Origin: a virus | Strand: one strand, 5' to 3' | DNA length: 53,951 nucleotides | IMG/VR virus record: IMGVR_UViG_3300048672_001423 | Coordinates: 1-53,951 of that record | Shown: piece by piece, positions 1-53,951 of the stretch | Layout: every line of letters starts with the position of its first letter | How positions within the stretch are numbered: position 1 is the stretch's first letter | The notes under the pieces: generated by a model | Told to the model about the DNA's origin: nothing | Seen by the model: only the letters and a program-made list of their open reading frames with translations | Database searches by the model: none | Program-made: the position numbers and the translations under genes

Positions 1-2
1 TT

Positions 3-341
3 AGAGACTCAAAAACCCCCCCCCTAGTTCCGCCATCCCCCCCCAAAGATAATTCACTATTCAATGAATGGTGGAGTATTTGGAAGAAGAAAGTTGGCAA
101 AGAAAAAGCAATGAAAAAATTCCTTTCTCTAAAAGAAAGTGAACAAAAAGAAGTCATTGAACACTCAAAACAATACATGGCTGTAATTACAGATGTTCAA
201 TATATCTGTGACACAAATAAGTACTTGAGTAATAAATTTTACCGAGAACCAGATTTTATAAAATCTCGTGATTTTAGAAAGAAAGATATTCCAAACAAGA
301 AAACAATCGCAGTTAGAGCTGCCGATGATGAAGGTCTATGA
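3..341 (+). CDS. C-terminal part of a phage replication-organiser-like protein (5' end outside window)
   Basis: The frame is open from base 3, so the gene enters from the left edge; the ATG at 111 is probably internal. The visible protein has a proline-rich linker (encoded by C runs at 16-24 and 37-44). A basic, tryptophan-rich helical segment follows (WW..W.KK.GKEKA..KF..L), then a segment with YICD...YLSNKFYR. This resembles the C-terminus of phage replisome-organiser or DnaD-like proteins, which carry W..Y.KK..K..A and a tail like P.TYLN. The DnaC-like loader gene downstream fits that role. The stop overlaps the next ATG (ATGA at 338-341). The family call is inferred from this pattern. Confidence 0.6.
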   Translation, partial: RDSKTPPLVPPSPPKDNSLFNEWWSIWKKKVGKEKAMKKFLSLKESEQKEVIEHSKQYMAVITDVQYICDTNKYLSNKFYREPDFIKSRDFRKKDIPNKKTIAVRAADDEGL

Positions 342-547
342 AAAAAAGAAAGTGTGTTTTTAAAAAGTACTCTGAAACTGATAAAAAGTTTCAATCAGAG
401 TTTTGTAACGAAGGAATTTTCCATCAATGGGCAAACTCTTATGTTGAATTTGAGTCTGGGCCTGGCAACTTTACTTATGCGATAGTTGAATCGCCTGATG
501 GAACAATTAATGAAGTATTACCATGTCACATTAAATTTATAAACTAA
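338..547 (+). CDS. Small conserved-type hypothetical protein
   Basis: A 69-residue protein of unknown function. Its ATG overlaps the stop of the preceding gene (ATGA), which suggests coupled translation. The N-terminus is lysine-rich (MKKRKCVFKKYSETDKKF). The middle holds aromatic residues and the end looks like a small beta fold. No signal peptide or membrane segment is visible. Being in the replication operon suggests an early accessory role, but the sequence gives no direct clue. Confidence 0.6.
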   Translation: MKKRKCVFKKYSETDKKFQSEFCNEGIFHQWANSYVEFESGPGNFTYAIVESPDGTINEVLPCHIKFIN

Positions 548-560
548 AAAAATCAATCAA

Positions 561-1004
561 ATGAATTTAGAGATTATTCAATTACAATTAAACAGAAAGA
601 CTGGCGGTTTAGACATTTCATACTCAGAAAATGTTTCTTTCAAAGTTGAAAAGCACAAAGTTAGCTTTCCACATAGGCCGAAAAAAGCATTAGTAAATGC
701 TATTCGTAAATTAGCAATTCACATACCTTTTTTATGTGAGTTTGAAATAGAAAAGGATTTTGACGAATGTAAGTTAAACGAAGACGAAAAAGGCTTTTAT
801 GAAGAAACGTTTTATAATTGCCAATCTAGTGGATTTATCATTCGCAGAAAAGAAGACATTGAAGTAAAAGTTTATGGAAGAAAAAGGCTTGAGTTTGCAA
901 GTATTGATAAGTTCATGGATATTACTACGCCATATTTTATAGTTAGTGACGCATCAGAGTACATTTATAATGATGAATTAATGAAAGATATTTCAGAAAT
1001 TTAA
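561..1004 (+). CDS. Hypothetical early protein, 147 aa
   Basis: A 147-residue soluble protein with charged, mixed alpha/beta composition and no recognised motif. It starts 13 bases after the preceding stop. Its stop (TAA, 1002-1004) is followed in the same frame by another open segment with no ATG, so the 3' side of this gene may be a rearrangement point: either this protein was once longer, or a different gene's tail was joined behind it. Confidence 0.6.
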   Translation: MNLEIIQLQLNRKTGGLDISYSENVSFKVEKHKVSFPHRPKKALVNAIRKLAIHIPFLCEFEIEKDFDECKLNEDEKGFYEETFYNCQSSGFIIRRKEDIEVKVYGRKRLEFASIDKFMDITTPYFIVSDASEYIYNDELMKDISEI

Positions 1005-1061
1005 GTACTTGCAACTAACTACATCAACGGTGATTACGATAAAGCGGGAACGCAAACTGAT

Positions 1062-1307
1062 TTGTTTCAAGGTGGTGAAGTAATCATAAAAAGAGAAGAG
1101 AAAGAAACAGGTGCTATCCTTCTTGAAGGAAAAGAAATTCTTGCACTCCAAGATAACAACCAAAAATTACTTCCACAATACGAAGATGAAGAAGAGGAAA
1201 AACCATTCCCAGAAAATTTAGAGGAATTTCATCAAGAAGAAGAAGAGCAGCCAAAGAAAACGAAAAACAAAAAAAGCTCAAATCTGAAACCTTCTAAGAA
1301 AAAATAG
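1062..1307 (+). pseudogene. Probable C-terminal remnant of a larger protein (acidic/lysine-rich tail)
   Basis: The frame is open from 1005, right after the previous stop, but holds no ATG. The only usable start is TTG at 1062. The segment before it (NYINGDYDKAGTQTDLF) reads like the inside of a real protein. The rest is a low-complexity tail with runs of Glu (EDEEEEK) and Lys (KKTKNKKSS). I read this as the surviving C-terminus of a longer gene, with the 5' part lost or replaced. A short functional protein starting at TTG is possible. Confidence 0.4.
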
Positions 1308-1308
1308 A

Positions 1309-1578
1309 GTGATAGAGTCAATATTAAACGACATAAAGTTAGCATTAAGAAGCAACGCTAATCAAATCAGAATTGCATCAAAAAGTGATTCGTTTCTTCT
1401 TATGCTACCTTTTTTAATTGAAAAAGAATTTGACTCACATAATATTGAGTTTCTAAAAAATGGAAAGGAACGGTACATAAAAATAGAGTCATTGGAGATT
1501 TACTTTTTTAAGTACAATTCTGATTCTATCAAAAAAATGATTCAAAAATCTTACAAAAACATAGTATTTTATGATTGA
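1309..1578 (+). CDS. Hypothetical early protein, 89 aa
   Basis: The start is probably GTG at 1309, one base after the preceding stop. The product is 89 residues, basic and helical, with hydrophobic patches (FLLMLPFLI; LEIYFFKY) too short to be sure membrane segments. Its 3' end overlaps the start of the DnaC-like gene by 8 bases, so the two are probably co-translated. No family is recognised. Confidence 0.55.
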   Translation: MIESILNDIKLALRSNANQIRIASKSDSFLLMLPFLIEKEFDSHNIEFLKNGKERYIKIESLEIYFFKYNSDSIKKMIQKSYKNIVFYD

Positions 1579-2332
1579 TGAAATTATTGCATCATTACAA
1601 CCAAAAGAAGAAAAACCAATAGATTATGGTGACTATCAAGCTAGATTCAATAATCTATCAATGTACGTAAAATGGCATTTTGATAATGTCATACATACGA
1701 ATCAAAAAAAGTTTATTGTGACTGATTATAACAAGCAAGTAATCAACTTACTTCTTTCTTATTTTTCAGAGCATCCATATTTTCTCAAACCAGAAAACAA
1801 AACAAGGTCAAAAGCAGAGGATTATAACTTTGATAAGTCGATTCTATTAATCGGACCGATTGGATGCGGTAAGACTGATATTATGACCGCCATAATGAAG
1901 TCTATTGTTATATTGACAGAACACCCAGAAGTTTCTAGCAATGAAAGGAAGTTTTGGAAAGCAAAGCAGTTTTCGATAGATTTTTGTTCTGAATTTGACG
2001 AAAGGTTTTCTATTGAAGGATACGAAATGATGAAGAAATTCAAGGCGTATAAAAATTTCCTATTAGACGATTTAGGTCATGATGATGGCTCGTCTAATTA
2101 TTCAAACAAAGATGTGATTATAGCTGGTAGAATAATGGTAAACAGATACAATTTATCCAAATTTGTGGACTGCAAAACTCATTATACTACAAATTTATTC
2201 CTTGAGTCAAAAGATAGTTTGATTACAACTATTGAATCAAAATATGGCTCTCGTGAAAAGGATAGATTTTTTGAAACTCATAATTTAATTTATTTCCCAA
2301 ACAATTCACCAAGTCTAAGGAATAAGATATGA
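1571..2332 (+). CDS. DnaC-like AAA+ helicase loader
   Basis: A 253-residue P-loop ATPase. Walker A is GPIGCGKT at residues 95-102 and Walker B is FLLDDLG around 163-169. Length and layout fit phage and host DnaC/IstB-type loaders, which place a replicative helicase on DNA. The N-terminal ~60 residues would be the partner-binding part. The gene overlaps both neighbours by a few bases in a plus-strand replication operon. I saw no replicative helicase in the window, so it may load the host DnaB; that is inference. IstB-like transposition ATPase is the main alternative but no transposase is present. Confidence 0.8.
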   Translation: MIDEIIASLQPKEEKPIDYGDYQARFNNLSMYVKWHFDNVIHTNQKKFIVTDYNKQVINLLLSYFSEHPYFLKPENKTRSKAEDYNFDKSILLIGPIGCGKTDIMTAIMKSIVILTEHPEVSSNERKFWKAKQFSIDFCSEFDERFSIEGYEMMKKFKAYKNFLLDDLGHDDGSSNYSNKDVIIAGRIMVNRYNLSKFVDCKTHYTTNLFLESKDSLITTIESKYGSREKDRFFETHNLIYFPNNSPSLRNKI

Positions 2333-2808
2333 AACAGGTACAATTTAGACAACAAACTGATTTATTAGAAAACCCAATTAATACTGAGGTTTTCGGTGTG
2401 TATGCAATGGATAACCAAACGGAAGCAATTAGCGTTTTTTCTCTTACTGATGAAGAAGCAAAACAAGTAGCTGAAACAAAAGTAATTTACGTTAAACAAA
2501 ACGTAACAAATGGTTTTCGATTGATAGAATGTTATGCTTTTATGAAAAATGCAGGATTGCCAATTCTTGGCGTAAATTGGATTGCATTGATGGACTCAGA
2601 AATGACAGAAAACTTCATGCACGATTTACAGATAAGATGGCCAAATGAAAACATACCAAATACTGTTTTGTCAAACAGTTATGATTCGTTTAAGGACTTT
2701 GTTTTAATCGGTTTGGGGCTTACTCAACAAGTTTTTGATGAAACATGGCGAGTAAAATCAAGCAAATGGATTGAAATTTCAGAAATGCACAAAAACGTTA
2801 AGATGTGA
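2329..2808 (+). CDS. Hypothetical early protein, 159 aa
   Basis: A 159-residue soluble protein, coupled by overlap to the loader gene (ATG at 2329, loader stop ending 2332). The middle has a mixed pattern (FRLIECYAFMKNAGLPILGVNWIALMDSE), and the C-terminal third has a short FKDFVLIGLGLTQQVFDETW stretch. No catalytic motif is seen. Its place between the loader and an HNH-like gene suggests a DNA-metabolism accessory. Confidence 0.6.
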   Translation: MKQVQFRQQTDLLENPINTEVFGVYAMDNQTEAISVFSLTDEEAKQVAETKVIYVKQNVTNGFRLIECYAFMKNAGLPILGVNWIALMDSEMTENFMHDLQIRWPNENIPNTVLSNSYDSFKDFVLIGLGLTQQVFDETWRVKSSKWIEISEMHKNVKM

Positions 2809-3170
2809 AAGAAAAAACTTGCTCAATTTGCGGACAAAAACGCTCGCTGTGGCGTTCTAATCCTCCAACTTGTAAGAACTGCGTACAAAGAAAAAAAATC
2901 GCTCAAACAAGCGAAAAACGCAAAATAACTTTAAAGTCTTATAGCAATCAAAGAAAGGATTTTTTACAAAAAAATGCCGTATGCAAATTAAAGCTTTCAA
3001 GATGTACCAGTAAAGCAACTGTGATACATCACACAAAAGGAAAATCTAGTGAAGAGCTTTATTTGGATGAAAAATTTTGGATGGCATCTTGTTGGAATTG
3101 TAATCTTGATGTAGAAACTTATGAGCAAGCATATGAAGAAGGTTTAAAAATTCACCGTAACCAAATTTAG
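2805..3170 (+). CDS. HNH-type zinc-binding nuclease-like protein
   Basis: 121 residues with two cysteine modules. An N-terminal ribbon (CSICGQ...CKNC) comes first. A C-terminal core follows (C...C.SKATVIHHTKGKSSEEL.LDEKFWMASCWNCN) with the HH pair and following C..C of small HNH endonucleases. The start is GTG at 2805, overlapping the previous TGA (GTGA). Proteins of this size in phage recombination operons are often NinG-like or HNH nickases that act on DNA junctions. The HNH fold is likely; the substrate is unknown. Confidence 0.6.
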   Translation: MKEKTCSICGQKRSLWRSNPPTCKNCVQRKKIAQTSEKRKITLKSYSNQRKDFLQKNAVCKLKLSRCTSKATVIHHTKGKSSEELYLDEKFWMASCWNCNLDVETYEQAYEEGLKIHRNQI

Positions 3171-3173
3171 AAA

Positions 3174-3413
3174 ATGATTAAAGAACCTATTTATGTATTT
3201 TATCACTTTGTTTGTAATAATAAGAAATGTAAAAATTCAATAAATGATTTTAATAGTGAAGTTATTACAAATCGAATTGAATTTAAGTCAGAAGAAGAAA
3301 AATTAAAATTCAAACACAGTGGTATGAAATGCGATTGTTGTAAAAATGAAATGAGTAGTTCTTCTAGTAATGGCTCTGTATTTGGAATAAACTTAAATAA
3401 TCAAGAATTATGA
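3174..3413 (+). CDS. Small zinc-ribbon-like protein
   Basis: 79 residues with two CxxC-type pairs: CNNKKCKN near residues 14-21 and CDCCKNE around 53-59. This is consistent with one zinc ribbon. It ends in a Ser/Asn-rich tail. The stop overlaps the ATG of the next tiny gene. It is probably a small nucleic-acid or protein-binding accessory; the function is unknown. Confidence 0.55.
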   Translation: MIKEPIYVFYHFVCNNKKCKNSINDFNSEVITNRIEFKSEEEKLKFKHSGMKCDCCKNEMSSSSSNGSVFGINLNNQEL

Positions 3414-3529
3414 TTCAATTATTAGATTTTTACTTATTCGTTTCCGTATCTCTCTCATTAATGTATTTGAGTGAAGGTGAAACGACTTTAGTCTCATTAA
3501 AAAACGGTTTTTTACTGATAATAAAATGA
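3410..3529 (+). CDS. Very small membrane protein, 39 aa
   Basis: This 39-codon frame (MIQLLDFYLFVSVSLSLMYL..., ending in LLIIK) is joined to both neighbours by ATGA overlaps: ATG 3410 with the preceding TGA, and TGA 3527-3529 with the next ATG. That double coupling is the main reason to accept it. Residues 3-20 form one hydrophobic segment. The role is unknown. Confidence 0.5.
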   Translation: MIQLLDFYLFVSVSLSLMYLSEGETTLVSLKNGFLLIIK

Positions 3530-3837
3530 CACAATGCAATATACCTCTACCTTATATTGAAGAAATGTTTTGTTCTGATGGTTACAACATCAGAAACTCA
3601 AAAGATAGCATTTCAATTACAGGTGATAAAAGAGTATTTATCAATGATAAGTATTTTGGATTTGTTGAAAGGCAAATAGGAAGTAATTTATTAGTAGTAT
3701 GTGAGTCTTACAATAAACTATTAAATTGTTTAGCTTACTTACTAACGATAAAAGATAATAAAGTATCAATGAAAAATGTTGGCTATTGGACTGGCAATTA
3801 CGAAGACATTAAAGATTTAATCGAACTAAATTTATGA
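3526..3837 (+). CDS. Hypothetical early protein, 103 aa
   Basis: 103 residues, soluble and mixed alpha/beta. It overlaps its neighbours at both ends (start 3526 in the previous stop; stop 3835-3837 over the next ATG at 3834), so it is an integral member of the operon. The C-terminal half has GYWTGNYEDIKDLIEL. No recognised motif. Confidence 0.6.
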   Translation: MTQCNIPLPYIEEMFCSDGYNIRNSKDSISITGDKRVFINDKYFGFVERQIGSNLLVVCESYNKLLNCLAYLLTIKDNKVSMKNVGYWTGNYEDIKDLIELNL

Positions 3838-4238
3838 AAAAAGAAGAAAAAAGCCTACACTCAAAAATTTGCTCATTTTTGGACATAAATTATCCAAGAG
3901 TAATTTACGCAGTTGACCCAGCAGGAATTCGACTAGGCCCTGGGCTTGCATCCGAAGTAAAAAGAAAAAGATGCAAGAATTGGAAAACACTCGATATACC
4001 AATTTATCACCCAAGCAAACATTTTCATTCACTTTTCTTGGAAGTGAAAAAAGAAACACCATTCAAACAAAATGGTGAGTTAAAAGCTGATGAAGCTGTT
4101 CAAGAACAAGCAAAAACAATCGAAGAGCATATTCGCCTTGGTTCTTATGCTTGTTTTGTTTGGACTTATGAGCAAGCAGTTGATGTAATCACTAAATATT
4201 TTCAAAACCATGATTTACGACTTATCGAACAAGAATAG
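3834..4238 (+). CDS. VRR-NUC domain nuclease
   Basis: 134 residues covering a compact VRR-NUC nuclease of the PD-(D/E)xK superfamily. The pattern runs HSKICSFLD...YPRVIYAVDPAG, then DIPIYHP, then the catalytic strand LFLEVKKE (E-x-K), then an alpha/beta tail with YACFVWTYEQAVDVI. Stand-alone phage VRR-NUC proteins of about this size are common in replication and recombination operons and are thought to process branched DNA. The flanking NinB-like and helicase genes support that. The target structure is not shown by sequence. Confidence 0.8.
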   Translation: MKKEEKSLHSKICSFLDINYPRVIYAVDPAGIRLGPGLASEVKRKRCKNWKTLDIPIYHPSKHFHSLFLEVKKETPFKQNGELKADEAVQEQAKTIEEHIRLGSYACFVWTYEQAVDVITKYFQNHDLRLIEQE

Positions 4239-4569
4239 CAAAAAAGCACTTCTTGAACACATTGAAACTCTTTCAAAACTTGGCGGAAAGTATGATGTTG
4301 AAATAAACGAATTTACAGGAACAGAAAAAGAACTGCAAAAAGTGTATTTCAGTACTATTGTAGAGCCGTTAGCTGAGTTTACAGGAAATGATAGATTTGA
4401 TGTTCACACTCAGTTAAAAATCACTTGTAACCCAGAGTTTGAATTTTTTGAAATTACAAAAGCAGGTACGACTAAGAATATTTCAAAAGAAAAATGGGTC
4501 AACTATATATTGAGATGTCAAGATTATATAATCTCTAACTTTGGATTTATAGTAAATAATAGAATTTGA
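4210..4569 (+). CDS. Hypothetical protein, possibly NinB-like recombination accessory
   Basis: 119 residues, starting within the 3' end of the VRR-NUC gene (29-base overlap). The pattern (LGGKYDVEINEF..EKELQKVYFSTIVEPLAEF) followed by a histidine-bearing helix (DRFDVHTQLK) resembles small phage proteins around NinB, which bind single-stranded DNA during recombination. The similarity is weak and read by eye, so the family call is tentative. Confidence 0.45.
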   Translation: MIYDLSNKNSKKALLEHIETLSKLGGKYDVEINEFTGTEKELQKVYFSTIVEPLAEFTGNDRFDVHTQLKITCNPEFEFFEITKAGTTKNISKEKWVNYILRCQDYIISNFGFIVNNRI

Positions 4570-4587
4570 ATTTATAAATAACACGAA

Positions 4588-5187
4588 ATGAAACAAGAAA
4601 TTAAATTTATCATCATAGACTTGTTCTGTGGTGCCGGTGGAACTACAACAGGATTTGAAGAAAGTCCATATTTAAAAGTAATTGCTACACAAGAAAGGCT
4701 TGGACTTGTTACTATTGATTTTATAAGCACATATTACTCTGGGAAAGCTGATTCAAAGGTAAAATCATTAGATGTTCCTGCTGGCACAATTACAACAGTC
4801 GACCATCATGCAAAAATATCTTGCATTATGAATTATCATGGAACGACAAAAACTCTAATTTCTTCTGACAAGCCATGCCCAGTAATTGTTGCTAGACAAG
4901 ATAAAGCACCTTTGTCGCTAATTACTTGCACTCGTGGAGAGTTTTCCGTTCCTATTTACGAAAATGATTCAGAGGTAATGATTGAAATAAAAAAGTTGAT
5001 GGCAAAATATGGGATAAGAGACATTAAAACTAGAATGTTCACAGTACAGGAAAAATTAGAAATACAAGGCTTTCCAAAAAACTATGTTCTTTTTGGAAGA
5101 GTTGAAGACAAAGGGAAATTTGTTGGAAACTCTGTAACTCCAATTATTCCAAAAATGTGGATTAATGAAATGGCAAAATATGTATAA
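4588..5187 (+). CDS. Internally deleted DNA (cytosine-5) methyltransferase
   Basis: 199 residues. Residues 8-22 carry C5-methyltransferase motif I (IIIDLFCGAGGTTTGF) and the C-terminus carries motif IX/X features (QGFPKNYVLFGR, GNSVTP). The middle has recognition-domain-like repeats (two sections with PCPVIV and PAGTITTVDHHAK). The catalytic PCQ motif (IV) and the ENV motif (VI) are absent. The text jumps from KVIA straight to TQERLG, as if ~100-200 residues were removed in frame. Full-length enzymes usually exceed 300 residues. It is probably inactive as a methyltransferase; it may survive as a DNA-binding protein or a decaying gene. Confidence 0.75.
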   Translation: MKQEIKFIIIDLFCGAGGTTTGFEESPYLKVIATQERLGLVTIDFISTYYSGKADSKVKSLDVPAGTITTVDHHAKISCIMNYHGTTKTLISSDKPCPVIVARQDKAPLSLITCTRGEFSVPIYENDSEVMIEIKKLMAKYGIRDIKTRMFTVQEKLEIQGFPKNYVLFGRVEDKGKFVGNSVTPIIPKMWINEMAKYV

Positions 5188-5204
5188 CTATAATCTAAAA
5201 ACCA

Positions 5205-5618
5205 ATGAATGTTATTTATTACTACCCAGAAATTGGAAAAACTATAAAGTGGGATATTGAGCCTCATATAATCAATAGACTTGAAAAAAGCGGCAAGTTG
5301 AATGATTATAAATTGAAAGAGTTAAAAATCCAATACCTTTCTGACAAAATCTTTATGAAGTCGAAAGAAATAAATCTTTTTTTAGTTACTGATAAGTCAT
5401 TAGAAATGAATGGATTAGTTGCCGATATGTTAATCATTGATGAAAATGTTTTCAGAGAGTTTGATTACAATAAAATTGAGGAAATAATCAAAAAATTCTA
5501 CATCAGAGTAAGAAAACCGAATAAAACATTGACTGAGTGTACTAAAATAATGGCAGAAGCTAAAGAACTGACATTAAAAAAGCTTTGGAACGAATTTTCC
5601 ACCGACAAATATTTATAA
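5205..5618 (+). CDS. Hypothetical early protein, 137 aa
   Basis: 137 residues, basic and soluble, with mixed alpha/beta pattern (MNVIYYYPEIGKTIKWDIEPHI... then MLIIDENVFREFDYNKIEEII). No recognised motif. It ends one base before the helicase ATG at 5620, suggesting joint translation with the helicase. Confidence 0.6.
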   Translation: MNVIYYYPEIGKTIKWDIEPHIINRLEKSGKLNDYKLKELKIQYLSDKIFMKSKEINLFLVTDKSLEMNGLVADMLIIDENVFREFDYNKIEEIIKKFYIRVRKPNKTLTECTKIMAEAKELTLKKLWNEFSTDKYL

Positions 5619-5619
5619 T

Positions 5620-6798
5620 ATGAGAGAAGAAATAAAAATGCGGCCCTATCAAGAAGATGCTGTACATTATACTTACGAACATTTTTATAATGTAAAAAAT
5701 AAAAACGGTATAATAATTCTTCCTACTGGTTCTGGTAAAAGTATTGTAATAGCAAATATCATCAAAAGGATAAACGTTCCTACATTGATTTTACAACCTT
5801 CTAAAGAAATTCTAGTACAGAATTACAAGAAATATACTGATTTAGGGTTTTATGCTGAGGTATTTTCTGCTTCATTGGGGCAAAAACAAGTAGGAATGGT
5901 AACATTTGCAACAATAGGCTCAATCATCAAAAAAATGGAGCTTTTCAAGCACATTAAATTGATAATAATTGATGAATGTCATGGAGTAGAACCAACAAAA
6001 GGTATGTATAATACTTTGATTAGGCAAATGAAAGTCAAAGTGATTGGATTAACAGCAACGCCTTATAGGTTGTACTCTTCAATGGGTGGTTCTGAGCTTA
6101 GATTTATCACTAGGCAACGACAAACTCAATTACATGACATCATTTATTTAGTTCAAAACAGGAAGCTTTTTGATGATAATTATTTAGCAAAACTTCGGTA
6201 TTTTGAAATTAAAGACAAACATTTTGAATATGATACATCCAAAATGGAGAAAACCGCTAACGGCTCCGATTATACCGAAAGGTCGATGAAGGAATATCAT
6301 AAGTCTATAAATTTCCCAGAAAAAATATCTAACATAGCTAATAGAGTAATAACCGCAGGAAGAAAAAACGCACTAATTTTTGTTAGATTCTTAGACGAAG
6401 CTAGGGAGATAGTAAGACTAAATCCAACATTCGGCTATATTGATGGAGAGATGGACCAAAAATCTAGAGATGCTGTAATAAAAGCATTTTTAGATGGAAG
6501 GATAAAAGTTCTTGTAAATTCTGGCGTTTTAACTACAGGTTTTGATTTTCCAGAACTAGAATGTGTGATTATGGGAAGAGATACATTATCTTTGGCACTT
6601 TATTACCAGATAGTTGGAAGAGGAATAAGGATACACAAAAACAAAGAAGATTCTTGGATTATTGATATGTGCAAAAATATTGATAGATTTGGAAAAGTTG
6701 AAGATTTAGTAATCAAGTTCGATACAAAAAGAAGGCCGTTTGTTGCAGGATTAGTAAACAAAAAACAAAAAATGCTTACAAACTGTAAAATATATTAA
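5620..6798 (+). CDS. SF2 DEAD/DEAH-box DNA helicase
   Basis: 392 residues with the helicase motif set in order: Q-like RPYQ near residue 8, motif I LPTGSGKS at 34-41, motif II DECH at 118-121, motif III TATP at 145-148, and motif VI QIVGRGIR at 330-337. This is the UvsW/RecG-like or type III-restriction-like SF2 layout common in phage replication arms. There it unwinds or anneals branched DNA. A start at the ATG of residue 7 (5638) is also possible. It is the last gene of the plus-strand operon and a terminator follows 27 bases later. Confidence 0.88.
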   Translation: MREEIKMRPYQEDAVHYTYEHFYNVKNKNGIIILPTGSGKSIVIANIIKRINVPTLILQPSKEILVQNYKKYTDLGFYAEVFSASLGQKQVGMVTFATIGSIIKKMELFKHIKLIIIDECHGVEPTKGMYNTLIRQMKVKVIGLTATPYRLYSSMGGSELRFITRQRQTQLHDIIYLVQNRKLFDDNYLAKLRYFEIKDKHFEYDTSKMEKTANGSDYTERSMKEYHKSINFPEKISNIANRVITAGRKNALIFVRFLDEAREIVRLNPTFGYIDGEMDQKSRDAVIKAFLDGRIKVLVNSGVLTTGFDFPELECVIMGRDTLSLALYYQIVGRGIRIHKNKEDSWIIDMCKNIDRFGKVEDLVIKFDTKRRPFVAGLVNKKQKMLTNCKIY

Positions 6799-6824
6799 GT
6801 TTTGATTTCGTGTTATAAACAGAA

Positions 6825-6850
6825 AAAGCCAGAGAATTTTCTCTGGCTTT
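6825..6850. terminator. Bidirectional intrinsic terminator between converging operons
   Basis: A perfect 10-bp stem (6825-6834 with 6841-6850) and a 6-base loop. A-rich sequence lies on the left and T-containing sequence on the right, so it can end the plus-strand helicase operon. In the other direction it can end the minus-strand late operon, whose last stop is at 6871. Confidence 0.8.
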
Positions 6851-6870
6851 CCTTATTTACGGCAAAAATA

Positions 6871-7449
6871 TTAAACATAAGACAATGCTCTTGGGATAAT
6901 GCCAGTCATTCTGAATGAAATAGTACAATCAAATTTATTTGAAATTGTATCTGCTCCTTGAGTGCTACTTTGGCTAGAATAGAAAGTAGCTTTCAATCCG
7001 TTCTTTCCTCCATATAAATAGCCATCAATTACATACCAAAATCTTATTTCACCCATACATTGAGCTTTCTCATGCCACAAATAATTTTCTGGTGACATAT
7101 CCGAGTCAACAAACGTAATTTGTCTATTAGACCATTTAGGGATTTTTGTTCCGTATTCATCTGTAACTGTATCTGGGTCTGCTGCTGGCAACTCAGCAAA
7201 AACAGTCTTGAATCTTACTGCATCAGCATCGGTTGAAGTATTAGAAACTCTATCTAAATACTCAGCCTTAAAACCTGGCACAAGCTCATTTGCAACAATC
7301 GAAGTAGGGTTATTTACCCATCCTTGTTTGCTAAACAAAATCATACTAATTTCAGAAACGGATTTTACTGGGTTGCAATCTCCAACAGTAAAAGTTGGCA
7401 AAGCTGCACAATCAGTTCCGCATCCAATCGGGGTGAATCTATTATTCAT
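6871..7449 (-). CDS. Virion structural protein, tail-tube candidate
   Basis: 192 residues, the last gene of the late operon. The N-terminus has a cysteine/proline-rich opening (PIGCGTDCAALP...GDCNPV). The rest looks beta-rich (ISMILFSKQGWV..., GEIRFWYVIDGYLYGG) and ends in CTISFRMTGIIPRALSYV. No signal peptide or membrane span. A beta-sandwich tail-tube or decoration protein is plausible because no tail-tube gene is obvious between capsid and tail-assembly chaperone. The call is an inference from composition and gene order. Confidence 0.45.
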   Translation of the reverse strand: MNNRFTPIGCGTDCAALPTFTVGDCNPVKSVSEISMILFSKQGWVNNPTSIVANELVPGFKAEYLDRVSNTSTDADAVRFKTVFAELPAADPDTVTDEYGTKIPKWSNRQITFVDSDMSPENYLWHEKAQCMGEIRFWYVIDGYLYGGKNGLKATFYSSQSSTQGADTISNKFDCTISFRMTGIIPRALSYV

Positions 7450-7464
7450 TTTGTTAAAAATTTG

Positions 7465-7923
7465 TTATCGTGAAAAATATAATGAACCAAAAATAATTGA
7501 AATTGTAGATAAAACACCAATTAATATTCCGTTTTTTTTGGATTTAACTATTTCTTTTTGATAAAAAGGGATTACAGTTGAGTTTTGAAAGTCATTTATC
7601 ATTAGAATATGTTTTCTGTTCTGAATACTATCTAACATTAACTCTGAAATTCTTGAATCCTTTTTGTAGCTAAAATCAATCAATTTGGAATTTATACTGT
7701 CAAGTGTTGCGTTTTTCTTTAATTCAAAATCGAATTTGTTTTTATATTTGACACCTTCGATAATTAGTTTAGTCTGGCTTTCTATTTGTTTTTTTGGATA
7801 AAACCATCCGTTCGACATCGGATAAGCTATTAAGCTGTCCGATTTCTGACAATAACTTTCCTGTGTCGTCAGTATTAGTATTATACTCAATATAGAGCAT
7901 ATCTTTCTCGTGTTCACATTCAT
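7465..7923 (-). CDS. Spanin-like protein with N-terminal export signal and C-terminal membrane span
   Basis: 152 residues counted from the ATG at 7923; a longer frame starts at 7965 but would bury the signal. Residues 7-25 are an export signal (basic, then ICSILSIILILT, ending SYC). The middle is a charged, helical periplasmic region. Residues ~133-150 (NGILIGVLSTISIIFGSLYF) form a C-terminal membrane span. An outer-membrane N-terminus plus inner-membrane C-terminus is the layout of u-spanins. The cysteine lacks an ideal lipobox (SYC), so anchoring is uncertain. The first 155 bases lie inside the previous gene in another frame, as in Rz/Rz1 pairs. Confidence 0.45.
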   Translation of the reverse strand: MNVNTRKICSILSIILILTTQESYCQKSDSLIAYPMSNGWFYPKKQIESQTKLIIEGVKYKNKFDFELKKNATLDSINSKLIDFSYKKDSRISELMLDSIQNRKHILMINDFQNSTVIPFYQKEIVKSKKNGILIGVLSTISIIFGSLYFSR

Positions 7924-8200
7924 CGTCTTTAGATTTAAGCCAAAGTTTATTTTTACTATTTTCAATATTCATTCTTGAGTTTTCAGAAAAACAATCTTCA
8001 AGCTTTATTTTAGTAAAAGTGAGTTTTTCCCCTAGAGAATCAATAGTTTTAGTTTTTAATGAATCTTTCAATATCATTGCTTTTTCATTGCCTTTGAGCT
8101 TATTTATAGTGTTATTTTGCAAGAAAATAGCAACTATAAAGCAAATGATTGAGATAAAATTAACAGCTAAAATAATTTTTTTGTAGTCAATGTTATTCAT
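7769..8200 (-). CDS. Rz-like inner-membrane spanin candidate
   Basis: 143 residues: a short basic N-terminus, one membrane span at residues 8-28 (IILAVNFISIICFIVAIFLQ), then a long charged helix likely to be coiled coil. This is the topology of i-spanins that link the inner membrane to an outer-membrane partner during lysis. The start overlaps the previous stop by 8 bases and its 3' third overlaps the next gene. Neighbours are membrane proteins and a CHAP lysin, which supports a lysis role. Confidence 0.45.
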   Translation of the reverse strand: MNNIDYKKIILAVNFISIICFIVAIFLQNNTINKLKGNEKAMILKDSLKTKTIDSLGEKLTFTKIKLEDCFSENSRMNIENSKNKLWLKSKDDECEHEKDMLYIEYNTNTDDTGKLLSEIGQLNSLSDVERMVLSKKTNRKPD

Positions 8201-8468
8201 TCTTTTTTTTGTTTTTTATATACTCTTCTAAATCATCTTTGTAATCGTTAAAAAACTTTTCTTCATTTTGAATTTTTCTTGATTTTTCACCTTCGGCCGT
8301 AAGCAAAAAGAATATTTTCAAGCTAAAATATGTCATAACTACAACAAAGGTAGCTAGGTCGCTACCTTCTTTAAATGTTCTCACGTTTTTTTGCAATAAG
8401 ATTGCAATAGTAGTGAAAAATATATCTGCCATAGAAAAGAATTTACTCACAATCGCTTTGTATTCCAT
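8193..8468 (-). CDS. Small membrane protein, holin candidate
   Basis: 91 residues from the ATG at 8468 (an upstream ATG at 8513 would overlap the preceding gene more). Two hydrophobic stretches (residues ~10-27 and ~43-60) precede a charged, lysine-rich C-terminal tail (KKKNE). Two spans with a basic cytoplasmic tail fit class II holins, and the lysin is nearby. No specific family motif is seen. Confidence 0.4.
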   Translation of the reverse strand: MEYKAIVSKFFSMADIFFTTIAILLQKNVRTFKEGSDLATFVVVMTYFSLKIFFLLTAEGEKSRKIQNEEKFFNDYKDDLEEYIKNKKKNE

Positions 8469-8770
8469 TCGTACAGGGAAACAATTATAGTTACAAAAAA
8501 TAATGCAATACAATCTAGTTTTAATGTGTCTTCAGTAAAAACACCAAAACTCATAATTAATGAGTAAAACAGCCTAATCAATGAAATATAATAAAGGTAT
8601 TTAGCTATAAACGAAACCACTTTGTCTTTATTTAAAGTCAAAAAGCACAAAAGTATCGACATTTGAATTTTATCAGAAATAAAATAAAAATTGTTCATCC
8701 ATTCTGAGCCATCATAAGCAATATAAAAAACTGCTATACTTCCCAAACTTAGGAAGCATAGCAGTTTCAT
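8447..8770 (-). CDS. Membrane protein of the lysis region, 107 aa
   Basis: The start is taken at the ATG at 8770, just inside the previous stop region (stop 8775). Longer versions from 8854 overlap the upstream gene extensively. Three to four hydrophobic segments are visible (residues 1-20, ~35-50, ~60-78, ~82-100). No recognised family. It may be a holin, antiholin or host-membrane modifier. Confidence 0.45.
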   Translation of the reverse strand: MKLLCFLSLGSIAVFYIAYDGSEWMNNFYFISDKIQMSILLCFLTLNKDKVVSFIAKYLYYISLIRLFYSLIMSFGVFTEDTLKLDCIALFFVTIIVSLYEWNTKRL

Positions 8771-8774
8771 ACCA

Positions 8775-9260
8775 TTAACCGCCTGGCTTAACAGGATGGT
8801 CTGTATCCTCGTTAGAAGAATACTTTTCAATGTCTTCATTATCTTTGAGTGCATTAGAAAATATTTTTTTTACTCTGTTATATACAATCTCCCAAAATAA
8901 GCCAGTACAAAAAGCAACAATAGCTAGAAGTAATTGAGGTAAAAATGATTTTTGCAGAAAACTTGTAAAAATTACGGCAAAAATCATACTCAGTAACAAA
9001 TAAATTATAGCTCGAAAAAACGTAACTTTTACATATGGTCTTCCATTTTCTTTAGCAACTTGTTCTTTGTATTTTACAATTAACCACCAAGTAAACCCAC
9101 CAGATGCCCCAAAATAAACAAAATCAAAAGTTAGTCCATACTTTTCTAAAAAAACAGCTACGACATTGATTATACCGAGTTTTATAAAAAATACGCCAAC
9201 TAAATACTCCAAAATATCATCCAGATATTCATGGAAAAAAAGCTTGACTACTCCTAACAT
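8775..9260 (-). CDS. Multi-span membrane protein, holin-like
   Basis: 161 residues with about four hydrophobic segments (roughly 13-38, 45-62, 83-105, 108-126). A soluble acidic tail follows (KDNEDIEKYSSNEDTDHPVKPGG). The size and single acidic tail resemble phage holins of Bacteroidota phages. It starts directly after the secreted fibre-like gene (stop at 9261). Confidence 0.45.
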   Translation of the reverse strand: MLGVVKLFFHEYLDDILEYLVGVFFIKLGIINVVAVFLEKYGLTFDFVYFGASGGFTWWLIVKYKEQVAKENGRPYVKVTFFRAIIYLLLSMIFAVIFTSFLQKSFLPQLLLAIVAFCTGLFWEIVYNRVKKIFSNALKDNEDIEKYSSNEDTDHPVKPGG

Positions 9261-9740
9261 CTAGTTAATAATTACATAGCCGACTGTACTTGTATCGGAT
9301 GTCTGGTCTGCTCCTGTCGTCTGGGCTGACTTAATAATAAAACTCGTTCCTGCGGTAATTGTTGATACATAATATTGTACTCCTAGTGTGCCGCCCGGCG
9401 TTATCAAAAATACTATAATTTTTGAAGTAGATGTTACGGCTGTATTTGTAACTGTCTTTACTCCTGCGACTAATGTAGTTGTACCAAAACTGGATTTACT
9501 ATGAGTTGGCATAAAAATACGAGTCAATGGAGCATTAGCAGAAAACTTTCCAATAGCTTTCTGTAAAGTATCCAATCGAGTAGCGTAATTTTTAGTACCA
9601 TTTACTGTCAATCTACTTGTAGAAGGGCGTAAATAAAGAGACAATGTATCTACCTGTGTGCTGTTCAATTCTGTTTGAGCTTTGCTTTCAGTAAAGAACA
9701 AAACAGGAATTACGATTAATAAAAAAAGAAACTTTTTCAT
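9261..9740 (-). CDS. Exported fibre/spike-like protein with tail-fibre C-terminal domain
   Basis: 159 residues. Residues 1-21 look like a signal peptide (MKKFLFLLIVIPVLFF then ESKAQ). The C-terminal ~75 residues carry a beta-rich module typical of phage fibre tips (GTTTLVAGVKTVTNTAV, GGTLGVQYYVSTITAGTSF, TSDTSTVGYVIIN). A signal peptide on a structural domain is unusual. It has its own good promoter (9772-9802). It may be a released or cell-surface form used in adsorption or superinfection control, which is inference. Confidence 0.6.
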   Translation of the reverse strand: MKKFLFLLIVIPVLFFTESKAQTELNSTQVDTLSLYLRPSTSRLTVNGTKNYATRLDTLQKAIGKFSANAPLTRIFMPTHSKSSFGTTTLVAGVKTVTNTAVTSTSKIIVFLITPGGTLGVQYYVSTITAGTSFIIKSAQTTGADQTSDTSTVGYVIIN

Positions 9741-9771
9741 TGGATTTTTTGGTTTTGAATTAATAATAAGA

Positions 9772-9802
9772 CAAATATAAATAGATTGGTTTATTTTGCA
9801 AA
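9772..9802 (-). promoter_or_regulatory. Bacteroidota-type promoter for the 9740 gene
   Basis: On the minus strand TTTG (9802-9799), 19 bases, then TATATTTG (9779-9772). This matches the Bacteroidota consensus TTTG-N19-TAnnTTTG and lies ~32 bases before the ATG at 9740. It overlaps the 3' end of the lysin gene, so the exported fibre and the lysis genes could be transcribed separately from the rest of the late operon. Confidence 0.7.
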
Positions 9803-10249
9803 TATTGTAGGGTGAACAAATATAACGTTTGAGTTAATTCTAAGCCTTTCCATTAGCTCACCACCATTAGATTGATTGGAAAATGAAGTGTTTCCTTCAA
9901 TAGTAAAAAACTTCCTCCTGTCCTTGTTTTCCCATTTTATGAATAAACCTGTATGTTCAAATCTTCCATCACCATTCCAATCAAAAAAAACAATATCACC
10001 TTCAACTGGTTCTAAAGTAGTCATTTTGTTTTTTCTAAAATATAGAACTGCCGTTTGGCATCCTGCAAATCCTTTGGAAAATCCAATATTAGGCAACTGA
10101 AATCCTGCCATAGCATAGCACCAACTTACAAAAATTCCACACCATGCTACACCATCAAGACCGAACCACTTTCCGTATTTTGTTTTATTGGAATTTCTAG
10201 GCGATTCTTTTGTTCCAATTTCTTTTTTTGCTATTTCTATAATTGACAT
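9791..10249 (-). CDS. CHAP-type cysteine peptidase/amidase (endolysin)
   Basis: 152 residues covering one CHAP/NlpC-P60-type domain. The catalytic cysteine is in VAWCGIFVSW (Cys37), the histidine in FEHTGLF (His99) and the polar residue near EGN (118-120). GDIVFFDW precedes the histidine as usual for the family. No signal peptide is present, so a holin must let it reach peptidoglycan. It sits between the fibre and membrane/spanin-like genes. A virion-associated wall hydrolase is the alternative. Confidence 0.85.
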   Translation of the reverse strand: MSIIEIAKKEIGTKESPRNSNKTKYGKWFGLDGVAWCGIFVSWCYAMAGFQLPNIGFSKGFAGCQTAVLYFRKNKMTTLEPVEGDIVFFDWNGDGRFEHTGLFIKWENKDRRKFFTIEGNTSFSNQSNGGELMERLRINSNVIFVHPTIFAK

Positions 10250-10260
10250 AATAATATAGT

Positions 10261-13200
10261 TTAAAATGTTGCAAATGCTGACCTAACCCACGTATTTGTG
10301 GCAGAGCAAAGGTATATATATGTTGCAGTTATCCTAATCTGTCCTGTTGTGCAAGTAGCGGTTGAACTTGATGGTGCTGTGTTTAGACTAGAAATCTCAA
10401 ACTGCTGTGCTTTTACTGTTCCGCTAAATGTAGCATTAGTTAAATTAGCTTTTAAGTCTAAAGCTGTTTGAGTTGCAGTAGAGATAGGTTTATTCAAATC
10501 AGAAGTATTATTGATATTGTTGATGTTAAGAGCTTGCATCATATCACTATCAGTATAGTCTGAATATCCAAAATAATACCTAGTTGTGCCGAGAAAAAGT
10601 GGCGGTGGCCCTGTTGTAGTTACTTTTTTCAAAGTGACAATTCCCATATTTCCGCTTAAAGGATAAGAACCAGGTAATGTGTCTTTGTTGAAAAAATTAT
10701 TATTTACAAACTCGGTTGTAGCAAGTTGTGTAGATTTTGTCCCTGCAACTGCTGTCGGAGCTGTTGGCACACCTGTGAAATTTGGTGATGCTAAAGGTGC
10801 ATAAGTAGATGCCGCTGATGATGTTGTCAAATATGTGCTATTATCGGCCGTAACATTTCCACTCGCATCAGTTTTCAAAAATCCTGCTGTGTAATTTGAA
10901 AAAGTTAAAGCTCCGCTCACTTTTGCTGTGCCTGCGACATTAAGCTTGAAGCCCCCAGTCGTTGTACCGACCAAAAGCTCTCCTGAAGGTGAAATTCTCA
11001 TTTGCTCCGTTCCGGCTCCCAAAGTACCTACTCCAGATGCGGTATTAAAAGCAATCACATTTACGGGTTCAGATAGAGCCGTTCCGCCACCTAAGGTTAA
11101 AGTATTACTACCAGACGAAGTTGCCATTAATAATCCTGTCATTTTATTTCCGCTATAAGCACCGCCCCAAATTCTTGTACTTCCTGCTGTATTTGCGGTT
11201 TGAGAGTGACGAAATGTAACACCATTTGCATCAATTACCTCAAGTCGTGAGCTTGGTGCAACGGTATTAATTCCTATATTTCCATCTCTATCTATTCCTA
11301 GAGAATTCACACTTGTTCCAGAAGAGTTTTTTGTTCTGAATAAGAAACCACCACTATTTGTTCCTGCATCAAGTAATAAATCAGAAACCGAGTTGCTCAT
11401 TTGGGCAGACACAGTAATGTTTGAAATACCTACACCCGACCGCTCTAGTCGAAGCATATTTGCATCGGTAGAATAAACATGAAGTTTAGTTTGTGCAGTA
11501 GTAAGTCCAACACCAACATTTCCCTCAAAATAATTTTGTGCTGTTCCAGAAAAATAAGCATTCCACTTGCTAGTTCCAGAATTGATTTGTGACTCAAATC
11601 CTTTTGTTGTAGATGAACCTGCAATATTTGTAACTGAAAAACCTGTATTGTTTACTCCACCACTTAGCCCAGCTCTGTAACTTGTTAATCCTGTAATTGT
11701 TCCGCTTATAGTTCCGTTTACCATGTCGCTACCATAAACACTTGTAGTTGTCATGGAAGCTGCTTGGTTTAAAACACCACGAAATAGAAAAGCAGAGTTT
11801 GTTACGTCTGTTTGAATCGTTCCAGATGAACGAATACCGGCAGCATCGACGCCACCTGTTATACTTTTACCTACAAATAATGAGTTAACACCTACGTTTG
11901 TTCCTATGTATAAGTTTCCTGCAACAAAGTTATCCGCTGTCCCATCAAGATATAAGTTGAATCTACTGCTCCCAAATGGTATCAATCCACGAAAGCCAAT
12001 ATTTGTATTTGCACCTATTAATGTCGCATCCGCTACAAATCCAGCTTGTGTAGTTACAGTTGAGCCCGCACCTATTGATTGTTGATTAGCCGTAAAGTGA
12101 TAATAATTTGGCAAAGTAAAAGATAAAGCCGCTGTATTAATATTATTTCTAACTCCATAAGCAGTTCCTGTAACATCATTTTGTACAACCCCAGTTTGAT
12201 ATATACCTATACCTGTTGTGGCTCCTGTAATGTTTTTCCCTACCCTTAGCCCGATTCCTGTCAAAGAACTTGAGCCAATTCCAACGCTACCAGTAAAATT
12301 TGGATTTAACAAATCTGATTTCAAATTCAGAGCCGTTTGAGTTGCAGTAGAAACAGGTTTATTGACATCACTCGTATTATTAATGTTATTGATATTAAGA
12401 GCTTGCATTAATGCACTAGAATTAAAATCATAGTAACCAAAATTATACGAAGTATTTGGAGTAAAGTTTGGAGCAGGGCCAATAGTTGTAACTTTATTCA
12501 GTCCAAGAAGTGCAAAGTTAGTAGTTAAAGAACCACTCCATGTCGATGGCAAAGTATCTTTAGGAATATAAGTTGAACTTGCTGAGGAAGTAGTCAAATA
12601 AGTGCTATTATCGGTCGTTACGTTTCCGCTTGCATCACTTTTTAGGAAACCATTGCCATAATTCCCAAGATTTACGGCTCCAGTAACAGTCATTGAACCG
12701 CCAAAAGTAAATTTGCTATTATTCAGTCCATTTGCACGACCAAAATTAAATCTTCCTGCATTTACGTAGAAAGAGTTTGTTGTATCTGCTGAGCCGTTCG
12801 TGTTTAATTTCATTACTGAAAATGTGTTGTTTATTCCATTTTCAATACTCCAATTAGGTACATTACCACCACCAGAACCATTAAATTGAACAAATCTAAT
12901 TTTACTAACGTCAGATGATTGCTGTTTAGCTACATCAAAGAAATACGTTCCTGTTTTTTGAGCAGTAGGCATATTTGTATGATAACCAACCATTGCCTTT
13001 CCACCAACTGCTAAATTGTAGTTATTTAGAAATTGATAAGCAAAATCATTACTTGTTGCACCAAAATAGTATCCTGTATTTACTCCAATCTTATTCCATC
13101 CGTATAAATGTCCATATTGATTCATTTCCGCAATTTTTTGACCATTGGCAGCGAAAATAAATTTATCAGTATTTGAATTCCCAAAACCTAAAAGCGACTC

Positions 13201-13575
13201 TCCTGCGACAGCAACTTTTAGCCACGAATTAACACTTGTAGGCTTGTTTTGTATGTCGTTCCAATCAATCAATGACCATGAGGCATTTGCAGAGTTTCCA
13301 CCAGAAATTAAAAATTGTCTATTCAATCCTACATTACCATTCAAACTGATTTTTCCATCAAATCGAACATTTGTAGAGATATGAAAAGGTTCTGTTTGAG
13401 TCGCTAAAGTTGGCCCAAGGTAAAATCTGTTTTGTGCAAAAATATTATCAGTTATAAAATCAGATTTTGAATTATTCAATCTTGGTTTGATTGTGTAAGA
13501 ATCTGCATTGATAAATTGCCTTTGTGAATACAATTCTGTGTAAAAAAACAGAAATAGAAAGATGATTTTTTTCAT
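10261..13575 (-). CDS. Tail fibre / receptor-binding protein with signal-like N-terminus
   Basis: 1104 residues of Ser/Thr/Asn/Gly-rich beta-repeat sequence typical of long fibres (DASGNVT.DNSTYLTTSS; LASPNFTGVPTAPTA; LATTEFVNN). Two long related sections near 12.3-12.7 kb and 10.45-10.9 kb show an internal duplication. The N-terminus (MKKIIFLFLFFYTELYSQ) looks like a Bacteroidota signal peptide, odd for a virion protein. A middle section has many copies of G.N...... with TVAPSSRLEVIDANG-type motifs common in Bacteroidota exported repeat proteins. Binding host surface is the expected role. Confidence 0.75.
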   Translation of the reverse strand: MKKIIFLFLFFYTELYSQRQFINADSYTIKPRLNNSKSDFITDNIFAQNRFYLGPTLATQTEPFHISTNVRFDGKISLNGNVGLNRQFLISGGNSANASWSLIDWNDIQNKPTSVNSWLKVAVAGESLLGFGNSNTDKFIFAANGQKIAEMNQYGHLYGWNKIGVNTGYYFGATSNDFAYQFLNNYNLAVGGKAMVGYHTNMPTAQKTGTYFFDVAKQQSSDVSKIRFVQFNGSGGGNVPNWSIENGINNTFSVMKLNTNGSADTTNSFYVNAGRFNFGRANGLNNSKFTFGGSMTVTGAVNLGNYGNGFLKSDASGNVTTDNSTYLTTSSASSTYIPKDTLPSTWSGSLTTNFALLGLNKVTTIGPAPNFTPNTSYNFGYYDFNSSALMQALNINNINNTSDVNKPVSTATQTALNLKSDLLNPNFTGSVGIGSSSLTGIGLRVGKNITGATTGIGIYQTGVVQNDVTGTAYGVRNNINTAALSFTLPNYYHFTANQQSIGAGSTVTTQAGFVADATLIGANTNIGFRGLIPFGSSRFNLYLDGTADNFVAGNLYIGTNVGVNSLFVGKSITGGVDAAGIRSSGTIQTDVTNSAFLFRGVLNQAASMTTTSVYGSDMVNGTISGTITGLTSYRAGLSGGVNNTGFSVTNIAGSSTTKGFESQINSGTSKWNAYFSGTAQNYFEGNVGVGLTTAQTKLHVYSTDANMLRLERSGVGISNITVSAQMSNSVSDLLLDAGTNSGGFLFRTKNSSGTSVNSLGIDRDGNIGINTVAPSSRLEVIDANGVTFRHSQTANTAGSTRIWGGAYSGNKMTGLLMATSSGSNTLTLGGGTALSEPVNVIAFNTASGVGTLGAGTEQMRISPSGELLVGTTTGGFKLNVAGTAKVSGALTFSNYTAGFLKTDASGNVTADNSTYLTTSSAASTYAPLASPNFTGVPTAPTAVAGTKSTQLATTEFVNNNFFNKDTLPGSYPLSGNMGIVTLKKVTTTGPPPLFLGTTRYYFGYSDYTDSDMMQALNINNINNTSDLNKPISTATQTALDLKANLTNATFSGTVKAQQFEISSLNTAPSSSTATCTTGQIRITATYIYLCSATNTWVRSAFATF

Positions 13576-13586
13576 TGTTTTTATGT

Positions 13587-14021
13587 TTAAGATATTCGGA
13601 TATTTACGGTTTTTGGTTCACCTATTACAATAAGTACAGTTTCATCATCAATTTTTTGCCAATTATTGACTAAACACCATCCATTTGAATCAAAAACAAG
13701 CACATTTTTAACTTTTGTTTTTAGATGCTGAGATTTTAGTACTGTAATTTCACTCAAACCAGAAACAGTTGTTTCGTAAGGTTCATCGAAATTTCCTACT
13801 AAACTGCTAGTAGATATAACTTGGCTACCTTGTGAAATTATCACATTGTCAGACTTTCGTCGTACTGAATAGTAATAAGTTCCATTGTTGAGTGATTCAA
13901 ATACATTGCTATTAACCCAGTTATGAGAATCTAAAATATTAGTTCTCAATGAATACTGCAATGAAGACGTTGGAACGTCTTCATTGTTAGAGTACTTTAT
14001 ATTTATAGTTATAGTTCCCAT
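13587..14021 (-). CDS. Tail-tip associated protein, 144 aa
   Basis: 144 residues, beta-rich with no cysteines of note (ITINIKYSNNEDVPTSSLQYSLRTNILDSHNW). It ends VIGEPKTVNIRIS. A soluble Ig- or fibronectin-like single domain is possible from the alternating pattern. It lies between the Ig-domain gene and the fibre with only a few bases between genes, so a baseplate or tip accessory role is likely. Confidence 0.45.
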   Translation of the reverse strand: MGTITINIKYSNNEDVPTSSLQYSLRTNILDSHNWVNSNVFESLNNGTYYYSVRRKSDNVIISQGSQVISTSSLVGNFDEPYETTVSGLSEITVLKSQHLKTKVKNVLVFDSNGWCLVNNWQKIDDETVLIVIGEPKTVNIRIS

Positions 14022-14022
14022 G

Positions 14023-15570
14023 TTACTTAGTTTTTAAGGTTTCAGTATTTGTTAATCCTGTAACAACAAACTCAGCATGGTTTACAATTAACCTGGCAAA
14101 GAAATAATAATTTCCATGCTGAGGTATTGGAACTTCTTCTGATTGATACCATTCGTTTACACCAGAAATATTATTAGTCAAAGACCAACCTCTTTCAATC
14201 CCTCCTGTGCAGTTTCCTTGTAACGATACAGGAAAATAAACTAACAAATTTGATGATAAAGCAACTGCAACCGTATTCGAGTCTTTTTGTGATGGCGTAG
14301 AACCACCGCCACAAGAATTAATCGCTTTACAATAGTAAGTTCCTGCATCAGATATAGTACAGTTATTTTTAACATAAGAGTCACTTGTTGCACCAAGTAG
14401 AACTTGATTATCTTTATACCATTGGTAAGATGTAGCATTTGTGTGACTTGAAACAATAGTCAAAACACCTCCAATAGTTATAAATGGATTAGAACATGAT
14501 GCAATTATTGTCGGTTCTGGACAAAGAGAAGTTGAAAGTTTAAATACAACACCATCTTTATCATAACCAACAGCAGTAGATACTGAATCATCTATATTCA
14601 ATCCAATTAAATTACCGAGTAAATTAGAACAATCAACCTCTGTTCCATCAATATTAGCAGCGTATGGAAGAAAATACCTGTACGCATCTTTTCCCCTTAC
14701 TTCAAACCATAGCGGTGTAACTCCATCGGAAGCTCTTTTTAGTACTTTGATTACTCTGTACCCACCCCAACCAAAATTCCAAGTTTCAAATGGTTGATTG
14801 AGCATAGTATCGCCATTTCCTGCATTGTTCCAAGTTGACAATTTTAGTCCATTGACAAGTTTTGAGCATCCTACTGCGGTAATGATAGTTTTATACCATT
14901 GGTTCTCTGAAAAAGAGTTTTCAGTAGGCCAAAGAGCTGTATTTTCGAGAAATGCTTGATTGCCTGATGATAAAGATGGATTGGGCCATCTTATATTCCC
15001 ACCATAATAATCTAATTGAAATATTTCAGTTCCGTAAACAGTTCCATTGTTTGGGTCTGTCATTGTCAAACCACTAACATTCCCAAAAAGAATATTACAG
15101 TTTATTTTATACCAAGAATTTGTGGATTGTGGAGCTGCTTTAAATTTGAAAACAGTAGAAGCTCCTGCAACTACGGCTTTGTATAAAGGAACTGTGCTTG
15201 CATCTATCGTTCCAGCTCCATCAACAATACCTTTTGGGTATGTAGAAGGAATATTGCTATCTGTACCAGAAATTATTCCTGTGTCTGAATTTATCACAAT
15301 AGCTTGCATAGGAATATTATGATTTGCTAAGTGATAAAGAACGACTTTAATAATGGAATTGTCGGCAACTGATAAACTGGCTCCGTCTGGATGGTTATTG
15401 TCTCCAAAAGTTCCACCATTCTTATCCCAAAGTCTTTTTAATAAAACTGGAGTCGATGGGGTTTCATCCCATATTTCAATCAACATTCCACTTCTTGAAA
15501 GAGAATATTCTTCTAGTCCAAGTTTTTTTGCCCATGTAATGGCAAATTTTGGGTAATAGATAGTTTGCAT
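14023..15570 (-). CDS. Tail protein with C-terminal immunoglobulin-like domain
   Basis: 515 residues. The N-terminal two thirds are beta-rich tail-like sequence (WDETPSTPVLLKRLWDKNGG at ~31-50). Near residues 375-430 lies an Ig-type module with the conserved tryptophan (SYQWYKDN) and the SDAGTYYCKA cysteine signature. Ig-like domains on phage tails and capsids are thought to hold weakly to cell-surface glycans. Position next to the fibre and long tail-tip genes supports a tip or adsorption role. Confidence 0.7.
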   Translation of the reverse strand: MQTIYYPKFAITWAKKLGLEEYSLSRSGMLIEIWDETPSTPVLLKRLWDKNGGTFGDNNHPDGASLSVADNSIIKVVLYHLANHNIPMQAIVINSDTGIISGTDSNIPSTYPKGIVDGAGTIDASTVPLYKAVVAGASTVFKFKAAPQSTNSWYKINCNILFGNVSGLTMTDPNNGTVYGTEIFQLDYYGGNIRWPNPSLSSGNQAFLENTALWPTENSFSENQWYKTIITAVGCSKLVNGLKLSTWNNAGNGDTMLNQPFETWNFGWGGYRVIKVLKRASDGVTPLWFEVRGKDAYRYFLPYAANIDGTEVDCSNLLGNLIGLNIDDSVSTAVGYDKDGVVFKLSTSLCPEPTIIASCSNPFITIGGVLTIVSSHTNATSYQWYKDNQVLLGATSDSYVKNNCTISDAGTYYCKAINSCGGGSTPSQKDSNTVAVALSSNLLVYFPVSLQGNCTGGIERGWSLTNNISGVNEWYQSEEVPIPQHGNYYFFARLIVNHAEFVVTGLTNTETLKTK

Positions 15571-15571
15571 A

Positions 15572-18100
15572 TTATTGTAAAGTTATTCTTTCTAGTGTTG
15601 AAAATTTACCATTTAATGTAATGTCAATAGTCTTATTTATAGACTCAATCAGAACTTTTATAGTTTGTGTTTCGTGAGATTTTAAGAACTTATTATGTGC
15701 AAATATAAGCCAATAATTAGAACTATGATGTTTTTTAGCTCTAACGATAGGTGTTCTATAATACTCACAAGAAGCTGGCTTTAATTTTTCGCCAGAAATA
15801 TAATTGCTTCCTCCATCCAAAGAATAAGGAGTATTAAAAATTTCTTCCTCAATCAAATCACCACTTGTAGAAGCAAGATACAAAGCTAATTGCCCCCAAT
15901 CATGCCCAACTGTGGTAGATATTTCCATCTGTCCAACAGATTCTAAGCTTACAAATTGATTTGGAACATTATCACCTAAATACGGGTATCCTGTCCATTT
16001 AGAAACTGGCTCAATCGGTGTACCTTGGCGAACATCTTTTCCATTTCCTCCATGATAATCAAAATTATTGACTGCATTATTTGGGTCGTGCCAAATCCAT
16101 GTTCCATTGATGAAATAAACAGCAGCTAACAATCTATTGAAAAACTCACTAAATGGAACAGCAACTTTAAAATCAGTCATGTACCAAAATCCATTAGTTT
16201 TTTTATAGTATCTTCTTACTGTGTTTATATCAACAGTACTTCCATTAGGCAAAGTCTCAAGATAAGACCACCACAAAGAAAGCATTGTTAAATCTGGGAA
16301 ATGTTTTTTTGCAAGTTCCATTTCCTGTATGAAACTGTAAAAAGAACTTTCGTTGTATCTGTGCAAATAGTCTCCTGCAATTCCAATTCCCATCAAGTCA
16401 CCAAACAAACCAGTTTCTCCACTTAAATAAGTATCAGTACTTGTTGTAAGATTCAAATACGAAACATTTTTGTTGAAAAATCCTTTCGCTAATTGAGATT
16501 TGTTTAGATTATATTTGTTGTTTTCAGTTTGCATTTCTGATAAAGAAATACCTTCACCATAACTACATTCAATCGGTTTTGCATTGATATATGATGTTTG
16601 CTTGATTGATGGATTTAAACGCTGTAATTCTCGCCATAATGTAGCAATTTTATCACAAGCAGTTTGATTATTTAAAAGCTCGTAACCTAATTGCTCCAAG
16701 TCGTAAAATATAACTGCATGGCCAGATGCTGCGGAAATTACAGGTTGAAACAATCGAAGCAAATAAGGCATACTTTGAGAAGCAACCCAAGAAACGCCAG
16801 CAGCTTGATTGTTTGTTCCTCCATCAGTTCTTGGGAAAGAAGTATCTGCGTTAGTAGTCGGGTCTGTCCATAGCCATCGGTCATAATCTGAGTGCATCAA
16901 TTTTGTTGATGGAATCAATGGATTGCCTTTTTTTGTAACCAAATTGTATCCTTTTGTAAGATAAAGATGGTTTTCGTACTGAAAATCATCAGTCAAAGAA
17001 CCATAATTATTGATATTCAACTTACTTGATGGCAAATTAAAATCTGGGAAATACGATGGACTTCCAATTCTTTTGTTAGGATTGCGTTTAAAAAACGTAG
17101 GAAGGTTTGTTTGATAATCGCCTTTGAAATGGACAATTACTTGTTTTGTGTCCATTATTTGATTAGAGGAACTATCTCTTAAAACACCAAAGATTGAAAT
17201 ATCTCTACCTTTCATGTTAGAAAAATCAATCGCTTCAAGTTCTGATTTTGTGTACCATTCTGGTCCAACATCAACTTTGAAAGACAATATTCCTGTTCCA
17301 CTTCCCCAACCACGCAAATCGGTAGTAACAGTAACTCTGTTTTGATTTGGAACTATTGCAACGGTCATTTGCTTCCAAAATTCGTTATACTCAGCACCAT
17401 ACCAGTAATTGATGTCATCTATGACATATGAAGAATCACCTTCTAGTCCTGTTTGGTAATTGTTGCTGATAACTAAAGTATTTCCATCGGCAGTAGATTT
17501 TTTAAGCTTTCCGTAAACCCTGGCATACTCTGTGTTTCCTGTGCTTAATGTAGCACAAATTTTGAAGTAATCGAAAGAGTTTGAAGAAAGCAGTTCGCTA
17601 TTAATGGAAACGTGAAAAGGCTTATCTGCATTAAAAGTACTACCGTTGATAAGTATTTGACTATCAGAATAACATTGGATGCCATTGGCGATATTGTCAA
17701 TTTGACGAATTTTTGTATCACTTACTGAACCAAAAATATGAGGAACAGGTAATTGAATAAGAATATTGCTAGTTCCTGTAAATAATTCTGGTAGCTCGGT
17801 GTCTAACATAAATCCTTTTCCAATCATTTTTAACTCTCCAATGGTCATTTTGCAAATCTTGCTAATTATTTTTAGCTCACCAATAACCATGTGACAGCTA
17901 GTATCACAACTGACGTATTTTACGTACCGAGATATTTTGCCAGTGATTTTATTTTTAGCAAAACAATAGTAAATACTTTCTGTTCCGATTGTAATTTCGT
18001 TTTTTACAGACCAAGAAGAAACGGTATTTGGGTTGTCTATTTGAGAAGCACCGTACAAATACCGTTCTGGGTTTGATTTGATTATTGTTAATTTTATCAT
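15572..18100 (-). CDS. Large tail-tip protein, 842 aa, with possible TIM-barrel-like domain
   Basis: 842 residues. The N-terminal third is beta-rich with repeated MVIGELK/MTIGELK lines near residues 70-95. The centre has an alpha/beta run (HAVIFYDLEQLGYELL... LWRELQRLNPSIKQTSYINAK... FPDLTMLSLWWSYLE), the rhythm of a glycoside-hydrolase TIM barrel. No catalytic pair could be assigned by eye. It starts directly after the 303-residue tail gene. A tip protein that touches or cuts surface sugar is plausible but unproven. Confidence 0.5.
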   Translation of the reverse strand: MIKLTIIKSNPERYLYGASQIDNPNTVSSWSVKNEITIGTESIYYCFAKNKITGKISRYVKYVSCDTSCHMVIGELKIISKICKMTIGELKMIGKGFMLDTELPELFTGTSNILIQLPVPHIFGSVSDTKIRQIDNIANGIQCYSDSQILINGSTFNADKPFHVSINSELLSSNSFDYFKICATLSTGNTEYARVYGKLKKSTADGNTLVISNNYQTGLEGDSSYVIDDINYWYGAEYNEFWKQMTVAIVPNQNRVTVTTDLRGWGSGTGILSFKVDVGPEWYTKSELEAIDFSNMKGRDISIFGVLRDSSSNQIMDTKQVIVHFKGDYQTNLPTFFKRNPNKRIGSPSYFPDFNLPSSKLNINNYGSLTDDFQYENHLYLTKGYNLVTKKGNPLIPSTKLMHSDYDRWLWTDPTTNADTSFPRTDGGTNNQAAGVSWVASQSMPYLLRLFQPVISAASGHAVIFYDLEQLGYELLNNQTACDKIATLWRELQRLNPSIKQTSYINAKPIECSYGEGISLSEMQTENNKYNLNKSQLAKGFFNKNVSYLNLTTSTDTYLSGETGLFGDLMGIGIAGDYLHRYNESSFYSFIQEMELAKKHFPDLTMLSLWWSYLETLPNGSTVDINTVRRYYKKTNGFWYMTDFKVAVPFSEFFNRLLAAVYFINGTWIWHDPNNAVNNFDYHGGNGKDVRQGTPIEPVSKWTGYPYLGDNVPNQFVSLESVGQMEISTTVGHDWGQLALYLASTSGDLIEEEIFNTPYSLDGGSNYISGEKLKPASCEYYRTPIVRAKKHHSSNYWLIFAHNKFLKSHETQTIKVLIESINKTIDITLNGKFSTLERITLQ

Positions 18101-18101
18101 T

Positions 18102-19013
18102 TTATGTTACAATTACGGTTACTATATAAGTCAATTCATCTTCAATACACTCTGATTCAACAAAAATATCGTCCACAATCTCAATACACTCGGTTTCTTC
18201 AATAAATTTGACCTCAGAAACAACTTCAATACTGTTATTTTCGCAGTAATTTATTTTTTCCGCAAAGTCTTCGGTAAAACTAATCTCACAATCAAAAGTA
18301 CCAATATCGCTAGTATTACGAGTAGATTTAGTTTTGAATTGATTTTTCATTACAGTAACTATTTTTGACAAATAATAAACTGTAATATCTGTACAGGATT
18401 CAAGATGTTGCAAGAAATGGCTTATATTGCTCGGCAAGGAGTAAAGATTAAGTTTGTAGAGTTTTCTATAAACAACACTACTAACATTCTCATTTCCTAT
18501 TGAATCAATGTCGGAAATTGTGTTTGTAATAATTTCTGGCTCCAATAATTTTGATTCAATAATCAAAGTTTGTTTGAATTCTAATGAGTACGGCAACTCA
18601 AAAGTATTGAATTTTGATTTTGCAACTATTTTGATGCAATCGGAAAAATCACTAATTACTTTGAACCAATCGCTATAATAATCATTAATCTTACAATAGT
18701 AATAACCACATGACAAATCCATGCAATTAATAAAATCACCATTGTACATATAATACCATGATGTCGAGTTTTTATAGACTTTATGGATTACATTCTTTGA
18801 ATTTATTTCAAACACTAAATCATCAAAAACATCATATATTCTAATGTTAAAATCAGATGTAGATGGAATATAAACCCCATCAATCAATTTCACTACAAAC
18901 GAAGGCAAAAAGTCTTTACCAGTAACAACTGAAAAGCCTTTTTGCTGTTGATTTACGTAATAATCATTGAAGGACTCAACAAATTCGTATTTTCTGAAAG
19001 GTAATACTTGCAT
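18102..19013 (-). CDS. Tail protein, 303 aa
   Basis: 303 residues, aromatic- and beta-rich (WYYMYNGDFINCMDLSCGYYYCKIND). The C-terminus is acidic with repeated ECIE/ECIED motifs. Genes of this size directly behind a distal-tail-type gene often encode baseplate connector proteins. No definitive motif. Intergenic gaps are 1-2 bases, so it is tightly co-translated with its neighbours. Confidence 0.5.
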   Translation of the reverse strand: MQVLPFRKYEFVESFNDYYVNQQQKGFSVVTGKDFLPSFVVKLIDGVYIPSTSDFNIRIYDVFDDLVFEINSKNVIHKVYKNSTSWYYMYNGDFINCMDLSCGYYYCKINDYYSDWFKVISDFSDCIKIVAKSKFNTFELPYSLEFKQTLIIESKLLEPEIITNTISDIDSIGNENVSSVVYRKLYKLNLYSLPSNISHFLQHLESCTDITVYYLSKIVTVMKNQFKTKSTRNTSDIGTFDCEISFTEDFAEKINYCENNSIEVVSEVKFIEETECIEIVDDIFVESECIEDELTYIVTVIVT

Positions 19014-19015
19014 TT

Positions 19016-20710
19016 TTATTCGATTTTAACGTAAAAGCCACAATTCCCATTTGTATAATAGCTGTAATTTTTCATCACATAAGTATATAATCCTGTGCCT
19101 GGGTCTATGTAATAGTAAGGTAATTGATATGTACTTATTAAAAGGTCTTTTATAGGGCATCCGTTTCTACCAACGGTAATATCAGAATCACAAATAATGT
19201 CAGTATAGGCGGTTACATACAAAAAATTGTCTTGTAAATTTAAGTAAAAACTATCAATAACAAACTCTCTTCCATCTGGAAGTTTGTTAATGCCAGAAGT
19301 AATTGAGTTAAGATAATTTGATGGTAATTTAAACTCTCTCAACTTGTGTTTTTTTATCAATGACTTAGACTGATAAATATTTTCATCAATTTTAAAAAAA
19401 GATGTAGGCTTGTTGTAAAGATGAAAAGTTTTAAAAATGTATTCTGCTGTAAGTCTTCCGTTTATAATTCCGATAGTATCGACGTTTATAGAACGGATAT
19501 TTGAAGAGTCTTTCTCTGTGCAATCCAATAAAATCCAAGAATTTATATTATTTGAAGCACAATTTACTGATGCACCGTAGTAATGAGTAGTGAACATATC
19601 GAATGACAATCCATTTTCCTGCAATTCGTTTTTTTCGTCTCTCAATGCACATTCTGTGTCAAAAGTGGCTGTAATCTTAGCAAAATAGTCTCTCGATTTA
19701 AACCAATTTTTTTCTAAAGCAATTTCAACATCAGTAAGCAAATATTTGTCAGCAGCTTCATCAGCGATTATTGATTCATTATTTGTTATGCTTAATGAAT
19801 ATTTCCCAAAAATATTTGAATTGTCTGGTGTATAACTGTAATCGAAATTCTTTACATACTCCAAAAACTCAGGCATAAATAAATTTACGCCAACTTTGTT
19901 TTTGTCATAGCTGTTCCCATATTGGAAATAACTAATATGCTCAAGACGAAACTTGTTGTCTGGCCCAATCAATGGGTATATGTCAAAAATCTCTAACGTT
20001 TGGAGAAGAGTTTTTAAGTCAACAGAAACAGATTCGTTTATTTTACCAGAAATTTCCTCAATTCCAGTTGCAGGATCTGACAAAGGACGAACAAAATCCG
20101 ACATTTGTGCTACACAAGCATTTTTTAGAAAGTTTTCGCCACCCCAAGGCAGAGTATTTTCAGAGAAAAAAGACGATAGATTAGTTGATGATGATGGAAT
20201 AATTGCATCCAATCCAGCTTTTTTAAATGTTTCAGAAACAACAATAAATATAAACTCTGACAATTTATAGAACTTGTCATTAACAACCTCAATATAATCA
20301 TTATCATCGTTGATATATTTATGCAAAACTCTTTGTGTTCTTGGAGTTGCTAAAACGTTTATTTTCTCATTCCAAATAAACATGATTGAACGCCAAAAAT
20401 CCAAAGTCTTGTTTGATTGAGATTGAAGCTTATTTATCTTAAAATCAACATCAAAGCCAGAGGGTTCAACAAGAAAATCAATCAAGGTAGTATTTGCTCT
20501 TTCGATTCTCATTGGCAAAGAATTACAACACTTTGTAGAATCAATTATGTGATTAAACAAATTATTGTAAAAACTTATCGTTCCATCAATTTTTGGACGA
20601 AAAAACTGAAAATCAGATTTATCAAATTGTACCTTAACAGTCTTGAAATTACTTTCTTCAACTATTAAGGTGCTATCGCTATCAACTATTTTTAACTGTA
20701 AATTGCACAT
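19016..20710 (-). CDS. Distal-tail / baseplate-like protein
   Basis: 564 residues, following the tape measure gene by 2 bases. Beta-rich N-terminal third (LKIVDSDSTLIVEESNFKTVKVQFDKSDF) with an RPKIDGTISFYN segment, then long mixed sequence ending in YYYIDPGTGLYTYVMKNYSYY. In siphophages the gene after the tape measure is usually the distal tail protein or a tail-associated hub. The position argues strongly for that; motifs are not decisive. Confidence 0.55.
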   Translation of the reverse strand: MCNLQLKIVDSDSTLIVEESNFKTVKVQFDKSDFQFFRPKIDGTISFYNNLFNHIIDSTKCCNSLPMRIERANTTLIDFLVEPSGFDVDFKINKLQSQSNKTLDFWRSIMFIWNEKINVLATPRTQRVLHKYINDDNDYIEVVNDKFYKLSEFIFIVVSETFKKAGLDAIIPSSSTNLSSFFSENTLPWGGENFLKNACVAQMSDFVRPLSDPATGIEEISGKINESVSVDLKTLLQTLEIFDIYPLIGPDNKFRLEHISYFQYGNSYDKNKVGVNLFMPEFLEYVKNFDYSYTPDNSNIFGKYSLSITNNESIIADEAADKYLLTDVEIALEKNWFKSRDYFAKITATFDTECALRDEKNELQENGLSFDMFTTHYYGASVNCASNNINSWILLDCTEKDSSNIRSINVDTIGIINGRLTAEYIFKTFHLYNKPTSFFKIDENIYQSKSLIKKHKLREFKLPSNYLNSITSGINKLPDGREFVIDSFYLNLQDNFLYVTAYTDIICDSDITVGRNGCPIKDLLISTYQLPYYYIDPGTGLYTYVMKNYSYYTNGNCGFYVKIE

Positions 20711-20712
20711 GA

Positions 20713-23700
20713 CTAGGCATTTATAATTTTAGTGTTTTCTCCATCAATAACTAGAACTTTACCTTCTTTTAGTGGAACATACTGTTTTTCTGGTATTCTA
20801 GAAGTGTTTTTACTCACAACACTCATAATATCCTCAATCTTTTCAAGTCTGGTTTCTAGTCTTGAATTGTCATTGATATGCTTCAAATGAAGACTATTGT
20901 ATGTTTTTACGTAACCTTTCCATTCGTTTCCATCACTTGGAACTGAAACACCTGTACCATCTAGTAATTCATGCAAATTATCTGATGTAACTTTCTTTTT
21001 GATGTTGTTTAAGTTCAAAACAAGCCTTTTGTTAGGTATAGATGATGGTCTTCTTATAAATCCTTCTCCATCCTCAGCATTTACATTTATACCGCCATTA
21101 TAATGCCTAGCACCATTCAATATACCACCTTCTTCCGCAGTTAAAGCTTTAGACTGTGCAATAGCTGATGATGCAACGCCTAAAATCGCAGCGATATTTA
21201 GTGCAATTACTACTGGAGCTGCTGGCCCAAATTCTGCTCCTTGTTTTACAACGCTCGAAATAGCTGTAACTAAGTTTGAAATTTGAATGGCAGCATTGGA
21301 AGCTATTTGCAGTTTTTGCAAATCATTCTGTTTTTTTACGGCTCTTTCCTTTAAAGATTCCTGCCTTTTGATGTCTTCCTGTATAGCACTATAATTATTT
21401 GCTAATCCTGCTCTTTTTAACTCGTCTTCTTTTTCTAACCTAGATTGAAGTTTTTGGATATTTTTATCCGCTTCATCTTCTCTCTTTTTCTCTAAACTAA
21501 TCAATGAGTTTATATAGTTAGAATAAACATCGAGTGCTTGAGAAAAAACATCTTTAATTGCATTTACTTGGTTTAAAAAATTCGTGTCCGTTTCATCTAA
21601 TCCAAATATTTTGCTGATTAATCCATCTTTAAATGAAACGCTAATTTTTTGCTTATTTACCGATTCTTGCAAATCATTGCTTGCGTTTTCTAAAGCTTTC
21701 TTCGCATTATCAACCATGAGCAAAAACGTTGGAGAATCCGCTAAATTCGGGTTTATTTTCTTAGAAAAATCAAGAAAATTCAGTTTCTCTGATGCGTTTT
21801 CTACCGATTGCTCCAATCCTGCAATTTCAATTCTGCGATTATAACTAGATTTTGATTCATTTGGCTTTTTGATAACTGAGCTTCTTGAACGTTCAACAGA
21901 ACCAGCCTGTGCATTATTTAAGTCAACTAACTTCATTTCCAATTTTTCTAAAGCATATATTTGAGCTTCTACTCCTGCAATAATTGCCTCATTCATTGGG
22001 TTTAAGCCTGTTTTTCTTAATTTGTCAATCTCATTATGAATAGTATTGTATTTTGAAACAATCGCTCTTTTTTCTCTATCTTGGCTACTTTCAATAAATT
22101 CTGATATTTTATCAAAAGTATCTTTTTGGGTGATTTTAAGATTACTAGAGATGTCTTCTATTGCCTTTTTAGTTAAATTTTGTTCAGACAAAACTCTGGC
22201 ATTGAACATTTCGTTTTCTTCAAAAAAAGCTTTAGAAACTTCCATTTCGGAAGGAACAATGTATCCTTTATCTGGCTTTCCTGCTTTATTTACATAAGCA
22301 AATTCAGTAGATTTAGTTAATAGTTCTTTTGTTAAATTTCTGCGATTAGTTCTTTCCAATTCAATTTCTTTGATTGCTATTTGTTCTTTTAGCTTCAAAT
22401 ATTCGGTTGAATTTTCACTTAAAAAACGCAATCGTTCTTTCATCCCATCAATTTCAATCTTTTTTTCTTGCTCCACTAAGTCTTCTAAAGCCTTTTTTCT
22501 AGTTTCACTCGCTGAGTTTACAACGTCATTCCATTGCTCATTAAATCTGTTTTGTTTATCCAACAATCTCTGTTTTTTAGCATCATCATTTTCGCCTGTT
22601 CCTGTTCTTGCTTGAATCTCATTCTTAATAAGCCCAAGGCGTTCAATGGTTCTTTTATACTCTTTTCCTGCAAAACCTGTGTCTTCCGCAACTCCCAACT
22701 GTTTTGCTGTTTTAATATATATTTCAAGCTCTGTTACGTAGTTTTTAAGAGACTCCGTTTGTAAAGCTGATGGATTAAAAAAAACATTTCCAGAAGGATT
22801 TACACCCTTACCTCTTTGCAAAAGTTCGTTATTTACTGAAACCATTTTATTGACAATACGTTCATATTCTTTTCCTTTTATTGCCGTTTCTTGATTTAAT
22901 GGGTCTTTTCTGTTATTTACAAAATCAGTTCCACGAGAATAAACTTCACCTAATCCATATCCAACTATTGCACCAGCTGGTCCTGCTGCTAAACCTCCAC
23001 CAATTGCACCAACTGTACCATAAAATACGTGTTTATTCTGGTTGAAAAAATTAACTATCCTCTCAGCACCAGTTAGCATTTGGTCAAACATAGATAATAC
23101 TTTAGAGCCACCATCTAATAAAGACCCAAAAGCATTAGTTGCTCCCATTTCCCCAATTTTTCTAATTAAATTATCAAATTGAGTTTTTAAAGAAGATAGC
23201 TTTCCTTCAAGTGTATTTGCGGTTTTAGCTGACAACTCAGAAGCTCCATTCATTTTGTTCATGCCAAGAATGTACTGCTTTATAGCTTCAGTACCCTTAT
23301 CTACTTCAGTTGTAGTTCCTGCAAACGTCAATTTTAACTTTTTACCAGTTGCATCAACACCTACGCCAAGCTCTTCTAAACGCTTGAACTGTCCAACCGT
23401 AGCATCTAATAAAGCATCTACAATTTGATTAAAACTCTGGGCCCCTTTTGTTCCAACAGCTTCCGCAGTATCAGCTAATGACTGTAATTCTTCCTCTGTC
23501 AATAAAATCCTTCTATTTAACAATTTTACTAAACCTTCCTCAAGTTCTGTAATATCAAATAACGACTTTATATCTATCCTTTGTAATGCAGAATAATATT
23601 CATCAACAGCAAGTTTTGAGCCATATAAAGCAGACTTTGCTTTTAATTCAAAAAGCTCATATTGCCTATTTACTTCAAAAAGTGCCTTTGCAAACTGAAT

Positions 23701-24213
23701 TACTGTATTTACAACAAACAATGCAGATAAAAAAGGCAGCAAACGCTGTACAGAATGAAACATGGAATCAATAAACCCAGAACCAGTATTTAGAGAACCT
23801 CCAAATGTAGTCGTTCTATTGTTTGTATTAGCTAAATTTGCATTTAAAGCTGATAATCTGGTATTTAATGAATTAATATTTGATATTAAATTGCTTAATC
23901 CCTGTGCTGAGTTAGCACTTGAATTTGAAATTGAACGCAAATGTTTAGCTGTTTCTTTTAATTCAACATTGAGTAGATTGAGCTTTGGCGTCAATTTTGT
24001 AACACTATTTTCTAAAGATGTAAATTTTAGATTTTTAATCTTTGTAAGCGTTCCATTTATTGATGAAAAATCTTTTTGAATTTTAGTTATACCACTAATT
24101 GAAAAAGAAATTTTAGCTTTCTTTGACAATGCCGTAACAGAAGACGACATACTTTTAACTTTTTTCTCAAAATTTGAAATCTCAGCATCAAATTCTTGCG
24201 TTATCTTTTGCAT
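20713..24213 (-). CDS. Tape measure protein
   Basis: 1166 residues, the longest late gene, helical with long coiled-coil runs (KKREDEADKNIQKLQSRLEK; QESLKERAVKKQNDLQKLQ). Hydrophobic glycine/alanine-rich stretches (FYGTVGAIGGGLAAGPAGAIVGYG around 400; PAAPVVIALNIAAILGVAS around 1020) are typical of tape measures. Its start overlaps the frameshift partner of the chaperone gene upstream. It sets tail length and is ejected with DNA. A ~1170-residue tape suggests a tail of well over 100 nm (rough rule, inference). Confidence 0.9.
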   Translation of the reverse strand: MQKITQEFDAEISNFEKKVKSMSSSVTALSKKAKISFSISGITKIQKDFSSINGTLTKIKNLKFTSLENSVTKLTPKLNLLNVELKETAKHLRSISNSSANSAQGLSNLISNINSLNTRLSALNANLANTNNRTTTFGGSLNTGSGFIDSMFHSVQRLLPFLSALFVVNTVIQFAKALFEVNRQYELFELKAKSALYGSKLAVDEYYSALQRIDIKSLFDITELEEGLVKLLNRRILLTEEELQSLADTAEAVGTKGAQSFNQIVDALLDATVGQFKRLEELGVGVDATGKKLKLTFAGTTTEVDKGTEAIKQYILGMNKMNGASELSAKTANTLEGKLSSLKTQFDNLIRKIGEMGATNAFGSLLDGGSKVLSMFDQMLTGAERIVNFFNQNKHVFYGTVGAIGGGLAAGPAGAIVGYGLGEVYSRGTDFVNNRKDPLNQETAIKGKEYERIVNKMVSVNNELLQRGKGVNPSGNVFFNPSALQTESLKNYVTELEIYIKTAKQLGVAEDTGFAGKEYKRTIERLGLIKNEIQARTGTGENDDAKKQRLLDKQNRFNEQWNDVVNSASETRKKALEDLVEQEKKIEIDGMKERLRFLSENSTEYLKLKEQIAIKEIELERTNRRNLTKELLTKSTEFAYVNKAGKPDKGYIVPSEMEVSKAFFEENEMFNARVLSEQNLTKKAIEDISSNLKITQKDTFDKISEFIESSQDREKRAIVSKYNTIHNEIDKLRKTGLNPMNEAIIAGVEAQIYALEKLEMKLVDLNNAQAGSVERSRSSVIKKPNESKSSYNRRIEIAGLEQSVENASEKLNFLDFSKKINPNLADSPTFLLMVDNAKKALENASNDLQESVNKQKISVSFKDGLISKIFGLDETDTNFLNQVNAIKDVFSQALDVYSNYINSLISLEKKREDEADKNIQKLQSRLEKEDELKRAGLANNYSAIQEDIKRQESLKERAVKKQNDLQKLQIASNAAIQISNLVTAISSVVKQGAEFGPAAPVVIALNIAAILGVASSAIAQSKALTAEEGGILNGARHYNGGINVNAEDGEGFIRRPSSIPNKRLVLNLNNIKKKVTSDNLHELLDGTGVSVPSDGNEWKGYVKTYNSLHLKHINDNSRLETRLEKIEDIMSVVSKNTSRIPEKQYVPLKEGKVLVIDGENTKIINA

Positions 24214-24520
24214 TTTCTTTCGGTAAATTAGCTTTCCAAATGGAATATTGATAATAAAAATCCACTATATTCATTGATTTTAAGGCTGTCATTGCTTGAA
24301 AATCCTGTTTTGACATACAAGCTAAAATATTATTCCAATATTCGTCAACCTCGTTTATTAACTGTTCTCTAAGTTTAACAGGGTTATCAATAGCTCTTCC
24401 TCTTCCTGTTCTACTTCTAAATAATTGGCTATGGTGTTCTTGTAATCTATCAAAAAGTTTTTTATGTGTGGAAGACAAGTTCTCAAAAAAAAAGTGGCAT
24501 CTATTTCTTCGATGTTCCAA
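24188..24520 (-). CDS. Frameshift extension (T-like part) of the tail assembly chaperone
   Basis: This frame lies in the -1 frame relative to the 24358-24885 gene and overlaps it by 163 bases. A canonical slippery heptamer A AAA AAC sits in the overlap (24463-24457). A -1 slip there joins 143 residues of the first frame to 89 of this one, giving a 232-residue G-T type fusion. The first part of the frame before the slip site is likely only read in overlap. The extension is helical (FYYQYSIWKANLPKE). Overlap with the tape measure start is the usual arrangement. Confidence 0.7.
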   Translation of the reverse strand: MEHRRNRCHFFFENLSSTHKKLFDRLQEHHSQLFRSRTGRGRAIDNPVKLREQLINEVDEYWNNILACMSKQDFQAMTALKSMNIVDFYYQYSIWKANLPKENAKDNARI

Positions 24521-24885
24521 TCTGATATTTTTTCTTCTGCCATAGCCTCATCCCACTCACTCAAAACCTCTCCTTCTCTATTCCAAAACAAAGTTGACAT
24601 ATAAAATGCAACTGGTATTCTTTTATTTAAGTCATTCAATCCACTTAAAACATTTCTCAGTCTATAATGCAAATCCATTCCATCTTTTGGGTCACGCATT
24701 AACTTTGGAATGTTTTCGTAACAATCTAAAATTACATTATAAATATCAACCAGGTTCATACTCATTTCTAGTTGACGTTTGTATCTTTCAAACTGCCAAA
24801 ATCTGTAAACTGTAAGTGTTTCAGTAAAAATGTATTTATTGCCATTGGCTGTAAATACTTTCGTGTTTTCATCTAATTTTTTCAT
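24358..24885 (-). CDS. Tail assembly chaperone (G-like)
   Basis: 175 residues, helical and acidic (EVEQEEEELLITLLNLENS at the end). It directly precedes the tape measure gene, where siphophages have a pair of chaperones made by -1 frameshift. The slippery site is in phase at codon ~143. Its product is needed for tail-tube polymerisation around the tape measure but is not kept in the virion. The stop of the short form is TAA at 24358. Confidence 0.7.
   Translation of the reverse strand: MKKLDENTKVFTANGNKYIFTETLTVYRFWQFERYKRQLEMSMNLVDIYNVILDCYENIPKLMRDPKDGMDLHYRLRNVLSGLNDLNKRIPVAFYMSTLFWNREGEVLSEWDEAMAEEKISDWNIEEIDATFFLRTCLPHIKNFLIDYKNTIANYLEVEQEEEELLITLLNLENS
24457..24463 (-). promoter_or_regulatory. 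Programmed -1 ribosomal frameshift site (A AAA AAC)
   Basis: Reading the minus strand in the chaperone frame gives ATA AAA AAC, a textbook -1 slippery heptamer (24463 to 24457). Slipping puts ribosomes in the downstream frame that stays open to 24188. An earlier T-run, T TTT TTT in frame about 30 bases upstream (near 24496-24488), is a second candidate. Confidence 0.65.
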
Positions 24886-25121
24886 AATGATAATAGCTCT
24901 CCGTTTTTAATTTTACCACATGGACACATTTTGCTTTTTTTATTGCATGCTTGAAATTGGCAAACATGAAATCTGCAATCTTTTAGCTTAATATATCCAT
25001 GAACAAATAAAGATAGTTTTTTCACGCAAAATGATTTGCTTCTGAATATTGTTAAATAAACCGCAAAAACTAATCTTAAAAAGAACGAAGAGTAAAAAAG
25101 GAATTTTTTGATTAGAGACAT
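24882..25121 (-). CDS. Small cysteine-rich basic protein
   Basis: 79 residues. A hydrophobic N-terminus (MSLIKKFLFYSSFFLRLVFAVYLTIF) is followed by a short basic part with seven cysteines, including CRFHVCQFQAC...CPCGK, which may bind zinc or form a compact fold. It overlaps the chaperone start by 4 bases. Placement between connector genes and chaperone is unusual. No family recognised. Confidence 0.45.
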   Translation of the reverse strand: MSLIKKFLFYSSFFLRLVFAVYLTIFRSKSFCVKKLSLFVHGYIKLKDCRFHVCQFQACNKKSKMCPCGKIKNGELLSL

Positions 25122-25142
25122 AATTATAAGTGTTAAAAGTGA

Positions 25143-25484
25143 TTAATCTAATTTTCTGGTAATGTACATTGATAAAATAACTGTTAGAATTAAATGAGAA
25201 AAGTATTCTATTGGGTCATTTTCATAAACGAAAAAATCACAAAAAAACATCATTGAAAGCCATCCAGATAAACATTCTGTACATACTAGCAATGGTTTTG
25301 TGATAAATGAATACTTTACCCTGTTTTCTTGGCTTTTAAATGAAAATTCAAACAAGAAAACTATTAATTTTCTGAGGAAATATAAAACATCTCCTTTGTT
25401 AGAATACCGATGTAAACTTGATGCAACAAGAAAACTAATTGATGCAATTATCAGTATTGTTAAGTAATTGTGGTAAGCAGTCAT
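25143..25484 (-). CDS. Membrane protein with CxxC..W motif
   Basis: 113 residues with two or three membrane spans (residues 7-24 and ~90-108, with a shorter hydrophobic patch near 73-85). A motif KPLLVCTECLSGWLSM lies in the middle, reminiscent of small membrane proteins of the DUF1360 type. It overlaps the preceding gene by ~50 bases. A membrane protein in the tail-tube position is odd; it may be a moron acting at the host membrane rather than a virion part. Confidence 0.4.
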   Translation of the reverse strand: MTAYHNYLTILIIASISFLVASSLHRYSNKGDVLYFLRKLIVFLFEFSFKSQENRVKYSFITKPLLVCTECLSGWLSMMFFCDFFVYENDPIEYFSHLILTVILSMYITRKLD

Positions 25485-26061
25485 AATTTATTGAAAAATG
25501 TATGTTTAATGAAATTGAAAAAAAACCGTAAGGATTTAGCAGCAAATTGTATTTGTCAATTAGAACTGTGTATTTATTAAAAATTGACATTGAGTCTTCT
25601 ACTGAAATCATTCTGGTAGATTCAATACGGATGAAATTAAAGATGCTATCTAAAACAGAGACTTTCTTATTTAGATTCTTTAAAACAGTTGCCGAAAGAA
25701 CTGTATTTATATCGGCCTTACTATTTGAAAAATAGCTTGAATTGTACCAACAAATGAAATTCAAGTTACATTCATACAAATTGTCTGATTTGTTAATCAA
25801 AACACATGGACTTGATTCTTCAAAGTAACCTATCGCTCTAACATTTTTTTCTGATGGAATCAATGAAAGTGACTGATTGAACCTGCAATTTTGAGTATTA
25901 TCATCATTGTAAGGAACAGGTATCGAATCAAGTACATTTGATTTTCCACTAAAATATGATGTATGGACAATTTTACTCATTCCACATAAATGAGTAAAAT
26001 ATTGGTTCTGCTTCATCGGCAGAAGGTTTTTCTTGATTTGCTCTGCTAATTGAACTATCAT
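25435..26061 (-). CDS. Tail-terminator-like structural protein
   Basis: 208 residues, starting with ATGA overlap to the upstream gene. It shows the order expected of a tail terminator or neck protein: N-terminal helix, strand pairs (SSPCVLINKSDNLYECNLNFICWYN) and a C-terminal sheet (LNPYGFFSISLNIHFSINYDC). The position after a completion-like gene supports the neck/terminator call. No diagnostic motif. Confidence 0.5.
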   Translation of the reverse strand: MIVQLAEQIKKNLLPMKQNQYFTHLCGMSKIVHTSYFSGKSNVLDSIPVPYNDDNTQNCRFNQSLSLIPSEKNVRAIGYFEESSPCVLINKSDNLYECNLNFICWYNSSYFSNSKADINTVLSATVLKNLNKKVSVLDSIFNFIRIESTRMISVEDSMSIFNKYTVLIDKYNLLLNPYGFFSISLNIHFSINYDCLPQLLNNTDNCIN

Positions 26062-26579
26062 AATGATTTTATAATTGAATTTCTAAAATCTGGTTTTAAA
26101 ATCAAATCTTGAAATTTGTTGTAAATTCTTGGGGGAACATTGTAAAACTCACCGTATCTATCTTCTAATTTAGACATCAATCCTTTATCTCCAAAGTAAA
26201 CAATATAAACTTTAAAATGAGAACTCATTATCAAATACGACTCCCAATGTTCACCTGTATATTTCAAGTTCACAAATCTATTTTTTAATCCTTGAGCAAG
26301 CCTAAAATCGCCCCATGACTGCATAGGAATAAATTTTACTGCATATGCACCACCGGCATTTAAAATATGCTTACGTCTAATCCATGATGGAAGTTTTTTG
26401 CTTGAATAATCAACTTTTACGCCATCAATACCATCCATATTTATTCCAAGTCGAATAGATTCTTCTCGGTGTTCGTCAAATGATTTGCTAGTAAACTTGA
26501 ACATTGAGTCATTTGTATCCGCTTTTACTTTTTTAACCATTGACTTCATGAATTTTTCGTAATCAGTAGTCTTTATCAT
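26058..26579 (-). CDS. Tail completion / head-tail joining-like protein
   Basis: 173 residues using the ATG at 26579, which overlaps the previous TGA (ATGA). The body carries an LKYTGEHWESYL segment, then VYFGDKGLMSKLEDRYGEFYNVPP. This is the pattern seen in Bacteroidota phage proteins of the HK97 gp10 type (TG..Y.S ... L..RYG..I.GL). Basic N-terminal half (SWIRRKHIL). The family assignment is by pattern only. Confidence 0.5.
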   Translation of the reverse strand: MIKTTDYEKFMKSMVKKVKADTNDSMFKFTSKSFDEHREESIRLGINMDGIDGVKVDYSSKKLPSWIRRKHILNAGGAYAVKFIPMQSWGDFRLAQGLKNRFVNLKYTGEHWESYLIMSSHFKVYIVYFGDKGLMSKLEDRYGEFYNVPPRIYNKFQDLILKPDFRNSIIKSL

Positions 26580-27616
26580 CTTACGGCAATAGGTGATTTT
26601 GAAGACTTGCAAAAACAACTTTTATTGATTGTTGGCAAGTCTGCTTTCAAAAATCTGTTAATGTTACTGTAATATTCTTTTTCATAAGTAACAATCGTTT
26701 CCTCAATATCATTTCTTGCAATCAAATTAAACTGAGAACTAGAGATTTTAGCTGATTGTAGAGACAATAAAGCGGTTTTGTATGCAATTATCTTGCCGAG
26801 TAAAAACGAAAGCTCTGGTGCTTCTGAAATGATTAAACACAACAGTTTTTCAATGTCACAAAATCCCTTTGTTTCCAATAAAAATCCATTTGCTCTGTTT
26901 TTGTTGATGTTACGAAAATCGCAATCTAAGAACTTTGTAAACGGTGGCAAATCGTCGTTACATTTACTGCAAGTATGATAAATTAAATTATCAAGAACAC
27001 TAAATCCACTCAATGGAAATGAAAACTCATAGGTGGAGCCGTCACAATTTAAGATAATTGGGTCAAAAACATCATTTGTCTTAATTGTGAAAAGGTGCGG
27101 TGTTGAGTTAGTTGTATTTAAAATAACTGTTCTAACAGTTGATTCAATACCACTAATATCAGTCTTTTTGACTGTAACAGTAACAGTTCTTGATGAATTA
27201 ATCAATAATCCGATTTTATGAATCATTAATTGAAACCCAGCAATGTTTTTTGTTTTGAAGATTAATTTTGGTGCGGTATTGCTATAATCTGCTGAACTAA
27301 AAGTATTCCTACCAATCAAAATATCAAAAGCATTAAATTGCTTGTCATATTTCTCGGTAATTCTCAATGAAATTTCATTACCAACTGAATTAATTGCATC
27401 AATTCTTTTTGATGCTATACCTTCCCAAGCATTAGCATTTGTTTCGTTGCAATTATTGTATTTTAATTCAATTAATGGATTCAAAAGTTCATCTATGAAA
27501 ATAGATTTTGAAGACTGTTTGTATGATGGGTCAATAGTTCCCAAACACTCACAATCAGAGTTTGTTATGCCCACAAGACCTTCAAGGCATGAGAAAGTTG
27601 GATTAATAGTTGACAT
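26576..27616 (-). CDS. Virion structural protein downstream of capsid, 346 aa
   Basis: 346 residues directly behind the capsid gene. Cysteine pairs occur near residues 21-25 (SDCECLG), 214-219 (CSKCND) and at the end (CFCKSSK). The central part is beta-rich (SSRTVTVTVKKTDISGIES). Genes here usually encode head-completion or adaptor proteins. A terminator hairpin lies just upstream (27617-27653), so its expression may be lower than that of the capsid. Confidence 0.5.
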   Translation of the reverse strand: MSTINPTFSCLEGLVGITNSDCECLGTIDPSYKQSSKSIFIDELLNPLIELKYNNCNETNANAWEGIASKRIDAINSVGNEISLRITEKYDKQFNAFDILIGRNTFSSADYSNTAPKLIFKTKNIAGFQLMIHKIGLLINSSRTVTVTVKKTDISGIESTVRTVILNTTNSTPHLFTIKTNDVFDPIILNCDGSTYEFSFPLSGFSVLDNLIYHTCSKCNDDLPPFTKFLDCDFRNINKNRANGFLLETKGFCDIEKLLCLIISEAPELSFLLGKIIAYKTALLSLQSAKISSSQFNLIARNDIEETIVTYEKEYYSNINRFLKADLPTINKSCFCKSSKSPIAVR

Positions 27617-27653
27617 AAAAAAATTGGAGCTTAAATGAAATAAGCCCCAATTT
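27617..27653 (-). terminator. Intrinsic terminator between capsid and downstream structural genes
   Basis: On the minus strand a stem (27653-27642 with 27632-27621, interrupted by one mismatch) is followed by a run of T (27623-27617). It sits between the capsid stop and the next start. Partial termination would make the capsid message more abundant than downstream ones, as in many phages. Confidence 0.7.
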
Positions 27654-27678
27654 ATATATAAAACGCAACACTTACAAA

Positions 27679-28806
27679 TTACGAATAAGTAGGGAAGTAC
27701 GGATTCGTCAACTTAGTGACTGTACCATCAACTAGATATTTCAATACTCCAGTTCTTCCATCTCCACTCAATGGGTTTTGATATGCTTCGGCCCAAACTC
27801 TAAAGTGCCAATTATGCCACAAATTACAAGTTTTATCATCTGGGTTTGCACCTTCTGTCTCTTTGTAAGAAACATCACACATGATTGGATTACCATATCT
27901 GTCATTGATTCCCAAAGGTTCAGTGTACAACAAACGATTGATTCCGTTGTTTGCATTTCTCTGAGTAGGTGTGTCTGGGTGACTGTTATGGAAAGCGGTA
28001 GCAATAACACCTTTTTGAATCAAAAAGAAGTTGCTAGACAATGAATTTGTAATAAAATCCAATGGTGCAGATTCGTAAGCACCTAGATAACTGCTCAACA
28101 TTTTTTGATGTTCGTCTTTTGACAAACTTCCATCCAAAATATTTGCAGTATTTAAGAATTTTGCAAAAGCTTGGCCGTCAAGGACTTTTAAATCACCATA
28201 ACGATTGATAACTTTTACGAAATTCATGTAAGCCGAAAAATCAACATGATTGATATTGCCAGGGTTTACCTTAGACAATAATCCAGCATTTGCAGTAGTT
28301 GCAATATTGATATTATCTGATGCTGTGTATTTTTGTACACCGGCATAGCTATTCAATTTCGCAGCATAGTACGCATTAATTGCATTGATGATTGATTTTT
28401 TGGCTTCTGCGTGTCTTTCGGCAATTTTCTCAGCCTTTTCAAACAAGTTCGGGCAATTATCATCAGCAACTTTTACCTCAGCTTCAAAGTGTTGTAAACC
28501 TTCAAAGTTTTGAGATGTAGCTTCTCCTTCTTCTCCTTCAAAGTCACAAACAGGGTCGAATAAGTTTGTAGTTTGTGAGCGAGTAGCAGAAACAGGTGTT
28601 TCTTTCATCCAAGTAACTTTGAAACCCAAGCACTTGTTGCGAGCATCATTCCACATTCTTTCTACTGTTGAGTTATCACGCTCAATCAAAGTATCAATGA
28701 ATGCTCTTTGAGCTGGTTCTCTTTGCAAAGCTAAAGAACCTTTCATAATTTTTTCTAGTCTATATTTCCATTGAGGAAATGTACCAGCAGAAAAATCTCC
28801 TTGCAT
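27679..28806 (-). CDS. Major capsid protein
   Basis: 375 residues, following a scaffold-like gene and ending before a terminator. Beginning MQGDFSAGTFPQWKYRLEKIM, it has an N-terminal helix, then a strand/helix pattern and a C-terminal globular part (VWAEAYQNPLSGDGRTGVLKYL). No prohead protease sequence is evident. Position behind portal and scaffold and the strong terminator support the call; the fold itself was not verified. Confidence 0.75.
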   Translation of the reverse strand: MQGDFSAGTFPQWKYRLEKIMKGSLALQREPAQRAFIDTLIERDNSTVERMWNDARNKCLGFKVTWMKETPVSATRSQTTNLFDPVCDFEGEEGEATSQNFEGLQHFEAEVKVADDNCPNLFEKAEKIAERHAEAKKSIINAINAYYAAKLNSYAGVQKYTASDNINIATTANAGLLSKVNPGNINHVDFSAYMNFVKVINRYGDLKVLDGQAFAKFLNTANILDGSLSKDEHQKMLSSYLGAYESAPLDFITNSLSSNFFLIQKGVIATAFHNSHPDTPTQRNANNGINRLLYTEPLGINDRYGNPIMCDVSYKETEGANPDDKTCNLWHNWHFRVWAEAYQNPLSGDGRTGVLKYLVDGTVTKLTNPYFPTYS

Positions 28807-28844
28807 AATTAGGTATTATTTTTTATTGTGAAAAAATGAAAACG

Positions 28845-29588
28845 CTAAATCTTTTTGTTCGTCCGTAAAATCATTATTATAGCATTTAATTCTTCATTTG
28901 TTTTTGGTGTCAAGGATGTTTGCGGTGACTTTTGCTTTTTTTCGTTCGGTGGCGAATCGTTATCGTCATTATCGTCAGAACTTTTTTCATCATAGAAAGT
29001 AAGTGCATACTTTTTGACAATATCATCATACACTAATGGCTGATGATTTTCGTCTTCTAGTGCTTTGCCATCAATATAAAAAATTCCTTTTTTCTCAGTA
29101 ATTTTTGATAATTCATTAACCAACAAATCAAGTCTTTTATTCGCAGCATCTTCATTTTTGGGTATTTTGAAGTTTTCCAAAAGTGTAGATTTTACTTTAT
29201 CAGAAATTTTTCTGATATTTTCTTTTCTAGCACTATCAGTTTTTTCCTGCTCAAGAGCTTGTTTTGTTTTTTCAAAATCACCTAATAACTGAGAATATAA
29301 CTTGTGACTTCTCACCATTTCCTCAGTAACTTCTGATGTATCAACTTTATGGCTTTCTACGGCCTTAGATATTGCATCAGAATCATCGCCTTCATTTGTC
29401 TTAATCCCAATAGACAACAAAGAAGTTCTAATTGCTTTAAAAGCTTGACCTTGACCGCTGCGGTGTGCATTATCGGTTAAGTCTTTTTGTTTCTTGTTCC
29501 AAGCAGAGTTTAAAGAGTCGACAGTAGCCGTTTCAATCTCATCCTCTTTCAGTCCAAGTAATTTTGCTAAAAATTTGAGGGCATCCAT
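28845..29588 (-). CDS. Capsid scaffolding-like protein
   Basis: 247 residues, strongly charged and helical. A long central region has heptad-like character (SQLLGDFEKTKQALEQEKTDSARKENIRKISDKVK is split over positions ~100-135), and a C-terminal Ser/Pro/acid-rich linker (SSDDNDDNDSPPNEKKQKS) precedes a short basic tail. Charged helical proteins directly before the capsid gene are scaffolds in many phages (GP20 type). A tandem leader repeat precedes its ATG. Confidence 0.7.
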   Translation of the reverse strand: MDALKFLAKLLGLKEDEIETATVDSLNSAWNKKQKDLTDNAHRSGQGQAFKAIRTSLLSIGIKTNEGDDSDAISKAVESHKVDTSEVTEEMVRSHKLYSQLLGDFEKTKQALEQEKTDSARKENIRKISDKVKSTLLENFKIPKNEDAANKRLDLLVNELSKITEKKGIFYIDGKALEDENHQPLVYDDIVKKYALTFYDEKSSDDNDDNDSPPNEKKQKSPQTSLTPKTNEELNAIIMILRTNKKI

Positions 29589-29594
29589 ATATTT

Positions 29595-29635
29595 TTTAAG
29601 GAATTTAAACCAATTGTTTAAGGAATTTAAACCAA
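29595..29635 (-). repeat. Tandem 19-bp direct repeat in the scaffold-gene leader
   Basis: Two copies of a 19-base unit (29595-29613 and 29617-29635), period 22, lie immediately before the scaffold ATG at 29588. On the minus strand the unit begins TTGGTTTAAATTCC. It may be a duplicated leader segment influencing translation. Confidence 0.65.
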
Positions 29636-29652
29636 CTTGATTATAAAAAAAT

Positions 29653-29832
29653 TTATTGAACTCTTTCTAAATGGTCAAGAGGGTATCTCTCTCTGACGAA
29701 TTTATCGTAATGCTTTTGAGACATTTCGACAGGTTGATTTGTTGCAGTATTTAAGAACTTCAACATTGGTGGGGTTTCTAAAACACCTACCGATGGAACT
29801 GCATCTTTGTTTTGATTTGTACTTGCTGCCAT
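29653..29832 (-). CDS. Small structural-operon protein, 59 aa
   Basis: A 59-residue frame beginning MAASTNQNKDAVPSVGVLET and ending ERYPLDHLERVQ. It lies between the 96-residue gene and the scaffold gene, matches the codon use of its neighbours, and fills an otherwise empty 300-base gap. Proline/hydrophobic N-terminal half, charged C-terminal helix. It is probably a minor head protein; function unknown. Confidence 0.6.
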   Translation of the reverse strand: MAASTNQNKDAVPSVGVLETPPMLKFLNTATNQPVEMSQKHYDKFVRERYPLDHLERVQ

Positions 29833-29889
29833 TTTAAATTAATGTTAAATGGTTGATTGCTATTTTAAAAAAATAATAAAGATTGAGTT

Positions 29890-30180
29890 TTACTTCTTCT
29901 CTCCTGTGTCTTCTGTAACTGGTTCAGCTTTTTTTTCCAATGCTGCTTTCATAGCTTCAATAACTTGAAGAGTTTTTTCTTCTTCAATAGACCAAACGCC
30001 ATCAATTAAGCCATCTTTCGATAAACTTAAATTTGAAATTGTTTTTTCATTGAAAACATTGAAAACCTTTTCTCCATTTGAAACTTTTGAAACAACTTTA
30101 TCCAGAGGGCCAGTTAATTTAAAATCACTAGGATTGAAGTCTTCATCTGGTAAAGCTTCAGAGTTTTGTTTCTTTGCCAT
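29890..30180 (-). CDS. Hypothetical structural-operon protein, 96 aa
   Basis: 96 residues, acidic, overlapping the portal stop by 23 bases. Features: a Leu/Ser-rich middle (NEKTISNLSLSKDGLIDGVWSIEEEK) and a Glu/Lys tail (KKAEPVTEDTGEKK). Position between portal and scaffold suggests a minor head protein. No motif. Confidence 0.5.
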   Translation of the reverse strand: MAKKQNSEALPDEDFNPSDFKLTGPLDKVVSKVSNGEKVFNVFNEKTISNLSLSKDGLIDGVWSIEEEKTLQVIEAMKAALEKKAEPVTEDTGEKK

Positions 30181-31999
30181 TTTGATTTGATAATTTTAAG
30201 TTATAATTTTTAATAAATTCTACAATAAATGCTTTCACAATTTCCTTTTGCCTTTCTGGTTTTAAGAAATAAATTGAAGGATTTTGCTCTTCTAAGTCCA
30301 CAAATATACTTTCTTGATTATAAAAAACAATCAAATCCTCTGTATTTATTGCATTTTTCTCGAAACCACCAAGAACAAAATCAGTTGACATTTCAAAAAA
30401 CGGTATAAATCGCTTTTTTAGTGCAATTTTATTCATGCTTTTTACATCACCATCAAATAATTTTGCTGAAATGTTTTGGGTAATTTCTTCTATTACAAAA
30501 AACGGTGCTGATGATTGTTTTGCGAGTTGTAATTGAGATAGAAGTTCCTCGACACTTGAAAGTTTTAAATCATTTGGGTATTCATAATTAACCAAAATTC
30601 GTGATGAATCTCTTGGGTATAAGTATGAGTTAATCAATTTAATATCCCATTTCTTAAACTTACTAATCATTGAAGCGGTAAGAATAAGTGTATCGTTTAT
30701 GTCGCTTCTGGTGGTTGCAACTTCTGTCGCTGTAACGGTGTCACCAACTGCACTAAGTGTGCTATGAGGTGTCATTTCTGCATTAAAAATAGATGCAAAA
30801 ATCCTCCTTTCAAGTCGTTGTTCTAATTTGTCCAAAAACTCAACTATAACTGTTGATTGATTGGCATAGGAAGAAAGTTTGTTGATGTCAAAGATTGTAG
30901 TTATATCATCTGGGAAATCAACTTCCAATGTATCCAATGGCGACTCTGTTTTTTTCTTTCCTGTACCTTTACATTTTGGACATTTACTGCCATCAGGCAT
31001 TTCTCCTTTTGAACATTCGCCTTCTTCGTCCTTATAATCGCATGGTGCTACATAAGTCATTGCTTTAGGGAATGTGTGGATATTTCTACTAACGTCTGCA
31101 TTACTGATTACAGAAATGTATCTTTGAATTATTGGCATTGCTACATCAATAACACTTACACAAGTAGCTTCATCAGTCAAAGCATCAAGAACATAGCCAA
31201 TACGAAAAGCTTGCACATTTTTTGCCATCGTATTGTATTCTGTTACCTCATAAACATTTTTGTTATCATCTATGTAATTTTTAGCATCTAGGCTATATCC
31301 TTCACGTACAAATTTGCTTTTATTTTCTTTATCTGCATCTGTGCCTAAAAGTATTAATTTGTACTTTAAGACAAGTTCACCACCAAATAAAGTATAATCT
31401 TTTGCTTGAAATTCATCTCCATTTGTTTTTTTTGTGTTTATTGTTTCTTTGGTTACCAAAAAATCAATATCATTATTCTTGTCAAAATCGTAATAAACGC
31501 ACTCTTCTGCTGAAAAAAACTTCAAATATGGAACTTTCACATCGTTTTTTTTCTCAAAAAGCATTGTATAGAACGCATTTGGGTCACGATGCGACCTTGG
31601 CAATAAAAATTGTCTTACAAAGTCTTCAAAGGAAGTATTAAGCATTGTCTGTTCTGAGTCAACAATAAGCTCAATTTTTTCTTTTCTCTTCTCACCTGTG
31701 ACAAAATTTATTGATTTTGTGACGTTTTTAATTGCTGTCAACTTATTGAACTTATTAAGGACATTGCTAATCGCTGGTATAAATACCTTAGAGGTTAAAA
31801 GTTTTCTTGTTTCAAAATCTTCTTTTGTTTCTCTTTTTGAAAATTGATAAAGCCATTTCTCAAAACCTTCGCCAGTAATAGCAGTTCTATAATCATTTGC
31901 TAAATCAATGGTTCTTTGATAATTAGTATGAGTTATATTTTTGTTGATTACTTTTTCAACAATTTCAATACCGTTTTTTTTATCCTTGAAGTAAATCAT
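30158..31999 (-). CDS. Portal protein with a four-cysteine zinc-like insert
   Basis: 613 residues from the ATG at 31999, coupled to the terminase stop by an ATGA overlap (the in-frame ATG at 32065 would give 22 extra residues of unlikely sequence). Long alpha/beta portal-type protein adjacent to TerL. An insert near residues 320-343 holds C320, C329, C340, C343 in a CPKCKGTG context like a DnaJ zinc knuckle. The portal forms the 12-subunit DNA channel and holds the terminase. Residues 475-575 are the likely stem/wing region (inference). Confidence 0.8.
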   Translation of the reverse strand: MIYFKDKKNGIEIVEKVINKNITHTNYQRTIDLANDYRTAITGEGFEKWLYQFSKRETKEDFETRKLLTSKVFIPAISNVLNKFNKLTAIKNVTKSINFVTGEKRKEKIELIVDSEQTMLNTSFEDFVRQFLLPRSHRDPNAFYTMLFEKKNDVKVPYLKFFSAEECVYYDFDKNNDIDFLVTKETINTKKTNGDEFQAKDYTLFGGELVLKYKLILLGTDADKENKSKFVREGYSLDAKNYIDDNKNVYEVTEYNTMAKNVQAFRIGYVLDALTDEATCVSVIDVAMPIIQRYISVISNADVSRNIHTFPKAMTYVAPCDYKDEEGECSKGEMPDGSKCPKCKGTGKKKTESPLDTLEVDFPDDITTIFDINKLSSYANQSTVIVEFLDKLEQRLERRIFASIFNAEMTPHSTLSAVGDTVTATEVATTRSDINDTLILTASMISKFKKWDIKLINSYLYPRDSSRILVNYEYPNDLKLSSVEELLSQLQLAKQSSAPFFVIEEITQNISAKLFDGDVKSMNKIALKKRFIPFFEMSTDFVLGGFEKNAINTEDLIVFYNQESIFVDLEEQNPSIYFLKPERQKEIVKAFIVEFIKNYNLKLSNQNGKETKL

Positions 32000-33513
32000 T
32001 TCAGTAGATTTTTCTTTTTTAAAAAATATTCTGGACAAATATAATGAAATACGTAAATTAAACACGAAGTAGTATGGCCCATTTTTTCAACTGTCTTCCC
32101 ATTAACAGTTGTACGCTCCTTGTCAAAACCAGAACTGTTTGAATTATCAACTTGGATATAGCAACATTCATGGATAGTTTTCACGCATCTTTCAGAAATA
32201 AATACATCTATGTTTGATTGCTTATATGAGATTGGCAGCCATCCTTTTAGAATTCGATTGACTGCTGATTTTGCAACTACGCTAAATGGGTTTTTCTTCA
32301 TTGTGTGAGTAACGTCAGCTTTTTTTGAAACGTATTTCTCAATCATTCGTTTCAATCGCCAATATGGTATAACATCTTTTTTGTCGCCAAATCCTGCTAC
32401 TCTATTTTTACCAGAAGCATCACAAACCCATTTTATGTTTTTAGTGAAACCAAGATAACCTCTATTTTTTGCTTCCTCGACCGATTCGTCAATATCGTTC
32501 CTTGGGTGTTCAAGGCATATTTCATCAATTACTCTTATTTGCTTTCTACCTTCAATAAAAGCTAATTGAATAACTAGGACTGTGATATATGGATTAATGT
32601 TAAAATCCCATGCAAAAATAGTTTGCAGCTTCGGGTCGTAATCAAAAGTTTTAATATGGGTTTCTCGCTTAAATGCGTGCATATATTCTTTTCCTGTACG
32701 TGGATTACCCCACTCACCGCAAGCATAAATAAGCCACTCGTTATAGTCTTCTTCCTTGAGCATATCATATTCCTCAATATATGTTTCATCAAGAAAAAAG
32801 TTATCTTTATAAGTTGATGTGTGAAGTATAAATGAGTTTTTCTTAGGGTTTTTATCATCCCATTCTGGGTATTTTTTCTTTTCTACAAAAAGTCTGTAAA
32901 TAAAATTGTCAGTATCAACAGGGTTGAAAGTAATGTAAAAAAACAAATCTGCCTTGCTTGTTCTTACACGACGAATAAGCTCTCTAAATTCTTCATCGCT
33001 AACTTTTTCGTCTCTGGTAACTGCTTCCTCTATCCATACATCGGTAATACCTTCAACTGATTTTAGATTATCTACATTGTCAAGACCAGCAGGAATTAAT
33101 TTGTTTCCGTTTGAATTACAAACTATCTCATAATCTGACTCACGAATAGTAAATAGTGGGCCCCAATTATATTGGTCGATTATATCTTTGAATAGTTGAA
33201 AGCATGATTTTTTGATGTCACTAAATTTTTTACGCAAGTAAAGACATCGAAAGTATTTATTTGTGAGTGCTTTTATTAACAATCTTCTGGCTATATATGC
33301 AGATTTGCCAGAACCAGAGCCACCTTTTAGGATTTGATATTTTGCTTTTAAATCCCAGAGCTTCGTAAATGTTTCATTAATCCAAATTATCTGACCATCA
33401 AAAACTTGCTTAAATGCAGGTTTTAAAACGTATTCATCATTAACTTTTTCCTTTTCGCAGTAAATAGGAATCTTCTGAGCTGGTAAAACTGTGTACTTAG
33501 GTATTGCTGTCAT
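31996..33513 (-). CDS. Terminase large subunit
   Basis: 505 residues. ATPase: Walker A GGSGSGKS at 64-71 and Walker B DVWIEEA at 158-164. C-terminal nuclease: AWDFN around 301-305 with a catalytic Asp, and CDASG around 364-368. This is the Terminase_3/PBSX-type layout that packages DNA into proheads. It overlaps the small subunit by 17 bases and the portal by an ATGA. Clear call. Confidence 0.93.
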   Translation of the reverse strand: MTAIPKYTVLPAQKIPIYCEKEKVNDEYVLKPAFKQVFDGQIIWINETFTKLWDLKAKYQILKGGSGSGKSAYIARRLLIKALTNKYFRCLYLRKKFSDIKKSCFQLFKDIIDQYNWGPLFTIRESDYEIVCNSNGNKLIPAGLDNVDNLKSVEGITDVWIEEAVTRDEKVSDEEFRELIRRVRTSKADLFFYITFNPVDTDNFIYRLFVEKKKYPEWDDKNPKKNSFILHTSTYKDNFFLDETYIEEYDMLKEEDYNEWLIYACGEWGNPRTGKEYMHAFKRETHIKTFDYDPKLQTIFAWDFNINPYITVLVIQLAFIEGRKQIRVIDEICLEHPRNDIDESVEEAKNRGYLGFTKNIKWVCDASGKNRVAGFGDKKDVIPYWRLKRMIEKYVSKKADVTHTMKKNPFSVVAKSAVNRILKGWLPISYKQSNIDVFISERCVKTIHECCYIQVDNSNSSGFDKERTTVNGKTVEKMGHTTSCLIYVFHYICPEYFLKKKNLLK

Positions 33514-34021
33514 TGGATTCTTCTAATAAAATGTCTTCAATTTTTTGTAATTTTTCGCTACTCAAAACATTTACTTGTACAAAATTGTTTACAGTTGGAA
33601 CAGGTTGTTCTTTTTTAATTCCAATCCTTGATTTATTGATGTCAATAATTTTCATCATGTGAAAAAGCCTAGTTCCTACCTCAATTTTAACTTTTTCCTC
33701 AGAAACAATTTCGCCTTTTTCATTCAGATTGTAATAAGTAGTAAAACCAGTCTGTACAGCAGAAAGCATCATTTCGTATAAACTTTCGATAGTACTTACT
33801 CGGCCCAATTCTCTAGCCTGGTCAACTTCTGGGTTTAAAGCAATTCTACTATTTATGTATCGAGTACTTACGCATAAATCACTCGCAGTTTTTGTTATAT
33901 TACCTTTTCTAATGATGAAAGTGTTCATTATTTCATCATCAGTTGGCATTGATAAAGCTTTTTTCTTTTCCTCGCTCAACAAAAGTGCTTCCTTGATTGG
34001 ATTATTCGCCTTGTTTTCCAT
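33497..34021 (-). CDS. Terminase small subunit-like protein
   Basis: 174 residues. A helix-turn-helix-like segment near residues 35-60 (NITKTASDLCVSTRYINSRI) could bind packaging sites, followed by a helical oligomerisation region and a C-terminal tail that may contact TerL. It sits immediately upstream of TerL with overlap on both sides. Family motif weak; gene order is the main support. Confidence 0.7.
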   Translation of the reverse strand: MENKANNPIKEALLLSEEKKKALSMPTDDEIMNTFIIRKGNITKTASDLCVSTRYINSRIALNPEVDQARELGRVSTIESLYEMMLSAVQTGFTTYYNLNEKGEIVSEEKVKIEVGTRLFHMMKIIDINKSRIGIKKEQPVPTVNNFVQVNVLSSEKLQKIEDILLEESNDSNT

Positions 34022-34730
34022 AAATATCTAAAAGTTTTTCAAAAATAGTCTCACTAGATGTCGTATCGTGCAATGTTTGAAAATCACTTTGAACTTCAAG
34101 CCATTTTTGATAAATATCATCATTCACTACTAATTTTATGGTCTTCCAATTTTGCTGATTTGAATATTCATTTTGAAATTCATTATCAAAGCCACCTTTT
34201 GAAAATTCCATATCTAATTGTGGAAGAAAAAAGTCTTCTTTTTCAAATGGAATTTGCTCAAAAATAGAGTCGCCATAAAAATTAGTCAATCCTTCAACAA
34301 TATTTTTCAACTTTTCATCATTTGACTTAAATCTTGTCTCGTTGACCTTCAAAGAAATTGCTTCCGCTTCTTGAATAGTAATTGCACCTGCATAATAGCA
34401 CATGATTTTAGTAAAATCAAGACCAGATTCATTGTATTTTGTCGCATAAAATCGCTCAATACTTCCCTCTGGGTATAAATCGTAATTTTCTACACAATCA
34501 AGGACTTTTAAAATAGCTTGTCTTCTGTGATTACCGTCGATTACTTCCAATTCGCTAAATTCATTTGTTCTTAAAATACAATTCACAATATTGCCCTCGG
34601 TAAGCAAGTTCAAAGTCAATTTTTTCATTAACTCTTCTCCATCTTCCTTATAGTTCCAATCCGCAGCGACCGTATTTCTCAAGTCAACATACATGAAGCC
34701 TTTTTGTAACTCTAATTTTTGTTTTTTCAT
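34002..34730 (-). CDS. ParB/Srx-like DNA-binding nuclease-like protein
   Basis: 242 residues. The N-terminal part carries the ParB/sulfiredoxin signature: DLRNTVAADWN then ELEVIDGNHRRQAIL near residues 62-76. Proteins of this type beside terminase genes are common in phages and act as DNA-modifying or nuclease-like accessories in packaging or early injection. The stop overlaps TerS by 20 bases. An inverted repeat lies 30 bases upstream of the start. Confidence 0.7.
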   Translation of the reverse strand: MKKQKLELQKGFMYVDLRNTVAADWNYKEDGEELMKKLTLNLLTEGNIVNCILRTNEFSELEVIDGNHRRQAILKVLDCVENYDLYPEGSIERFYATKYNESGLDFTKIMCYYAGAITIQEAEAISLKVNETRFKSNDEKLKNIVEGLTNFYGDSIFEQIPFEKEDFFLPQLDMEFSKGGFDNEFQNEYSNQQNWKTIKLVVNDDIYQKWLEVQSDFQTLHDTTSSETIFEKLLDIYGKQGE

Positions 34731-34762
34731 CTTTTTGTTGAAATTATAAATATGTAGTCAGA

Positions 34763-34797
34763 TTTTGTCACACATTTTAGCAAAAATTGTGACAAAA
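34763..34797. repeat. 9-bp perfect inverted repeat upstream of the ParB-like gene
   Basis: TTTTGTCAC (34763-34771) and GTGACAAAA (34789-34797) are separated by 17 bases, just before the ATG at 34730. No T-run follows on either strand, so an operator-like or DNA-bound site is more likely than a terminator. Confidence 0.55.
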
Positions 34798-34809
34798 ATC
34801 AATGAAATT

Positions 34810-35082
34810 TTAGTTAAAACAGATTTTTACATTTTGGCATTTTCGGAATTTATCGGCTAAATAACTGTACGGTAAAGTTACAGCAAAACTAATACCACTT
34901 CTAAACCTTACCATTGAACAGTTAGGAAGTGGAATAAAATCATCATCGACATACATATTTACGGACTCTACATCATTCATGGAGAATATCACATCTACAT
35001 AAAACCTTTCAGGTGTAGATTTTATGTCAGAATCTTCCTCATACCAAGTCTGAGTTTCTATTATTGGGTTAATTAAGCTCAT
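34810..35082 (-). CDS. Hypothetical protein, 90 aa
   Basis: 90 residues, beta-rich (PERFYVDVIFSMNDVESVNMYVDDDF; MVRFRSGISFAVTLPYSYL). No motif. Start ATG at 35082 overlaps the previous small gene by 14 bases. Position in the leading part of the late operon suggests a DNA-packaging or head-related role, but no evidence points to one. Confidence 0.5.
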   Translation of the reverse strand: MSLINPIIETQTWYEEDSDIKSTPERFYVDVIFSMNDVESVNMYVDDDFIPLPNCSMVRFRSGISFAVTLPYSYLADKFRKCQNVKICFN

Positions 35083-35248
35083 GTTTATTGCAAATTTCAG
35101 ATTTATAAACGTATTTTTTGTGATTTTTACAGTATGCGTATTGTAGCCTATTCACATCGGAGCTATTTTTTTCTGAGCTGCTTACCTGTGCATTAGTATG
35201 ATGCAAGAAAATGCAATTACTACACGATTTCAATATCCCTTTTTGCAT
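35069..35248 (-). CDS. Small cysteine-containing protein, 59 aa
   Basis: A 59-residue frame (MQKGILKSCSNCIFLHHTNA ... CNKHELN) with a CxxC pair at 9-12 and further cysteines at 40 and 53, spaced as in a small zinc ribbon. It starts inside the 3' end of the methyltransferase gene (stop 35220) and runs 14 bases into the next gene, so it is packed like its neighbours. Function unknown. Confidence 0.55.
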   Translation of the reverse strand: MQKGILKSCSNCIFLHHTNAQVSSSEKNSSDVNRLQYAYCKNHKKYVYKSEICNKHELN

Positions 35249-36044
35249 AATGACTAATTCTTTTTTGAGCTTTTAAGCAATTTTTCTCACTACATTCACT
35301 CATAAACCATTTTCTTCCCATCAACTCAGCCATCTTACAGGTTGTACCACTACCACCAAACATATCATAGATTAAATCACCTTTTTCCGAGAAAGAGAAA
35401 ATCATATCTCTAGCAAAATTCTCTGGGAATACAGCTTCATGCCCAGTCTTATCATCATCATTTGCATTGCCGACCACATAAGTAAAGATATTACCCTTGA
35501 CTTTCTTTTCTTTTACCTCCGATGTAAACTTTTCCTTTCCTCCATCTTTCTTCCACCTTGTCTTCGTGCCAGATTGACCAGAGTTTTGAGTATCAACTTT
35601 TAAAAGGTTGCTTGTTTTTGGAATACCGCCTTTCGTGCAAACAAAAATATATTCAAATTCTTTGGCATAGTGTGGAGAATCCAAAGAAACAGGCATATAA
35701 TTTTGCTTTCTGAATAACATCACTCGAACACTAAATCCAATGCTCTGAAAATAAATAGCTTGTCTAAAAGATGTCAAACTATCGCCATTACTAACTATAC
35801 CATTTTTAGTTAAAATATCCATCACCTTATCACCCACATTCCAAATCATAACACCATTTTGCTTCAAAATCATGTAAGCTAAATTTGCTGTCTTTTCAAA
35901 GTCAAAATCAAATCCATCATAATCACGAATCGAATCATAAGGCGGTGATGTCACAATCAAGTCAACAGTATTTTTGTCAACCATTTCCATGTGAGCAATA
36001 TTATTGCCCCGAAATATTTTCCCCTCTAATTGTTTTAAGTTCAT
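35220..36044 (-). CDS. Beta-class DNA methyltransferase
   Basis: 274 residues from the ATG at 36044. Catalytic motif IV is TSPPYDS at ~32-38, and motif I-like DMFGGSGTT comes near the C-terminus (~227-235). This order (IV before I) marks the beta class of amino-methyltransferases (N6-adenine or N4-cytosine). The ATG overlaps the HU-like gene by ~44 bases. Phages use such enzymes to hide restriction sites; the site recognised cannot be read from sequence. Confidence 0.85.
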   Translation of the reverse strand: MNLKQLEGKIFRGNNIAHMEMVDKNTVDLIVTSPPYDSIRDYDGFDFDFEKTANLAYMILKQNGVMIWNVGDKVMDILTKNGIVSNGDSLTSFRQAIYFQSIGFSVRVMLFRKQNYMPVSLDSPHYAKEFEYIFVCTKGGIPKTSNLLKVDTQNSGQSGTKTRWKKDGGKEKFTSEVKEKKVKGNIFTYVVGNANDDDKTGHEAVFPENFARDMIFSFSEKGDLIYDMFGGSGTTCKMAELMGRKWFMSECSEKNCLKAQKRISHYAKRDIEIV

Positions 36045-36606
36045 GGGCCATCTCTCTTTTAAGTTTGTCAATTTTGTTAAATAATTTAGCAATCTCAGAC
36101 TGATAATGATTGATAATCTCCTGCTCTTCCAATTCATCTGGGAAACCGATTTTGTTCATTTCCCTAATCTTTTCATGCTCTCGCTTTACCATCACAGGCA
36201 AATTATCCTCGTACTTGGACATCATTTCCAACCCAACTAACAAATTGGACTCGCCAAACGCTTTCGTGAACTTTATCAAGTTTGGACTTGTAGGCATGAA
36301 TCCAGGCAATACAATAACCTTAGAATCAACCTTTCCATAAAAATGATGCTTCACGTAAAAAGGCCTGTCCAATATGTGTAAATAAAAATATCCCAAACTC
36401 TCAACGTGAACAATCTTTCCCGACATCAAGTTAGACTTTATAGTGTCAATCAAAAATCTGAATAACACACCGCATAACTCCTTGTCAACATCAGACCGCA
36501 ACATCACAAGTTTTGCAAATTCACTCGCACTCAGCTTGTAAATATGCTCCTTGCTGCTATTTTTTCGCACCTTTCTCAGCTTTAGCTTTACTATTATCAG
36601 CCACAT
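36001..36606 (-). CDS. HU/IHF-like DNA-binding protein with coiled-coil tail
   Basis: The central part (SASEFAKLVMLRSDVDKELCG..., ...KIVHVESLGYFYLHI) follows the HU/IHF fold: helical N-terminus, then the G(F/Y)F-type beta arm. After it comes a linker and a charged helix that is probably coiled coil (EELEEQEIINHYQSEIAKLFN). Such proteins bend or package DNA. The start is uncertain: ATG at 36606 lies within the previous gene, and a +1 reading-frame join to the 72-residue gene is possible (see findings). Confidence 0.6.
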   Translation of the reverse strand: MWLIIVKLKLRKVRKNSSKEHIYKLSASEFAKLVMLRSDVDKELCGVLFRFLIDTIKSNLMSGKIVHVESLGYFYLHILDRPFYVKHHFYGKVDSKVIVLPGFMPTSPNLIKFTKAFGESNLLVGLEMMSKYEDNLPVMVKREHEKIREMNKIGFPDELEEQEIINHYQSEIAKLFNKIDKLKREMAHELKTIRGENISGQ

Positions 36607-36775
36607 TGCTAATCTTAATCGGATTGACCTTGCTGTAAAACTCCTTTTCCTCCCATCTGCCACTCTTCATCTCTTTTGTAGTCCTTACAATGTATCCGTT
36701 CTGAATAGTGCGAACACTTGTGTTTGTCGCCATTACCTTGTCTTTTTCAACTTTGTTTAATGATTTGCTAGCCAT
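36557..36775 (-). CDS. Small basic protein, first gene of the late operon
   Basis: 72 residues, lysine-rich (MASKSLNKVEKDKVMATNTSVRTIQN ... KAKAEKGAKK). It follows the late promoter (36816-36847) by 41 bases. The stop TAG comes after GCG AAA AAA, a run that would allow a +1 slip into the HU-like frame. No known domain; a DNA-binding accessory is plausible from the charge. Confidence 0.5.
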   Translation of the reverse strand: MASKSLNKVEKDKVMATNTSVRTIQNGYIVRTTKEMKSGRWEEKEFYSKVNPIKISNVADNSKAKAEKGAKK

Positions 36776-36815
36776 TTCTAAGATAAAATTTAAACGTTAA
36801 ACAATTATTACTCAA

Positions 36816-36847
36816 CAAACTTAATAACATATCCACAAAATGCCAAA
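36816..36847 (-). promoter_or_regulatory. Late-operon promoter
   Basis: Minus strand TTTG (36847-36844), 20 bases, TAAGTTTG (36823-36816), matching the Bacteroidota consensus. It lies 41 bases before the ATG at 36775 and abuts the U-tract of the terminator at 36851-36881. This single promoter precedes ~30 kb of structural and lysis genes, so it is probably the main late promoter. Confidence 0.75.
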
Positions 36848-36850
36848 AAA

Positions 36851-36881
36851 AATAGCGGTAGCCCAATGAGTTACCGCTATT
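36851..36881 (-). terminator. Intrinsic terminator upstream of the late promoter
   Basis: Stem AATAGCGGTA (36851-36860) with TACCGCTATT (36872-36881), loop of 11 bases. On the minus strand the stem is followed by a run of T (36852-36845). It would stop transcripts of the 292-residue gene region from entering the late operon. Confidence 0.75.
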
Positions 36882-36994
36882 CGTCTATCTAATCACATTC
36901 CCAATAAAAGAAAATCAAAACTAAGAAAAAAAACGGTTAATGAAAAACGGTGCGATTTTTATTTTGTGTGTACACATAGGAAAGCGTGTTTTTA

Positions 36995-37008
36995 GGGGAG
37001 GGGTGGGG
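36995..37008 (+). other. G-rich run in intergenic region (possible quadruplex)
   Basis: Three runs of four G (36995-36998, 37000-37003, 37005-37008) with one-base gaps, next to a further GTGAG. This is the most G-rich stretch of an AT-rich sequence. A two-tetrad quadruplex is possible on the plus strand. The rest of the 36882-37120 gap holds no gene I could support. Confidence 0.5.
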
Positions 37009-37120
37009 TGAGTGCAACGCAAGCGACTGCAAAGAATTGATTTTAAGGACTTGAATTTAGTTTAGTAGTACGAACACAAGCAAACAAGTAAAGCGTTGAA
37101 TGTGGAAAGGAATAGACACA

Positions 37121-37152
37121 AAAAAAAGGACTGTAAATTAATACAGTCCTTT
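37121..37152 (-). terminator. Intrinsic terminator of the 292-residue gene
   Basis: Perfect 11-bp stem (37125-37135 with 37142-37152) with a 6-base loop. On the minus strand it is followed by a run of T (37127-37121). It begins ~20 bases after the stop at 37173. Confidence 0.8.
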
Positions 37153-37172
37153 GATACTGGGGAATGAGACAA

Positions 37173-38051
37173 TTAGAGTAACTCGTCTAAGTTGAAAGTT
37201 TGTGTTTCTTTCTCGACGATAGCAACTTTCACGCTTAAAGCTGTGCTTGTATAGTGTTTCATTGAGCTTTCAATTTCAGCGAACAAAAATGCTTTTTTGT
37301 CGTCGAACGTTTCGAGTGCTGACATCTTAGCAGACTTTTTCTCGTTTGACTTGATACGCTTGATTGAGTCGCTTATAATAGACTCGATTGTGTGCGCATA
37401 TCCTTTCTTGTCTGATTCTGAATTGAATCTACAAGTAAGGACTATCTCCGTTGTGTCAGTCCACTTAGCTTTGCTTGTGCGAACGCTTGTCTTGTCTTTG
37501 TAATACACATACGATTTTTGTAGCGAAGTAAGGGACTGTATTTTGCTTGCATACTCGTTTTGTTCTGTGATGCTTAATCCGTAAGCGTCTAACGTGTTGA
37601 GTAATATACGAACGTCATCACTCGTAGCATTCTCGTTACTCGAAAAATCTACTATCTTATCACATAGCTCTGATACAAGTTCGGAATTGAGTAGCTGTAC
37701 AGGAATGTTGAACACTTTCGCAAAATCAAAAATATCCTGAATTGGAGTGTTTCCGAAACTATGTAGCATTTCGTTTTTGAGCAATGATACTGATTGTAAG
37801 TATCTCCCGATTGTTCCATGCTCGTAATTCTCGTTGTCGGAATACTCACATTTATAGTGATTAATAGAGTTGTTTTGCTCTATGTTCCACGTTGCAAGTT
37901 TTTTATTGTCCTTCAGTTCAGCGACATGAAAATCTTTTACTTTTGTTGAATCCTTACTTAGAACGGAACTATATCCGAACAACTTATCCGTACTGTTTTG
38001 AGTTGCAACTAAAGTTGTAATTGTTGTTTGATTTTGTGCTAAATTTTCCAT
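37173..38051 (-). CDS. Stand-alone gene of unknown function, 292 aa (possible moron)
   Basis: 292 residues, soluble, charged and helical (NYEHGTIGRYLQSVSLLKNEMLHSFGN; FAEIESSMKHYTSTALS). No motif found. It has its own terminator downstream (37121-37152) and a leader of two TTCGTGTTAA copies on the plus strand (38064-38073; 38091-38100) upstream. Codons such as CGC, ACG and GTC look more frequent than in neighbours. Isolated transcription plus divergent codon use fit a moron or defence gene, by inference. Confidence 0.5.
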   Translation of the reverse strand: MENLAQNQTTITTLVATQNSTDKLFGYSSVLSKDSTKVKDFHVAELKDNKKLATWNIEQNNSINHYKCEYSDNENYEHGTIGRYLQSVSLLKNEMLHSFGNTPIQDIFDFAKVFNIPVQLLNSELVSELCDKIVDFSSNENATSDDVRILLNTLDAYGLSITEQNEYASKIQSLTSLQKSYVYYKDKTSVRTSKAKWTDTTEIVLTCRFNSESDKKGYAHTIESIISDSIKRIKSNEKKSAKMSALETFDDKKAFLFAEIESSMKHYTSTALSVKVAIVEKETQTFNLDELL

Positions 38052-38173
38052 TGTTTTGTTTTTTTCGTGTTAAAAATTAATTTAAAATTATTCGTGTTAA
38101 TACTCGATTTTGAACTTACATACTTAATAATAATACTTCATAGAGATTAGAAATTCCTTTTTTTGTTCCTCAG

Positions 38174-38332
38174 TCATATTCCGATTAGTATAAGTGAAAA
38201 AATAAATAAAACTGATGCTATGTAAGCAAAATTATGATTAACTAATTTTACTGACATCAACAAAAATAGTATTCCTATTACTCCCAATAGAATAGCTATT
38301 ACATATTTTAGGATTTTTGTTTTTCTATTCAT
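38174..38332 (-). CDS. Small membrane protein, 52 aa
   Basis: 52 residues (MNRKTKILKYVIAILLGVIG...) with two membrane spans (about 10-27 and 35-51) and a basic N-terminus. Its start overlaps the 33-residue gene upstream. Both follow a good promoter (38498-38528), so they likely form a two-gene operon. Size suggests a regulator or toxin-like membrane peptide; function unknown. Confidence 0.5.
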   Translation of the reverse strand: MNRKTKILKYVIAILLGVIGILFLLMSVKLVNHNFAYIASVLFIFSLILIGI

Positions 38333-38426
38333 ATTTATTCAAATTTAATTTTCTGATTACATTACGGACAAACAAAGAAATTAAAATAAACTCTATCAAT
38401 CCGAAAAAATAAATAAGTGTTTGCAT
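38325..38426 (-). CDS. Very small membrane peptide, 33 aa
   Basis: 33 residues (MQTLIYFFGLIEFILISLF then VRNVIRKLNLNKYE) with one membrane span at 3-19 and a basic C-terminus. It lies ~72 bases after a consensus promoter and overlaps the next gene start. The pairing with another tiny membrane protein supports it. No homology recognised. Confidence 0.4.
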   Translation of the reverse strand: MQTLIYFFGLIEFILISLFVRNVIRKLNLNKYE

Positions 38427-38497
38427 CTTTTTTTGTCTCTAAACTACTTATATACTATGCTATTGCTATGTATCGTATTCGTTTTCGTTTGACTGTT

Positions 38498-38528
38498 ACA
38501 AATGTACGAACTATAATTTTGTAAGCAA
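38498..38528 (-). promoter_or_regulatory. Consensus Bacteroidota promoter
   Basis: Minus strand TTTG (38528-38525), exactly 19 bases, then TACATTTG (38505-38498). This is a full match to TTTG-N19-TAnnTTTG. It should drive the two small membrane-peptide genes and perhaps read on to the 292-residue gene. Confidence 0.8.
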
Positions 38529-39210
38529 ATTAATATAATTTTATAATACGTATTTGGGATAAATTTGTCTCGAAATATAGTGTTTATACTCTAATTTGAG
38601 TAAAAAAACTTTTTTCAATAACTCTAATTTTATTGTTTTTCTTCGTTTGCATAGCTCAAAAGTGAATATGTTTTTTTGGTCCGTTTCTTTGCTCAAAAAT
38701 ATAGTTTACGAACTCCGAAAATCTAAAAATCAATCCTTGAATTTATAGAGTTTAAGCACGAAAAATATTTTCAACGAAAACTGGACTACTGGAGCGAGAA
38801 CTGGAGCTGTGCCGCTAGCTCCTGGCATCGCCCCTAATCATCGCTTTTCCGCCCAATATAAATTTTTTGAAAATTTTTTCGCTGGAAAATTCACGCAAAA
38901 CAAAGTATTTTGGAAAATTGGAGTTGTACTTTTCTAAGTTTGAGTAACGGTTTTCCCAAGTGTAATACTCAAAAGTGTTGTACTTTTTGAATATTTTGAC
39001 AATTTGGGTTTTTGTGCCGTAGCTGATTCAAAAAGTTTGAATAGAATTGCAGAAAATCAGTAGATAAAATAGTGCTAAACTTCCGTTTCGGGGGCTTCCT
39101 GTGCCGATTTAGTAGAATGATTGCTGAAATGTTAATGCGTTTTTAGTTTATCATCTGAAAATGTGCAAACATTTATGTAGAATTTATGTAGAATTAGTAT
39201 TGGAATTGAG

Positions 39211-39245
39211 TAAAATTGAATAAAACAGACTAAAATCGAATAAAA
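39211..39245. repeat. Four TAAAA tracts spaced exactly 10 bp
   Basis: TAAAA begins at 39211, 39221, 39231 and 39241, each with five other bases between. Helically phased A-tracts bend DNA. They may also be iteron-like binding sites (the units read TAAAATYGAA or similar). Confidence 0.7.
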
Positions 39246-39353
39246 AGGTAATAATTGGGAAATAAGAGAAGTGAAATATCTAAAAGTTTGGGTTTTGAGT
39301 TTGGGGGAGTTGTTTAGTATTGTAGTAGTTTGAAAATAGATGAAGAAGTTTAT

Positions 39354-39377
39354 GCCCTCTAGTGTTATGTAGAGGGC
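39354..39377. terminator. Hairpin after the early operon (GCCCTCTA stem)
   Basis: Perfect 8-bp stem (39354-39361 with 39370-39377) with an 8-base loop, ~100 bases beyond the last early gene stop at 39475. There is no clear T-run on the minus strand, so termination is possible but not certain. Confidence 0.45.
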
Positions 39378-39474
39378 TATTTTAGAAATTATATTTAGTT
39401 GTTTTGGGGTGTTTTGTACTTTTGTGCGATTTTTGGGGTTTTTTGAGGATTTTTTTGGGTTTTTGAGTTGCTTT

Positions 39475-39900
39475 TTATTCTTCCTCGATTTTTTTATGTT
39501 TTCGGTTGCTGTCTATCAACTTATTTACAGCTTTATTTCGCAACTGTACCGAATGAATTGTTTGTAATTGTTTTATCCAACCTTTCAAATACTTTATTCT
39601 TATTGGTATTTTAGTATGTGATGGATAATAAAAAGTAATTTTGTTAATCACTTCTTCGGTTAGTTCGGGAAAAGCTGTTGGAGTTTCATTTGTTATCCAC
39701 ATATCTCCATTTGGTTGATTAGAATTGAATGATTCTAAATTCCATAAAATACATGGCAAAATGATACATAATGAAGAAACAGGTGAGTATTTTATATATT
39801 CTTCGGTTTCTATGTCTTTAATAGCTTTTTTGTAAACTGCTATTCTTACGTTTATTGGCAGCTCTTCGTCAAGAGTTAGTTTTGATGGTAGTAGTCTCAT
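39475..39900 (-). CDS. Hypothetical early protein, 141 aa
   Basis: 141 residues, last gene of the first early operon. Soluble, with basic and charged helices (HTKIPIRIKYLKGWIKQLQ) and a C-terminal KHKKIEEE. It overlaps the previous gene by 32 bases. No motif found. Confidence 0.5.
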   Translation of the reverse strand: MRLLPSKLTLDEELPINVRIAVYKKAIKDIETEEYIKYSPVSSLCIILPCILWNLESFNSNQPNGDMWITNETPTAFPELTEEVINKITFYYPSHTKIPIRIKYLKGWIKQLQTIHSVQLRNKAVNKLIDSNRKHKKIEEE

Positions 39901-40369
39901 TTTTTTTGTTTTTGAGTTTTTGAATATAATCCTTTAATCCAATTTTATATAAATAACCTAGATTCTCAGAATAAACCACTTTACCAGGTGTTTGAAAATA
40001 TTCTGATAGTTGGTTCATATCAGTTATCGAAAACCAATTTGATTTTTCGTCAACTTCAATTACTACGTTTTCTCTGCTACTTTCTAGAAGAACCTTTGAT
40101 ATTTCGTTCAAATCTCGATTGAACTCTTTGGCAGTTGATTTTTTGAAAATATCATCAGTATTTCTGAGTATTTCTTCTAATTTTGGTTTGTCGATTAGCG
40201 TTTTTTTGCAATCAAGGCCGATAGTATACATTTTTTCTCCATCAGTTACCTCAGCATAATTAACAATCACTCTGCCGCAATTATCACAACAAAACACCAT
40301 GGCTGATTCATCGAACATTCCTTTTCTGCTGATGGTGAGAACTTTTAAGTTTTTGTTAGATAATTTCAT
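39869..40369 (-). CDS. Zinc-ribbon-containing early protein
   Basis: 166 residues. Near residues 27-54 there is FCCDNCGRVIVNYAEV...YTIGLDC, a zinc-ribbon-like cysteine set. The C-terminus is basic (IQKLKNKKNETTTIKTNS). The start overlaps the upstream stop by 14 bases. It may be a nucleic-acid binder; function not known. Confidence 0.5.
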   Translation of the reverse strand: MKLSNKNLKVLTISRKGMFDESAMVFCCDNCGRVIVNYAEVTDGEKMYTIGLDCKKTLIDKPKLEEILRNTDDIFKKSTAKEFNRDLNEISKVLLESSRENVVIEVDEKSNWFSITDMNQLSEYFQTPGKVVYSENLGYLYKIGLKDYIQKLKNKKNETTTIKTNS

Positions 40370-40640
40370 GGGTTTGCATTAGTTTTTTTGCTCTCTCAAT
40401 GTTATCTAGTGAGCGATTATACAAAAATTTATATTCTTGTGGTTCTTGACTATTTACTAAGGCGTCGACTAGCTCCTTGTTAAGTCCTACCGTTTCCATG
40501 AAAGAAACGTTTTTGTAAGCATACAAAAAACTTTCTCTTCTTTTGTATACTTTAATATCTCCATTTTCGTAAACTAGGTCGTTTTCAAAGTCGAAAACCA
40601 GCTTCCAGTCTTTTGATTTGTAAATACAGTAGATTTTCAT
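40356..40640 (-). CDS. Hypothetical early protein, 94 aa
   Basis: The start is taken at the ATG at 40640, three bases behind the upstream stop (40643). A longer frame would begin with sequence that overlaps the previous gene. 94 residues, soluble, no motif. Confidence 0.5.
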   Translation of the reverse strand: MKIYCIYKSKDWKLVFDFENDLVYENGDIKVYKRRESFLYAYKNVSFMETVGLNKELVDALVNSQEPQEYKFLYNRSLDNIERAKKLMQTHEII

Positions 40641-40642
40641 TT

Positions 40643-41008
40643 TCAATATGATTTTAGGTAGGCTACAATACAATTAGATTCCTCGTTGTAATCACAATAC
40701 TTTCCGTATGTATACATTAAATGGTTTGGAGGAAATGGCTTATTTCTCCAAATAATTTGTTTGTCAGATGTTTTTCTGATTTCTTCAATGGCAGATTTTT
40801 TGCTAATTTCTTCATTTGTAATCCAAGCATGACCGTAAACCGTAGTTTCTTCGTCTATGCTCTCAATTAATTCCAAACTTATTATGCCATTTTCAATTTC
40901 TGAAACAATTTTATCCATACAATTATGATACAAATTGCTTTTTTGGTCTTCGGTAAGAACTGCATCTTTTGTGTCAAGATGGAACTCTATTACAAGTCTT
41001 TTTTCCAT
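40643..41008 (-). CDS. Hypothetical early protein, 121 aa
   Basis: 121 residues with a compact mixed pattern (MEKRLVIEFHLDTKDAV...YLKSY). No motif. It is part of a run of small genes with overlaps or gaps of only a few bases between 43429 and 39475. Confidence 0.5.
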   Translation of the reverse strand: MEKRLVIEFHLDTKDAVLTEDQKSNLYHNCMDKIVSEIENGIISLELIESIDEETTVYGHAWITNEEISKKSAIEEIRKTSDKQIIWRNKPFPPNHLMYTYGKYCDYNEESNCIVAYLKSY

Positions 41009-41011
41009 TGG

Positions 41012-41233
41012 TTATTGATTTGATTTTAAGAAATACAAACAAGTATTATAATTCATTTCTGGTATTATATTTGAAACTTTTGATACACCAGAAACAGAAT
41101 CAAAAGAATATGTACCTATTACAAAATATGCTTTTCCTGCTCTAATTTGAGTTTTTATGACAAGATTCGGTAATTCTTGCTTTATTTTCGAGTAGAAAAA
41201 CAATTCTGAAATTTCTGCTAATTTCTTTTTCAT
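41012..41233 (-). CDS. Hypothetical early protein, 73 aa
   Basis: 73 residues, basic N-terminus (MKKKLAEISELFFYSKIKQELPN) and a beta C-terminal part (YFVIGTYSFDSVSGVSKVSN). It starts seven bases after the previous stop at 41240. No recognised domain. Confidence 0.45.
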   Translation of the reverse strand: MKKKLAEISELFFYSKIKQELPNLVIKTQIRAGKAYFVIGTYSFDSVSGVSKVSNIIPEMNYNTCLYFLKSNQ

Positions 41234-41239
41234 AAATTA

Positions 41240-41422
41240 TTAATTTAATTGGTCTTCAATCCAATTCCAAAATGCTTTATTGCTACCATCAAAATACTTT
41301 TCTAGTAAATCTGGTATAGCTATAATCATTCTTTTTTTGCAATAAATCATTCTGTCATACCTGCTGCTAGATATAGCATGAGAAGCGTGCCAATACTGAT
41401 AAAAAGTATCTGATAAATTCAT
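41240..41422 (-). CDS. Small early protein, 60 aa
   Basis: 60 residues, helical, with aromatic residues (WHASHAISSSRYDRMIYCKKRM). The ATG overlaps the upstream stop by 4 bases. No motif. Accepted on the overlap and operon position. Confidence 0.45.
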   Translation of the reverse strand: MNLSDTFYQYWHASHAISSSRYDRMIYCKKRMIIAIPDLLEKYFDGSNKAFWNWIEDQLN

Positions 41423-41766
41423 TTTTTTATTGGTTTTACTTCGGTTAGTGATTTTCTCTGTTTTCCATACACTTCAATTTCAGAAACATTATCACAAAAA
41501 AGCATTTTAAGCCTTAATGATATGTTGTTTCCAACACCTAACTGATTGTGCAAATATCCTACACAAAACATTTGGTCATTATCATTGCTATTGTGACAAG
41601 CCATTACAGATAATTTATCTGTAATCTCAAATTCTTTAGGCTGAGATTCGATTAGTTTCTTGTGTGATTTGTAATCAAAACCGTTCGGTATGTCAGCAGG
41701 ATTTACTGATTCTTTCCATGGGCAATTTTTACATTGCTTAGTCAATGGAAGCGAAAATTTTTTCAT
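41419..41766 (-). CDS. DUF6283-like cysteine-containing protein
   Basis: 115 residues. The N-terminal CKNCPWKESVNP and the distal CHNSNDNDQMFCVGYLHNQLG fit a small cysteine/histidine family (DUF6283-like) found in phages and bacteria. The cluster probably binds a metal. No function is established. Start and stop both overlap neighbours by 4 bases. Confidence 0.6.
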   Translation of the reverse strand: MKKFSLPLTKQCKNCPWKESVNPADIPNGFDYKSHKKLIESQPKEFEITDKLSVMACHNSNDNDQMFCVGYLHNQLGVGNNISLRLKMLFCDNVSEIEVYGKQRKSLTEVKPIKK

Positions 41767-42092
41767 AATTCAACCCATTCTTTTTGAAACATTATTCCTT
41801 TTATAAATTCTACATTAGAAACAGTCCACCACTTTGGTTTTGTCATACCACTAAAATAAGTTATGAAACTACAACCAGTATCGTTATAATTTAACGATAA
41901 TTGACCTCTAGCAAAAACTGGAGAATAATTTCTTGTAGCTTTATACAATCTTACTTCAAAAAGTGGCACACCATTCTTTTTAAGATGTATTGCATTTTCT
42001 TTTATTAATGAAATAATATCATCGGCCGAAATCTCTTCTTTGACATCAAATATTATACTAAAATTGTCTTTTATTTCAATAATTGCTTTCAT
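41763..42092 (-). CDS. Hypothetical early protein, 109 aa
   Basis: 109 residues, mixed alpha/beta, aromatic C-terminal part (PKWWTVSNVEFIKGIMFQKEWVEL). No motif. The ATG and stop each overlap adjacent genes by 4 bases (ATGA), which supports translation. Confidence 0.5.
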   Translation of the reverse strand: MKAIIEIKDNFSIIFDVKEEISADDIISLIKENAIHLKKNGVPLFEVRLYKATRNYSPVFARGQLSLNYNDTGCSFITYFSGMTKPKWWTVSNVEFIKGIMFQKEWVEL

Positions 42093-42358
42093 AACAATTC
42101 AATTAAAAATGGGTTTACTGATTTTGAGTTTTTGAAAATCAAAAGAAATGTTTCTTTATCTACAAAAACGTTACCATTATTATTAGCATCCAACTCTTGC
42201 TCTTCCGAATAATCACATGACTCTAAAGACACCGTATAACCTGTATTTGTGATAAATACTTGCAAAAAGGCATAATCTTTTGTGTCATTAAAACAGTCTT
42301 TTACCTGTTTTTCTGAAATATTATCTAATACCTCAGAAATATTTTCCCATGTTATCAT
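42089..42358 (-). CDS. Hypothetical early protein, 89 aa
   Basis: 89 acidic residues (LDNISEKQVKDCFNDTKDYAF...EEQELDANNNGN). No motif. ATGA overlaps with both neighbours. The acidity suggests a protein-protein inhibitor or a small host-takeover factor, as a guess only. Confidence 0.45.
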   Translation of the reverse strand: MITWENISEVLDNISEKQVKDCFNDTKDYAFLQVFITNTGYTVSLESCDYSEEQELDANNNGNVFVDKETFLLIFKNSKSVNPFLIELL

Positions 42359-42606
42359 AACTCAATTCTTTTAAGTTCCTCACCAGACCATATCTTTCCT
42401 TTGTTACCTACACAAGATTTTAATGTTACAAATCCTTTCAGCCCTCTTGAGCATTGAAGCTCAAATTGCACTCTATTTTTCTCTGAATCAAAAGATTCAT
42501 TAGCTGATTCAATGTCGAAGAAAAACTGCTCATTGTTATATGGCATTACTGGACCTTTTTTTGTGATTTTGCTAGTCCACCCTTGGACTCTAAATACTTC
42601 TTTCAT
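42355..42606 (-). CDS. Hypothetical early protein, 83 aa
   Basis: 83 residues, beginning MKEVFRVQGWTSKITKKGPVM. The C-terminal portion has a Cys and KIWSGEELKRIEL. No recognised domain. Overlaps with neighbours by 4 bases support it. Confidence 0.45.
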   Translation of the reverse strand: MKEVFRVQGWTSKITKKGPVMPYNNEQFFFDIESANESFDSEKNRVQFELQCSRGLKGFVTLKSCVGNKGKIWSGEELKRIEL

Positions 42607-42824
42607 AAGTTTTGATTTAATGGTCTTGAAATTATTTCGTAATTGTTTAATCTGCCTTGAGTCTGATTTAGGTTTTCTAGATTATATAAATCATTACCAG
42701 TCAATGTATTATTTGAATGTGCAATAATTTGTTTTACACATTTCTTTTTTGTTGTGTAAACTCCAAGAAATTTATGGTAATTATTCCATTGGTCTGAACT
42801 AAAAACTACAAATACTTTTTTCAT
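42603..42824 (-). CDS. Hypothetical early protein, 73 aa
   Basis: 73 residues (MKKVFVVFSSDQWNNYHKFL...). The N-terminal Val/Phe-rich strand followed by helix looks like a small alpha/beta fold. Starts 17 bases after the stop of the next upstream gene. No motif recognised. Confidence 0.45.
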   Translation of the reverse strand: MKKVFVVFSSDQWNNYHKFLGVYTTKKKCVKQIIAHSNNTLTGNDLYNLENLNQTQGRLNNYEIISRPLNQNL

Positions 42825-42841
42825 TTTTATGAGATTTTTGA

Positions 42842-43429
42842 TTAATAAATTGAACCGTCTTCTGAAAACTCATAGTTTTCCATAATTAGTGTTTCTAAAA
42901 CCGCTTCATCAGAAATTAAATACTCATAAGATTCATCTAACTTATTATAAAGCCATTTCGCTAAACTTTGGAATTGTTTTTCAAACAAATGCTCTTCAAT
43001 ATTTTCTGTTCTATCAGAATAGAAATCATAACTCATAGAATTTTCGTGGCAATACCTTCCTGTATGAGTAATTTTTGCGTGTACTGAATAAAAACTTTTT
43101 CTTTGGAAATAAGAAAGTTGTTTAGCAATTTTAATAATTGTTTCATCTTTCGTTATAGTCTTCAATAATGATACTGAATTTTTATTGTAACTATACTTAC
43201 CAATAAAACAAGCTCCATCTCCCTGAGAATGAAAACCAGAAAAATACACTTTCTCAATATCTAAACCCATACAATTACACAATTCTTTAAAACATTCTAT
43301 TGTATGCTCTGCCCAATCGTGAGAAACATTTGTGTATCTATTTTTAGATAACACATTTTCTTTCAGTTGCTCATTGGTTTTCAAATCTGTAATTTGGTAA
43401 ACCTTTTTTTCAATAATATCTATTCGCAT
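42842..43429 (-). CDS. SGFxSQGDGA-family phage/plasmid protein
   Basis: 195 residues, the first gene of the operon after module P1. The core EKVYFSGFHSQGDGACFIGKY matches a widespread family of phage and plasmid proteins with F-SGF-SQGDGA, sometimes labelled antitoxin-like or anti-restriction by annotation, but with no proven function. The later HAKITHTGRYCHE stretch continues the family pattern. Confidence 0.65.
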   Translation of the reverse strand: MRIDIIEKKVYQITDLKTNEQLKENVLSKNRYTNVSHDWAEHTIECFKELCNCMGLDIEKVYFSGFHSQGDGACFIGKYSYNKNSVSLLKTITKDETIIKIAKQLSYFQRKSFYSVHAKITHTGRYCHENSMSYDFYSDRTENIEEHLFEKQFQSLAKWLYNKLDESYEYLISDEAVLETLIMENYEFSEDGSIY

Positions 43430-43460
43430 AATTATATTTGTTTATTGTTTTTATTACATT

Positions 43461-43580
43461 ACAAATATTACATTATTATATTTAATATGCAAGCTAAAAA
43501 TAAAAAATCCTTGAAAAATACAACGTTATTACTTAAAACAACGTTGTTTTAATCAAAGATTCTTGAAATAATACAATTAA
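43461..43580 (-). promoter_or_regulatory. Terminator-plus-promoter module P1
   Basis: Three copies of this module lie before operons (P1 here, P2 at 48604, P3 at 51561). Read on the minus strand: an ACAACGTT-type hairpin (43547-43520) followed by ATTTTT, then an A/T spacer, TTG (43492-43490), 19 bases, and a -7-like TAATATTTG (43470-43462). P1 would stop the 43613 operon and start the 43429 operon. Confidence 0.65.
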
Positions 43581-43612
43581 CTATTTTGAGGAAAATTTAC
43601 ACTATAAAAAAA

Positions 43613-44350
43613 CTATTCTTGGTTTACAAAATGTTGGCAACTTTTAAATTCCATGCTCTGGCAATTATTTTCTTGTTCTTTGTCAAAGTAAATGCAACTT
43701 TTTTTACCACACTTTAATACATTTTGTTTTTCTGAATTTATGATGTTTTGAATATCTTGATGAATTTCCAATCCTTTAATTTTTCTTAATTCATTGGCTC
43801 TAGCGTATTCTACTTCAAAACTACTTACCGATTTAGCTATTGCAAAAAACAAATCTGGTTTGAATAAATAAACATCTAAAACTCTTTTAATTCTGTCAGC
43901 AGAAAAAGACTCAAATTCCGCTAATTTTAGCAAATCTCTCACATTAATTCCCATAACATTAGCTAAAGCCGTAATATTTTTATCTTTTTCATTCTTCAAT
44001 TCTTGTGAAATTGGCTCTATTTTTAGAAAGTTTTCTGGTATAATTTTTGTATTTCTCTCAGCTCTGCCGACTTTTTGTATATATGAAGTCTTGTTTTCTA
44101 GTGTTTTTAAAGCACTATTCATGTGTTCTTCTTTATATATTTGCTCGTAATTGGGGCTTACTTCATCTGTACTCGATAATGTTCCACCTTTTGCAAATCC
44201 ATCTTTAAGATTTTGAGCTTTTTCTTGGTCTCTTTTGATTCGAGCAATGAGTCTTTTTTTTGCTTGTATAACTTTGTACTCAGCTCTAAGTAAGAGAATT
44301 ATTAATAAAGCATTGGTAAGTGATTCGATAATTAAAATAATTAATTCCAT
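43613..44350 (-). CDS. Membrane-anchored early protein, 245 aa
   Basis: 245 residues. An N-terminal span (residues 2-23; MELIILIIESLTNALLIILLL) is followed by a long charged helix that may be coiled coil. A C-terminal cysteine cluster (CGKKSCIYFDKEQENNC...CQHF) may bind metal. Last gene of its operon, ending just before P1. It may act at the inner membrane; no homology recognised. Confidence 0.5.
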   Translation of the reverse strand: MELIILIIESLTNALLIILLLRAEYKVIQAKKRLIARIKRDQEKAQNLKDGFAKGGTLSSTDEVSPNYEQIYKEEHMNSALKTLENKTSYIQKVGRAERNTKIIPENFLKIEPISQELKNEKDKNITALANVMGINVRDLLKLAEFESFSADRIKRVLDVYLFKPDLFFAIAKSVSSFEVEYARANELRKIKGLEIHQDIQNIINSEKQNVLKCGKKSCIYFDKEQENNCQSMEFKSCQHFVNQE

Positions 44351-44377
44351 GTTTTTTTGTGTTTTTATAATTGAAAA

Positions 44378-44815
44378 TTACTTGTTTTTTCCGCAATATC
44401 TGAGCTTTGGTATTATATCTTTTCTAAGCCGTTTCAAATAGCTCTGTGATTTTCTTAGTCCTAATCTGCTTGCTCTAGTTGAAATTGCAATGCTAGTTAT
44501 ACCCAATTCTTTAGCTAACTCTTTGTTTAGCTTCTTTTCGTAATTGTCTCTCAAATATGAATCCTTTTCTTGTGTCCAAAATTGTTCTTGAGTTATTGAA
44601 TCTCTCCATTTTAAGCCAGCAGCTTGCTTTTTTAAGCGAAACTCTTCTTTTGTTAGCTTCAAATCAAGATGTTTCATTCTAGTAACAATTTCTGTTCTAG
44701 TCCTGGCAAGGCGTAAAGCCATCGCTCGCTGAGATAACTGGACATAATGCAGTCTAATAAAATCGTCTTCTTTTTCGGTGAAGACTGTGCCTTTTAAATA
44801 TTCGTTGTTTGCCAT
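44378..44815 (-). CDS. Protein with two SANT/HTH-like repeats
   Basis: 145 residues with two similar units: FTEKEDDFIRLHYVQLSQRAMALRL...MKHLDLK and FWTQEKDSYLRDNYEKKLNKELAKEL...ASRLGLRK. Each resembles GcrA or SANT-type helix-turn-helix modules, so DNA binding is likely. Early position suggests a transcription regulator. It starts two bases after the previous stop (44818). Confidence 0.6.
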   Translation of the reverse strand: MANNEYLKGTVFTEKEDDFIRLHYVQLSQRAMALRLARTRTEIVTRMKHLDLKLTKEEFRLKKQAAGLKWRDSITQEQFWTQEKDSYLRDNYEKKLNKELAKELGITSIAISTRASRLGLRKSQSYLKRLRKDIIPKLRYCGKNK

Positions 44816-44817
44816 GA

Positions 44818-45354
44818 TTATTTAATTTCAACTCCGTAAGAAATCATTATATCACCATAAGTTGGTTTTGATTTTAAGTCAATACCTCTGTACATTAAAG
44901 CAGATTCAATTTGATGCTGATTTAAGTCTTTTAGCTTTGGGTACTCTAAGTAAACATTTGTCTTTGGGCTGAAAGCAAAAGCATATCCATCGTGACAAGT
45001 TACCGTAAACTCTTCTTCATCATGCCCATTCAATTCCACATTAGTTTCAACACAAATTGGCATCTTTACATTGAACACCAAATTGTCTTCGTCACTAGAA
45101 TCGTCCAAGCTATATTTTCCGTTTTCTATGGCAGAATTATAACTTATCTGTACGTAATCATACTCTTTGTTTTTGGTCAACTTTCTAGTTTTACCGTTAA
45201 AAGATATTGAAGGCCTAGTGATGATTAACAAATCACCTTCTAATTTTACTATTACTTCATCACTTAAAGAGAGTGAACCAGAGCCATAAAGTCTAATTGT
45301 TGATGATGTGCCTTTTGATGTTACACACAATACGATGCCAGAGATTTTTTTCAT
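44818..45354 (-). CDS. Hypothetical early protein, 178 aa
   Basis: 178 residues with a polar, beta-rich N-terminal half (IVLCVTSKGTSSTIRLYGSGSLSLSDEVIVKL) and an acidic/basic middle (DDSSDEDNLVF; ELNGHDEEEF). It is the first gene of its operon. Upstream lies the tRNA cluster on the other strand. No recognised domain. Confidence 0.5.
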   Translation of the reverse strand: MKKISGIVLCVTSKGTSSTIRLYGSGSLSLSDEVIVKLEGDLLIITRPSISFNGKTRKLTKNKEYDYVQISYNSAIENGKYSLDDSSDEDNLVFNVKMPICVETNVELNGHDEEEFTVTCHDGYAFAFSPKTNVYLEYPKLKDLNQHQIESALMYRGIDLKSKPTYGDIMISYGVEIK

Positions 45355-45381
45355 TAATTTTTTTTATTTAAAATTTTTCAA

Positions 45382-45389
45382 TACTTTTG
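45382..45389 (+). promoter_or_regulatory. -7 element just before the tRNA cluster
   Basis: TACTTTTG (45382-45389) ends four bases before the tRNA-Met 5' end and matches TAnnTTTG. The expected upstream TTTG is only TTTT, so it is a weaker promoter candidate. Start just before the first tRNA would need little trimming. Confidence 0.45.
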
Positions 45390-45392
45390 CAA

Positions 45393-45464
45393 TGCGGATT
45401 AGAGCAGCGGTAGCTCGCTAGGCTCATAACCTAGAGGTCGATAGTTCAAATCTATCATCCGCAA
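45393..45464 (+). tRNA. tRNA-Met (CAT)
   Basis: 72 bases folding as a cloverleaf: 7-bp acceptor stem (TGCGGAT with ATCCGCA), D stem GAGC/GCTC, anticodon stem CTAGG/CCTAG with loop CTCATAA, T stem GATAG/CTATC with loop TTCAAAT, and discriminator A. No CCA is encoded. Anticodon CAT reads Met; initiator or elongator (or a modified Ile) cannot be told. Confidence 0.9.
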
Positions 45465-45558
45465 CTAAAAAAATGAAAAAACAAAATCTAAATATCAGTA
45501 GTCTTTTACCGCAGAATTTATCTGAGGATTTTTGACTATGATTTTGTTTATCATTTAA

Positions 45559-45591
45559 AAAGTCTTCTTATTAGCTTAGGAAGACTTTTTT
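45559..45591 (+). terminator. Stem-loop with T-run between tRNA genes
   Basis: AAGTCTTC near 45560-45567 pairs with GAAGACTT near 45580-45587, followed by T residues. It may end a primary transcript or separate the tRNA units; it could also be an RNase processing element. Confidence 0.5.
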
Positions 45592-45596
45592 TATAT

Positions 45597-45672
45597 CTGA
45601 TATTGGAGAAGTTAGGCCGTTTTCGTCTGCTTTGGGAGCAGAAGACCGTAGGTTCAAATCCTACATATCAGA
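45597..45672 (+). tRNA. tRNA-Pro (TGG)
   Basis: 76 bases: acceptor CTGATAT/ATATCAG, D stem GAGA/TTTC, anticodon stem TCTGC/GCAGA with loop TTTGGGA (anticodon TGG), variable AGACC, T stem GTAGG/CCTAC with loop TTCAAAT, and discriminator A. It lies behind the first tRNA after a hairpin. Confidence 0.85.
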
Positions 45673-45683
45673 CTTATTTTTTT

Positions 45684-45769
45684 AGAGAGTAAACATTGAT
45701 GGTGATATGGGCCGACTGCTAATCGGTTCGACGATTAAAACCGTTTCGGTTCGATTCCGATGCTCTCTG
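45684..45769 (+). tRNA. tRNA-Ser (GCT), class II, partly irregular
   Basis: 86 bases: acceptor AGAGAGT/GCTCTCT, anticodon stem around CTGCTAA with stem CCGA/TCGG (anticodon GCT), a long variable arm with a short ACG/CGT stem, and a T arm around GGTTCGATTCC with discriminator G. The D arm is weak (CAT/ATG) and position 8 is A, so this one is less canonical. It ends one base before the stop of the 45771 gene on the other strand. Confidence 0.65.
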
Positions 45770-45770
45770 C

Positions 45771-46115
45771 TTAATTTTCTAAGTCTTCAATGAGTTTTTC
45801 AAGCCGCTTAATTTCATCTTTGTAAGTTTCTATATTTTCCTCCAAGTCAGAAATTGTTTTCTCCATTTCTTCTACCTTGTCACTTAGCTCTTCTTCCAAT
45901 TCTTTTTTCCTATTCAATAAATCGTTACCCCAATTTCTTAATAAAGAATTTGCTTCACGTATTTGTTCCATATTCTCAAGAATATCCTTTAAATCTTGTT
46001 CATTAGAACCATCCACGTTTTCAATGATGTTATAAATTGCATTTACATCTCGAATAACTGCATTAATTGTTGGACAAGTTTGTCCTACTGGTTCTTTTTC
46101 AATGTCGTATCCCAT
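45771..46115 (-). CDS. Early coiled-coil protein, 114 aa
   Basis: 114 residues. Residues ~60-114 are a continuous charged heptad run (KKELEEELSDKVEEMEKTISD, EENIETYKDEIKRLE), clearly coiled coil. The N-terminal half may be a small helical domain (PTINAVIRDVNAIYNII). It lies directly downstream of a stem-loop (46131-46162) and the pentamer array. A homo-oligomer that could recognise the array is conceivable; speculative. Confidence 0.55.
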   Translation of the reverse strand: MGYDIEKEPVGQTCPTINAVIRDVNAIYNIIENVDGSNEQDLKDILENMEQIREANSLLRNWGNDLLNRKKELEEELSDKVEEMEKTISDLEENIETYKDEIKRLEKLIEDLEN

Positions 46116-46130
46116 TTTTTTTGAAATTTA

Positions 46131-46162
46131 ACTTAGTGACAGTTTTTTTTCTGCCACTAAGT
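46131..46162. other. Stem-loop next to the pentamer array
   Basis: 12-base arms (46131-46142 and 46151-46162), paired with one mismatch (ACTTAGTG perfect with CACTAAGT, then CAG with CTG), and an eight-base loop of only T (plus strand) or A (minus strand). It lies between the 114-residue gene and the array, so in its mRNA it would be in the 5' leader. Confidence 0.6.
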
Positions 46163-46165
46163 ATT

Positions 46166-46615
46166 GAACTAAAAATAACTATACTAGGCTTTGCTTTACG
46201 CCACACTACTTTACTTAAAAAAACTATATTCGACATTACTTCACTTTACTATACAAGACAGCAAAATACCAAACTTAACTATACATAACTTAACAATACA
46301 ATACGGCAAATAACTAAACCACACTTTACTTCACATTACTAAACAGGACTTCAAAAAACAAAACTAAACCATACATAGCTTCACATAACCTCACACAAAA
46401 ATACTTTACTAAACGTTACAGTACGGAACAGTACTTAACCATACTATACCTCACAAAAAAATACTTCACAAGACATAACAATACTTCACATCACTTCACG
46501 ACAAAAAACTTAACTATGCCGCACTTTGCTCTACTTGACTGTACTTCACTATAAAAAACATTGCCTTACATCACTCTACTGAACATAACGGTACATTGAA
46601 ATACTAAAAACTACT
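46166..46615. repeat. Degenerate pentanucleotide array, 90 phase-locked units (NNACN)
   Basis: Cut into pentamers from 46166, 72 of 90 consecutive units have A at position 3 and C at position 4. Another 10 read NNAAA and 6 read NNGCY; only 2 fit none. The last base is T in 36, A in 24, C in 6 and G in 6 of the matching units. The register never slips over ~450 bp. First two bases vary freely. No long gene is contained. On the minus-strand RNA the repeat reads (N)GU(N)(N). The array touches the stop codon of the upstream gene (46611). Confidence 0.85.
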
Positions 46616-47192
46616 TAATTGGTGTGATTTTCTCTAATTCAAATCTACCAAATTCGCCAGTATGCTCTGGACGATAAGAACCTACACCTAAGTATCTTCC
46701 TGCATACTTAATGATGTCGTTTACCGTTTCTTGAGTCAATTTGTTCTTATCATCATCATCAAGAATTAAAGTAAATTCACAACGCCATTCATTCCATTTA
46801 GGTCTGTGAACCATAATACGTGCCTTGACGTTTTTGTTTACTGCTGAGCGAGAATCTATTTCATCAAACTTTCTAAATTTGATTCTTTCTTCTAAAATCC
46901 TCCATTGACCAGCTACGATGTTTTTTAATGAACGTGAGCTGTTACCGACTTTAGCTTTTACAAAAGAACCACCATTACAGAACGCTTGCTTGAAATGTGA
47001 TGATGGAATATAAAACAATCCGTTTTCATCAATGTATGAGTGAAAATGAGCTAGCTTTTCCTCTGGTGTCGCTGCATCAGAGTTTTCGATAATACGGCCT
47101 CTCGACTTTTCCCATTCTGCAAGCTTCTTGTCGTCCATGCGATGTTGCATATATGGCGTTACTCCAACGATTTGTAATTTGAATTTTCTCAT
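46611..47192 (-). CDS. Phage family protein with C-terminal GxGSYRP motif (RAMP-like pattern)
   Basis: 193 residues. The opening LQIVGVTPYMQHRMD and the end YAGRYLGVGSYRPEHTGEFGRFELE match a family of phage proteins of unknown function with a (G)VTP..MHR start and G(V/I)G.(W/Y)RP...FGRFEV end. Its strand-helix-strand pattern is reminiscent of RAMP-type RNA-binding folds, which is only a suggestion. It is followed directly by the pentamer array. Confidence 0.55.
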   Translation of the reverse strand: MRKFKLQIVGVTPYMQHRMDDKKLAEWEKSRGRIIENSDAATPEEKLAHFHSYIDENGLFYIPSSHFKQAFCNGGSFVKAKVGNSSRSLKNIVAGQWRILEERIKFRKFDEIDSRSAVNKNVKARIMVHRPKWNEWRCEFTLILDDDDKNKLTQETVNDIIKYAGRYLGVGSYRPEHTGEFGRFELEKITPIK

Positions 47193-47221
47193 TTTTCTTT
47201 ACTGGGGGTTTATGATTGATT

Positions 47222-47662
47222 TTAAAACAATGTGATTATTTTTTCTACTTCCTGCCCTTTTTTAGCAGTCTTTTTTCTTTCATGAAGAAACTCGTTGATT
47301 TTTAACGATACAAACTCTGGTGTTAGAGAATATTTAAAAAGTCCTTCGTGTTTGACGAATCTGTCTTCTATTTTTTGTCGAATCTGGTCTTTCGGTCTTG
47401 TCGTATCAAAAAATACATTCAGTCCGCAAATACTCGTCAAGTGAACTGTACCATTTCCCAGGTCTTCAAAAGTTAAAAACGGAACGTATTTCTCTGCTCT
47501 TTTAACATAAAAAAACGTTTCTTTTTCTTCAACTTCAACCTCGTATAAACTATCATCTTTGATTTGATAGTTAGGCAAAACAATCTTTTTACCTGTTTTA
47601 GTTTTAAGAAGAGAAACTAATTGCCCTTCTTTTTTTTGTGAATAGAAAAATTTCAAAATCAT
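47222..47662 (-). CDS. Hypothetical early protein, 146 aa
   Basis: 146 residues, mixed beta and helix (ILKFFYSQKKEGQLVSLLKTKTG... IEDRFVKHEGLFKYSLTPEFVSLKINEFLHERKK). A lysine-rich region near the end (KKTAKKGQEVEK). No recognised domain. Confidence 0.5.
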   Translation of the reverse strand: MILKFFYSQKKEGQLVSLLKTKTGKKIVLPNYQIKDDSLYEVEVEEKETFFYVKRAEKYVPFLTFEDLGNGTVHLTSICGLNVFFDTTRPKDQIRQKIEDRFVKHEGLFKYSLTPEFVSLKINEFLHERKKTAKKGQEVEKIITLF

Positions 47663-47676
47663 TTTTACAATTAATT

Positions 47677-47868
47677 TTAAGGTCTATACTTTTGCATTAC
47701 TTCGTATGGGAATTTAGTAACTCTTTGAATCACATTTATGCTACTAATTTTGTCGCCATATTTAGCTATAAATTTTTCTGAAAGAATTGACGAACCTACA
47801 TAAAAACTAAAATCATCTGCGTATCCTTTTACAGCTACCCATCTAATCTTTCCACCTTGCCTATTCAT
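47677..47868 (-). CDS. Small early protein, 63 aa
   Basis: 63 residues, basic N-terminus (MNRQGGKIRWVAVKGYADDFSFY). It follows the 22-residue gene at 47884 by 15 bases. No recognised domain. Accepted on size and operon position. Confidence 0.45.
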   Translation of the reverse strand: MNRQGGKIRWVAVKGYADDFSFYVGSSILSEKFIAKYGDKISSINVIQRVTKFPYEVMQKYRP

Positions 47869-47883
47869 AAATATTCCATCTGG

Positions 47884-47952
47884 CTAATTTTCTTCAACGC
47901 CAGAACATATAATTTCACCTTTAAGGATTTTATTAAACTTTTCTTCTGTCAT
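47884..47952 (-). CDS. Very small protein, 22 aa
   Basis: MTEEKFNKILKGEIICSGVE then EN. Its ATG overlaps the TGA of the 66-residue gene (ATGA), and the following gene begins 15 bases after its stop. That coupling is its only support; it may be a spurious frame. Confidence 0.3.
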   Translation of the reverse strand: MTEEKFNKILKGEIICSGVEEN

Positions 47953-48149
47953 TTTCTTGATAAAGCTAAGTATTTGTCTGTGTTTTTGGGTGTCTCGCAT
48001 TTTTCAAAGTCATTACAAATATTACATGAAATAACACCTCTTGACTTTCTACATTTACTACCAGTTTTTGCTGAATACAAAAACTTACGATAAGCTGTAC
48101 GTTGTTTTGGAGTCATACCCTCCATTCTTTTAAGCTCAAACTCTGTCAT
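47949..48149 (-). CDS. Small cysteine-rich protein, 66 aa
   Basis: 66 residues with a SKCRKSRGVISCNICNDFEKCETP segment, four cysteines in a CX8CXXC-type arrangement, and a basic N-terminal helix (ELKRMEGMTPKQRTAYRKFLYS). It could be a small zinc-binding regulator. Two bases separate it from the upstream gene stop (48151). Confidence 0.5.
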   Translation of the reverse strand: MTEFELKRMEGMTPKQRTAYRKFLYSAKTGSKCRKSRGVISCNICNDFEKCETPKNTDKYLALSRK

Positions 48150-48150
48150 G

Positions 48151-48570
48151 TTACAAATATTTGACGTATGAGTAAAATTTCAAATCGCCATTTGGCAACT
48201 TTTCAGATACATACTCGGCTATTGGGATATTTTTGACATAAATCAAGAAATTGTTTGATAGTTGTATTGGCAATACCATAATATTTTCCTTATCGCAATA
48301 ATTTTTTACAATATGGTTAAGAAATATCTTTTTATTAAAATCCATTTCATTACGCATCTCCACAAAGTGTTTAACGTAAGTTTCAACCTTTTTTTGCGAT
48401 TCATTTAAAATGATGCAATCAATACATTTCTGTAAACTACCATTAAATGGATTACATACATCAATTAAGTTGCCAATGTATTTTTCTTTAATTTCTTCAT
48501 CAGTAATCGGCTCTACTGGAAAAGAACAGTCATAAACGTGGTTTTCAAAAATCAATCTTACAATTTTCAT
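48151..48570 (-). CDS. Hypothetical early protein, 139 aa (first gene after P2)
   Basis: 139 residues, soluble, with a possible metal site (CIDCIILNESQKKVETYVKHFVEM). First gene of the operon led by module P2 (48604-48721). It ends with a mixed beta pattern (FLIYVKNIPIAEYVSEKLPNG). No family recognised. Confidence 0.5.
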   Translation of the reverse strand: MKIVRLIFENHVYDCSFPVEPITDEEIKEKYIGNLIDVCNPFNGSLQKCIDCIILNESQKKVETYVKHFVEMRNEMDFNKKIFLNHIVKNYCDKENIMVLPIQLSNNFLIYVKNIPIAEYVSEKLPNGDLKFYSYVKYL

Positions 48571-48603
48571 AGTTTTTATATTTATTTGTTAATTGTTTAT
48601 ACT

Positions 48604-48721
48604 TCAAATATTGCATATTTATATTTAATAAGCAAGTTAAAAATAAAAAATCTTTGAAAAATACAACGTTATTGCTTAAAATAACGCTGTTTTAATCAAA
48701 GATTCTTGAAATAATACAATT
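48604..48721 (-). promoter_or_regulatory. Terminator-plus-promoter module P2
   Basis: Minus strand: hairpin (48690-48663; ACAGCGTT with AACGTTGT) followed by ATTTTT, A/T spacer, TTG (48635-48633), 19 bases, CAATATTTG (48613-48605). Near-identical to P1 along its length. It ends the exonuclease operon and starts the 48570 operon. Confidence 0.65.
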
Positions 48722-48726
48722 AGCGA

Positions 48727-49497
48727 TTAATAAGCATCAAGAAGGAACTTTTCTATCCAATTTTTGGTGTCATTTGAAAAATCCTGCCCAAGCATCCATC
48801 TTAAATAGTTTTTTTCCCAGAAAACATTTTTGCCTTGATTCTTTCCAAAATTGAAAACATATTCACCTTTTTCATTTGTTGTAAATCTTTGAGCAAAATC
48901 AACTCTTGGTTTTCCATTGTTTACTAACAGTTCAATCGAATCGGCTTCCTCAATATTCAACTCGTGTCTTTCTAGTTGACACATAAGAACTTCATCTGAT
49001 GCGTTTACGTCTGCCATTGCATTGTGAGCATCCTCTAATTGTTTTTTTGTATAGTTTCTATAAACATTAGACAATGTTCTTGGATTGAAATGGTTGTTAA
49101 TTTTGAATGTATCCAAGATGATTTTCTTTGAAAAATCAACTGAATAACTAATTCGGTCAAGTTCTGATAATAACAAAGGAACATCAAAGCTGCCAATATT
49201 ATAACCAGATAAACAATCTGTTTCTAAGCCAAAGAAAATCATTAGTTCATCAGATATTTCCTCCAACTTGGGAGCGTTTTTTACCATTTCATCAGTAATT
49301 CCATGAACTTCACTTGCTCCAAGTGGAATAGTGATGCCAGGGTTTACATAGCTCTCAAACATTCTGAGAGTGTACATAACATTTTCTTCTGAATTCCATT
49401 CCTGTAGCTTACAGGCAATTTGTACAATTCTGTCTTTGTTTGTATCTACACCAGTAGTTTCCAAATCAAACGATGCAATTCTTAAATTTTTCTTCAT
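48727..49497 (-). CDS. DnaQ-like 3'-5' exonuclease with C-terminal DUF3820-like domain
   Basis: 256 residues. DEDD motifs: FDLETTG at ~10-16 (ExoI), HGITDEMV and GYNIGSFDVPLL (ExoII region), and DAHNAMADVNAS (ExoIII, ~155-170). The C-terminal ~60 residues (FNFGKNQGKNVF...YLRWMLGQDF) match the small DUF3820-type domain found with phage and host exonucleases. It degrades DNA 3'-5'; in a phage it may aid host-DNA breakdown or replication proofreading. It overlaps the 69-residue gene by 32 bases. Confidence 0.85.
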   Translation of the reverse strand: MKKNLRIASFDLETTGVDTNKDRIVQIACKLQEWNSEENVMYTLRMFESYVNPGITIPLGASEVHGITDEMVKNAPKLEEISDELMIFFGLETDCLSGYNIGSFDVPLLLSELDRISYSVDFSKKIILDTFKINNHFNPRTLSNVYRNYTKKQLEDAHNAMADVNASDEVLMCQLERHELNIEEADSIELLVNNGKPRVDFAQRFTTNEKGEYVFNFGKNQGKNVFWEKNYLRWMLGQDFSNDTKNWIEKFLLDAY

Positions 49498-49675
49498 GTG
49501 TTTTCGGAATGTAAATTTGTTTTTTTATTGAAAAAATTTGTTTGTTAAACAGTTTTCCAGCGGGTACAGGTTTTTTTAATATCCTGTAAGGTATTTTCAT
49601 GCCCTTAATTATCAATTTCGCTTCTTCTACGCTTACGCCATTGATACAGACGTATTCTTGTTCATTGTGAATCAT
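49466..49675 (-). CDS. Small basic early protein, 69 aa
   Basis: 69 residues, very basic with KKxIYIPKTHEEKF. Its ATG overlaps the previous stop (TAATG at 49675-49677). No domain recognised. It overlaps the exonuclease start. Confidence 0.45.
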   Translation of the reverse strand: MIHNEQEYVCINGVSVEEAKLIIKGMKIPYRILKKPVPAGKLFNKQIFSIKKQIYIPKTHEEKFKNCIV

Positions 49676-49947
49676 TATAACTTCTCTAAGTCGATTTTAA
49701 TACCAAATAAATGAAACTCTATGAATCTATACTTAACATTCATTTTTAACAAAGTTAGAATTGATTTTGAATCAAGACCGCTAAAGTCACTATTTGCAAA
49801 ATAAAGCCTTTTGAATTCAACACAAATTAATTCTTTTTGTTTTTCGTAATCTCTCCAATCTTCATCAGAAACAGGATTGATTTTATTTAAAGCAATAGCC
49901 CTTTTTTTAAGGGCCTTGATTGCTTTTTTAAGCTCCGATAGAGTCAT
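49675..49947 (-). CDS. Small helical early protein, 90 aa
   Basis: Start taken at the ATG at 49947 (MTLSELKKAIKALKKR), since the longer frame begins inside the neighbouring gene. 90 residues, charged and helical. No motif. It overlaps the upstream gene by about 20 bases. Confidence 0.45.
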   Translation of the reverse strand: MTLSELKKAIKALKKRAIALNKINPVSDEDWRDYEKQKELICVEFKRLYFANSDFSGLDSKSILTLLKMNVKYRFIEFHLFGIKIDLEKL

Positions 49948-50818
49948 TTTGTAGTGATTTAATATGTTCCAAAACTTCATTTAATTTATGGTGATTTATT
50001 GTTAGATACGACTGCCAACAATTTTTTGATGGAGTCCATCTAAATCCATTAGACTTGAGAACATTGATAGTTTCTCTTTCTGGCTTTCCAGAAAAATGAG
50101 CTTCAAGTCTATTGTCAACTACATTTTTGACAAACTTTACACCGTTTATTACTTTTTCTTGTTGCTCTTCACTTCTAGCAGAAACTCTTCTTTTTAGCTT
50201 CTCCAAAGTTTCTTCATGGCCCTTGATTCTTGCTAGTGAATTAGTCAAACTAAATGTTGGATAACCCAATCCCCACCAACTACCGCCTTTTAAAATTTCT
50301 GCGATATTTTCATCAGTATTTCCCAAATTTGAAAGCTCTTCTTTTTTCTCTTCCAATGTGAGCTTCTTGTCTCTGATAACTTTATTAGAAGCAACCATCA
50401 TTTTGTGAGTTTCTTTTAGCTCCTCAATCAAATTTTCTTTTTCTTCAACTTGAGTATCTAAGTCTGGTTTCTCTGCTCTGTTGAGTTTTTTTGTTATATT
50501 TTTAACCCAACTTCTCCAATTATCGTAGCTTGAACGCTCCCAATTTCGCATCTTTTCCTGTCTGCGAACATTAAAGCCGCTTCCTCCAGTAATTGCGGAG
50601 CTGGCTGTTCTTGATAGCGAACTAATATGGTGAGACATCAGTTTTTTATATTTATCTGTTACCCAACCATGAGTTTCTACTGGAACAGTAGAAAGTAGCT
50701 CGTTAAGTTCTGTTTCGCAATCAGAAATGTACTGTTTTCCTCTTTCATCTGGTCTAAAGGAAATCCAAGAATGTGCCGCAATGGCTCTTTGCTCGTAAGA
50801 TTTTAAATTCGTGTTCAT
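49928..50818 (-). CDS. Phage/plasmid protein with C-terminal KPERE...LKSNGFRW domain
   Basis: 296 residues. The C-terminal region (AHFSGKPERETINVLKSNGF, then RWTPSKNCWQSYLT) matches a domain seen at the ends of plasmid and phage polyvalent proteins (DUF3560-like), of unknown function. The central part has long charged helices. The gene sits between the first methyltransferase and the exonuclease group, starting two bases after the methyltransferase stop. Confidence 0.6.
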   Translation of the reverse strand: MNTNLKSYEQRAIAAHSWISFRPDERGKQYISDCETELNELLSTVPVETHGWVTDKYKKLMSHHISSLSRTASSAITGGSGFNVRRQEKMRNWERSSYDNWRSWVKNITKKLNRAEKPDLDTQVEEKENLIEELKETHKMMVASNKVIRDKKLTLEEKKEELSNLGNTDENIAEILKGGSWWGLGYPTFSLTNSLARIKGHEETLEKLKRRVSARSEEQQEKVINGVKFVKNVVDNRLEAHFSGKPERETINVLKSNGFRWTPSKNCWQSYLTINHHKLNEVLEHIKSLQNDSIGA

Positions 50819-50820
50819 TT

Positions 50821-51528
50821 TTAATCGTTGTTTTTTTGAAAATAATAAATTGATGTTTGAACGTTTGTTCTAGCAAACGGTATGTTATGCTCAACAACGT
50901 AATGTAGTTGCCATTTTTTGAGTGCGTTTTGAGTCTCTTTGTGCTTAATATCCATAAAAGTTGATGGAAGAATCACGTACAAAGAACCATATTCATCAAT
51001 CAAATCATGTGCTTTGTTGAATAATAATGGGTAAAACTCTTTTTGATAAGGTGGATTAGAAATGATTATGTCAAAGTTTTTTTCTTCTGGGTTGTAGTCT
51101 TCTAATTGTACATTATGAAAATTAATTTCTTTCTCATTACATACAAAATCAAAATCCTGCTCAATATCTGAATCTATGCCAGTTACTCGACAATATCCTC
51201 TATCAACAAACTCTTTTCCAAGCATCCCGAAACCGCAGCATAAATCAAGTATTGTTGAATACTTAGTCATAAATGTAAATGATTCAACAGTTTCAAAGAA
51301 CAGTTTTGATAACTGTGGTGGAGTGAAAAATTGGTCATTATAAACACCGCTTTTTCTTTGTCTTTCAATCAAATACTCATAAACCCAATTTTTTTCATCA
51401 GAAACATTGAAAGGCAATGAGCCAGTTGCTTTATAGTACTCAGCTATTTGAGGAATAGTATAAGGCATTGTTTTTCTTTGGTTTTGCTTTATGTAATATT
51501 CCAAAGAATAAGTTTTTAAAGTTTGCAT
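50821..51528 (-). CDS. DNA adenine-N6 methyltransferase-like protein (early)
   Basis: 235 residues, first gene after P3. Motif I is ILDLCCGFGMLG at ~93-104 and motif IV is IISNPPY at ~155-161. The order I before IV suggests alpha or gamma class amino-methyltransferases. It is a short single-domain enzyme with no obvious specificity domain. It may protect early phage DNA or act on another methyl acceptor. Confidence 0.8.
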   Translation of the reverse strand: MQTLKTYSLEYYIKQNQRKTMPYTIPQIAEYYKATGSLPFNVSDEKNWVYEYLIERQRKSGVYNDQFFTPPQLSKLFFETVESFTFMTKYSTILDLCCGFGMLGKEFVDRGYCRVTGIDSDIEQDFDFVCNEKEINFHNVQLEDYNPEEKNFDIIISNPPYQKEFYPLLFNKAHDLIDEYGSLYVILPSTFMDIKHKETQNALKKWQLHYVVEHNIPFARTNVQTSIYYFQKNND

Positions 51529-51560
51529 ATTATAATTGATTTGTGTTATTTAATTATAGT

Positions 51561-51668
51561 ACGAATATCGCATTATTATATTTAATAATCAAGTGAAAAT
51601 TAAAAAATCCTTGAAAAATACAACAAAATTGCTGTAATTAATCAAAGATTCTTTATATAATACAATTT
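51561..51668 (-). promoter_or_regulatory. Terminator-plus-promoter module P3
   Basis: Minus strand: short hairpin (51635-51620, ACAGCAA with TTGTTGT), ATTTTT, spacer, TTG (51592-51590), 19 bases, CGATATTCG (51570-51562). It shares most of the spacer and promoter with P1 and P2. It is directly downstream of the half attC-like site, at the junction with the cassette array. Confidence 0.65.
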
Positions 51669-51694
51669 GATAGATTTTAACAAATTTATGCTTT

Positions 51695-51721
51695 TATTTG
51701 CCGTATTTGCGTTTGTTGGAA
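51695..51721 (-). other. Half attC-like site
   Basis: Minus strand TTCCAAC, AAAC spacer and GCAAATA arm, 27 bases identical to the left half of the site at 53758-53831. The matching right half (TATTTGC...GTTGG) is absent; module P3 starts instead. It lies directly behind the 51728 methyltransferase gene. Confidence 0.65.
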
Positions 51722-51727
51722 GTGTTT

Positions 51728-52459
51728 CTACGCTGTCAAACGCTGAACGGCTATATCGAAATATTTCTTTTCCTTTTCCATGCCGACAAATTGGCGGTTA
51801 AGGTTTTGACAGGCTACGGCAGTTGTTCCACTTCCAAAAGTATTATCAAGCACTAAATCACTTTCGTTTGTGTAGGTTTTTACAAAATATTCCATCAAAA
51901 AAACAGGTTTTTGCGTTGGGTGAAAAATATTTTGCGTGTTGGCATTTTGTACTTCGATAATCCGTTTAGGGTATCTCATGCCAGTTTCAAGTTGATTGAA
52001 AGCATATTCTTCACCATAGCAATCTGATTTCCTCTTTTTTACCAACCCTCTTTTATATTGCTTTTCCGCTTGAATCATTTGTGGATTATAAATAGGTGGC
52101 TTTTTATAAAACACGCAAATATCTTCATAATCATTTAGAGGGCGTTTTTTAGCATCTAAAAAGCCCGTTGCTTTTGTTTTTTTATATATCCAATTGTACC
52201 TAAATAGTGAAGGGTTGCTCATTATCAATGCACTTGTGAAAGGTTGTGAAGCACTAAGCACAATTGCACCATTATCTTTAATAATTCTCTCGTATTCTTT
52301 CCAAAGTTTATCAAAAGGAAGAATTGAATCCCATTTGCATTGAGTTGTACCATAGGGCAAATCTGCCAAAATTAAATCTACTGATTTATCAGCTATTTTC
52401 GGAAAAATATCAAAGCAATCAGCATTAAAAAGTTTTATTCTGTCATTACTCCAAATCAT
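51728..52459 (-). CDS. Beta-class DNA methyltransferase (cassette gene)
   Basis: 243 residues. Motif IV is DLPYGTT at ~33-39, motif I is NTFGSGTT at ~206-213, in the order of beta-class amino-methyltransferases. It resembles stand-alone phage and cassette MTases (N6-adenine or N4-cytosine). It starts at 52459 behind a 120-base leader and ends seven bases before the half attC-like site. It is the leftmost cassette of the array and could protect against restriction. Confidence 0.85.
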   Translation of the reverse strand: MIWSNDRIKLFNADCFDIFPKIADKSVDLILADLPYGTTQCKWDSILPFDKLWKEYERIIKDNGAIVLSASQPFTSALIMSNPSLFRYNWIYKKTKATGFLDAKKRPLNDYEDICVFYKKPPIYNPQMIQAEKQYKRGLVKKRKSDCYGEEYAFNQLETGMRYPKRIIEVQNANTQNIFHPTQKPVFLMEYFVKTYTNESDLVLDNTFGSGTTAVACQNLNRQFVGMEKEKKYFDIAVQRLTA

Positions 52460-52507
52460 AGAAATATTTTCTTTTTTTTTTTTTCTAAATTTAAGGAAAA
52501 TATTTCT
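52460..52507. repeat. 12-bp perfect inverted repeat in the methyltransferase leader
   Basis: AGAAATATTTTC (52460-52471) and GAAAATATTTCT (52496-52507) flank a T-rich spacer, directly upstream of the ATG at 52459. It may be an operator or an RNA stem in the leader. Confidence 0.6.
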
Positions 52508-52578
52508 GTTTTCAAAGTGTTAATTATCTGATTATTTCGTGCGACACCCTGAAAGCGTGGTTTACAAAGTTGGTTCAA

Positions 52579-52659
52579 GTCCAACGATGCAAAGGCGTAA
52601 AAGCAAGCATAAAAATGCCAGCATTTTTCACTATGTCATCGGCTTTGCCTTTGTTGGAA
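52579..52659 (-). other. attC-like integron site B
   Basis: On the minus strand: TTCCAAC (52659-52653; R''-like), AAAG, GCAAAG (L''), variable hairpin region with AAAAATGC/GCATTTTT, CTTTGC (L'), ATC, GTTGGAC (52585-52579; R'-like, fits GTTRRRY). The 4 versus 3 base spacers give the asymmetry typical of attC. It follows the HNH gene and shares 62 identical bases with site C. Confidence 0.75.
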
Positions 52660-52667
52660 AACTTTTA

Positions 52668-53270
52668 CTACGCAAATAATGATAAAGGCTCTAAAACTTT
52701 GGGTTGCTTAAATCCAAAATCTGCATTTGTTTTTTCTCTATGACATTTTTTGCACTTAAATTGATAATTTGACAACCACCCACCACCGCCACCAAATTTA
52801 ACGGGGAAAATATGGTCTAATTCTACTGATTTGTCATAATCATTAATACCACAAATTTCGCAGTTATACCCTCCTGTGTAGTGCCTTCTTAACATTCTTA
52901 GTGTTGAAGTATTACCAGATATGATTTGAAAAACGTTATTGGCAAAACTATTGCATTCATCTGTTGCCCATCTTTTTCTTCTTCCTTCAAGTTGTTTGCC
53001 ACAACCGCAAGCACATTTTCCATTTTTATCTTCAAATAATTCTGACATAGGTACAGAACAATGTCTTTGATATGGATTTAAAAGATTTTTTTGGTTTATT
53101 TTATCATAAATAGGCGTTGGGTCAAAGAAAAAAACTCTTTTCACTATTGGTTTTAAAATGATAGCATTATTATTTGTCAAATCAAGTGGTTTTCGACACC
53201 ATGATGGTTGAATATCATATAATTTGCTACCTGTTTTTTTGAAAGACGATAAATCCTTTATAGCAGTCAT
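52668..53270 (-). CDS. HNH endonuclease-like protein (cassette gene)
   Basis: 200 residues. An N-terminal zinc-type module (CACGCGKQLEGRRKRWATDEC, approx residues 86-106) is followed by a CEIC...LDHIFPVKFGGGG...CKKCH core at ~137-177, a typical HNH with two cysteine pairs and LDH as the catalytic histidine motif. Such proteins occur as restriction or homing nucleases and as cassette genes. Its stop is eight bases before site B. Confidence 0.75.
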   Translation of the reverse strand: MTAIKDLSSFKKTGSKLYDIQPSWCRKPLDLTNNNAIILKPIVKRVFFFDPTPIYDKINQKNLLNPYQRHCSVPMSELFEDKNGKCACGCGKQLEGRRKRWATDECNSFANNVFQIISGNTSTLRMLRRHYTGGYNCEICGINDYDKSVELDHIFPVKFGGGGGWLSNYQFKCKKCHREKTNADFGFKQPKVLEPLSLFA

Positions 53271-53383
53271 AAAATACTATTTTAGTTTCCTAAATTTACA
53301 AATTAATTCGCTTATAGTCAAGCGTTTAGCACTAAAATTAGTTACTTGCGACATCACGAAAGCGAAGCTAAAAAGTCCAGTAG

Positions 53384-53464
53384 CTCCAACGATGCAAAGG
53401 CGTAAAAGCAAGCATAAAAATGCCAGCATTTTTCACTATGTCATCGTCTTTGCTCCAGTTGGAA
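53384..53464 (-). other. attC-like integron site C
   Basis: Minus strand TTCCAAC (53464-53458), TGGA, GCAAAG, hairpin region as in B, CTTTGC, ATC, GTTGGAG (53390-53384). The last base is G rather than the consensus pyrimidine. The stop of the membrane-protein gene (53465) abuts it. 62 bases (53385-53446) are identical to site B (52580-52641). Confidence 0.75.
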
Positions 53465-53716
53465 TTAAAAAAACACGATTGAAATAGCCAATCCAGATAG
53501 CGAACCAAGTGCCGCCCCAAACGCATAAATAAATCGGTCATTTGTGCTTCCAAATGCGATTTTCTTTACATTAAATGACCAAATCAATGAAATTATGAAT
53601 CCTGCGACAACTGTACCATGAAGGTTTTTTGTTGATATAAAGTGAGTATTTATTGCGACAAAAAATACTTGCATAAACCCAGTTGATAGTAATTTAATTT
53701 CTTCTTTCATATTCAC
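53465..53716 (-). CDS. Small membrane protein (cassette gene), 83 aa
   Basis: 83 residues with two or three spans (about 12-29, 35-52 and 65-83), the last ending at the C-terminus. The N-terminal segment is MNMKEEIKLLSTGFMQVFF. It starts ~40 bases after site D and ends directly at site C. Small membrane proteins are frequent among integron cassette genes. Function unknown. Confidence 0.6.
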   Translation of the reverse strand: MNMKEEIKLLSTGFMQVFFVAINTHFISTKNLHGTVVAGFIISLIWSFNVKKIAFGSTNDRFIYAFGAALGSLSGLAISIVFF

Positions 53717-53757
53717 GGGCGACAGCTAAAGCTGTCTTGTTTAATTATTGTTTCGAG

Positions 53758-53831
53758 TTCCAACTCTGCAAATAAGCTCAAAAGCAAATTAAAGTCTTAA
53801 TTACTATTTGCCGTATTTGCGTTTGTTGGAA
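53758..53831 (-). other. attC-like integron site D
   Basis: Minus strand TTCCAAC (53831-53825), AAAC, GCAAATA, a 30-odd-base variable part, TATTTGC, AGA, GTTGGAA (53764-53758). The L arms pair perfectly over 7 bp. It ends the partial gene whose stop is at 53839. Confidence 0.75.
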
Positions 53832-53838
53832 ATTTGTT

Positions 53839-53951
53839 CTACGATAATTCTGTAATATCATATTCAATATCTTCATCGTGAGTTATCGTAATGACATTTA
53901 ATCCATTTGCTGGTTTACTGTCACCAAAAACAGGATTCTCACCATTCACCA
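53839..53951 (-). CDS. Partial gene (3' end), possible cassette gene
   Basis: 36 visible residues (VNGENPVFGDSKPANGLN, then VITITHDEDIEYDITELS and a TAG) run off the right edge. Its stop is seven bases before site D, as for the other cassettes. If the window were closed into a circle an ATG would fall exactly on the joint (bases 1, 53951, 53950). An alternative plus-strand ATG at 53891 would, in the same closure, extend the first gene instead. No family recognised. Confidence 0.45.
   Translation of the reverse strand, partial: VNGENPVFGDSKPANGLNVITITHDEDIEYDITELS

What the first reader, a model, noticed from the sequence alone, without database searches (positions are those of the whole stretch)
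46166..46615. About 450 bp of phase-locked five-base periodicity (NNACN) between two early phage genes
Cutting the sequence every five bases from 46166 gives 90 units. 72 have A then C at positions 3-4, 10 read NNAAA, 6 read NNGCY and only 2 fit none. The frame never slips, though positions 1, 2 and 5 vary freely. Copying by slippage alone would give identical units, so selection to keep AC every half helical turn (or GU every five nucleotides in the minus-strand RNA) is implied. One precedent for five-nucleotide spacing is TRAP, which binds 11 NAG triplets spaced by two bases; here triplet-plus-two spacing fits, but with ~90 units and a different triplet. Other ideas are an origin-like or partition element, a DNA-wrapping site, or a long RNA decoy. 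It borders a stem-loop with an eight-T loop and a coiled-coil gene that could be its reader. I do not know a described element like this.
Basis: seen in the sequence. Interest (0 to 1): 0.93.

Follow-up and report, generated by a model that had tools for sequence, protein, structure and literature searches.

The report
Phage RNA guides in five-base code
The strange five-base rhythm is a string of guide RNAs for a CRISPR-like phage system called VIPR, first described in a 2026 preprint, here in a form that spells its fixed bases differently and packs about nine guides end to end.

Summary
In detail: 90 in-phase pentamers, 72 with AC, against at most 22 in 2,000 shuffles. A second layer was missed: the NNAAA units recur mostly every 9 units (45 bp). 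The gene next to the array (46611-47192, minus) is a RAMP protein. A profile of it and its relatives matches the solved SUSP1 Vipr protein over full length (E 1.6e-16), and its model resembles Csm3/Cas7. On the mRNA strand the array reads [A/U]-G-Y-N-N. This is the vrRNA format (GGY/NN "or a related consensus") of VIPR, Viral Interference Programmable Repeat (preprint PMC13142463). All 14 relatives found carry sense-strand NGYNN arrays beside this gene: 36 arrays in 151 kb, none antisense, none distant. The NN pairs resemble codon positions 1-2, as the published one-base-skip rule predicts for guides aimed at coding DNA. UUU units probably separate about nine guides in a tail-less concatemer. 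So this is a VIPR system with a relaxed first base in its constant triplet and UUU punctuation. No target was found; expression, targeting and punctuation are inferred. Whether the preprint's unseen supplement already covers this form is unknown.

The parts
46611..47192 (-). vipr gene, 193 aa RAMP protein that is expected to bind the array RNA
   Evidence: profile of 13 relatives matches PDB 36pp_D SUSP1 Vipr E 1.6e-16 over 1-186; model matches Csm3/Cas7; phrog_4652
46166..46615 (-). vrRNA (guide) array, 90 NGYNN units on the minus strand, starting in the vipr stop codon
46556..46595 (-). predicted guide 1, 8 units
   Evidence: between UUU-type units 87 and 78; boundary inferred
46506..46550 (-). 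predicted guide 2, 9 units
   Evidence: between UUU units; boundary inferred
46461..46500 (-). predicted guide 3, 8 units
   Evidence: between UUU units; boundary inferred
46401..46455 (-). predicted guide 4, 11 units
   Evidence: between UUU units; boundary inferred
46356..46395 (-). predicted guide 5, 8 units
   Evidence: between UUU units; boundary inferred
46311..46350 (-). predicted guide 6, 8 units
   Evidence: between UUU units; boundary inferred
46266..46305 (-). predicted guide 7, 8 units
   Evidence: between UUU units; boundary inferred
46221..46260 (-). predicted guide 8, 8 units
   Evidence: between UUU units; boundary inferred
46176..46215 (-). predicted guide 9, 8 units
   Evidence: between UUU units; boundary inferred
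46131..46162 (-). 12-bp hairpin with eight-A loop just 3' of the array RNA; possible 3' cap or tail
   Evidence: -16.7 kcal/mol, z -6.5; no counterpart shown in relatives

Best explanation
This is a VIPR system of a probably Bacteroidota-infecting phage. The 450-bp array follows vipr directly and is read on the minus strand as a precursor of about nine guide RNAs (vrRNAs). Vipr subunits line up along the RNA, one per five nucleotides, holding the constant G-Y step (the first base of the usual GGY triplet is mostly A/U here) and leaving the next two bases exposed. The NN pairs together base-pair with double-stranded DNA of a competing phage or satellite, one target base being skipped after each pair, and binding blocks transcription. 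UUU units, mostly every ninth, mark the ends of single guides. Shown here: the array, its strand and linkage to the gene, family membership of the protein, fixed GY with free first base and NN, codon-like NN pairs. Inferred: transcription, processing at UUU, DNA binding, the skip rule in this clade, target identity. Taken from the preprint for the SUSP1 and P. fulva systems: RNP formation, one-base skip, repression.
For: Vipr homology: (E 1.6e-16 full length); RAMP fold. Arrays beside the gene in all 14 relatives, 36 of 36 on the sense strand and within 1.2 kb, none elsewhere in 151 kb. Format NGY/NN against GGY/NN in four phages carrying published-type Vipr, parsed alike. No other conserved neighbour gene. 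NN pairs fit codon positions 1-2 (25.8 log units over genome dinucleotides, more than 50 over other phases), order matters (0 of 20,000 swaps), and the following base does not behave as a wobble base. Paralogous arrays differ at position 1 five times in 20 units and at NN twice in 40 positions. UUU spacing and AGTA[TA] before every UUU in L128. Array RNA unstructured beyond chance: no. Published mechanism: PMC13142463.
Against: No target found for four window guides in IMG/VR by exact skip-rule search. First base of the triplet is not G. Most window guides would have 8 full units, under the published 9-16. No conserved accessory (vap) gene seen. Expression untested. The codon-phase signal is indirect. 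UUU boundary evidence within the window alone is modest (p 0.03) apart from the spacing.
Confidence: 0.9

Rival explanations
1. Same VIPR system, but UUU does not separate guides: overlapping (staggered) vrRNAs are cut from the array without regard to UUU, or it acts as one long RNA, and UUU units are merely positions that Vipr does not hold.
For: The preprint mentions staggered arrays with overlapping vrRNAs. The window blocks are short. UUU is confined to the window and L128 arrays.
Against: Regular 9-unit spacing; in L128 all six UUU units follow AGTA[TA], p 9e-7, and AGTAT, AGTAA or AGTTT end many single arrays elsewhere.
Confidence: 0.3
2. Same VIPR system, but the guide reads three bases per unit (NNN, i.e. 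GY/NNN) without a skipped target base, because position 1 is no longer a fixed G.
For: Position 1 is variable and its pairing with position 4 fits codon positions 3-1 better than genome dinucleotides by 9.7 log units.
Against: NN plus next position 1 does not avoid stop codons (23 seen, 27 expected); the position 5 / position 1 pair fits genome dinucleotides, not codon 2-3; position 1 drifts more than NN between paralogous arrays.
Confidence: 0.12
3. A TRAP-like regulatory leader: Vipr, or another repeated subunit, wraps the GU-repeat RNA to control its own mRNA, and the NN bases carry no guide information.
For: Five-nucleotide spacing; arrays sit in the 5' or 3' UTR of vipr.
Against: Homology to a demonstrated guide-RNA protein; NN pairs have codon-like composition and order; several separate arrays per locus with different NN.
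Confidence: 0.05
4. Ordinary degenerate microsatellite or a by-product of base composition.
For: A/C-rich sequence; one weak 15-bp tandem repeat is reported inside.
Against: Two positions fixed and three free over 450 bp without a phase slip; same pattern, strand and place in 14 relatives at 43-55% protein identity.
Confidence: 0.01

Closest known systems
VIPR systems of Escherichia phage SUSP1 and a Pseudomonas fulva prophage (PMC13142463; Vipr in PDB 36pp)
   Same: Homologous Vipr over full length; phage-encoded; pentameric array of constant triplet plus variable NN flanking vipr on its sense strand.
   Different: First triplet base A/U rather than G; about nine guides in one tail-less run with UUU every 45 nt instead of separate ~100-nt vrRNAs with structured tails; no recognisable vap gene; little sequence identity (about 25-29% over full length to SUSP2 and similar phages).
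CRISPR class 1 effectors with Cas7-type RAMPs (Csm3)
   Same: Fold; a RAMP filament on a guide RNA that interrupts base pairing at regular steps (established knowledge; preprint).
   Different: No repeat-spacer array and no cas genes recognised; pentamer code instead of contiguous spacers.
TRAP (trp RNA-binding attenuation protein)
   Same: Works alike in one respect: repeated subunits read a triplet every five nucleotides of single-stranded RNA.
   Different: Triplet GY-based rather than NAG; 90 units; RAMP reader; the two spacer bases appear to carry information.

Membership tests
VIPR | Vipr protein: RAMP homologue with a single RRM-type core | tested here: met
   36pp_D E 1.6e-16 over residues 1-186 of the profile; Csm3/Cas7 fold, Z 10.4
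VIPR | Flanking array of pentamers, constant triplet alternating with hypervariable NN | tested here: met
   N-G-Y/NN in the window and all 14 relatives, only on the sense strand near vipr
VIPR | Constant triplet exactly GGY (not required of all types: the preprint allows a related consensus) | tested here: not met
   Position 1 is A 41, U 35, G 8, C 6 in the window; clade G 14%; published-type phages mostly G
VIPR | 9-16 repeats per vrRNA | tested here: inconclusive
   Predicted window guides 8-11 units, L128 blocks 9-14, other arrays 7-32; true ends unknown
VIPR | Invariable structured 3' tail on each vrRNA | tested here: inconclusive
   Only one hairpin after the whole array; some relatives have tails
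VIPR | Encoded mainly in phages and proviruses | tested here: met
   Window has terminase, tape measure and tail fibre genes; 13 relatives in viral contigs
VIPR | Accessory vap gene (typical, not universal) | tested here: inconclusive
   No neighbour gene conserved across the loci; vap models not available
VIPR | vrRNA expressed and bound by Vipr | not testable with these tools
   needs small-RNA sequencing and pull-down
VIPR | Noncontiguous DNA recognition with a one-base skip | tested here: inconclusive
   Codon-phase statistics agree; no target found
CRISPR-Cas class 1 | Repeat-spacer array with cas genes | tested here: not met
   Only the vipr-like RAMP recognised; neighbours have no cas match above coiled-coil noise; no such repeat
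TRAP target | NAG triplets spaced by two nucleotides and a TRAP protein | tested here: not met
   Triplet is NGY; reader is a RAMP

The most novel reading that the evidence does not exclude
A distinct VIPR type in Bacteroidota phages: only the G-Y step is held by Vipr (HGY/NN rather than GGY/NN), and about nine compact guides of roughly 8 dinucleotides are encoded as one tail-less precursor punctuated by UUU every 45 nt, so that one 450-bp element addresses about nine targets with its own way of separating guides.
Probability: 0.45. Interest if true: 0.72.

Novelty: new variant of a known kind. Interest (0 to 1): 0.64.

Why it matters
VIPR is a months-old discovery proposed as older than CRISPR. 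This clade suggests that the first base of the constant triplet is dispensable, a natural experiment on what Vipr reads in its RNA. The UUU-punctuated concatemer would be a compact multiplexed guide array. The codon-phase statistic offers a way to see the one-base-skip code in uncultivated phages without knowing any target. It also gives a function to at least part of the unexplained family phrog_4652.

Tried and rejected
Single-sequence fold of the gene gave a useless model (pLDDT 38); the alignment-based model was usable. Coiled-coil gene as reader: not conserved. Array RNA structure: no more stable than shuffles (z -0.36), which suits a single-stranded guide. Rfam: only tRNAs in the window and tmRNAs in relatives; no ribozyme between guides. 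Targets: 1.35 Mb of local loci including the window itself showed nothing above shuffled guides, so no self-target. Exact skip-rule searches in IMG/VR with four window guides gave 2, 10, 37 and 27 hits and an L130 guide none; none extended convincingly into the neighbouring NN pairs or converged on one gene, so none is counted as support. PADLOC and Pfam hits of the coiled-coil gene are coiled-coil cross-matches. The preprint's supplement (figs S17-S19) could not be opened, so I could not check whether this consensus or array form belongs to one of its seven types. The pdb fold library ends on 8 April 2026 and did not list 36pp among the rows shown; that link rests on sequence.

Full report
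Observation. Shuffled sequence never exceeds 22 in-phase AC, and this is the strongest period-5 stretch of the window. A second layer was missed: the NNAAA units stand at units 2, 11, 20, 29, 38, 47, 59, 68, 78 and 89, mostly nine units (45 bp) apart; 21 of 200,000 random placements do as well.

The minus-strand gene 46611-47192 ends where the array begins. It has no Pfam match and belongs to PHROG 4652 of unknown function. A sequence search of solved structures gave one significant hit, 36pp chain D, 'SUSP1 Vipr protein' (E 9.3e-7). A profile of 13 family members raised this to E 1.6e-16 over the full length. A model made with these relatives (pLDDT 70) matches Csm3 and other Cas7-type RAMPs (Foldseek E 6.5e-7; VIA-align Z 10.4, 162 residues at 4.0 A). 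Vipr is the protein of Viral Interference Programmable Repeat systems, reported in a preprint of April 2026 (PMC13142463). Its guide RNAs (vrRNAs) are tandem YNNGG pentamers, i.e. constant GGY alternating with hypervariable NN. The NN pairs recognise double-stranded DNA with one target base skipped after each, the complex represses transcription, and natural targets are satellites and rival prophages.

The array in that light. Read on the minus strand, NNACN becomes N-G-Y-N-N: second base G, third base Y (U 83, C 7), then two free bases. The first base, G in the published systems, is A 41, U 35, G 8, C 6 here. Arrays of SUSP2, VSe11, MakoManhole and LESphi2 parsed with a similar script mostly show G at that place. 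So this clade keeps the G-Y step but not the first G.

Conservation. Relatives of the gene were found in 13 viral contigs and one Draconibacterium MAG. All 14 carry NGYNN arrays beside the gene. At a strict detector score there are 36 arrays in 151 kb, all on the sense strand, all within 1.2 kb of vipr (26 on the 3' side, 10 on the 5' side), none antisense and none elsewhere. The detector selects on positions 2 and 3, so only positions 1, 4 and 5 are informative about composition. No other neighbouring gene is shared by more than a few loci, which removes the coiled-coil gene as reader.

Is NN a guide? Three tests need no target. (i) Two pairs of paralogous arrays (L130, L127) differ at position 1 five times in 20 units but at NN only twice in 40 positions; the numbers are small. 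(ii) Over 547 units the NN pairs fit codon positions 1-2 of genes in the same loci better than genome dinucleotides by 25.8 log units and better than other codon phases by more than 50, whereas the pair made of position 5 and the next position 1 fits genome dinucleotides best. Reversing the order of the two bases destroys the fit (0 of 20,000), and the joint pairing adds to the marginals (4 of 2,000 shuffles as good). (iii) NN plus the following position 1 does not avoid stop codons (23 seen, 27 expected), so position 1 is not read as the wobble base. This is what guides aimed at coding sequence, with the wobble base skipped, would look like; the preprint reports that alignment for SUSP1 targets. 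It is indirect and could contain other dinucleotide preferences.

Punctuation. In L128, the other tail-less concatemer, six UUU units split the array into blocks of 9-14 units and every one follows AGTA[TA] (p 9e-7); AGTAT, AGTAA and AGTTT also end many separate arrays in other loci. In the window the sequence effect is weaker (p 0.03) but the spacing is regular. I read UUU as the boundary between guides, giving about nine guides of 8-11 units; the preprint's range is 9-16. The preprint also mentions staggered arrays of overlapping vrRNAs, so the boundary claim stays open. The array RNA is no more structured than shuffles. A 12-bp hairpin with an eight-A loop follows it and may cap the precursor.

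Targets. None found. The window's own genome and 1.35 Mb of other sequence give nothing above shuffled guides. Exact skip-rule searches in IMG/VR returned hits that neither extend nor converge. Exact matching over 16-18 bases was required and the host is only known as probably Bacteroidota (helicase 46% to Bacteroides phage BS-TP2; Draconibacterium MAG relative), so this is weak evidence either way.

Verdict. Membership in VIPR is close to certain. Guide function follows from it and from the comparative tests; expression, processing and targeting are inferred. The relaxed first base and the UUU-punctuated concatemer make it a variant of the described kind. The preprint's text allows 'a related consensus' in some of its seven types and its supplement could not be read, so the variant may already be listed there.

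Noticed in passing
L139:5650-5970 (Draconibacterium MAG) and L137:1651, 2984, 3102 (Gordonia phage MakoManhole): Each vrRNA array is followed by (in L137 also preceded by) a tRNA-like minihelix with a T-arm (loop UUCGAUU or UUCGACU) and an acceptor-like stem, not called as tRNA by ARAGORN; tails that host tRNA-processing enzymes could cut. The preprint's main text does not mention this.
   Followed up: partly
L126:5656, L132:5618, L133:5619: Arrays followed by a shared tail motif (GCCT, stem, GGGGUUAA or GAGGUUAA, stem closed) that could form a pseudoknot, like the published SUSP1 tail.
   Followed up: partly
L129:5700-6103 and L134:1438-1785: Full-length tmRNA genes (Rfam RF00023) near vipr in two viral contigs.
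   Followed up: no
L190:1284-1480: A second Bacteroidota genome has a distant Vipr (E 4.6e-23) whose arrays, read on the minus strand like the gene, are GGC/NN with little variety in NN, so both triplet forms seem to occur in the phylum.
   Followed up: partly
45393-45770: Three tRNA genes (Met, Pro, Ser) on the plus strand, opposite to the surrounding genes.
   Followed up: no
52539-52680 and 53430-53490: ORF translations suggest a near-identical direct repeat (MQRRKSKHKNASIFHYVI) near the right end of the window.
   Followed up: no
L134:5001-5594: The vipr relative in L134 has one in-frame stop codon: a decayed gene or a sequencing error.
   Followed up: no
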